From: a virus
DNA length: 28,807 bases
Virus record (IMG/VR): IMGVR_UViG_3300042924_000585
Location: 1-28,807 of that record
Reading direction: 5' to 3' (one strand)
The notes under the pieces are model-generated. The model searched no databases and was not told the origin of the DNA. It saw only the letters and a list, made by a program, of their open reading frames with translations. Below are positions 1 through 28,807 of this stretch, one piece after another (the first letter of the stretch is position 1; each line of letters opens with the position of its first letter). The translations under genes and the position numbers were made by a program.

Positions 1-176
1 CTAATCCTTCAACTTCAACACGCTCTAAGTAAGATGCGTCAAAGATTAATACTTTGTCATCAGTTACCCAAGAAGCAGATACAACTGGAACACCCCAGAT
101 TGTGATACCGCCGTTAGGAGAAACGATTACAGATCCGTTACCAGCATAGTAACCAGCAGCAACAGTAGCTTTCAAT
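1..176. repeat. Terminal overlap with 28632-28807 (circle closure)
   Basis: Positions 1-176 equal 28632-28807 except for position 50 (t) versus 28681 (c). The overlap lies in the middle of the capsid gene, so it is the assembly overlap of a circular or circularly permuted genome rather than a biological terminal repeat. The mismatch changes a Val codon from GTA to GTG, a silent change. Confidence 0.9.
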
Positions 177-961
177 AAGCGACCCATTTGTGTTTGGCTA
201 ACTAAAGCATAAGAAGGAACGAAGTTTGCAGTCTTTTGGTTACCGATGTAATCAATCAATTGTAACAAGTCGTTAGTTTCCGCAGTTGTAGTAGAACCAG
301 TTGCAGCACCAGATACACTTGTGAAGAATGCAGCGTTCTCAGCCTTAAAGAAATCTCTTTGTAACATTCTTGGTAATGTTTGAGTCATGAAAGGTAAAGA
401 CTTCAACATTTGCTTAGAGAAAGTAGAGAAACCAGCTAAGTAGTCGTTTACAACTTTAACTTCTGTTAAAGAGTAATTGTTCTCACCTTTATCGTTACCT
501 TCTGTTTGGTTAGCGATGTTGTTAGTTAAACCAGCGTTCTCACGATAGTAAACATACAATCCACTTTCACTTCTTACAGTTGGGATCAAATCTCTAAAGT
601 TAATGCTTTGTGCTGGTTGGATAGCTGGGTTTGGAGCGTAAGATGCTTGTGCATCACCAGTTAAGTTACCAGATAAAGTCATAGTTTTAACGTCAGATAA
701 ATCTAAACGATACTTACCATTAGACTTTAAAGACTTTTCCATTGCATCAAAGTTGCCATCTAATTTCTCCATGATAACTTCGTCAATGTGCTTTACTTCT
801 TTCTTAGCAGCTTTCTTTTGTGCAGCTAATTGAGAATCGATTTGTTTTTGTAACTCGTCTTTTACAACAGTTACTTGTGCAGCTACTTCTTTAATTTGAG
901 CTTCTGCATTAGCTTGGAAACCTTTAAGGTTTTCAGCCATTTCGTTAATTAAATTTTCCAT
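1..961 (-). CDS. Major capsid protein, HK97 fold (N-terminal part; gene continues at 28631-28498)
   Basis: This is the HK97-type major capsid protein that forms the icosahedral shell. The start codon is at 961, two bases after the protease stop. The first 95 or so residues (begins MENLINEMAENLKGFQANAE) are charged and coiled-coil-like, as expected for the HK97 delta/scaffold domain that the prohead protease removes. The rest is a typical capsid core with FRDLIPTVRSESG and a late hydrophobic stretch with ITIWGVPVV. Translation runs off position 1 in frame. Because position 1 equals 28632, the gene continues to a TAA at 28498, giving 364 aa, a normal family length. The neighbour order protease-capsid-connector supports the call. 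The family assignment is from memory of HK97 capsids; the junction is read directly. Confidence 0.9.
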   Translation of the reverse strand, partial: MENLINEMAENLKGFQANAEAQIKEVAAQVTVVKDELQKQIDSQLAAQKKAAKKEVKHIDEVIMEKLDGNFDAMEKSLKSNGKYRLDLSDVKTMTLSGNLTGDAQASYAPNPAIQPAQSINFRDLIPTVRSESGLYVYYRENAGLTNNIANQTEGNDKGENNYSLTEVKVVNDYLAGFSTFSKQMLKSLPFMTQTLPRMLQRDFFKAENAAFFTSVSGAATGSTTTAETNDLLQLIDYIGNQKTANFVPSYALVSQTQMGRLLKATVAAGYYAGNGSVIVSPNGGITIWGVPVVSASWVTDDKVLIFDASYLERVEVEGL

Positions 962-963
962 TT

Positions 964-1707
964 TTACTTTTTAAATAGATTGTTAAAATGTTTGATTGCT
1001 TTCAATACTTCTTCATTACTTTTCTCCTCTGGTGCTGGGGTCGGCTCAACTGCTAAAGCGGGTTGAGTGATAGTTTCAACAACTTCAAGTTCTAATAATG
1101 CAGCTTGTATTTGTTTTATTTGAATCTCCATTAAAGCAAAAGTGTCATCCGTAAAGGTTCCACCTCTAAATGCCTTAATCAAGTTTTCTAAACGCAAAGA
1201 TAATACTTCCTTGTTTTGTTTAAATTCATTTTTGAAACCCAATGTTGGAGTTTCTGGATTAGCCGCCCAAAGTACCGCTGAACCTTCATAAAGTTTTAAC
1301 TCTGTAATTGTTCTTACTCCAGTCTTTTGGTCAACTGTGCTTTTTAATGTAGTAAAACCGATTGAGTGTTGGTTGATTAAACCAGCTTCGTACAATTTAA
1401 TTGCATCTTCGCCGCACTCTGTTTCTATCAAGTCAGTAACCGCAACAAGCATATCGCCTTCAATGTATAATTCTTTAGGCTTACCTAAAGTATGTGCCAT
1501 ATCAGCTTTATGATCTACTAAAGACCAAATCATATTTTTCCCTGCTGGTCCTCTTTCTTTAATTGTCTTTGTGAACGCATCAGCAACAATAATATCGCCG
1601 TCTAAATCCACATTACCAATTCTTGACCAACACGCTTTAACTGTTCTTGTTTCTGGGGTTATGTCTAAAATCATTTCATCATATCCCTTTTGTTCAATTT
1701 TACTCAT
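964..1707 (-). CDS. HK97-family prohead protease (peptidase U35-like)
   Basis: This 247-aa serine protease should cleave the capsid delta domain during prohead maturation. Residues about 14-150 match the fold expected of the family: an opening strand (TVKACWSRIGNVDLDGDII), the catalytic His in SLVDHKAD (H66) and the catalytic Ser in INQHSIGF (S115), followed by LYEGSAVLWAANPET. The last 80 residues are charged with a proline-rich linker, a common variable tail. It lies immediately upstream of the capsid gene with a 2-bp gap, the canonical arrangement. A TAACTTTG box sits 5 bp before its ATG, so it may have its own promoter in addition to read-through from the portal genes. Confidence 0.93.
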   Translation of the reverse strand: MSKIEQKGYDEMILDITPETRTVKACWSRIGNVDLDGDIIVADAFTKTIKERGPAGKNMIWSLVDHKADMAHTLGKPKELYIEGDMLVAVTDLIETECGEDAIKLYEAGLINQHSIGFTTLKSTVDQKTGVRTITELKLYEGSAVLWAANPETPTLGFKNEFKQNKEVLSLRLENLIKAFRGGTFTDDTFALMEIQIKQIQAALLELEVVETITQPALAVEPTPAPEEKSNEEVLKAIKHFNNLFKK

Positions 1708-1711
1708 AAAA

Positions 1712-1719
1712 CAAAGTTA
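1712..1719 (-). promoter_or_regulatory. TAACTTTG, Bacteroidota -7-like box
   Basis: Minus-strand TAACTTTG matches the Bacteroidota -7 consensus TAnnTTTG and ends 4 bases before the protease start codon at 1707. No clear TTTG is seen 19-21 bp upstream, so it is only a half-supported promoter, and the very short leader could also mean it is part of the translation initiation region. The same octamer precedes the genes starting at 4777, 7594 and 21981. Confidence 0.35.
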
Positions 1720-1731
1720 TTAATTTTTTTA

Positions 1732-2634
1732 TTATTGTAATGCTTCTGCTATTAAATTACCAATTTGTATTCCTGCTATATTTCCAAGCGTTGCCCAAAT
1801 GAAACCCATATCTCCTTTTGGAGGGTTTGTGTCAAATGTTTTTAGTTTTCCGTTTGCATCTCTTTGAGCCTCAAAAGCAACTGTACATCTACAATTACAA
1901 GTATTAGCAGCACTTGCTCCGCTATCGCACGGATGCATCATTAATTCTACATTTCCGATATGAGTTCCACCTTTTGCCTTTGGACTTGTAGGAACTTTAA
2001 AAGGTTCGTCAAAATTTGCCTTAACTCCATCCATAACAAGATGGTCAGCATAACTTGGAGGCATTCTTCTTGTTCTTGCATCTCTTGCTGAAATCCATTC
2101 CTTAACAGTTACTAAGCCAGTTGCAGTCGCTCCAACCATTGCACCTAAGTTAGCAGCCCTTCCAGTTTCCGTTCTTGCTATAAGTTCCGCTCTAAAGTCA
2201 GTTATCCCAGCTTGTCTAAGCATTGGGATTAACTCTTGAATAGATAGGTTTTGCTCAAAGCCTTTTTGTAGGTATGCAGCAATTTGATTGATAGTTGTGT
2301 TTGTGATTTCGTCTGCTATCTGGCTTACCCCTTGTCTTTCTAAGAACTGAAGAATAACATAGGAATAAATATCCGTTTGGCTCATTTTTATTTCAAATGG
2401 CTCGTAAAAGCCTTTTGTAGCCTTTTTAACGGACTTATTTGTTGCAGTAGCCATCTTTGTACCTAAAGCAACGTGAAGCTGCTTAATTGTCTTAGAAATA
2501 CCCTTAGATGATATTGCAGCATAATCTTGGGTACGACAAAAGGTATCTACTTGCTTTTGTAGTTCTTTTTTGAACTTAGGCGAATAGGTCTTTAGTGCGT
2601 TTAAATATAGCTTCCTATAATCTTGCCAAATCAT
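1732..2634 (-). CDS. Minor head protein, Mu gpF / SPP1 gp7-like (MuF domain)
   Basis: This 300-aa minor capsid protein is expected to sit at the portal vertex inside the head. The N-terminal half is helical (KKELQKQVDTF, then KSVKKATKGFYEPF). The C-terminal half carries the MuF signature: LIARTETGRAANLGAM, the conserved KEWISARDARTR block, a DHLVMDGV block, and the closing Cys-rich HPCDSG / NTCNCRCTVAFE. The last three Cys with HP..DSG are the part of the family I recognise most securely. It overlaps its upstream neighbour by one base at 2634 and lies between portal and protease, where MuF genes normally sit. Confidence 0.88.
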   Translation of the reverse strand: MIWQDYRKLYLNALKTYSPKFKKELQKQVDTFCRTQDYAAISSKGISKTIKQLHVALGTKMATATNKSVKKATKGFYEPFEIKMSQTDIYSYVILQFLERQGVSQIADEITNTTINQIAAYLQKGFEQNLSIQELIPMLRQAGITDFRAELIARTETGRAANLGAMVGATATGLVTVKEWISARDARTRRMPPSYADHLVMDGVKANFDEPFKVPTSPKAKGGTHIGNVELMMHPCDSGASAANTCNCRCTVAFEAQRDANGKLKTFDTNPPKGDMGFIWATLGNIAGIQIGNLIAEALQ

Positions 2635-3029
2635 TAGGCATCAATTTTCTCTAATAACTTACCTGCTGCTTCAAATACATCAACTTGTTTTTGCTGACCT
2701 GCTCTTTGTCTAATAGCGATTAAACCTGCTCTATCTACATTCTCAAAATCACTTGTATAAATGTAGTGCCAATGTGCTTTAGTTTCTGGGTCTGCGATTG
2801 CATCAATACCTAAGTGCCATTTGCCATAAGCCGCCCATCCGTTCTCCTCTATAAACTTATTCTCTTGATCCATTGTTGGCGGAGTCCAAGATTGTGGTCT
2901 TTTAACCTTACCAGCATCTACCTTAGCATTCGCAAAAGTGTTTCCTGCTTTGTTGATGCCAGTTGTCTTTTTGATTTCCTCTATTAAATATTTAGATAAT
3001 TTAATAAATTTTTCTGCGTAGTTATTCAT
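2634..3029 (-). CDS. Head-region protein of unknown function (131 aa)
   Basis: I cannot name this protein. It has a helical N-terminus (YAEKFIKLSKYLIEEIKK), a basic proline-containing linker (KVKRPQSWTPPT), then a compact domain with WAAYGKWHLGID, HWHYIYTSDF and RAGLIAIRQRAG. The C-terminal block resembles small domains I have seen next to or fused to phage head proteins, where a W..LGID segment is followed by a GLIA..QRA segment. That is recollection, not a search result. It sits between the 124-aa protein and MuF with a 1-bp overlap downstream, so a head-assembly or packaging-vertex role is an inference from position. Confidence 0.8.
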   Translation of the reverse strand: MNNYAEKFIKLSKYLIEEIKKTTGINKAGNTFANAKVDAGKVKRPQSWTPPTMDQENKFIEENGWAAYGKWHLGIDAIADPETKAHWHYIYTSDFENVDRAGLIAIRQRAGQQKQVDVFEAAGKLLEKIDA

Positions 3030-3030
3030 T

Positions 3031-3405
3031 TTATTTATTTGGATTGTAAGCCCAGTTCTTAAGAGATATATCCCTTTTAGATGGGCAAGTTTTTGATACT
3101 GGTTCCCCTTGTTCCATGTTCTTCATACGGCTAACAAAACTAATCGTTCTATTAGCTGACTTAACCTCGTTTGCACCCCACTCGCTTTTCTTCTTGCTAA
3201 GTAGGTTTAAGTTTCTTGTTATTGGGCTTCTATCTAATGAAGCTAACTTAGAGCAATCTGTTTCGCTCCAAGCCTTTAACTCCGAATAAGACATATTTAC
3301 TATGTCGTGATACTTTGTATAAACTTCGTCTATTATCTCGCTTAGGTCGGCTTTTAACTCAACCTTTAGATCAAATAAAATATCAATTAACTCTTGACTA
3401 TTCAT
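3031..3405 (-). CDS. Head-region protein with a conserved LDRSPI...SKRDISLKNWAYNP domain (124 aa)
   Basis: The N-terminal 40 residues are acidic and helical. Residues about 38-124 form a small domain with MSYSELKAWSET, ASLDRSPITRNLNLLSKKK, ANRTISFVSRMKN and SKRDISLKNWAYNP. I recognise this block as one that recurs in phage and large-virus proteins (I believe DUF6321-like), but its function is not known to me. It overlaps the portal gene by 8 bp (3398-3405), indicating translational coupling, and is one base from the next gene. A structural or head-vertex role is inferred from position only. Confidence 0.8.
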   Translation of the reverse strand: MNSQELIDILFDLKVELKADLSEIIDEVYTKYHDIVNMSYSELKAWSETDCSKLASLDRSPITRNLNLLSKKKSEWGANEVKSANRTISFVSRMKNMEQGEPVSKTCPSKRDISLKNWAYNPNK

Positions 3406-4777
3406 TTGGTAAGTTTAATGGTTGGAAGTCGTCAACTGGTTGCAAAGAACTTGGGATGTAAAGTTTCTCCATTTCTTCTTCTGGAATATAGTCTGGAATT
3501 TCTAATCCCATGATATCCATCTTTTGCTTAGGAGCAATCCACCAAGCCTTGTCTAACCATTCTACTTGTTCGCTCTTGTTAGCTTCTAATTCTCCGTAAA
3601 CAGATGCGTCAAAATCAACATAAATATTGGAACCTCTGTAACCCCAATCGCTATGCAACTTTCTATTGATGTTATCACGCATTCCAATAAGTAAAGGCAA
3701 AGCACAACGTAAAGTCAAAGCCTTTTCGCCTTCTCTTTGATTATTGTAAGTCTTATTTTCGCTATCGTTTAATAATTGTGCCGGTACTCCGTAAATATTG
3801 CAAAGTGCTTTCATATCCCACTTCTCACTTTCAATAATGTCAAGTTCTACCGGACTTAATCCTATTTGTTTCCAATCTACTTTATAACCACTAACCGCAA
3901 TTGAATTAAAGTTAGCCGCTCCGCCTTTCTCACTAACCGCTCTTTTAAGTGCTTGTGCTTGTTGGCTTCCACTAATTGGATCAAAGCGTTCATCGTTCAT
4001 AAAAAGAACTCCAGCTGGACCGCCATTCTGGAAAGATGCAACCGCAGCAGTCTTGGCTTCGTTCGAACGAGTCAAGTTTCTCGCAGCAGCCATCAAAGGA
4101 GATTGTCCATATAATTGATTGCCAGTAGTATTCCATTGTGGGTTAAAGTATTTGTCTTGTAATATTTCTTGTTTCGTAAAGTTCCATAATGGTCCGTAAT
4201 TCAACTGATAACCTGCAATTGTTGGAGGGAACTCTAATGTGTTTGCTAAGATGTACATATATTGAGATGGAAGCACAAACAACTCGTAAGGTTTGCCGTT
4301 ATTGTTCCCACCTTCAATCATTTTAGCATATACGAAAGAGTTACCAGTAATTAACTTGAAACCTGCCCAAGCCTCAACCAAATCACCCCAAGTATCTTCT
4401 TCGTTAGGATATTTTAGTAACTCGTTAAGTCTTGCATCGCCAGTATATAATTCAAATGCTTTCTTGTGTAAATTATTTACTTCTTTCCAGTTTTCAATCT
4501 TATCTGGTTGGCTGATTAAAGCCTTATATTTCTTTGCTGAAACTTCATCAACTACTTTGTAAACATGCCAAGGGGCAATCTTTGTTTTATCAGTAATTAG
4601 CTTAACAATTGAATAAACTATATCGTTTGCTTGATAGCCTTCGTTTACGAAACTAATATTGTCGCCACCTTGCCAAGTTACGATGCCTTGTTGTATTGCT
4701 ACTTGTCCGTTGAAAGGTATGTTTGGCAAAATAGTGTTTAGCTTCTGTTTTTTCTTCAAGAAGTCAAATAATCCCAT
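3398..4777 (-). CDS. Portal protein (HK97 gp3-like)
   Basis: This 459-aa protein forms the dodecameric portal ring through which DNA is packaged. It has the family layout: N-terminal KKKQKLN, a KLITDKTKIAPWHVYK segment, WAGFKLITGNSFVYAKM, NYGPLWNFTKQEILQDKYFNP, and the stem/wing block YGQSPLMAAARNLTRSNEAKTA followed by FQNGGPAGVLFM. Further on, VPAQLLNDSENKTYNNQREGE and the C-terminal LRCALPLLIGMRDNINRKL are typical of the siphovirus phage_portal family. It follows the large terminase after a 35-bp gap holding a TAACTTTG box, and overlaps the next gene by 8 bp. Confidence 0.92.
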   Translation of the reverse strand: MGLFDFLKKKQKLNTILPNIPFNGQVAIQQGIVTWQGGDNISFVNEGYQANDIVYSIVKLITDKTKIAPWHVYKVVDEVSAKKYKALISQPDKIENWKEVNNLHKKAFELYTGDARLNELLKYPNEEDTWGDLVEAWAGFKLITGNSFVYAKMIEGGNNNGKPYELFVLPSQYMYILANTLEFPPTIAGYQLNYGPLWNFTKQEILQDKYFNPQWNTTGNQLYGQSPLMAAARNLTRSNEAKTAAVASFQNGGPAGVLFMNDERFDPISGSQQAQALKRAVSEKGGAANFNSIAVSGYKVDWKQIGLSPVELDIIESEKWDMKALCNIYGVPAQLLNDSENKTYNNQREGEKALTLRCALPLLIGMRDNINRKLHSDWGYRGSNIYVDFDASVYGELEANKSEQVEWLDKAWWIAPKQKMDIMGLEIPDYIPEEEMEKLYIPSSLQPVDDFQPLNLPNE

Positions 4778-4793
4778 TTGTGTATATTTTAGT

Positions 4794-4801
4794 CAAAGTT
4801 A
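4794..4801 (-). promoter_or_regulatory. TAACTTTG, Bacteroidota -7-like box before portal
   Basis: Minus-strand TAACTTTG lies 16 bp before the portal ATG (4777), in one of the few gaps (4778-4812) of the head operon. It matches TAnnTTTG. The -33 position has no clear TTTG. It could give an internal late promoter for the head genes. Confidence 0.4.
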
Positions 4802-4812
4802 AAGATTTTATA

Positions 4813-6126
4813 TTAGAATACGCTCACTTCAAATCTTGGCTTGTATTCAAAAACCATTCTCATTGCAAGACAATCGCTAAAGTCTGGCGAACGACCTATC
4901 AACGCTTTTACTTTGTCTTTAGGTATTATTCCTTTTTTGCCATCGTTATCTACTGACTTTTGTTTGACTTGCTCTAACTCTTGGATAATCTTTTCTTTGA
5001 TTGTGCCAGATGCGTTAATGAAGATTTTGTTGTCGTTTATGTACTCTGCTAACTTGTAATAGCATTGCGACTTTAGGTTATCAAAGTTTTCTTTTTGTCT
5101 TGTTACTGGGTTTTCTAATGGAGAACTATTATTGACAAAGTTCTTGCAACCTTGTATCATATCAGCAACTCCACCGCCTACTCCATCGGAGTCCACCACC
5201 ACTTGTGAATTGGGTATTTGAAACTCGGCTTGAAATTGCTTTATGATGTTAGCCACTTCCACAACTGACTTGCCTTGATACTGATGAAGTTTAACCCTAA
5301 AACCATCCCATATACCAATAACAGTAGAATCGCTGCCGAAACGTGCAACATCACAACTAATGTAACGTGAGCCATTAGGTAAATAGCCGCTATTGAAAGC
5401 ATCAAGAATTTTGTCATAGTCTATTAAAGTTGATGGATCATTTGAATATTCCCAGTTTCCAAATAGCAAACGTTCCTTTGAAACTGTGTCTAAGGTTAAA
5501 AGGTTTTGTTTATAGTGCTTTGATATAAATGGGTTATCGTCAATTAACGATGGAATGAATTGTTTATTATTTGCTATTGTGCCGTCTACTTGTGGCTTGT
5601 AAAACTCCGAGTAGGTCCAGTTTTTAGCTGGGTTGCAAGTGTAAAGTACTTTAGGGATTAAATCGTTTTCATCAAGCTGATATCTTATCCTTGACTTTAT
5701 GATGTTTCGTGCCTTATCTTCTATCTGGTTAGCTTCGTCTATAAAAGCATCGGTTATCTCTAACGAACCCAACTCGTCAAAGTTTGGATCGGAAGGGTAA
5801 GCGTAAAGGTCTTTAAGTAGAATAATTGAGCCATTAAATAATTCTATTTGGCTCATTTGACCATTGTACTTGTAATGCTTACCAGCTTCTAAGCCTTGCA
5901 TCTTTGCTACTTGAAAGAACGATACTAATGTAGTTTCCTTAAGTGTTTTAAGCACGGCACGACCTATTAAGCCTCTTGTGTTTGGATATTTTAGTCTTTG
6001 TTTTAACTGCCAGTAACAACCTAATGCAGTTTTGCCACCACCAGCCCCACCACCAAATAAAATCTCATTTGTGGTTTTATCTTCAAGTAAATCTAAGGCT
6101 ATGGTTTGTTTTATCGATAATTCCAT
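4813..6126 (-). CDS. terL: Terminase large subunit (packaging ATPase and nuclease)
   Basis: This 437-aa motor protein has both expected domains. The N-terminal ATPase has a Walker A-type P-loop FGGGAGGGKTALG at about residues 24-36, a coupling-type RGLIGRAVLKTLKETT segment, and a Walker B with catalytic acid in ITDAFIDEANQI. The C-terminal RNase H-like nuclease shows its acidic positions in SCDVARFGSDSTVIG, QVVVDSDGVGGGV and the late RSPDFSDCLAMR. It starts one base inside the small terminase stop, so the two are coupled. The glycine-rich P-loop is typical of terminase family 6 proteins of Bacteroidota phages. Confidence 0.94.
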   Translation of the reverse strand: MELSIKQTIALDLLEDKTTNEILFGGGAGGGKTALGCYWQLKQRLKYPNTRGLIGRAVLKTLKETTLVSFFQVAKMQGLEAGKHYKYNGQMSQIELFNGSIILLKDLYAYPSDPNFDELGSLEITDAFIDEANQIEDKARNIIKSRIRYQLDENDLIPKVLYTCNPAKNWTYSEFYKPQVDGTIANNKQFIPSLIDDNPFISKHYKQNLLTLDTVSKERLLFGNWEYSNDPSTLIDYDKILDAFNSGYLPNGSRYISCDVARFGSDSTVIGIWDGFRVKLHQYQGKSVVEVANIIKQFQAEFQIPNSQVVVDSDGVGGGVADMIQGCKNFVNNSSPLENPVTRQKENFDNLKSQCYYKLAEYINDNKIFINASGTIKEKIIQELEQVKQKSVDNDGKKGIIPKDKVKALIGRSPDFSDCLAMRMVFEYKPRFEVSVF

Positions 6127-6473
6127 TATAGGCTACCAGTATTTCCTACGTAAGTTTTTTTCTCCTCCCAAGTTATGTTCATGCCACCGCTTACTTCTAC
6201 CTCTGTTGATTGCTTAGGCTTACCCTCTAATCGGTCTAAGATAATCTCATAGGCTTTAAGGTCGCCCTTTCTTGCCTTAGCTATAATCTGCATATCTAAT
6301 TGTTCTGCTATGCTAAATTCTTCTTCTTCTCCAGTTACTGGGTTTCTAACCTTAGTTACTAATTCAAGTAATCTAAGTAATCTTGTCTTTGAGTTAAGTA
6401 CTCCTTTAGGCTTTCCGTTTGGGTTTCTTACTTCGCCTTTCTTAGCTGGTATTAAATTTTGTTCGTTTGCCAT
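6126..6473 (-). CDS. Probable terminase small subunit / DUF5681-like packaging protein
   Basis: This is a 115-aa protein directly upstream of the large terminase with a 1-bp overlap. The N-terminus has a basic KKGEVRNPNGKPKG motif, which I associate with DUF5681 proteins found next to terminases. The middle (TRLLRLLELVTKVRNP, then LDMQIIAKARKGDLKAYEI) is helical and ends in LDRLEGKPKQS, also typical of that group. The position makes DNA recognition for packaging the most likely role. A plain scaffolding or unknown role remains possible. A TATCTTTG box lies 28 bp before its ATG. Confidence 0.82.
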   Translation of the reverse strand: MANEQNLIPAKKGEVRNPNGKPKGVLNSKTRLLRLLELVTKVRNPVTGEEEEFSIAEQLDMQIIAKARKGDLKAYEIILDRLEGKPKQSTEVEVSGGMNITWEEKKTYVGNTGSL

Positions 6474-6497
6474 TTTTTCTAATCAATTTCTAATCAA

Positions 6498-6932
6498 TTA
6501 CAAAGATACACCACAATTTGGGCAAATAGTTCCACTTTTAGTATTATCAATCTTTTTAGGTTCGTCAATTGTAGGTACAAGAAAGTCAACATCTACTCCC
6601 CAATCGTTTAAATCTTCCAATTGCCAATCTTCGTTAGCTAACATTTCCATATCCCAATCTCCATAATGGGTATTATCTATTACGAGTAATTTTTGTTTTT
6701 CTCTTGGGGTAAGATTTGGCATAACAATAACTGGCACATCTTGAATACCTAATTCTAAACAAGCACGATACCTTTGATTGCCTCCTAAGATTATATTGTT
6801 TTCATCAAGTATTAAAGGTTTGGCTTCTAATAGCTTTAGATCATCTTGAATAGATTTTACCAATTTAGCAAACTCATTCTTGCCAATTGTTCTTGGATTA
6901 TTTGGATTAGGTCTAATTTGATTTATGTCCAT
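6498..6932 (-). CDS. ParB/Srx-like domain protein
   Basis: This 144-aa protein starts with the ParB-type fold: INQIRPNPNNPRTI, FAKLVKSIQDD, KPLILDENNIILGGNQRYRACLELG and VPVIVMPNLTPREKQKLL. The GGNQRYRA motif is the ParB box equivalent that binds nucleotide in this superfamily. After residue 95 the chain is acidic (NTHYGDWDMEMLANEDW) and it ends in a single CPNC pair. Such stand-alone ParB-like proteins are common beside phage terminases and methyltransferases; proposed roles include nicking nuclease or DNA-binding regulator, and the sequence alone does not decide. Its start overlaps the upstream zinc-ribbon gene by one base. Confidence 0.87.
   Translation of the reverse strand: MDINQIRPNPNNPRTIGKNEFAKLVKSIQDDLKLLEAKPLILDENNIILGGNQRYRACLELGIQDVPVIVMPNLTPREKQKLLVIDNTHYGDWDMEMLANEDWQLEDLNDWGVDVDFLVPTIDEPKKIDNTKSGTICPNCGVSL
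6501..6508 (-). promoter_or_regulatory. TATCTTTG, -7-like box before the small terminase gene
   Basis: Minus-strand TATCTTTG fits TAnnTTTG and lies 28 bp before the start at 6473, overlapping the last codons of the ParB-like gene. No clear -33 TTTG is at the right distance. It may start the packaging/head block. Confidence 0.35.
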
Positions 6933-7126
6933 TATCGGTTTTTTGTATCAGTTCTAATAGAATGTAATTGTGGTTTAACTTCTTTAAGTATATTGTCATA
7001 ACCTATTAACTCACTACATTTATTACATTTTAAGTAATGCTTTTGTAAATCGCTTTGCCAAACATAGCACTCATTGATAGTGCCGCATTTACATTTGTAT
7101 TTTCTTTTTGCACAAGTATTTTTCAT
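6932..7126 (-). CDS. Small zinc-ribbon protein (64 aa)
   Basis: Four Cys arranged as CKCG at residues about 12-15 and CNKC at about 34-37 form a likely zinc ribbon, with a further Cys at residues 5 and 20. The C-terminal 20 residues are basic. Its function is not identifiable; such ribbons usually bind nucleic acid or protein. The start overlaps the upstream 39-aa gene as ATGA and the stop overlaps the ParB-like gene by one base, so the three are translated as a chain. Confidence 0.78.
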   Translation of the reverse strand: MKNTCAKRKYKCKCGTINECYVWQSDLQKHYLKCNKCSELIGYDNILKEVKPQLHSIRTDTKNR

Positions 7127-7242
7127 CGCCCTTGTCTATTATATGGTTTTACTGGTTTGTCTTTTGGACCAGATGTTTTTTTGTATTTTCCGCATTTGCG
7201 TTTCCCAAAGCTGACTTTGTTTGAGTTATTTGCCTTCGCCAT
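7123..7242 (-). CDS. 39-aa highly basic small protein
   Basis: The minus strand from the ATG at 7242 to the TGA at 7123 encodes 39 residues, starting MAKANNSNKVSFGKRKCGKY and rich in Lys and Arg, with PKDKPVKPYNRQGR at the end. It overlaps the NinG-like gene by 17 bp and the zinc-ribbon gene by an ATGA, and fills what would otherwise be a 99-bp gap in a gap-free operon, which is the main support for it being real. The composition suggests nucleic-acid binding, possibly a ribosomal-protein mimic in shape, but no function can be assigned. Confidence 0.7.
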   Translation of the reverse strand: MAKANNSNKVSFGKRKCGKYKKTSGPKDKPVKPYNRQGR

Positions 7243-7594
7243 ATTTTTCTATTAATTCGTTTAATTCAGTTCTTGACCATTTGTAAACCTTAACTCTTGT
7301 TGCTATTGTTTCTAATCCTTTAACCGCAGGTTCACCTAACTTGTTTACTAAGCCTATTCTATACATAGCTTGGTTCCCATGTTTATACATATTGCACCCA
7401 GCACATTGTAGGTTTATATTCCATTCATTAAACCTTAAAGCAGAATATCCTTTAACTGGAAAATAATGCCCAGCTTGATTTGCGTTTTGACTTCCGCAAG
7501 AAATACAAGGCAATCCTTCGTCTCTTTTGCGAACGTATGCGTTAATCACCTTTTGTGTTTTTTCTAATAGCTTGGGTAATGGAGTTAATGCCAT
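7226..7594 (-). CDS. NinG/Rap-like HNH recombination nuclease
   Basis: This 122-aa protein resembles lambda NinG (Rap), a structure-selective nuclease for recombination intermediates. The key pieces are INAYVRKRDEGLPCISCG (first Cys pair), QAGHYFPVKGYSALRF (His of the HNH-like core), NEWNINLQCAGCNMYKHGN (second Cys pair, then Asn and His) and YRIGLVNKLGEPAVKGLE. The two CxxC pairs flanking GHY match the zinc-binding HNH arrangement in the family. The length is somewhat below full NinG because the variable N-terminus is short. A TAACTTTG box lies just upstream of the start. Confidence 0.87.
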   Translation of the reverse strand: MALTPLPKLLEKTQKVINAYVRKRDEGLPCISCGSQNANQAGHYFPVKGYSALRFNEWNINLQCAGCNMYKHGNQAMYRIGLVNKLGEPAVKGLETIATRVKVYKWSRTELNELIEKYGEGK

Positions 7595-7598
7595 ATGG

Positions 7599-7606
7599 CA
7601 AAGTTA
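7599..7606 (-). promoter_or_regulatory. TAACTTTG, -7-like box before the NinG-like gene
   Basis: Minus-strand TAACTTTG ends 5 bp before the ATG at 7594. A GTTG lies 20 bp upstream of the box, which is a 3-of-4 match to the -33 TTTG at the normal spacing. This makes it one of the better-supported promoters of the set. Confidence 0.4.
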
Positions 7607-7810
7607 GGGGTTATGTATCCTAAAAACAACAGTTCGACCATTAACCTCAAATCGCTTCTTTTTTAATGGACTTAATCCTTGCCTTAAAGCATACTCATTT
7701 ACTTTAGTTGTTCTAACTGCATAAGCTATGCTTTTAAATATGGTTACATCTTTTGTTTCTATGTCAATCATTTTTATTGGTCTCGCATTTTCAGTTCCAC
7801 TTGCTATCAT
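7604..7810 (-). CDS. Small NUMOD-like DNA-binding protein (68 aa)
   Basis: I prefer the ATG at 7810, which overlaps the stop of the 32-aa gene upstream as ATGA; an ATG at 7819 would add three residues. The protein has a VTIFKSIAYAVRTTKVNEYA segment, then LRQGLSPLKKKRFEVNGR and a final VVFRIHNP strand. The order helix-turn-helix-like SIAYAVR...LRQGLS followed by KKRF..NGR is reminiscent of NUMOD modules attached to HNH homing endonucleases. It precedes the HNH-type NinG-like gene, so it might act as its DNA-targeting partner. That link is inference. Confidence 0.65.
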   Translation of the reverse strand: MIASGTENARPIKMIDIETKDVTIFKSIAYAVRTTKVNEYALRQGLSPLKKKRFEVNGRTVVFRIHNP

Positions 7811-7905
7811 TTTCTCCATCGTTTAAATTCAAAATAAAGGTTTGCAGTTGTTATTAAAAGTAGTGCTAAAGGAACACTAATAAAGAAAAATTTAATCCAT
7901 TTCAT
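7807..7905 (-). CDS. 32-aa single-span membrane protein
   Basis: The ATG at 7905 starts MKWIKFFFISVPLALLLITT, a hydrophobic segment that forms one transmembrane helix, followed by a basic tail ending FKRWRK. Its TGA at 7807 overlaps the ATG of the next gene (ATGA), and its own ATG overlaps the TGA of a 15-codon frame upstream in the same way. The clean coupling and the otherwise empty 160-bp gap support it. Function unknown. Confidence 0.55.
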   Translation of the reverse strand: MKWIKFFFISVPLALLLITTANLYFEFKRWRK

Positions 7906-7949
7906 AGTTTAAAGTTTAATGCCCAGCCGTTTACATAACCAACACCCAT
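7902..7949 (-). CDS. Possible 15-codon leader or micropeptide
   Basis: From the ATG at 7949 the frame reads MGVGYVNGWALNFKL and stops at a TGA that overlaps the next ATG (7905) as ATGA. It is too short to judge by composition. The coupling and the lack of any other start in this gap suggest a translational leader for the 32-aa membrane protein. It lies inside the loop and second arm of a 7-bp inverted repeat. Confidence 0.3.
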   Translation of the reverse strand: MGVGYVNGWALNFKL

Positions 7950-7976
7950 TTGTTAATTAATAAATTTTAGCTGGGC
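7921..7976. repeat. 7-bp perfect inverted repeat GCCCAGC/GCTGGGC
   Basis: GCCCAGC at 7921-7927 and GCTGGGC at 7970-7976 are perfect inverted repeats with a 42-bp A/T-rich spacer. In the minus-strand mRNA the first arm begins 2 bases after the stop of the 207-aa gene, and the second arm lies within the 15-codon frame. There is no U-tract, so it is not a standard terminator. It could be an mRNA structure that protects or gates the junction between the two genes. Confidence 0.4.
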
Positions 7977-7978
7977 AA

Positions 7979-8602
7979 TTATTTAGATAAGTTTTTTAAA
8001 TAGTGATTCATTGCGTTTCGGTTAGCCTCTTTGTCGGTATCATTTGACATTCGGTTAGTATCGCCCATAGACTTAAATTGTGCGTGTGCCTCCTCTTTAG
8101 CATTAACATACGCTTGGTGCCTTTGTTCACGATATACTTCTAACATCTCAAAAAAGGTAGGCATATCCATTCTATCATATACTTTTCCGTATTTAAACTT
8201 AGGCAAACCATCTAAGAATAGCATAATGTCTTGTAAAGCTAATTGATCTTGCTCTGCTTCGTTTATTAACTCAAATGATAAATTTGCTATTTGCTCTGGG
8301 TTCATACCAACCCTTAAATTGAAATTATTTAATGCATTTGTTATAGCAATACTTAAAACTCCAGCTATTTTATCATTTCCGTACATTTTTGCTAATGCTG
8401 GTAATCTTTCGTTTACTGGTACATTCTCAATTACTGCTAAATGATTTGGTTCGCCTTTTTGAATATATCGACACATTTCGTTAAAAACTTCTCCTTTACT
8501 GCCTTTCGCTACTTTGTTTAGCAACTGCTTGGAGAGACTCCCATGCGGTAACTTTTGGACTAACCCTTGATTGACTTTTTGTATTTCTTGTGATAATTTC
8601 AT
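7979..8602 (-). CDS. Replication-associated protein of Bacteroidota phages/elements, candidate helicase-loader partner (207 aa)
   Basis: This soluble, mostly helical protein has SKQLLNKVAKGSKGEVFNEM near the N-terminus, a central ALAKMYGNDKIAGVLSIAI segment, and a C-terminal FKYGKVYDRMDMPTFFEMLE followed by a charged coiled tail. The YGK.YDR.D...F......YR pattern reminds me of proteins that follow initiator genes in Bacteroidota mobile elements (DUF6633-like, from memory). I chose the ATG at 8602, giving a 107-bp overlap with the initiator gene, because the N-terminal block before the next Met (residue 43) looks like part of that family. Action with the initiator is inferred. Confidence 0.72.
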   Translation of the reverse strand: MKLSQEIQKVNQGLVQKLPHGSLSKQLLNKVAKGSKGEVFNEMCRYIQKGEPNHLAVIENVPVNERLPALAKMYGNDKIAGVLSIAITNALNNFNLRVGMNPEQIANLSFELINEAEQDQLALQDIMLFLDGLPKFKYGKVYDRMDMPTFFEMLEVYREQRHQAYVNAKEEAHAQFKSMGDTNRMSNDTDKEANRNAMNHYLKNLSK

Positions 8603-9185
8603 CGTTAAAAGATTTTTGGTTTAAGTAAGTAGTTGGATGCTTTCTAAAACTTTTATCTGGAGTTGATCTTACATAGGCTTGAACGGATTGTAAAGCTAAA
8701 TCTTTTTCTTGCTCATTTAGTTTATTCCAAGACTTTTTTGCTTTATCCTTAGATACCTTGTAATCGTACCAAATCCACCATTCTTCAAATTTTGAATCAA
8801 GTATTTCAATTTTAGCTTTAGTTCTATTTATAGTTATAGTTTCATTTTCAGTTTCAGTTTCCATATGCTTAGCATATGCTTTGCTAGTGCTTTCATTTTT
8901 AGGTGATTTAGCGTTATTTCTTCTTGATTCACTAAATTTTTGCCTTCTAACTGTTTCATTATACATTCTTTCGTTATAAAATGCACCATCTTCATTTTTA
9001 AATTTGCTCCAAATGTCAATATCATATGCTCTGCATATGCTTAGCATATCCTTTTCAGTTAATTTGCCTTTTTGATGTTGCAAACAAAGTAAACGGATAT
9101 ACATCCCAACTTGTTCATTGGTCATAGTAAAAGTTCCACTTAAAAAGTCGGATGTGTAAAATAGCACGGCTGGGTCTTTACTCAT
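8496..9185 (-). CDS. Phage replication initiator-like protein (DUF1376-type N-domain)
   Basis: This 229-aa protein opens with DPAVLFYTSDFLSGTFTMTN and EQVGMYIRLLCLQHQKGKL, the DUF1376/replication-protein winged-helix pattern. A charged linker (residues about 95-125) follows. The C-terminal domain, FEEWWIWYDYKVSKDKAKKS with NEQEKDLALQSVQAYVR and RKHPTTYLNQKSF, is one I know from phage replication proteins that recruit host helicase loaders. The layout (N-terminal DNA-binding domain, linker, C-terminal recruiting domain) is that of lambda O. Two clusters of 11-bp iterons lie within the gene. The start codon comes directly after the U-tract of a strong hairpin. The 3' end overlaps the next gene by 107 bp. 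Confidence 0.82.
   Translation of the reverse strand: MSKDPAVLFYTSDFLSGTFTMTNEQVGMYIRLLCLQHQKGKLTEKDMLSICRAYDIDIWSKFKNEDGAFYNERMYNETVRRQKFSESRRNNAKSPKNESTSKAYAKHMETETENETITINRTKAKIEILDSKFEEWWIWYDYKVSKDKAKKSWNKLNEQEKDLALQSVQAYVRSTPDKSFRKHPTTYLNQKSFNDEIITRNTKSQSRVSPKVTAWESLQAVAKQSSERQ
8818..8861. other. A/T-rich tract of degenerate hexamers beside the iterons
   Basis: Read on the minus strand, this stretch is a run of hexamers: GAAACT GAAACT GAAAAT GAAACT ATAACT ATAAAT AGAACT AAAGCT. It encodes the Glu/Thr/Ile linker of the initiator and directly abuts the lower iteron cluster. In lambda O the iterons are likewise followed by an A/T-rich strand-opening tract. Function as an unwinding element is inference. 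Confidence 0.45.
8862..8894. repeat. Iteron cluster 1: CATATGCT units at 11-bp spacing
   Basis: Plus-strand units are CATATGCTTAG (8862-8872), CATATGCTTTG (8873-8883) and a degenerate CTAGTGCTTTC (8884-8894). The spacing is 11 bp, one helical turn, and not a multiple of three, so the encoded protein is not repetitive and the repeat is a DNA-level feature. The first two units also form a near-palindrome (CATATGCTTAGCATATG). A second cluster with the same unit and spacing lies at 9023-9055. Confidence 0.65.
9023..9055. repeat. Iteron cluster 2: CATATGCT units at 11-bp spacing
   Basis: Plus-strand units are CATATGCTCTG (9023-9033), CATATGCTTAG (9034-9044) and CATATCCTTTT (9045-9055). CATATGCTTAGCATAT (9034-9049) is an exact 16-bp copy of 8862-8877. 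With cluster 1 this gives four perfect CATATGCT octamers plus two degenerate units inside the initiator gene, the usual arrangement for an origin bound by its own initiator. Confidence 0.65.
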
Positions 9186-9196
9186 AAAATAAAAAA

Positions 9197-9243
9197 GGTC
9201 CGCAGCGTTCCCCCCAGTAGGATTGAGGGTTCAGCGTTGGACC
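9197..9243 (-). ncRNA. GC-rich 47-nt hairpin with U-tract immediately before the initiator start (attenuator or structured leader)
   Basis: On the minus strand GGTCC (9243-9239) pairs with GGACC (9201-9197), followed by TTTTTTATTTT and then the initiator ATG at 9185. Inside, CCC can pair with part of a G6 run, and the two strands of the internal loop each contain the same heptamer AACGCTG. About 30 of 47 bases are G or C, in an A/T-rich genome. It has the form of an intrinsic terminator, but its U-tract abuts the next start codon, so attenuation of the replication gene is plausible. It lies 43 bp after the methyltransferase stop. A simple terminator for the methyltransferase transcript is the alternative. 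Confidence 0.55.
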
Positions 9244-9285
9244 AATAAGTTTAATAATGGATATCCTACATCCGTTACAAAAATA

Positions 9286-10257
9286 CTACTTATTAACCAT
9301 TAATTCAAATTCTTCTATCGCTTTAAAAATTTGATGTGCAACTTGTGGAACTATTGCGTTTCCGTATGCTTTGATTGATTCATTTCGCCATTTAGAAAAG
9401 GTAATAGAGTCCAATTCTCTGGGAATCCCATCATCTCCTCCACAAATTGGGGATTTAGTTGGGAACCTGCTGAAATCCCTTCTCTCAAAAGATGACCTGC
9501 TAAATTCTTCCGATTTATTTGACTCGGCGGAATTGTACTGTTTGTATATTCTTGAAGTGTTGGAGTTGGCAATAATCCCAAACTCGCTTTCCCACTTAAC
9601 ATACTCGCCGTTCCATCCTTTCTCTTTTGTCCTTTCCAATCCCCTGCTATCGGAGTTGGAAGCATATTTATTACTTGTGTTGCTAAATTCGGCATTGTCG
9701 TTCCGTTGGTATATTTCTCCATTCTCGCTTTGAACTTGTCCAAATCTTGAACTTCTTCTCTTGTCGTTGGAGTAAGCAATAAACCAGATTCGGTATCGTT
9801 GGTGCGGTGCGTTGACACCTGCAGCTGGAATAAGAAACGATTGTACTTCATATCCTTCCCTTTCCAAGTCATTGTACACCTCGTTGAATACCAACCCTCC
9901 ATTCCAATTAACAAGTCCACGAACATTCTCGCCAATAATCCATCTGGGTTTGACCTCTTTAATGCATCTAAGCATATGTGGAAAGAGATGTCTTTCATCG
10001 GCTTTCCCAAGTCGTTTTCCTGCTGTTGAGTATGGTTGGCAAGGGAAACCTCCTGTAAGGATGTCAACTGATCCGTTGTGAATAGAGAAGTCTGTTTTAG
10101 TAATGTCATTGTAAGAAATTGAATTAGGAAAATGATGTTTTAAAACCCTTTGTCCAAAAGGATTCCATTCGCAATGGAAAAGGTTATCCCAACCCATCCA
10201 TTCAGCGGCAAGGTCAAATCCACCTATACCGCTAAAAAGGGATGCGTGTACTAACAT
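9286..10257 (-). CDS. dcm: DNA (cytosine-5) methyltransferase with unusual variable region
   Basis: This 323-aa m5C methyltransferase transfers methyl from AdoMet to cytosine. It has motif I SLFSGIGGFDLAAEWMGW (residues 6-23), motif IV with the catalytic Cys in GGFPCQPYS (C73), motif VI GENVRG (about 109-114), motif VIII QRYRIWF (153-159), and motif X GNAIVPQ (299-305). The target-recognition region (about 163-270) is unusual: poor in hydrophobics, rich in Asn/Ser, with repeated AYSND, ASNSDS and ANSNTS. A 252-codon frame in +1 covers codons 50 to about 302. The start overlaps the upstream HTH gene by 7 bp. It likely modifies phage DNA against host restriction or regulates it. No cognate restriction gene is present. 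Confidence 0.93.
   Translation of the reverse strand: MLVHASLFSGIGGFDLAAEWMGWDNLFHCEWNPFGQRVLKHHFPNSISYNDITKTDFSIHNGSVDILTGGFPCQPYSTAGKRLGKADERHLFPHMLRCIKEVKPRWIIGENVRGLVNWNGGLVFNEVYNDLEREGYEVQSFLIPAAGVNAPHQRYRIWFIAYSNDKRRSSRFGQVQSENGEIYQRNDNAEFSNTSNKYASNSDSRGLERTKEKGWNGEYVKWESEFGIIANSNTSRIYKQYNSAESNKSEEFSRSSFERRDFSRFPTKSPICGGDDGIPRELDSITFSKWRNESIKAYGNAIVPQVAHQIFKAIEEFELMVNK
9351..10109 (-). CDS. Nested overprinted reading frame inside the methyltransferase gene, LPTPT-repeat protein (252 aa)
   Basis: In the +1 frame relative to the methyltransferase, from the ATG at 10109 to the TAG at 9351, lies an uninterrupted 252-codon frame with protein-like composition. Features: SLFTTDQLTSLQEVSLANHT, GMEGWYSTRCTMTWKGKD, three repeats LLLTPTTRE, MLPTPIAGDWKG and LLPTPTLQE, and a C-terminal SQLNPQFVEEMMGFPENW block with LLPFLNGEMNQSK. 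The repeats coincide codon for codon with the A.SNS repeats of the methyltransferase. In the variable region this frame looks more like a folded protein than the methyltransferase frame does. I recall similar (L/W)PTPTA..D.K and NP.FVE.MMGFP proteins beside phage methyltransferases, unverified. No clear Shine-Dalgarno, as for its neighbours. Confidence 0.6.
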   Translation of the reverse strand: MTLLKQTSLFTTDQLTSLQEVSLANHTQQQENDLGKPMKDISFHICLDALKRSNPDGLLARMFVDLLIGMEGWYSTRCTMTWKGKDMKYNRFLFQLQVSTHRTNDTESGLLLTPTTREEVQDLDKFKARMEKYTNGTTMPNLATQVINMLPTPIAGDWKGQKRKDGTASMLSGKASLGLLPTPTLQEYTNSTIPPSQINRKNLAGHLLREGISAGSQLNPQFVEEMMGFPENWTLLPFLNGEMNQSKHTETQ

Positions 10258-10445
10258 AATCTGTACTTTGCGTATTGTTTATTCTTACTGTATTCCATTT
10301 CAGTAACAATTTTTAAGCCATCATTTTTTAGTTTATAAATAACCGCTGCTAATCTAAAGCAGCCAAATTTATTTAAGGCTTGAATAGGAGTAATTGTTTT
10401 TCTGCTTAATAGATACTTTTTGATTTGTTCTTTTTGGGTTTTCAT
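10251..10445 (-). CDS. Small winged-helix DNA-binding protein (HTH_39-like, 64 aa)
   Basis: The pattern EQIKKYLLSRKTITPIQALN, FGCFRLAAVIYKLKNDGLKI and a final strand pair with KQYAKYRLC matches the short helix-turn-helix domain I associate with HTH_39 in phages (I..YL...ITP..AL..FG..RLAA.I..L...G). It probably binds DNA. It overlaps the methyltransferase start by 7 bp, so the two are coupled and it could regulate the methyltransferase or the early operon. The target is unknown. Confidence 0.78.
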   Translation of the reverse strand: MKTQKEQIKKYLLSRKTITPIQALNKFGCFRLAAVIYKLKNDGLKIVTEMEYSKNKQYAKYRLC

Positions 10446-10468
10446 AGTTGTTAAATTTTTGTTATAAT

Positions 10469-10750
10469 TTAGAAAGGTAGGTTATCTTGATCTTCTTGCT
10501 CTTGTTTGTTAGAGTTTGCATACTCTTTTTTAGCGTCAAACTTGTACTCTTTCCCACGACCGCAATACTCTTTTTTAGCTTTCTCTGCTCTTTGTTCTTG
10601 CGTTTGATTGTTCCATACTGTTAAAACATTCCCTTTATCGTCTGGTTCTCTTAGGTAATCAACCGCTATATTGGCATAGTGTTTAACTCCAGACTTTGTT
10701 TGTACTGGCTTCCATTTAATATCTTCTTGACAAATGTTTAATACTTTCAT
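10469..10750 (-). CDS. SSB-like protein with acidic DNLPF tail (93 aa)
   Basis: The short N-terminal part has strand-like segments (IKWKPVQTKSGVKHYANIAV, NVLTVWNNQTQEQ) followed by a basic, disordered region and a C-terminal tip EDQDNLPF. The acidic-LPF tip closely resembles the bacterial SSB C-terminal tail (DDxIPF) that recruits replication and repair proteins. I read this as a phage single-strand DNA-binding protein, but the N-terminal part is too short and divergent to confirm an OB fold. It sits among replication and recombination genes. Confidence 0.68.
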   Translation of the reverse strand: MKVLNICQEDIKWKPVQTKSGVKHYANIAVDYLREPDDKGNVLTVWNNQTQEQRAEKAKKEYCGRGKEYKFDAKKEYANSNKQEQEDQDNLPF

Positions 10751-10751
10751 T

Positions 10752-10919
10752 TTAATTGTTTTTATTGATTTGTAATTCGTTTATTTGGTCTTCCGTCTTT
10801 TGGTCTTCTAAAAGTTCTTCTTCATCTATTTCTTCCCAATCACAATGTTCTAAGCATATTGGACATAAGCCAATTTCTGTCATTGTGGTTTCTCCTCCGC
10901 AGCAAGTTGATAATGCCAT
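10752..10919 (-). CDS. Small zinc-finger protein (55 aa)
   Basis: From the ATG at 10919 the protein is MALSTCCGGETTMTEIGLCP followed by ICLEHCDWEEI and an acidic tail. CC and CxxC pairs separated by 14 residues, plus a final HC, form a probable zinc ribbon. A start at 10952 would add 11 residues and overlap the upstream gene by 23 bp; I prefer 10919 because it follows an A-rich leader and a 10-bp gap. CC(G/N).E....G.CP.C..HC is a pattern I know from short phage proteins. Function unknown. Confidence 0.7.
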   Translation of the reverse strand: MALSTCCGGETTMTEIGLCPICLEHCDWEEIDEEELLEDQKTEDQINELQINKNN

Positions 10920-10929
10920 AATTTTATTT

Positions 10930-11178
10930 TTAATAGTTAGAAAATTCTTCAAAGTTTTCAGCCCAATCCGACATCCTTACATAAGGTTCGGACTTAAAGT
11001 AAGTTGGTGGTACTAATAAAGCTGGAAAATACTTTCTCTTGTATTCTTTTAGTTGCTCTTTAGCTTTAATTACCATTTGTTGCATACTTCGTGCTTGATG
11101 TGGGCTACAATTATTAAATCTGTATTCCCAATATCTTACATTATCTCGTAAGTTTTCAAGTTGTACTTCTTTGTTCAT
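10930..11178 (-). CDS. Protein of unknown function (82 aa)
   Basis: This is a charged, helical small protein with LENLRDNVRYWEYRF at the N-terminus and a basic middle (KAKEQLKEYKRKYFP), ending in a short acidic tail. No motif is recognisable. It overlaps the preceding gene's stop by one base at 11178 and is therefore translated with the putative recombination protein. A nucleic-acid role is only suggested by the neighbourhood. Confidence 0.65.
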   Translation of the reverse strand: MNKEVQLENLRDNVRYWEYRFNNCSPHQARSMQQMVIKAKEQLKEYKRKYFPALLVPPTYFKSEPYVRMSDWAENFEEFSNY

Positions 11179-11801
11179 TATAGGTTCTTTTTAGCGTTAG
11201 TAAATAATTCGTTTAACTGGTTCTCTTGGATCATTGTGATATTTAGTTCGTAAAGTTGCTTTAATTCTGTCAAACTTTCACAAAAATCAATGGCTACTAC
11301 TAAATTGTCTTGGGTTTCGTGCTTCTTAATGTAAGGTGCTTGTTCCTTAGAGAAATCCATTTCTTCAGCTGGAGTTGCTTCAAATCCTGCTGCTTTCATT
11401 AACCAACCTAATAAAAGTCTATAAGCCTTACCCTCTGCTCTTGTTTGAGCCATTGAACAAATAGCGTACTCATCAAAGGTTCTTTTAGTGCGTTCTTTGT
11501 TAGAGCAGATAGCGTGTCCGATTGAAACTACTTGATTAGTAGTAATGTTTCGCACCTCGCAAGTAGCCCAGTATTTAACTTCATTTTCTTTGCTTAGGTC
11601 TTTTACTTCGGTAATAATTGGAATCAATCCAATTGCTGCTCCAGCGTAACCCCAGCCCTCAACGTTTACAAATTGTTTGCCTTGAATGTTTGTGCTTAGT
11701 TTTTTCTCTTTGATAAGACTTGCCAACTCATTTGATAGGCTCAAAAGACTATCTTTGTTGATAAGTTCGTAGGTCGGTCTAATCTGTTGTAGTTCTTGCA
11801 T
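11178..11801 (-). CDS. Putative single-strand annealing/recombination protein (207 aa)
   Basis: The core shows VNVEGWGYAGAAIGLIPII, KYWATCEVRNITTNQVVSIG, a basic KERTKRTFDEYAICSMAQTR and AEGKAYRLLLGWLMKAAGFE ending TPAEEM. I recognise this V.VEGW...G..LG..P......YALRSMAQTRA.SKALR..LGF.M..AG.EATPAEEM pattern as a very widespread phage protein. It is often next to SSB and recombination genes and is sometimes likened to ERF/Rad52-type annealing proteins. The molecular function is not certain. Here it precedes the SSB-like gene by two genes, which supports a recombination or replication role. Confidence 0.75.
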   Translation of the reverse strand: MQELQQIRPTYELINKDSLLSLSNELASLIKEKKLSTNIQGKQFVNVEGWGYAGAAIGLIPIITEVKDLSKENEVKYWATCEVRNITTNQVVSIGHAICSNKERTKRTFDEYAICSMAQTRAEGKAYRLLLGWLMKAAGFEATPAEEMDFSKEQAPYIKKHETQDNLVVAIDFCESLTELKQLYELNITMIQENQLNELFTNAKKNL

Positions 11802-11855
11802 AGTATAGGTTTTTTGTTATTTAATAATTAAAAGTATAACTAATTTGTGAATAAA

Positions 11856-12194
11856 TCAAATAAATCTTTTAATATTTATCAAATCCTCTTTTAAATCAGT
11901 TTCGTACTTTAAAGACATAATATCCTTGATGGTTTCTAAGGCATGAATAACAGTAGTATGGTCTCGCCCAAACATATCGCCAATGGTATTTAGGGTAAAG
12001 TCTGTTTTCTCCCTTATATAGTACATAGCTATCCATCTGGCTTTTACCAGTTCACGCTTACGGCATTTGCCTCTGATATCCGAGTTAGACATACCATAGA
12101 AGGCAGCCACTTTCTCAATTACGCTATCCGCCATTTTGATTTGGCTTTTTAGCCCCGATTTTTCCTTCATTATAGGTTGGGTCCAGTAGTTCAT
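11856..12194 (-). CDS. Stand-alone DnaA domain IV (DNA-binding) protein
   Basis: This 112-aa protein is DnaA domain IV with a short N-terminal extension. IEKVAAFYGMSNSDIRGKCR, LVKARWIAMYYIREKTDFTL and NTIGDMFGRDHTTVIHALET match the helix-turn-helix and the GRDHTTV signature loop that reads the DnaA box. The AAA+ ATPase is absent, so it can bind but not melt DNA. It could therefore act as repressor, origin marker, or competitor of host DnaA. I keep the ATG at 12194; an ATG at 12131 begins exactly at the domain and would shorten the overlap with the upstream 58-aa gene from 71 to 8 bp. Three DnaA-box-like sites lie in this operon's promoter. Confidence 0.9.
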   Translation of the reverse strand: MNYWTQPIMKEKSGLKSQIKMADSVIEKVAAFYGMSNSDIRGKCRKRELVKARWIAMYYIREKTDFTLNTIGDMFGRDHTTVIHALETIKDIMSLKYETDLKEDLINIKRFI

Positions 12195-12300
12195 TTAGTT
12201 TTTGTTTTAGTTCTTTAATTTGTTTTCTTAACATCTCATTCTCTAACTCGAGAATCTGGTTCATCTTGATATAATAGCTTTTATTGTCTATGTAACTCAT
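12124..12300 (-). CDS. 58-aa coiled-coil (leucine-zipper-like) protein
   Basis: The ATG at 12300, one base from the end of the upstream gene, opens a 58-codon frame ending at the TAG at 12124. Residues about 12-39 (KMNQILELENEMLRKQIKEL and on to NELL) form a heptad-pattern coiled coil, followed by a polar tail. The coil lies entirely before the overlap with the DnaA-like frame; only the tail overlaps it. It fills an otherwise empty 107-bp gap. It might dimerise with or bring oligomerisation to the DnaA domain IV protein. That is inference. Confidence 0.5.
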   Translation of the reverse strand: MSYIDNKSYYIKMNQILELENEMLRKQIKELKQKLNELLDPTYNEGKIGAKKPNQNGG

Positions 12301-12301
12301 A

Positions 12302-12601
12302 TTAAAAGTGTAATAGGTTTACTGGCAGCATAAAATCTTCGGTGATTTCGTACAAATCCAAGATTAAAAAATGATATGATTTTAAAATACGTTTTTGCAC
12401 TTCATTCATTCTGGCTATCTTAATTAAAATATCCTCCTCCTTTTGCATTAAGCGTATTGGCTCGTCATAAGTGCCTTTTCTCCATTTAGCTAAGTCTTTC
12501 TCAAATAGAGTTTGTCTTGCTTGTGCTGACTTTAATAGTTCTAATAGACAAGCTGCTCTTTTGTGTAGTACGAGTTGTTTTCCTTGATAAATTAGTTCCA
12601 T
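12302..12601 (-). CDS. Protein of unknown function (99 aa)
   Basis: A helical, mixed-charge protein: VLHKRAACLLELLKSAQARQ, WRKGTYDEPIRLMQKEED, then MNEVQKRILKSYHFLILDLY and an acidic-hydrophobic C-terminus. No motif is recognisable. It lies in the early small-gene block between the promoter at 13.2 kb and the DnaA-like gene, where phages often carry host-takeover proteins. It ends one base before the 58-aa coiled-coil gene. Confidence 0.65.
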   Translation of the reverse strand: MELIYQGKQLVLHKRAACLLELLKSAQARQTLFEKDLAKWRKGTYDEPIRLMQKEEDILIKIARMNEVQKRILKSYHFLILDLYEITEDFMLPVNLLHF

Positions 12602-12611
12602 AGTTTTAGGT

Positions 12612-12836
12612 TTAATCGTTAGAAATATAATTCATAAAATAATACATATTGCCGTCTCCAGTTGAGTTTAATTTGCCATTGTTATAAGCAGCCTCAATTT
12701 GCTTTCTTTCATCTAAAAGCATTGAATAAACTTGTAATGTAATAGTCTTAATTGCTAATAGACTTTTCATATCATTTTCTTCAGATGCCATGTCTTCTAA
12801 AAAACATATTAATTGTTTTAATTGCGTTTTTTCCAT
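12612..12836 (-). CDS. Protein of unknown function (74 aa)
   Basis: Helical throughout, with LKQLICFLEDMASEENDMKS, KTITLQVYSMLLDERKQIEA and a short C-terminus with NMYYFMNYISND. No recognisable domain. It is an early-block gene 10 bp upstream of the 99-aa gene, preceded by an A-rich leader. Confidence 0.65.
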   Translation of the reverse strand: MEKTQLKQLICFLEDMASEENDMKSLLAIKTITLQVYSMLLDERKQIEAAYNNGKLNSTGDGNMYYFMNYISND

Positions 12837-12846
12837 AGTTGTAGGT

Positions 12847-12942
12847 TTAAAGGTTTTCTACTAATGCGGTTAAGATAAATCCTATTAATACGATAATAAA
12901 AACGTACATAGGCTTGATTGAGTCTTTTTCGTACTGGTTCAT
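12847..12942 (-). CDS. 31-aa single-span membrane protein
   Basis: From the ATG at 12942: a polar head MNQYEKDSIKPM, then one hydrophobic helix (YVFIIVLIGFILTALV) and a short acidic end. It stops at the TAA at 12847 and fills a 109-bp gap in a tightly packed block, 3 bp after the preceding gene. Composition and placement support it, but no function is visible; early membrane micropeptides in phages often affect host envelope or superinfection. Confidence 0.55.
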   Translation of the reverse strand: MNQYEKDSIKPMYVFIIVLIGFILTALVENL

Positions 12943-12945
12943 GGT

Positions 12946-13143
12946 TTAAGGTTTTAAAGTGATAATAATTGAATAACTCATGTTTGAGAAAGTAATGCTT
13001 TCTACTGTAAACATAATGCGTTTTACTTCTTTGCCAAAGTTTGTAATAATGCTATCCCCTACTCTTGGTAAATGTGGAGCATTAAATACTTGTTGATAGT
13101 CGATGCCGTCTTGGGCATAATAGATGGTTGTTTGCCAATTCAT
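12946..13143 (-). CDS. First gene of the early operon, unknown function (65 aa)
   Basis: A small beta-rich protein with WQTTIYYAQDGIDYQQVFNA, LPRVGDSIITNFGKEVKRIM and a closing SYSIIITLKP strand. The (LP.VGD.I....GK) turn pattern looks like a small barrel. No named family. It is the first gene after the promoter at 13167-13198 and about 20 bp downstream of the predicted -7 box, so it is likely among the earliest proteins made. Confidence 0.68.
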   Translation of the reverse strand: MNWQTTIYYAQDGIDYQQVFNAPHLPRVGDSIITNFGKEVKRIMFTVESITFSNMSYSIIITLKP

Positions 13144-13166
13144 AAATAAGGTTTTTGTTTATGAAG

Positions 13167-13198
13167 TAAAGATATATACACATAAGTTATCCACCAAA
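13167..13198 (-). promoter_or_regulatory. Early promoter: TTTG - 20 bp - TATCTTTA
   Basis: Minus-strand TTTG (13198-13195) and TATCTTTA (13174-13167) are separated by 20 bp, matching the Bacteroidota -33 TTTG / -7 TAnnTTTG promoter except for the last base. The first gene starts at 13143. A DnaA-box-like site shares a base with the -33 box and fills part of the spacer, so binding there should affect transcription. Confidence 0.6.
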
Positions 13199-13208
13199 CT
13201 TATTTACA
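13174..13208. promoter_or_regulatory. Three DnaA-box-like 9-mers at exact 13-bp spacing
   Basis: Plus-strand ATATACACA (13174-13182), TTATCCACC (13187-13195) and TTATTTACA (13200-13208) each match the DnaA box TTATnCACA at all but one position, all face the same way, and start exactly 13 bp apart. They overlap the early promoter. The phage encodes a DnaA domain IV protein in the same operon, so autoregulation or an origin is likely. Single-mismatch boxes occur by chance in A/T-rich DNA; the spacing is the stronger evidence. Confidence 0.55.
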
Positions 13209-13280
13209 TTTATTTTTAGGCTTTAGGATAATTTTAACACTTTACTAAAGATTTTAGCAAATGATATATAATTATATAAC

Positions 13281-13306
13281 AAAAAAAGGGATGTAGAAAC
13301 ACCCCT
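13281..13306 (-). terminator. Intrinsic terminator (minus strand)
   Basis: On the minus strand AGGGGTGT (13306-13299), loop TTCT, ACATCCCT (13294-13287), then a T7 run. The stem is 8 bp with one G-U pair. It is the second of two tandem terminators and shields the early promoter from the lysis-side operon. Confidence 0.75.
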
Positions 13307-13354
13307 CGCATAAACCTTAATTTACTATGCAATATGAATTAGTACAAATGTAAT

Positions 13355-13383
13355 AAAAAACTCCCAGCTTTTTACACTGGGAG
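13355..13383 (-). terminator. Intrinsic terminator (minus strand)
   Basis: On the minus strand CTCCCAG (13383-13377), a 9-nt loop, CTGGGAG (13367-13361), then T6. Perfect 7-bp stem. It lies 44 bp after the stop of the HExxH gene and ends the long tail/lysis transcription unit. Confidence 0.85.
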
Positions 13384-13413
13384 AAACCTAAGAACTATGA
13401 AAAAACAACACTA

Positions 13414-13421
13414 CAAAGATA
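13414..13421 (-). promoter_or_regulatory. TATCTTTG -7-like box just upstream of the terminators
   Basis: Minus-strand TATCTTTG lies between the HExxH gene stop and the first terminator. A start here would give only a very short transcript ending at 13355, so it is either fortuitous or the source of a tiny RNA. No -33 TTTG is visible. Confidence 0.2.
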
Positions 13422-13426
13422 CGACT

Positions 13427-13699
13427 CTATTTTGAGCCGTCTTGGAGCAGGTCTTTGTCGTGGTTATCTACCCTTCTGTATCCCTCTTTCCATAGTATTT
13501 TGGTTAGGGCAACACTTTTACGCACTATCTCATCCTCGCTATCCTCTGCATTTAATATATGTAGGACTTCATGTATTAAAATTTCTAAAGCCTTCTTTCC
13601 ACGTAGCCTTGAATCAATAAGAATCTCCCCATCGCTACAAGCAATGCCATGAGCCTTTTCTTTGCCCAGCTTCTTATATATAATTCTAATCTTAGGCAC
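13427..13699 (-). CDS. Small HExxH zinc metalloprotein, peptidase-like (90 aa)
   Basis: The central helix LEILIHEVLHILNAEDSEDE carries the zinc-binding HEVLH motif with a downstream acidic cluster, preceded by a two-strand N-terminus (PKIRIIYKKLG, GIACSDGEILIDSRL) and followed by a helix with ALTKILWKEGYRRV. This resembles the ImmA/IrrE or SprT-type minimal metallopeptidase core found in phages. At 90 aa it is near the lower limit for an active peptidase. It is the last gene of its transcription unit, with a one-base overlap at 13699. The substrate is unknown. Confidence 0.78.
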   Translation of the reverse strand: MPKIRIIYKKLGKEKAHGIACSDGEILIDSRLRGKKALEILIHEVLHILNAEDSEDEIVRKSVALTKILWKEGYRRVDNHDKDLLQDGSK

Positions 13700-13899
13700 T
13701 AATGTTCATCTTTAAGCATCGCCAAATCTGGGCGGTCTATTTCCTTAGGAGTGTACTTGTGTCCACCTCTAACTTTTGCTAACGCTTTTGTAATCTCTGC
13801 CTCGATTTGATGCACTTTAGTCAATTCATTAACTAATGCACTTTCTTGTTCTTCTAATGTCATTTTTGAAAATCCTTTAGGTAATTTATATGTTGCCAT
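13699..13899 (-). CDS. Protein of unknown function (66 aa)
   Basis: A helical small protein: LPKGFSKMTLEEQESALVNE, then ELTKVHQIEAEITKALAKVR and a polar end with TPKEIDRPDLAMLKDEH. The central part is coiled-coil-like. No recognised domain. It is coupled on both sides (14-bp overlap upstream, 1-bp downstream), so it belongs to the operon with the metallophosphoesterase and HExxH genes. Confidence 0.68.
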   Translation of the reverse strand: MATYKLPKGFSKMTLEEQESALVNELTKVHQIEAEITKALAKVRGGHKYTPKEIDRPDLAMLKDEH

Positions 13900-14077
13900 T
13901 TCTAATGATTAATAGTTTTTTTAAATAAATGCAGAAATCAAGGCTTTCTTCGTAAGCGTGTTGTAACCATTGATCTTGTGTTAGATCAGTACGATCCATT
14001 GTTACTCCATATGTTTCCAAGCCTTTTACTTCTCTGGCTTTAATGTCGTTTATTACTTGTTCGGTTACTTGGCTCAT
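13886..14077 (-). CDS. Small phage protein with MazG-like helical core (63 aa)
   Basis: The pattern INDIKAREVKGLETYGVTMD, then LTQDQWLQHAYEESLDFCIY and LKK is one I know from many phages (KG...YG..L.......W..H..EE..D...YLKK). The W..HA.EE..D block resembles one helical hairpin of MazG-type nucleotide pyrophosphohydrolases, but at 63 aa it would have to oligomerise to build an active site. The nucleotide role is therefore tentative. It overlaps the metallophosphoesterase stop by one base (TAATG). Confidence 0.72.
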   Translation of the reverse strand: MSQVTEQVINDIKAREVKGLETYGVTMDRTDLTQDQWLQHAYEESLDFCIYLKKLLIIRNGNI

Positions 14078-15096
14078 TAATAGACTTTGTTTTTTATTAT
14101 TCTTTTATTGTTTACTCTATAATCGCCAGACTTCTCTTTCTCTAATACTGCAAAGCCTTGATTATATTGGTCAATATGTTTACAATAGTCAACGTTAGGA
14201 TGCATCAAGTGTCCAGTAGTCCAACAAGTAAATATTTCGCCATCAAATTGGTTTTTTGTAGTGTATTCGCTTGTTCTATGAACGTGCGATGCAATAGCCG
14301 ATTGCTTTACTCTATCATATAAAGTTTTAGCTGGACTAACTCCGCTTCCACGTCTAAAAGTAGTATCTCCGTGTATAATAGGTAAATGCCCAAATTTTAC
14401 ATGATCTATATTCTTTAACGGCTTAATGTCAAATACATTTAGTTGTAATAAATCCTCTATCTCAAACAATTGCAACCCTAATAATTCTGGTGCTTTTGTT
14501 CTCATATATCTTTCATAACGAAACTCATGGTTCGCATCTAAGTTATAGTAAATAGTTATAGATGGGAAAGACTTTCTTATGTAAGCTAACATTTCAATAA
14601 TTGCTTCGTGTTCTTCGTCAAACTTTCTTACTCTTGGGTCTTTTTGAAAGTCGCTTATTTGGTAAAAGTCCACTAAGTCGCCATTAATAAACAATGTATC
14701 AATGCCGTATTTAGTTAAGTAATCAAAAGTTATATCTATTGCTTTTGGATCGTGGAATGGTACTTGTAAATCACTTATAAATCCCATCTTCTTAATGCCA
14801 ACTGGTAGTGAAAATACTACCTTTTCTTCTACCCATGTAGGAGGTTGCACAAAGTTTGCAGAGTGTCTTGTAAAATCTTCTTTGTATGTTGTAACTGCAA
14901 GTGAATCTCTAAGAGTGTTACCCATCTTGCCTCTATAATATCTAATAAGAGAACGAATTGCCTCTGTATTATCAAAATGGTTTTTGTTTTCTTTTAAGAT
15001 CAAAGATGCTAAAGTATGGGATGGCATCCATTGAGGATACTTCTCCAGATAGTCAAGTATAATTTGACCAGTCATTGTCGTTTTTTTTCCAGCCAT
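14077..15096 (-). CDS. Metallophosphoesterase with N-terminal winged-helix-like region (339 aa)
   Basis: The calcineurin-like phosphoesterase motifs appear in order: GFISDLQVPFHD, TLFINGDLVDFYQ, YYNLDANHEFRYER (NHE core; the usual leading Gly is Ala), PIIHGDTTFRRG and AIASHVHRTSEYT. These residues bind two metals. The first 100 residues (GQIILDYLEKYPQWMPSHTL, EAIRSLIRYYRGK) look like a small helix-turn-helix domain, which suggests DNA or RNA as the target. The substrate cannot be told from sequence. It follows the endolysin gene by 17 bp. Confidence 0.86.
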   Translation of the reverse strand: MAGKKTTMTGQIILDYLEKYPQWMPSHTLASLILKENKNHFDNTEAIRSLIRYYRGKMGNTLRDSLAVTTYKEDFTRHSANFVQPPTWVEEKVVFSLPVGIKKMGFISDLQVPFHDPKAIDITFDYLTKYGIDTLFINGDLVDFYQISDFQKDPRVRKFDEEHEAIIEMLAYIRKSFPSITIYYNLDANHEFRYERYMRTKAPELLGLQLFEIEDLLQLNVFDIKPLKNIDHVKFGHLPIIHGDTTFRRGSGVSPAKTLYDRVKQSAIASHVHRTSEYTTKNQFDGEIFTCWTTGHLMHPNVDYCKHIDQYNQGFAVLEKEKSGDYRVNNKRIIKNKVY

Positions 15097-15113
15097 TATG
15101 TAGGTTTTTGTTT

Positions 15114-15716
15114 TTATGCCATGCTTGACCTTATCAAGTCCGCCTCGCTTTCTCGTCTAATCACCAAGCCATCTAATCCTTTACCCTCCCATAATCTTTT
15201 GCTCTTTTCAATTTGCTCTGCTATTCCTTCATAATCTTGCTTTGCCACCAACTCAACAATAGCCTTCATTTCTTTACGAGAATCACCCTCTATCTTTGAA
15301 CCTCTGTTATATACCATAGAAACCAAAGCACCTCTGGTATCTTCATTTAAAGTATCTAATTGAGGGTATATTCTTTTAGTCATTGCGTAATACTTAGGAA
15401 TTGACTTCTTAACGAAAACATCATAAGCAATATTGTACGGAATGATAACATTTAACACTTCGCCTTTCATCATTGACTTAACCACTTCACCTTTAACTCC
15501 ACAAAATCTTTTCATTGCGTTTAAGAAGTTTAAGTTTAATGCTGACCAATCAGAAAACAAGTCCGCTTCTTTTGCGTAGCCCACATCATAGCCCAGCCCA
15601 ATAGTAAGTCCAGACTCACCTCCAGCCCAAATTGGCTTTTGATATTTACGAGTATAAACTTCTCTACCACCAACCTCATGTTGGATAATTAAATCAATAG
15701 CTTTCTTACTTATCAT
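15114..15716 (-). CDS. Endolysin, lysozyme/muramidase-like (200 aa)
   Basis: The N-terminal IIQHEVGGREVYT provides the catalytic Glu (E14), and WAGGESGLTIGLGYDVGY is the beta-hairpin with the Thr and Asp of the T4-lysozyme/pesticin-like muramidase fold. The central helices include TRGALVSMVYNRGSKIEGD, typical of the family, and the C-terminus RRESEADLIRS. It has no signal peptide, so it should rely on a holin. Its ATG overlaps the TGA of the 28-aa membrane gene as ATGA, and the holin-like gene lies directly upstream. It degrades the cell wall at the end of infection. Confidence 0.87.
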   Translation of the reverse strand: MISKKAIDLIIQHEVGGREVYTRKYQKPIWAGGESGLTIGLGYDVGYAKEADLFSDWSALNLNFLNAMKRFCGVKGEVVKSMMKGEVLNVIIPYNIAYDVFVKKSIPKYYAMTKRIYPQLDTLNEDTRGALVSMVYNRGSKIEGDSRKEMKAIVELVAKQDYEGIAEQIEKSKRLWEGKGLDGLVIRRESEADLIRSSMA

Positions 15717-15799
15717 AACAAATGTTTAGCAAAGATACAAATACAAACAATCCAAACAACAATGCCAATGGCAAATGCTCTTTTCTCGTTATTCGGCAT
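15713..15799 (-). CDS. 28-aa membrane micropeptide between holin and endolysin
   Basis: The ATG at 15799 lies within the last codons of the holin-like gene (11-bp overlap) and the TGA at 15713 overlaps the endolysin ATG as ATGA. The product is a polar MPNNEKR head followed by one hydrophobic helix (AFAIGIVVWIVCICIF) and a short basic end. The precise double coupling strongly suggests translation. By position it could be a second holin, antiholin or pinholin-type partner, which is inference. Confidence 0.68.
   Translation of the reverse strand: MPNNEKRAFAIGIVVWIVCICIFAKHLL
15730..15737 (-). promoter_or_regulatory. TATCTTTG, -7-like box before the endolysin
   Basis: Minus-strand TATCTTTG lies 13 bp before the endolysin ATG, inside the 28-aa gene. 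A GTTG sits 19 bp upstream, a 3-of-4 -33 match at correct spacing. It might raise endolysin expression independently of the tail operon. Confidence 0.35.
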
Positions 15800-16013
15800 C
15801 TTCTTTCTTTTTAAATATTTTCTCAACTGATGTTAAACCTAATGTTCCAAACGCTAACATAGCAACCGCCTCTACTAAAATAGCACTTGGTGCCGTATGC
15901 TCCTCGCTAAATTGGTTGTGATACATTGTAGCACATAAAGCAATAGTACATAATAACCCACAAAGTCTTTTCATGCTATATCTTCCGTTGTCTTCTGTAA
16001 AAAATTGTTTCAT
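15789..16013 (-). CDS. Holin-like membrane protein (74 aa)
   Basis: Two hydrophobic segments, about residues 15-31 (RLCGLLCTIALCATMYH) and 43-61 (AILVEAVAMLAFGTLGLTS), are separated by a short polar loop and followed by a charged Lys/Glu tail (EKIFKKKEDAE). The N-terminus FTEDNGRYSMKRLCG resembles a group of Bacteroidota phage small membrane proteins that I know as holin candidates. Its place one overlapping micropeptide before the endolysin supports a pore-forming lysis role. It is one base downstream of the preceding gene. Confidence 0.72.
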   Translation of the reverse strand: MKQFFTEDNGRYSMKRLCGLLCTIALCATMYHNQFSEEHTAPSAILVEAVAMLAFGTLGLTSVEKIFKKKEDAE

Positions 16014-16014
16014 C

Positions 16015-16410
16015 TTATTGTAATTGATTGAATTGAAAAACTATTATGAAAATTAATAGAATCTTACTCCAAGCGTGTAACTTATCTATTTTTTTTTGGT
16101 TTTCTTCCCAGTCTTGATATAAAGACTTGTTAAGTGAGTATTTATACTTCCAATTATAGAAGCTATCTTTTTGAGCAGATATTGTATTGAATATAGAGTC
16201 ATATTTAATGTTTTTAATCTTTAAGTTTTCTTTTAGTAAACTTATTGTATCGTTGTATTTACTATACAATTTGTTTATTTCTTCGCCTTGCTCAACTGAC
16301 ATTATAATAACTGAATCACCCTTATAAAATCTTTTAATAGGGTATTGGGAGTAACTTAAATGGCACAATAGAATCAGTACTAACACTATCCAGCTTTGCT
16401 TTTGTTTCAT
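16015..16410 (-). CDS. Envelope protein with signal peptide and C-terminal transmembrane helix, spanin-like candidate (131 aa)
   Basis: The N-terminus MKQKQSWIVLVLILLCHLSY is a signal peptide with likely cleavage before Gln22. The mature part begins YPIKRFYKGDSVIIMSVEQG and continues as a long charged coiled coil. A C-terminal hydrophobic helix (ILLIFIIVFQF) closes it. Signal peptide, periplasmic coil and C-terminal membrane anchor is the topology of a unimolecular spanin or a tethered periplasmic protein. It overlaps the lipoprotein gene by 77 bp in another frame, as spanin genes often do. The assignment is by topology only. Confidence 0.62.
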   Translation of the reverse strand: MKQKQSWIVLVLILLCHLSYSQYPIKRFYKGDSVIIMSVEQGEEINKLYSKYNDTISLLKENLKIKNIKYDSIFNTISAQKDSFYNWKYKYSLNKSLYQDWEENQKKIDKLHAWSKILLIFIIVFQFNQLQ

Positions 16411-16627
16411 TTAGTTCCTCCTTTAGTTCTTTTATTGTCGTTACGGCTTCGGTTACTATTTGTTTTTGTTTTTTGTCTGCTTTGTCTTGAACCTTTATAG
16501 TTAGTTCAATGTTCTGGTTAATCTTGCCTAAAAGTTTCTCTAACTCAATGTCTTCTTTTATTGTTTCGCTTGGGCTTTGAGCCGTAACCCCACACCCAGC
16601 CAAAAAGACTAATAAAAGCCATCTCAT
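16334..16627 (-). CDS. Small lipoprotein, o-spanin candidate (97 aa)
   Basis: A short signal MRWLLLVFLAGC ends in a lipobox (LAGC), so Cys12 should be lipidated and the protein anchored to the outer membrane. The rest is a charged coiled coil (KLLGKINQNIELTIKVQDKA and VTTIKELKEELNETKAKLDS). It directly follows, with TAATG overlap, a gene whose product has one membrane helix and a periplasmic coil, so the two form a plausible outer/inner spanin pair. Its 3' end overlaps the 131-aa gene by 77 bp. Confidence 0.68.
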   Translation of the reverse strand: MRWLLLVFLAGCGVTAQSPSETIKEDIELEKLLGKINQNIELTIKVQDKADKKQKQIVTEAVTTIKELKEELNETKAKLDSVSTDSIVPFKLLPIPY

Positions 16628-16893
16628 TATTTTAAACCTTTAATTGCTCCTAATTCAGCCAATGTAGAAAGTTTTGTAGTAGAAACCGCTGATAAACTAT
16701 CTGACTTTCTTAAAGCATCACTAACCACATCAACTCTATGCTCTAACTTTTCTATGCGTACATCTTGGCTTTTTGCTTGATCTTGAAACGTAGAACGAAT
16801 ATCTACATACAAAGCACCAATGGCACCCATTACGATAAATAAAGTTCCCACAACTGGGTTCTTTGCAAACTCCTTAAATTTTATTGGTAGCAT
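16627..16893 (-). CDS. Membrane-anchored coiled-coil protein, i-spanin candidate (88 aa)
   Basis: The hydrophobic helix at about residues 13-30 (PVVGTLFIVMGAIGALYV) is followed by a polar coil (STFQDQAKSQDVRIEKLEHR, then VVSDALRKSDSLSAV). One N-terminal anchor and a periplasmic coil is the i-spanin layout. The stop overlaps the lipoprotein start by one base, which fits translational coupling of an Rz/Rz1-type pair. Other possibilities are a holin-associated or tail-attachment membrane protein. Confidence 0.62.
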   Translation of the reverse strand: MLPIKFKEFAKNPVVGTLFIVMGAIGALYVDIRSTFQDQAKSQDVRIEKLEHRVDVVSDALRKSDSLSAVSTTKLSTLAELGAIKGLK

Positions 16894-16894
16894 A

Positions 16895-17437
16895 TTAAAA
16901 CTTTTTATAATAACCTAAACTATAATTGTTTGTTGTAGCGTTTAACAAAAATAAGCCTTTTTTTGGGGTATAATATCCCAAGCCAAGACCTAAGCCTATT
17001 TTATTGTCAAATGCCCTTAAATCGGTTAAAAAGCCCAAATAAATGGCACTCTTATCCTTTTTGGTTATAGTTGTAGTATTGTAAATCGTTTTATAGGCAA
17101 TTTCAGCCTTAAATAGCCTTGATTGTATCTTGTTTTGGGAAATAGAATCTTGTATGTAAAATTTGCTTGAATCTTGGGTAATTGTATCCTTATAAACCCT
17201 TGTAGCGTAGTAATCGCTTAATACTTGTATCGTATCGTGTATATAGATAGAATCTTCTAAAACTCTGTAAATCTCAAAAGGTATGTCTTTGCCCTTCTTG
17301 TATTTTACTATTGTATCGGTAGAATAAATAGTATCTATTTGCGTAACTATAATTGGCTTGTCGCCTATGTACTTTGACTTATCAAAGATGAAGAATATCA
17401 GTATTGCTATTAGCAATGTAATAACAACTGACTTCAC
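16895..17437 (-). CDS. Membrane-anchored protein with C-terminal beta-strand region (180 aa)
   Basis: An N-terminal hydrophobic anchor (SVVITLLIAILIFFIF) is followed by a Thr/Asp-rich periplasmic-type region with repeated QIDTIYSTDTIVKYKKG-like strands, a central coil, and a C-terminus of alternating glycine/aromatic strands (IYLGFLTDLRAFD, IGLGLGLGYYTPKK, YSLGYYKKF). Ending in aromatic plus Phe is the outer-membrane sorting pattern of beta proteins. A protein tied to the inner membrane at one end and to the outer membrane at the other would suit a spanin-type role. The start is GTG at 17437, overlapping the preceding TAG. Function is inference. Confidence 0.62.
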   Translation of the reverse strand: MKSVVITLLIAILIFFIFDKSKYIGDKPIIVTQIDTIYSTDTIVKYKKGKDIPFEIYRVLEDSIYIHDTIQVLSDYYATRVYKDTITQDSSKFYIQDSISQNKIQSRLFKAEIAYKTIYNTTTITKKDKSAIYLGFLTDLRAFDNKIGLGLGLGYYTPKKGLFLLNATTNNYSLGYYKKF

Positions 17438-17604
17438 TACTTTTTCTTTTTAGTCTGCTTGTAAATTGCGATACATCCAGAGATAGTACCAACCAATGCT
17501 GCCGTAAACTGAACGACTGGAACAAAGTTGCCAAAGCTAATTAACGCACCAGAGATGCTTAAAAATATACTTAGAATCGGTTGGTTACTATCGTGATGGT
17601 GCAT
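17437..17604 (-). CDS. 55-aa small membrane protein with His-rich start
   Basis: The ATG at 17604 opens MHHHDSNQPILSIFLSISGA, followed by a second hydrophobic stretch (VPVVQFTAALVGTISGCIAI) and a Lys-rich tail YKQTKKKK ending at the TAG at 17437. Two hydrophobic segments and a basic C-terminus are holin-like. It overlaps both neighbours by a few bases: the 47-aa gene stop just before, the GTG of the 180-aa gene at its stop. It may be an additional holin or a tail-lysis linker. Confidence 0.62.
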   Translation of the reverse strand: MHHHDSNQPILSIFLSISGALISFGNFVPVVQFTAALVGTISGCIAIYKQTKKKK

Positions 17605-17605
17605 T

Positions 17606-17749
17606 TTAGTCTTCTTTTACTTCTTGTGTTTGCTCTGCTTGTAATTGACCAAAGAATTGGATCAATGGTAATCCGTAAGCCGTTGGAATAGTGTTAATGA
17701 ATTTCACTAACTCTTCTAATTGTTCTTTTGTGATTTTTACTTCGTTCAT
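17606..17749 (-). CDS. 47-aa small protein after the fibre gene
   Basis: From the ATG at 17749: MNEVKITKEQLEELVKFINT, then PTAYGLPLIQFFGQLQAEQT and an acidic end, stop at 17606. It is preceded by a TAAATTTGTAAAAA stretch and has an amphipathic helical composition. It is the first gene of the lysis block. Function unknown; short helical proteins here can be fibre-assembly helpers or lysis regulators. Confidence 0.6.
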   Translation of the reverse strand: MNEVKITKEQLEELVKFINTIPTAYGLPLIQFFGQLQAEQTQEVKED

Positions 17750-17762
17750 ATATGTTTTTTTA

Positions 17763-17770
17763 CAAATTTA
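17763..17770 (-). promoter_or_regulatory. TAAATTTG, -7-like box before the lysis block
   Basis: Minus-strand TAAATTTG includes the stop codon of the fibre gene and lies 13 bp before the ATG at 17749. The 13-mer TAAATTTGTAAAA also occurs at the head-tail operon promoter (28427-28434 and onward). No clear -33 TTTG. Confidence 0.45.
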
Positions 17771-20700
17771 GGATTTATTCTCTAATGCTGATACTTTAGC
17801 AGAAAGTTCTTGTACTGCTTTTACTAAAGCTGCAATTATTGGTCTATCTGATAAACCTATAAATTTATCATCTCCTTCTCCAGATTCTACATATGCTTGT
17901 GGAATATAATCTTTAACTTCTTGTGCTATAAATCCAAGTTGTTTTTCAACAAATTCATCTTCATCTTGCATTCTATATAAAGTTGGTTTTAATCCTAAAA
18001 TTGCATCCAACCCTATTGTAGAATCTTCAAAGTCTTTCTTTTTATTTATATCAGATAAAGCAGTATAAGATCCGCTTGATGTATTAATTGAAGCTATATT
18101 ACTTGATCCATTATATAAATATATAACACCACCAGTTGTATACCATCCATACCAATTTGAACTACTTGTTACACCACCACTTCTATTTTCCCAAAATAAT
18201 CCAGCTAAAGAACCAACAGACATTATCTCTCTATTAACTTGTAAGGAACCAGTAGCTGAAATAGAAGCTGAAGTATTAGTTGAAGTAGAAATTAATACAT
18301 TACCCCCAGTTGTAACTGTTAGGAAATCTGCCACGCCAGAAATTCCTAATCTGTAACTATTATCTGTCCAAACTCCCCATTGCCATAAACCACTACTACC
18401 AGTTCTGCATTGATAAAGTGCAAACCAATTTGATGTTGTATTTTCAACAAGTATACCTTCAAAAACACCATTAACAGCAGCAGAAATGTTTAATTTTCTA
18501 CTTGGATTACTTGTGCCAATTCCAATATTACCATCATCACGAATAACAAACATATTTGTAAATGCACTATTTTGAACAACAAGTGATTGATTACTACTTG
18601 AAGTTGAAGCACCTACTATTAAAAGTCTTGCACTTGAACTTGGTTGTGAATTAATGCCAATATTACCAAGTCCAGATACACTAAATAAATAACTTGTATC
18701 AGCAGCATTTTTTATATCTATTGCTCTATCACCAGCAGTTGTGCCGCCTTTTATTTTTAAACCATAACTTGAACCAGAAGTAGTATTTCCAGAAATAACA
18801 GAAGTCCAATCACCTGCGGCACCATTTAAGTCTAATGCTCTTGTAGATGCAGATGGAGCATTAATTGTAACATTCCCATTATTGTATATTAATATTCTTG
18901 GAGTGCTTCCAGTTTGTAAATTTAAACCATTTGAATTTTGGAATATCCCAGTTGTATAAGAACCGCTACCATTAAAGAATAAACCACCATTTACATAAGT
19001 AAAAATATCACTACCAAACGTTGTAGTACCACTAATTATAGCATTACCAACTGATCTAAATGTTCCATTAACATCTAAATCATAACTTGGACTTCCAGTT
19101 AGAATTCCAACCCTATTCCCTGCGGTAATATAAATTGCAGGACTACTATTTACTCCTCCAGATGTTGAAGTATAAAATGCTAAATCAGTAATTCTATTTG
19201 CTTCATAACCATTTGCAGTAAGAGAAACCAAAGTTCCACTACCCATTGTTATTTGCAATTTTCTTTTAAATCCTTCTAAATTATCACTTCTAAAAATTGT
19301 ATTATTACTTGCAACATCTAATCCAATTACTCCAGTATTTGTTGGGTTTATATATAAACCACCAGTTAAAGTTCCACCAGTTAAAGGAAGATATCCGCTT
19401 AATGCAGAACCATAGTTAGGAATATTTAAAGTATTCCCAATAAACGTAGCTGCTCCACTTGATCCAGTTGTAGTTAAAGTAATTGCTCCTTGTTTATTAT
19501 TAAATGTTGTCCAATCGGAAGAACTTAAAAATCCATTTTGTCCAGAAGATGCTTGTTGAATTGAAATAGCATAAGCCGTTCCAACCGCTGCTACTGAAAT
19601 AGGCGAGTTACCAGTTATAGATGTAACTGTAATATTACTTGTTAAAGCTATTGTACCACTTGCATCTGGGAATGTAAATGTTCTTGCAGTATTATTTGTT
19701 AAAGAGCCTAACTCGAATAAACCAATTTTACTATTACCAGAACCTGCATCTGCAATGAAAAGATATTTAGTGCCAATTGCCGAAATGCCGTTAGAACCTC
19801 CTAAAGCAGCATATGGAGTAGAACCTTGTTTTAAATATATATATCCGCCTTGTGAGCCTGAACCTACAGCGTTAAAACTATTTGCTTCTACTCCAGCAGC
19901 CGTTAAAGAATAAGTACCTAAGTTTACATTACCAGTTGCTCCAGTATAAGGTACATAACTTGATAAGTTAGATATAAGGGCAATAGTTCCACTTGCGTTA
20001 GGGAACGAATAAGTATTAGAAGTAGATGTAGTAAAAGATAATAAATTTGTATAAGCAGTCGCACCTACTCTTTTAGTTATTACTAATCCATCAGCATCAC
20101 CTGCTAATCCAGTATATCCAACACCACTTGGAACAACCCCTTCTTTTAAACTAATTCCTGCATCTCCAGTTATAACTGAACTAAATGTTTTTGCACCAGT
20201 TATTGTTTCAGTTCCTGCTAAGTGTACTACCAAAGCATCGTTTGCTGGGGTATAACCTAATACGTTTGCAATAGTCTTATTCTTCCATAAAGAAGTTGTA
20301 CCATCGTAAAATAAGCCTTCATTATTTGCAGGGCTTGTTATTAATACATCACTACTTTCGCTTAACTCTTGTGTATTTTGAATATTTACTTCAATTACCC
20401 CTTGCGTTGGATGCGCTCTAACTACAATACCAATATAAACTATATGATCTGGGCTTGTTGGCTTAGTTGATGTATAAGCACCAGCCACGCTTGGACTTAA
20501 ATAAAGTGTTGCACCAACTGTAAATCCATTTGTGCTTAAATCATTTAAAGTACCAGCAACAGTTACAAATCCATTATTGTTATTAGTTATGTCTGCTCTT
20601 ACCAAACCAATTGTCTGATTTGATGCTACCTCTGTGTTAGCTTGTGCCTTAGTAATAGTAGGTAAGTTACCTTGACCACCATTGATATAAACCACAGTCC

Positions 20701-21280
20701 CTTTTGTGATTGTCGCACCGCTATTATTGTAAACTTCTGTTACTAAGTTTTGTGCTTGTGTAACAACAGTTGGGAAATTAACTAAGTTTCCATCTCCACT
20801 AACATATTGACCACTATTTCCACTAAAGTTTATACCAATATTTCCACTTGTTGTTATTGGACTATTTGTAATTGTTAATGCAGGGGCAGTTGTTGTTAAA
20901 CCAACGCTTGTTACTGTTCCACTTGATCCTGCTGATTTTTGCCATTGTGTTCCACTATAAATAACCCAATCACCCACCGCAAAAGTTATAGGACCAGCAC
21001 CAAAGTTTACTGTTCCTGCTACATTACAAATATATAAATCACCAGTATCTCCGACTCCGTTTGTTAAAGTTGGAGTGTTTGTTGATGCGTTCCAAGTTCC
21101 CAAATAAGTAACTACCGAAGCTGGTAACTGACTTAAAGGAACTTTACCTAAAGCATCCAAAGTAGCCACACCATTTGCACCGCCTAAAGGAACTGAATTT
21201 ACAATACCTGCCGTTCCAGTCAATACACCTTCTAAACTTCTAACCTTTGCACCAGAACTTATTACTATTTGATTACTCAT
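17768..21280 (-). CDS. Tail fibre / receptor-binding protein with C-terminal S74 intramolecular chaperone (1170 aa)
   Basis: A long beta-structured protein rich in Thr, Ser, Gly and Asn. The N-terminal 60 residues (GVLTGTAGIVNSVPLGGANG, LDALGKVPLSQLPAS) are the linker common in fibre attachment regions. The middle holds many short strand repeats (ASGTIALTSN-type, ANVLGYTPAND, TFPDASGTIALT), typical of trimeric fibres. The last 100 residues are a peptidase S74 domain: ALSDINKKKDF with the Ser and Lys of the autocleavage dyad, then LKPTLYRMQDEDEF, LGFIAQEVKDYIPQAY and a coiled coil to the end. The S74 part trimerises the fibre and then cleaves off. It determines host binding. Confidence 0.88.
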   Translation of the reverse strand: MSNQIVISSGAKVRSLEGVLTGTAGIVNSVPLGGANGVATLDALGKVPLSQLPASVVTYLGTWNASTNTPTLTNGVGDTGDLYICNVAGTVNFGAGPITFAVGDWVIYSGTQWQKSAGSSGTVTSVGLTTTAPALTITNSPITTSGNIGINFSGNSGQYVSGDGNLVNFPTVVTQAQNLVTEVYNNSGATITKGTVVYINGGQGNLPTITKAQANTEVASNQTIGLVRADITNNNNGFVTVAGTLNDLSTNGFTVGATLYLSPSVAGAYTSTKPTSPDHIVYIGIVVRAHPTQGVIEVNIQNTQELSESSDVLITSPANNEGLFYDGTTSLWKNKTIANVLGYTPANDALVVHLAGTETITGAKTFSSVITGDAGISLKEGVVPSGVGYTGLAGDADGLVITKRVGATAYTNLLSFTTSTSNTYSFPNASGTIALISNLSSYVPYTGATGNVNLGTYSLTAAGVEANSFNAVGSGSQGGYIYLKQGSTPYAALGGSNGISAIGTKYLFIADAGSGNSKIGLFELGSLTNNTARTFTFPDASGTIALTSNITVTSITGNSPISVAAVGTAYAISIQQASSGQNGFLSSSDWTTFNNKQGAITLTTTGSSGAATFIGNTLNIPNYGSALSGYLPLTGGTLTGGLYINPTNTGVIGLDVASNNTIFRSDNLEGFKRKLQITMGSGTLVSLTANGYEANRITDLAFYTSTSGGVNSSPAIYITAGNRVGILTGSPSYDLDVNGTFRSVGNAIISGTTTFGSDIFTYVNGGLFFNGSGSYTTGIFQNSNGLNLQTGSTPRILIYNNGNVTINAPSASTRALDLNGAAGDWTSVISGNTTSGSSYGLKIKGGTTAGDRAIDIKNAADTSYLFSVSGLGNIGINSQPSSSARLLIVGASTSSSNQSLVVQNSAFTNMFVIRDDGNIGIGTSNPSRKLNISAAVNGVFEGILVENTTSNWFALYQCRTGSSGLWQWGVWTDNSYRLGISGVADFLTVTTGGNVLISTSTNTSASISATGSLQVNREIMSVGSLAGLFWENRSGGVTSSSNWYGWYTTGGVIYLYNGSSNIASINTSSGSYTALSDINKKKDFEDSTIGLDAILGLKPTLYRMQDEDEFVEKQLGFIAQEVKDYIPQAYVESGEGDDKFIGLSDRPIIAALVKAVQELSAKVSALENKS

Positions 21281-21294
21281 TTATCTAAATTTAT

Positions 21295-21981
21295 CTATTG
21301 AAATAATGATCTAACATACTCCCCACTACCTAAAGCACGGCTAAAAGTTAAAACCCCAGTTAAAGTATTCCATTTAACTTCTTCATCTATTGGAGTGCCA
21401 CTTGTTAAAATTGTTTGAACATCAATACCGCCTCTTGAAACATAAAGACAAGTTTTGCCTATTAAATCAGTATAAGTAATAGTTGTTTCTCCACCTGCCG
21501 CTGTGTATCCTTTAGTAAATACTGAACCACCTATGATAACTACACCGCTTGGGCTAATTGATGTTCCACTTGTACCATAAGCACCAGAACCTTGTAAACT
21601 AACCGAATAAGTAGCTATATTATCATAAGGAGCATTGATACTTAAACTTGTTAAATTACAATTTCCGCTAATTATAACTAAGCCATCAACTCCGTTATCT
21701 ATTACGAATTTTACTAATATAGTTTCTCTATCTTTTTGCTGCTCTAATAAAAACAAATAACCATAGTTGTCTAATGTTATTAAGCCATCGCAAGTGATTG
21801 TCCAACTGGCTACATCGTTCTTAAATTCACGATACCAAGCAGAACTTTGAGAAGTTACTTCTTTTTGATCTACATTAACGTTGAAAGTACAATTGGTAGA
21901 ACACGCAAAAGGTATATCCGTTTCCGTTTCTGCATCATACTTGTAGAGCATTATATTTTTACCTATTACTTTATCTGCCAT
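21295..21981 (-). CDS. Tail protein with TP901-1 tail-tube-like domain (228 aa)
   Basis: Residues 5-130 follow the TP901-1-type major tail protein pattern: GKNIMLYKYDAETETDIPFA, CTFNVNVDQKEVTSQSSAWY, EFKNDVASWTITCDGLITLD and YSVSLQGSGAYGTSG. The remaining 85 residues, containing a YTDLIGKTCLYVSRGG segment, look like an added Ig/receptor-type domain. Another tail-tube protein lies at 26105-26554, so this copy is more likely a tail-tip or decoration protein built on the same fold. It lies between the 627-aa tail-tip protein and the fibre, preceded by a TAACTTTG box. Confidence 0.72.
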   Translation of the reverse strand: MADKVIGKNIMLYKYDAETETDIPFACSTNCTFNVNVDQKEVTSQSSAWYREFKNDVASWTITCDGLITLDNYGYLFLLEQQKDRETILVKFVIDNGVDGLVIISGNCNLTSLSINAPYDNIATYSVSLQGSGAYGTSGTSISPSGVVIIGGSVFTKGYTAAGGETTITYTDLIGKTCLYVSRGGIDVQTILTSGTPIDEEVKWNTLTGVLTFSRALGSGEYVRSLFQ

Positions 21982-21985
21982 TGTC

Positions 21986-21993
21986 CAAAGTTA
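21986..21993 (-). promoter_or_regulatory. TAACTTTG, -7-like box before the 228-aa tail gene
   Basis: Minus-strand TAACTTTG lies 4 bp before the ATG at 21981. It matches TAnnTTTG, but without a -33 TTTG at the right distance, as for the other sites. It may boost expression of the tail-tip and fibre genes. Confidence 0.35.
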
Positions 21994-22000
21994 AATTATA

Positions 22001-23884
22001 TTATCTAAAATATTCTATAAAGCCTATTGTTGCCTCTATGTCAGTATTGCTTATTTCAAGCAAAGTTCCACTTGTAATATCCGTTGCGTAGTTTATAGTT
22101 GAGTTACCTAACATATATGAACTATCTGCCACGTTTATTTGTGCTGGGTCTGTATCGGTAGATTTTAGCATCTTAGATGCATTTAAAATAGGATAAGTTG
22201 CGTTTGTTGTTTCAAAGCTACTTAAAGAGCAATCTATGTTTATGATATTCTTACCATAAGAGTTAATGTATTGTTGCATCAATAACTCCGTTAAACTACC
22301 ATAAGCACCTACCATTCCGTATCTGTACCAGTTTGTGTATGAAGTGGCATCCGACTTTAAAAACACCCCTACCGATGTAGGAAAGCCATATAAAGCCCTA
22401 AATCCAAAAGGTATCTCTATTTCTTTCTTGTATTCCTTATTATTGTTGATATAAGCAAAGTAATCAATCTTGTTAAACTCGTATTCAGCCGTTAAAACAA
22501 ACTGACTAACTGTGCAACTATTACCAACTTGATTATTGAACTCTATTGTCAATTGACCACTAATTGGGCAAGGTAAAGTAGAGAACGAAAACACCACATC
22601 ATCGCCTTCTGGTATTATATAGCCAGAACTTGCTGTACTCTGCCAATCCTTATCATTGTTTAGATAATAAGTTGTAGTGCCATCAAATACAGTCATTGAA
22701 ACATAACCTCGTGTACCAGCACCTCCGTTTAAAAATAACATTGAATACCTTAAAACTGCTGATGCACTAATCTTAGGCATAAAGTTGTTAATCATTCTTG
22801 TATAACCTCCGCCACCTGCTCTTAGTAATGTAATTTGAGCAAAAGACTCATTTGCGTTATCTACAATTGAAAATGAAGAACCAACCCCAACGTTGGTTAC
22901 TGTCCAAGATTGAGGAGCAGATGTAAGATTAGGGTAAATCTTTAAGTTTCCATTATCTACTAAGTTCTTCTCGTAATCTATTTCCTTAGTAAACTCAACT
23001 CTATTAAATCCTTTAAGGATCAATTTAAACTGCTCGTTATTTACATAATATAAACCACTCGTGTTTCCAGTATATCCTTGTATTGTGCTTAGAGTGTTTA
23101 AGTTACTTCCACTTGTTACAACTGCTCCTAAATAATCGTACTCCGTAAAGTAGTTATTAGTATTGGCAAACTCGTTAATAGCTACAATCCACCATTTCCC
23201 ACCAGCTTGGAACAATCTACAACCAAAAGACTTTACAATTTTGTCTAATACATCGTAACTATTCTCGTAGGTATAATCGTCATTTTTAAACGTTCTTATA
23301 GGTAAGTAAGTTTGACTAAATGGCTCGTATTGAGTGCCATCTTCTCTATCATTCATACCAGTTGCAAAATAAGAGCAAACTGTTACCAAGTTTGGATTTG
23401 TTGGAAAGTCTAATGCGTTTAAACAAGTTAAAATATAGCTTAATACTGTTTGTAAAGTATTAGTTCTATTGCCAACGCTATTTATTTCTAAAGGAATGTT
23501 TTTAAGCATCCCTAATCCATCAACGCAGTTAAAGAATAATTGCTTTCTACCAGTTGAATAAGTGATTTGTACGTTATCTGATAATACCCACCCAATCCAT
23601 TCTAAATTAGCCCCTAAATATAATTTAGCTAAATACTTTCTATCATTTAAAGTAACCAAGTTTGGAATATTAGCTAAGTCGTTAGTTACATCAATTGTAA
23701 CATTTAATTGACTTGAATAAAGTGCTTCATAAATTTCATCTGATTTTGGCAAATATTGTAGATCAATATTTATTCCATCGTATTCAATTAAACTACCAAC
23801 ATAGTTATCTTCTAAGATATATAAATATGCTGTTTTAGTAGTCTTTGTTGCGTATGTAATTTTATATTTATTTTGATATGCCAT
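22001..23884 (-). CDS. Tail-tip / baseplate protein (627 aa)
   Basis: A large beta-rich protein just after the tape measure and before the fibre, where distal tail and tail-associated lysin/baseplate proteins lie. The N-terminal 190 residues (YQNKYKITYATKTTKTAYLY, GSLIEYDGINIDLQYLP, NVTIDVTNDL, WIGWVLSDNVQITYSTGRK) look like a distal-tail or hub barrel. The middle has FKNDDYTYENSYDVLDKIVK and CRLFQAGGKWWIVAINEFAN. The C-terminus has carbohydrate-binding-like segments. No enzymatic motif is clear. The name is by position and fold-like composition, not by a recognised signature. Confidence 0.72.
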   Translation of the reverse strand: MAYQNKYKITYATKTTKTAYLYILEDNYVGSLIEYDGINIDLQYLPKSDEIYEALYSSQLNVTIDVTNDLANIPNLVTLNDRKYLAKLYLGANLEWIGWVLSDNVQITYSTGRKQLFFNCVDGLGMLKNIPLEINSVGNRTNTLQTVLSYILTCLNALDFPTNPNLVTVCSYFATGMNDREDGTQYEPFSQTYLPIRTFKNDDYTYENSYDVLDKIVKSFGCRLFQAGGKWWIVAINEFANTNNYFTEYDYLGAVVTSGSNLNTLSTIQGYTGNTSGLYYVNNEQFKLILKGFNRVEFTKEIDYEKNLVDNGNLKIYPNLTSAPQSWTVTNVGVGSSFSIVDNANESFAQITLLRAGGGGYTRMINNFMPKISASAVLRYSMLFLNGGAGTRGYVSMTVFDGTTTYYLNNDKDWQSTASSGYIIPEGDDVVFSFSTLPCPISGQLTIEFNNQVGNSCTVSQFVLTAEYEFNKIDYFAYINNNKEYKKEIEIPFGFRALYGFPTSVGVFLKSDATSYTNWYRYGMVGAYGSLTELLMQQYINSYGKNIINIDCSLSSFETTNATYPILNASKMLKSTDTDPAQINVADSSYMLGNSTINYATDITSGTLLEISNTDIEATIGFIEYFR

Positions 23885-25416
23885 TATCTTCTAAAACTTA
23901 AGTTATTGTTTGCTCTTTGTGTTGCCAATACTAAATCCGAACCCCTTAATAGGAACTCACCAAAAAATCCTCCCAAACCTCCGCCAAATCCTACTGCCCC
24001 TGCTGCTGCTTCACCAAAAGCACTTGTTCCACCAGTTAAAGCACCTAATATTGTTTTAAATAATAATGCTTGTGTAACCATAGAAATCAATTGAACTAAT
24101 ATTTGTTTAAATGTAGCTTCTAATGCTTTACCAACATCATCACCCATTATCATTGCACTAAATACTGTTTCAAACGCTGGTGCTAAATTACCAACTATAT
24201 CTCTTGTTAAATTTAAGTTATTATTAAACTGCTCTTGCTCTTTATTTTGCAACTTTGTCAAATCATACATTTGTTGTTGCGCCCAGTCATCTCCTTGTGC
24301 AGTTGCCTTTTTTTCTAAAACAGACTTTTCCTGTGCCAACGTTAAAGATGGTCTTTCAATAACTAATTGTCTTCTTCTATGATTTGGTAATGAAGAAAAT
24401 TGTTGAATATATTTCTTTAAATCATCAGAAGTCGTACTTGTTTCAGTTTTTAATTTTGTAATACCATTAGTAACTGCATTAAAAGGATTATTTGCGCCAG
24501 TTCTAATCGTATCAGTTAAAGACTTATTTAATGATATTATTGATCCATTTAAACTTACCGCTTCTTGTGCAGCTTCTTTATAATTCTGTTTTGCCTTATC
24601 TATTGTACCTGCTTGTACAATTGAAGCGTCAGCATAACCATTTGTAAGCGTTTTAGACCTTTCAATAGTTTTATTATATTCTTCTGCTGCTAATAATGCT
24701 CTTTTATTTGCATCTGCTAATTTAATAGTCTTGTCAGCAATTTCATCTACATATCTTGAAGTAACTGCTTGTGAAATCAATGATTGAGTATATAAATCAA
24801 CTGCTGCTCTTGCTTGTTCCGTTGTTTTAATTGTAGAAGCATATGCACTATTTACCTTTGCTAACTCTGCTATTACAAATTTTAAAGCATTTGCCCTTTT
24901 ATCTTCTGCTATTGTAGCGTCTTCAGCAATCCCTATATATGCTTGTAATTTAATTCCACTTTCACTTGCACTTGCTTTAGCTTTATCTAAACTTTGAGCA
25001 AACTTGTCTTCCGCTTGTTTAGCTGCATCAACACCTTTAATAAAATTTGCTATTTGTGGACCAAATGCTACTAATAAAGAAGAAACCGCTCCCAATGCTA
25101 AACCAATACCAGCTGGACCCATTAAACCTTGTGCCATTGATTTTAAAGCAGCACCAGTTCCACCTGCTTCCGATTGTAATCTTTGAAATGACTCTAATAA
25201 TGGGTTTAAGTTATTGGCAATACCTATAAAACCATAAGGAGCGTCTTGTGCAACTCTTGATAAGTTAGTTAAAGCAGTTGTCGCTTGGTTCCCAACTTTA
25301 CCAAAATTTTGCATTTCTCCTTTAAGACCTTGTGAAGTCTTAATAAAGTTTTGCAAGTTATTTAATGCCTCTTGGGTATCGGCAGTTATTACGAGTTTTA
25401 ATGTTTCTTGTGCCAT
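23884..25416 (-). CDS. Tape measure protein (510 aa)
   Basis: This protein sets tail length and is ejected at infection. The sequence is dominated by long amphipathic helices with Ala-rich coils (IKTSQGLKGEMQNFGKVGNQ, YASTIKTTEQARAAVDLYTQ). It has a hydrophobic segment at about residues 95-120 (MGPAGIGLALGAVSSLLVAF) and a second at about 440-480 (ILVQLISMVTQALLFKTILG), as expected for a membrane-crossing tape measure. At 510 aa it predicts a tail of very roughly 75 nm by the usual 1.5 Å per residue rule. It follows the frameshifted tail chaperone genes, which is the canonical order. Confidence 0.85.
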   Translation of the reverse strand: MAQETLKLVITADTQEALNNLQNFIKTSQGLKGEMQNFGKVGNQATTALTNLSRVAQDAPYGFIGIANNLNPLLESFQRLQSEAGGTGAALKSMAQGLMGPAGIGLALGAVSSLLVAFGPQIANFIKGVDAAKQAEDKFAQSLDKAKASASESGIKLQAYIGIAEDATIAEDKRANALKFVIAELAKVNSAYASTIKTTEQARAAVDLYTQSLISQAVTSRYVDEIADKTIKLADANKRALLAAEEYNKTIERSKTLTNGYADASIVQAGTIDKAKQNYKEAAQEAVSLNGSIISLNKSLTDTIRTGANNPFNAVTNGITKLKTETSTTSDDLKKYIQQFSSLPNHRRRQLVIERPSLTLAQEKSVLEKKATAQGDDWAQQQMYDLTKLQNKEQEQFNNNLNLTRDIVGNLAPAFETVFSAMIMGDDVGKALEATFKQILVQLISMVTQALLFKTILGALTGGTSAFGEAAAGAVGFGGGLGGFFGEFLLRGSDLVLATQRANNNLSFRR

Positions 25417-25421
25417 CTTAT

Positions 25422-25742
25422 TTATTTAACTCCATACATTTTTAATGTTCTCATCAATTGGTCTTGCGTTAGCTTAGGAGTTTCTTCTACATCTTCATAA
25501 TCACTTGGAAGGGGGAAAAATGCTTTTAAACTTTTAGGACTTTTATCAGTAGTATTTGACTTATAGATCAAATAAGCTATTGTTCTTGTCCTTTCCCATT
25601 CCTTCACTTGTTTATTATCATAAGCGTACTTATATAATAAAAATTCTCGCCAAGTAAGTTGCCAAAACTCATTAATCGTTAAGCCAACTTCAATAGCGAG
25701 AATGATTATTGAATCCCAACTATAAAAACCTAATTTTTTTTT
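25422..25742 (-). CDS. Tail assembly chaperone, T-domain reached by -1 frameshift
   Basis: No ATG opens this frame. A -1 shift at the ten-A run (minus strand, 25743-25734) lets ribosomes of the G gene enter a frame reading LGFYSWDSIIILAIEVGLTI, NEFWQLTWREFLLYKYAYDN and on to LTQDQLMRTLKMYGVK, stop at 25422. The fused product would be 220 aa. Only the last 61 codons have an in-frame GTG start (25607), so independent translation is possible but would miss the WREFLLY segment. A G/GT chaperone pair before the tape measure is the lambda arrangement. Confidence 0.82.
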   Translation of the reverse strand, partial: KKKLGFYSWDSIIILAIEVGLTINEFWQLTWREFLLYKYAYDNKQVKEWERTRTIAYLIYKSNTTDKSPKSLKAFFPLPSDYEDVEETPKLTQDQLMRTLKMYGVK

Positions 25743-26083
25743 TCGTCTGTTGGCTTATTATCTTTTAAGTCTGGTACCATAGAGTTTTGCATATATTTCA
25801 TAAACTCTACAAGTTGCCCATCCTTAGCAGTTAATCCACCAACTTCATCAATCCAATTGCAGACATCAAATTCCTCAAAATCAACTGGTTTTTTTAGGCT
25901 TTTATATCCACTCTCGGCTGCTGATTGTACAATATGAACTATTGTGTCCAAGTTGTACACCCCAGAAGACAAAACGTTTATTAATTCCATTAGAGTTTTA
26001 TTCTCTAACTCACAAAATCGCTTCATCGCCCAAGTTCCCCACCTCAAAGGTATTGTTGTTTCTTTAAGTTTTAATTCGTACAT
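25730..26083 (-). CDS. Tail assembly chaperone G-type (117 aa, pre-frameshift form)
   Basis: A compact domain: KETTIPLRWGTWAMKRFCEL, ENKTLMELINVLSSGVYNLD, TIVHIVQSAAESGYKSL and FDVCNWIDEVGGLTAKD, then a Pro/Lys tail ending DEKKN. This WGTWAM.RFCE..N....EL pattern occurs in the tail chaperones of Bacteroidota siphoviruses. The stop comes two bases after a run of ten A, so a fraction of ribosomes should slip and make the GT fusion. It lies between the tail tube and the tape measure genes, where this chaperone always sits. Confidence 0.85.
   Translation of the reverse strand: MYELKLKETTIPLRWGTWAMKRFCELENKTLMELINVLSSGVYNLDTIVHIVQSAAESGYKSLKKPVDFEEFDVCNWIDEVGGLTAKDGQLVEFMKYMQNSMVPDLKDNKPTDEKKN
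25734..25743 (-). promoter_or_regulatory. Ten-A slippery run for programmed frameshifting
   Basis: On the minus strand GAC GAA AAA AAA AAT TAG contains A10 directly before the stop. A one-base backward slip places ribosomes (or a slipped RNA polymerase) in the long T frame, which is open from this point to 25422. Ten identical bases favour slippage without needing a strong stem-loop. Confidence 0.75.
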
Positions 26084-26104
26084 AGTTCTTGTTGTTGTTT
26101 TTTA

Positions 26105-26554
26105 TTATACTGTTTCTGTTTGTGCAATAGGCGGTACACTAACTACAAATGTTGCAGTAAATTTAACATCATCAGCATCATCAGCAGTTACACCGAAATC
26201 GCTAATAAATACTAAAGAACCTGCTCCACCATAAGTAATATCTCCGCTTGTTGGAGTAGCTTTACCCATCTTAATTGCGAACAAAGTTTTAGCTGCGTGT
26301 GCAGTATATAATTGTTGGTAAGAATCTTTACTTGGAGTACCAGTTTCGTCAATTGCAAAACCTTCACAATCAAATGATTGAGAAAATACTGGACTTGGAG
26401 TGTAAGAGTTACCGCACTTTGAAGTTGAATCAATAGTGTCGTTAGTTGATGTTAAAGAGTTAGTTGTAAGACAAGCAACTGGTTTAAATGTACCATCGTT
26501 GTTTATGTCTGCAAGTAGGATATAATCTCTACCGCTTACTTTAGTTTCTGCCAT
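26105..26554 (-). CDS. Major tail tube protein (149 aa)
   Basis: Residues follow the tail-tube fold: VSGRDYILLADINNDGTFKP, a loop with KCGNSYTPSPVFSQSFDCEG, LYTAHAAKTLFAIKMGK, and the closing YGGAGSLVFISDFGVTADDA and VKFTATFVVSVPP, which I know from siphovirus tube proteins. It lies after the tail terminator-like gene and before the tail chaperone. Its size is typical. The tube hexamers stack on the tape measure. Confidence 0.85.
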   Translation of the reverse strand: MAETKVSGRDYILLADINNDGTFKPVACLTTNSLTSTNDTIDSTSKCGNSYTPSPVFSQSFDCEGFAIDETGTPSKDSYQQLYTAHAAKTLFAIKMGKATPTSGDITYGGAGSLVFISDFGVTADDADDVKFTATFVVSVPPIAQTETV

Positions 26555-26559
26555 TTTAT

Positions 26560-26967
26560 TTAATTTTGAGTTATTATTATGTTATATGATATAATCGTTC
26601 TAAATACGTTGTCAATTGGGTTTATTCCGTCTAAATTTCTAATACTTGCTACAACTAAAGTTGAACTATAAAAGCCATTTGCTAAAGTTATATTCGTATC
26701 CGAGTTAATAGCCGTAAGAACCAAATTGCTAATTTCTTCAGCACGTTTATAGCCAAAGTTAGCATTTTTTGTAACAATGTCCACATCAATTGTAATTCCA
26801 TTTGTATAACCGCTTTTGCCTTGTTCTTGACTTGATGTTCTGCCATTCATTACAATATATTCATTACCTGCTCCGTCTGGTGCAATACCATCATAAACTA
26901 CTAAACTTGTAGCACTTGTTAAGTTGGTATAAAACCATTTCTTTATTTCTATATTAGGGTTAAGCAT
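26560..26967 (-). CDS. Tail terminator / completion protein (135 aa)
   Basis: A DUF3168-like or lambda gpU-like protein: an N-terminal IEIKKWFYTNLTSATSLVVY, YIVMNGRTSSQEQGKSGYTN, GITIDVDIVTKNANFGYKRA with EEISNLVLTAINSD, ending with a strand-rich segment. The pattern of Y.V...R....Q...K.......V.I.I.T.......A..I......I is the usual tail terminator pattern. It overlaps the gp10-like gene by 8 bp and precedes the tube gene, the normal order. Confidence 0.8.
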   Translation of the reverse strand: MLNPNIEIKKWFYTNLTSATSLVVYDGIAPDGAGNEYIVMNGRTSSQEQGKSGYTNGITIDVDIVTKNANFGYKRAEEISNLVLTAINSDTNITLANGFYSSTLVVASIRNLDGINPIDNVFRTIISYNIIITQN

Positions 26968-27532
26968 TTAATATTTTTTTAAGTCTTTGTATTAATTTAG
27001 GCTTCTCTTGTTCAAAAGCTGGTATTAAATATGGTTGAGGTCTTATGCCATTTCTTAATATTTTTATAGCTAAAAACCTTGCTAATTTTTCATCTTGTTC
27101 CGCCTTTGTTGCTTTCCCTCCTAATCTTCTACCAGTTTTAACACTATAAGTTCCAGCTAATCCTTTCCTTTTTACCCACAAAGTTAAAGCCTTAATCATA
27201 TCATCTAAACTACCACTTCCGCTTCCTTTAAATGTAGCTGCATATTGTTCGTAGCCAGTTGGTATTGAAACTTTACCACCAGTACCAAATTCTACATATG
27301 CTCCATAAGAAGCCCCAACTTCTACATAGTGAGTTAATTTATCTTTTGATGTAGCGTGAATACTTTGTCTTAATGTGCCTAAATTTACTGGAGCAAGTCT
27401 TTTGGCAGCTTTCTCAATATTTAAAGCGGAAGCAGAAATCTCTTTAGCTAATTCTGTGCTAACATTTTTCTCTATATCCTTTAACTTTTTTTCAAGTCTT
27501 GGTATTCCAGATAAGTCTATTCCGAATCCCAT
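26960..27532 (-). CDS. HK97 gp10-like tail component (190 aa)
   Basis: The N-terminal half matches the gp10 family: LEKKLKDIEKNVSTELAKEI, AKRLAPVNLGTLRQSIHAT, HYVEVGASYGAYVEFGTGGK. The AP...G.L..SI......YVE.GT motif is the family hallmark. A charged insertion follows (about 110-150), and the C-terminal RPQPYLIPAFEQEKPKLIQR is the typical end. It lies between connector and tail terminator and likely completes the neck or tail. Overlaps: 1 bp upstream, 8 bp downstream. Confidence 0.88.
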   Translation of the reverse strand: MGFGIDLSGIPRLEKKLKDIEKNVSTELAKEISASALNIEKAAKRLAPVNLGTLRQSIHATSKDKLTHYVEVGASYGAYVEFGTGGKVSIPTGYEQYAATFKGSGSGSLDDMIKALTLWVKRKGLAGTYSVKTGRRLGGKATKAEQDEKLARFLAIKILRNGIRPQPYLIPAFEQEKPKLIQRLKKILNA

Positions 27533-27873
27533 TATCTATAAATTATAATTTCATAGAATCTATGTTGGTTCTCTACATCCTTGATAGAGTGAATCGTGTA
27601 TCTTGATCCTTCCACCTCAACCTCGTAAACATCCGTAATAGTAACCCCAAAACGAATATAAAGCCTCATTCTTTGGTCAAATTGCAATTCCGACTCTCCA
27701 ACACTTCTAACCTTGTCATCTGGTCTTAAATCGCCCCAAACTGTGCCTTGTAGGGCAAAAGTCGTAGTATATCCACCTTGACCATCGCTTGTGCGAGTTG
27801 GTGCATATAACAAGACTTCTCTTGTCATTGTATTAGCGTCTATATAAATCGATTTAGCTTTACCTAATTTCAT
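27532..27873 (-). CDS. Head-tail adaptor (SPP1 gp16-like closure protein, 113 aa)
   Basis: The pattern MTREVLLYAPTRTSDGQGGY, LQGTVWGDLRPDDKVRSVGE and the C-terminal FDQRMRLYIRFG.. with YTIHSIKDVENQHRFYEIII are those of phage head-tail joining/closure proteins. R..D..GG....W....A.LRP......E......R...R is the family mark. It overlaps the gp10-like gene by one base and follows the connector by one base. Confidence 0.85.
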   Translation of the reverse strand: MKLGKAKSIYIDANTMTREVLLYAPTRTSDGQGGYTTTFALQGTVWGDLRPDDKVRSVGESELQFDQRMRLYIRFGVTITDVYEVEVEGSRYTIHSIKDVENQHRFYEIIIYR

Positions 27874-27874
27874 A

Positions 27875-28414
27875 CTATAATATTGGGGAAACTCTTGTCC
27901 ATCTTTGACAAGCCTTCCATGATTTATTACAAATTCCAGTATCAGAATCTAAGCCTCTATTCTCGTAGTCATAACTTACTTGGTCTAAGATAGCTACCTT
28001 TAAATCCGTTGGTATTGTTGTATAACCGCTTGTGTAAGTTGCCTTTAGGTTTGCGTACTTAGGATATACTAATTTAGGAAACTTATCGCCTATTAATTGA
28101 TAGTTAGTGCCAGTTACCTCTATTCCTTCTTGCTCCATATCGTATAACTTAAATGAAGCCGTTACTGGACCGAATGGCATCTCAAAATTACCTCCAATGT
28201 TATTGAAAAATATGACCATTGCTTTAGGCACTAAGTTTAAACCAGTTGCCATCTCAATTGCTTCTCTTGCTTGTGTAATAAGCGTTGAGAATAAAGTATC
28301 TTCTGTTGAAGTGCTAACTCTACAATAGGCTTTAGCCTCTGCAACTGTTACTGGCTCTGTTATAGGAGCGTTTGGGGTCGCTGTAAAGTCGTTAATATAA
28401 TTTGAGTATGCCAT
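27875..28414 (-). CDS. Head-tail connector, HK97 gp6-like (179 aa)
   Basis: The opening ITEPVTVAEAKAYCRVSTST, then DTLFSTLITQAREAIEMATG, is the gp6-like connector signature (P.T..EAK..L......D..L..LI..AR...E..TG). It continues with strand segments (VIFFNNIGGNFEMPFGPVTA) and ATYTSGYTTIPTDLKVAILD near the end. It is the first gene after the capsid terminator, with its own leader and a TAAATTTG box. It stacks under the portal. A DNA-binding or closure role is known for the family. Confidence 0.87.
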   Translation of the reverse strand: MAYSNYINDFTATPNAPITEPVTVAEAKAYCRVSTSTEDTLFSTLITQAREAIEMATGLNLVPKAMVIFFNNIGGNFEMPFGPVTASFKLYDMEQEGIEVTGTNYQLIGDKFPKLVYPKYANLKATYTSGYTTIPTDLKVAILDQVSYDYENRGLDSDTGICNKSWKACQRWTRVSPIL

Positions 28415-28426
28415 AATATCTTTTTA

Positions 28427-28434
28427 CAAATTTA
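28427..28434 (-). promoter_or_regulatory. TAAATTTG, -7-like box of the head-tail/tail operon
   Basis: Minus-strand TAAATTTG lies 12 bp before the connector ATG at 28414, just after the capsid terminator, where a promoter for the tail unit is needed. It shares TAAATTTGTAAAA with the site at 17763-17770. No TTTG at -33. Confidence 0.5.
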
Positions 28435-28441
28435 CATTAAT

Positions 28442-28473
28442 TATAATAAAAAACCCCACCGATAAAAGTGGGG
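28442..28473 (-). terminator. Intrinsic terminator after the capsid gene (minus strand)
   Basis: On the minus strand CCCCAC (28473-28468), loop TTTTATCG, GTGGGG (28459-28454), then TTTTTTATTAT. Perfect 6-bp G/C-rich stem with a strong U-tract, 25 bp after the capsid stop at 28498. It ends the head/replication transcription unit. Confidence 0.85.
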
Positions 28474-28497
28474 TTCTTATTTTATATAGGTTAGTTA

Positions 28498-28807
28498 TTA
28501 TCCAACGTTACCCATATCAGCGTAGATAGCTGAAGTAGTCAACATTAAGTTGATGTCTTCGTAACACTCGATACGAGCAGTTACTAAGTTCTTTTGGAAG
28601 TTTTCGCCATTCTCATAAGAGAACTCGATAGCTAATCCTTCAACTTCAACACGCTCTAAGTAAGATGCGTCAAAGATTAACACTTTGTCATCAGTTACCC
28701 AAGAAGCAGATACAACTGGAACACCCCAGATTGTGATACCGCCGTTAGGAGAAACGATTACAGATCCGTTACCAGCATAGTAACCAGCAGCAACAGTAGC
28801 TTTCAAT
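28498..28807 (-). CDS. Major capsid protein, C-terminal part (continues from position 1)
   Basis: The last 102 residues of the capsid protein, ending at the TAA at 28498, with ITIWGVPVVSASWVTDDKVL, the FDASYLERVEVEGLAIEFSY strand and MLTTSAIYADMGNVG at the end. The stretch upstream of 28631 is identical, except for one synonymous base, to that encoded at 1-176. The Met that opens this part in the window is internal; the real start is at 961. See the entry at 1-961. Confidence 0.9.
   Translation of the reverse strand, partial: LKATVAAGYYAGNGSVIVSPNGGITIWGVPVVSASWVTDDKVLIFDASYLERVEVEGLAIEFSYENGENFQKNLVTARIECYEDINLMLTTSAIYADMGNVG

Follow-up and report, generated by a model that had tools for sequence, protein, structure and literature searches.

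A nested +1-frame gene within a phage cytosine methyltransferase gene and its predicted part in a two-polypeptide enzyme

Does a long reading frame lying in the +1 frame of a phage DNA methyltransferase gene encode a second protein, and what would such a protein do? The question is raised by IMG/VR record IMGVR_UViG_3300042924_000585, a 28.8-kb tailed-phage fragment with a GC content of 0.35 and genes for terminase, portal, head-tail, and tail proteins, all 28,807 nucleotides of which are here called the window. Its methyltransferase gene (alpha) encloses a 252-codon frame (beta), the sole ATG open reading frame (ORF) of at least 70 codons in the window that is nested in another ORF of at least 150 codons. 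The ORF listing agrees with the original prediction, in which this frame was described as starting with ATG on the same strand as the methyltransferase, covering its motifs IV, VI, and VIII and ending within motif X. The two frames and their parts are located as follows.

9286..10257, minus strand: alpha, C5-cytosine DNA methyltransferase, 323 aa, putative catalytic subunit (motifs I-VIII and X)
10216..10239, minus strand: alpha motif I (LFSGIGGF), outside the overlap; invariant columns of alignment A2
10107..10109, minus strand: ATG start codon of beta, within alpha codons Asn50-Asp51 (aATGac)
10027..10053, minus strand: alpha motif IV (GGFPCQPYS, with the catalytic Cys), inside the overlap; invariant in A2
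9781..9804, minus strand: alpha motif VIII (HQRYRIWF), inside the overlap; H152, R154, and R156 invariant in A2
9463..9747, minus strand: alpha linker, residues 171-265, the site of the target-recognition domain (TRD) in other C5 methyltransferases; NN/SN 1.00, low pLDDT
9343..9363, minus strand: alpha motif X (GNAIVPQ), inside which beta ends; G299, N300, A301, and P304 invariant
9351..10109, minus strand: beta, nested +1-frame protein with an ATG start, 252 aa, phrog_1008 family
9810..9896, minus strand: beta block GWYSTRC..W....RFLFQLQVS, residues 72-100, predicted beta-hairpin
9462..9779, minus strand: beta middle, residues about 111-216, a variable, exchanged module with recurring LPTP motifs; module swaps, NN/NS 0.57
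9411..9461, minus strand: beta motif IX-like block QLNPQFVEEMMGFPENW, residues 217-233; profile site, strongest beta constraint

Alpha has the motifs of a C5-cytosine DNA methyltransferase, i.e., I, IV (PCQ), VI (ENV, likewise spanned by the beta frame), VIII, and X, and matches PF00145 (E 4e-48) and phrog_363 (4.7e-73). Beta is offset by 148 nt from the alpha start, which corresponds to the +1 frame, and matches phrog_1008, a family labelled "DNA methyltransferase" (E 3.2e-24), as do all of its aligned relatives (99/99); Pfam, NCBIfam, and PADLOC held no matching model. In the block at residues 72-100, W73 and S75 are invariant and C78, W82, R91, and L96 nearly so, and a low-confidence model places strands at 78-87 and 91-100. 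Elsewhere on the minus strand of the window, positions 6498-6932 near the terminase gene encode a ParB-like domain protein of 144 aa with a further match to the N-terminal part of the phage DNA methyltransferase family phrog_498, and positions 7226-7594 encode a NinG/Rap-type DNA junction endonuclease (phrog_171, E 8e-41).

Openness of the +1 frame and selection in both frames

The chance of so long a run had been put at about 1e-8, a figure that ignored the coding frame: when synonymous codons were permuted with the alpha protein fixed, the nested region was open in none of 2000 permutations (about P < 0.0005), and it contains 0 stops compared with 5.8 expected. Far stronger than this result for the window gene alone is the comparative evidence. 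Across 129 distinct genes, the +1 frame contains 0 stops versus 7.2 expected per gene, and the +2 frame of the same genes, with 21 stops on average, is open in none. The homologous +1 frame is open, at the same +1 offset, in 166/166 phage and viral loci, composed of 80 viral loci chosen with beta, 80 viral loci chosen with alpha only, and six additional loci from records of cultured or uncultured phages. The count of +1-frame stops in related methyltransferase genes, which had been suggested together with the original prediction, thus came out at zero. In bacterial-genome loci chosen with beta (n = 80), beta is open in all and alpha is interrupted in some; 5-23 stops interrupt the +1 frame of ordinary C5 methyltransferases from these bacterial genomes. 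The beta-type frame was seen in phages of Paenibacillus, Bacteroides, Escherichia, Salmonella, Klebsiella, Rhodobacter, Xanthomonas, Lacticaseibacillus, and others, and is rare in Bacteroidota genomes (1/198, that one being the centre genome itself).

Some interrupted alpha frames have features of their own. At five loci from Bacteroides genomes (L227, L239, L240, L243, and L244), alpha is broken by TGA, near 3226-4576, and beta is open; where comparable, the TGA codons occupy Trp positions (AAE*MGW, FSR*RQ). Signs of TGA recoding to Trp were not found at these loci, which contain no tRNA gene and whose adjacent genes do not appear recoded; candidate accounts are a decay of alpha with beta kept or TGA readthrough. 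At locus L194, a run of N in the gene around 3600 is followed by a repeated stretch that shifts the alpha frame, which is probably an assembly scar rather than biology.

Within the overlap, the first position of an alpha codon is the third of a beta codon and the third of alpha is the second of beta, which allows either frame to be examined while the other is controlled for. Selection ratios were obtained with transitions and transversions stratified for 40 disjoint pairs, and in an unstratified run for 53 pairs. The stratified beta ratio (NN/NS, intervals in parentheses) is 0.50 (0.40-0.63) over the whole overlap, compared with 2.88 before and 0.83 after it; by region, it is 0.62 (0.29-1.23) at 50-110, 0.36 (0.17-0.60) at 111-165, 0.57 (0.46-0.71) at 171-265, and 0.18 (0.04-0.46), the strongest beta constraint, at 266-285. 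The alpha ratio (NN/SN) is 0.18 before the overlap, 0.21 at 50-110, 0.36 at 111-165, 1.00 (0.81-1.23) at 171-265, 0.17 at 286-302, and 0.29 after the overlap; at 266-285, where beta is clearly constrained, the alpha estimate is low with a wide interval. In alpha, motifs I-VIII and X are under constraint and the intervening residues 171-265 are not. Selection passes from one frame to the other: where alpha is unselected, beta is under selection, and over about 111-165 it acts on both. The constraint test proposed for both frames accordingly found the +1 frame constrained with alpha codons controlled. Given a homologous open frame in all related genes, purifying selection, and a conserved start, the predicted second maintained protein is borne out, and the comparison of sequences confirms beta as a genuine overlapping gene inside alpha.

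Motif IX, the small domain, and the beta middle

In ordinary C5 methyltransferases of the same bacterial genomes, motif IX (R.LTPRE..RLQGFPD) is mostly found in frame. In genes that carry beta, the alpha frame has no motif IX pattern, and its profile score is low. In beta, the best site of the motif IX profile is the LNPxFV..MGFP block (QLNPQFVEEMMGFPENW in the window) in 96/99 proteins, located 20.7 codons before motif X as compared with 18 in most ordinary enzymes. Its score is modest, i.e., 2.8 bits versus 40-57 for ordinary members; it was reached by 1/11,296 control positions and by shuffled beta in 61/3000 cases (P about 0.02). This block (LNPQFVEEMMGFPENW) is where beta constraint is strongest, and it is missing from alpha. 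The match is real in position and conservation and weak in score; since a whole-profile comparison of beta with 13 ordinary C5 methyltransferases (HHalign) returned nothing, the call is based on motif profile, position, and conservation.

The AF2 model of alpha is confident for the catalytic domain and the motif X helix, residues 169-275 mostly having pLDDT values below 50, and it aligns with M.HhaI (2i9k) at Z 20.6 over 198 of 327 residues. Alpha is thus modelled as an M.HhaI fold without the small DNA-reading domain and departs from the ordinary monomeric type, motif IX and a small TRD domain not being present in the same chain. Beta alone gave a poor model (pLDDT 55, pTM 0.23), which would suit a subunit folding on its partner and proves nothing. 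A profile search found no significant PDB relative of beta, and a fold search yielded a single VIA match, cyanase, with a meaningless Z of 2.0; given this poor model and no PDB relative, beta is put forward as a candidate for the small domain.

The beta middle ranges from 32 to 208 residues across the relatives. Between loci L124 and L165, the catalytic part is 99% identical and the beta middle (77 and 79 aa) 25%, and other locus pairs behave alike: DNA identity starts at about 0.98, falls to 0.2-0.6, and recovers to about 0.95, with sharp borders. Such swapping is the behaviour of target-recognition modules, e.g., those of DNA methyltransferases and HsdS. Because the alpha middle is unselected as protein and the exchanged, selected module lies in beta, target recognition is probably located in beta, and residues about 111-216 are proposed as the region concerned.

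The reading that we prefer, with a probability of about 0.86, is a two-polypeptide C5 methyltransferase of the M.EcoHK31I kind, predicted from sequences and models, to which beta would bring motif IX and probably target recognition. Alpha (frame 0) would provide the large domain for AdoMet binding and catalysis, including motifs I-VIII and X, and carry just a disordered linker at the place of the small domain. Beta, which would be translated from its own ATG in the +1 frame, would supply the motif IX-like part and the putative target-recognition region, and both chains would assemble into one active enzyme, like the two polypeptides of M.EcoHK31I. Methylation of the phage's own DNA would thereby protect it from host restriction, and a swap of the beta middle would change the recognised sequence with the catalytic part untouched. 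No restriction-modification endonuclease was recognised among the 20 predicted window proteins scanned, which makes self-protection against host restriction the likely role. A role as methyltransferase partner or specificity factor, as had been suggested for beta, fits an alpha without motif IX and small domain and a beta with a motif IX-like block. We also consider it likely, with somewhat less assurance than the two-polypeptide enzyme as such, that the +1 frame has taken over the whole small domain (target recognition and motif IX); the alpha stretch would then be a spacer without selected sequence, and phages would change specificity by exchanging a DNA module that is open in two frames and selected in one.

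The alternative that survives best is that beta contributes motif IX and helps in folding, dimerisation, or regulation, with the TRD remaining in alpha, where it has been predicted for M.EcoHK31I (PMC3404938). The poor model of beta and the absence of a PDB relative are compatible with this; however, alpha residues 171-265 are unconstrained in amino acids and predicted to be disordered, and it is in the beta frame that the exchanged module is under constraint, which makes a helper of this type unlikely.

Relation to known methyltransferases

The beta polypeptide of M.EcoHK31I is likewise said to be read from an alternate frame within alpha, the arrangement found in the window and its relatives, and it reportedly comprises about 176 aa (252 aa in the window). 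Two-polypeptide C5 methyltransferases are known from M.AquI (CYCGRG) and M.EcoHK31I (YGGCCR), the latter with only motif IX on the small polypeptide and a TRD predicted in alpha (PMC3404938). M.EcoHK31I and the window gene share an alpha with motifs I-VIII and X and without IX, and the location of motif IX on the smaller polypeptide, in the window as a motif IX-like block of modest score. They differ in that M.EcoHK31I belongs to a bacterial restriction-modification system, whereas the window represents a phage without a recognised nearby endonuclease gene, and in that target recognition would reside in beta of the window, in contrast to the alpha prediction for M.EcoHK31I (PMC3404938). Given the variable modules, the window enzyme likely has a target site other than YGGCCR. 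The window gene would most simply be a phage member of the M.EcoHK31I kind. M.AquI is comparable as a C5 methyltransferase that is split in two and holds all motifs together (PMC3404938), but its small subunit has half of the variable region plus IX and X, whereas the window has X in alpha and a nested gene for the small subunit. A plasmid search for an EcoHK31I-like restriction-modification locus gave matches mostly annotated as DNA cytosine methyltransferase; the four E. coli matches that were opened all lie in prophage-like regions, with no restriction-modification endonuclease.

Homologous +1-frame proteins over a C5 methyltransferase are the "Mte8-like" ORF28 of K1ind2, Tadhana_55, and Lily gp63 ("g62 internal gene"). 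The phrog_1008 proteins and annotated nested phage genes are about 25-30% identical to the window beta and labelled "DNA methyltransferase", and a literature search found no account of a division of labour in the phrog_1008-type phage family. The two-polypeptide kind is already known; its spread among phages and the evidence for target recognition in beta look new. The annotation of these loci varies. Both frames are annotated in K1ind2 and Tadhana and alpha only in the opened E. coli prophage-like loci; in phage Lily (L291, 1201-1692) the nested gene was named "g62 internal gene" by the depositors, and in Cylindrospermopsis phage Cr-LKS3 (L285, 1006-1743) the CDS annotated "methyltransferase" is the beta frame, the 281-codon would-be alpha frame having been left unannotated.

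Genes out of frame within phage methylases are documented, and ShiLan resembles the window in having a second protein hidden in this way; it differs in being a mobile HNH insertion with insertion-free relatives, neither of which applies to beta (PMC11855218). Beta might thus be an unrelated protein parked in the methyltransferase gene, i.e., an anti-host factor or hidden homing endonuclease, and its openness in the five Bacteroides loci with TGA-bearing alpha would agree with that. We regard this as very improbable since beta always complements what alpha is missing, no HNH or other Pfam domain occurs in 99 beta proteins, and no beta-free allele exists among the 80 alpha-selected loci, so that beta is not an insertion; the last two results led us to reject an HNH or homing element of the ShiLan type, and the originally suggested unrelated anti-host protein found no support.

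The start of beta and the meaning of the overlap

Among relatives with an alpha Asn, His, or Tyr before Asp, 75/77 use the T-ending codon that creates the ATG, a count inflated by shared descent, compared with a T:C ratio of about 56:44 at comparable sites in the genes. Shine-Dalgarno sequences precede the nested start in phages of hosts that use them (Tadhana, GGGAGG; K1ind2, GGAG; Bas72, GGAG). None is present before the nested start of the window gene, which is usual for Bacteroidota-type phages; to judge from the nearest relatives, the host of the window phage is probably of the Bacteroidota type.

Ribosomal frameshifting from alpha into the +1 frame, yielding one fused enzyme, would agree with a beta frame that is collinear with the missing small domain. 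In most loci, however, the open stretch of the +1 frame begins only about 10 codons ahead of the conserved start and thus upstream of motif IV, so that the fusion would be without motifs IV-VIII, and the Shine-Dalgarno sites at the nested starts of several phages also argue against a fusion, which we rank slightly below even the parked protein. A shadow ORF, open by chance and with a conservation that merely mirrors the methyltransferase DNA, was rejected as next to impossible: some similarity over motifs IV-VIII must indeed stem from alpha conservation, and the stratified beta constraint at 50-110 is not significant, but 129 genes have no stops where about 7 are expected in each, ordinary methyltransferases do have +1-frame stops, and beta is constrained at 171-265, where alpha is not.

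The beta gene, read here as encoding one half of a two-polypeptide methyltransferase, exemplifies a large conserved overlapping gene that is missed or mislabelled by standard annotation. Phage methyltransferases that are cloned as alpha without an intact nested start could test falsely negative. The locus is a natural test case for how two frames can encode one enzyme while selection shifts between them, and it would offer phages a route to diversify their self-methylation against host restriction. Since the family includes the laboratory E. coli phages Bas71 and Bas72, the split is directly testable.
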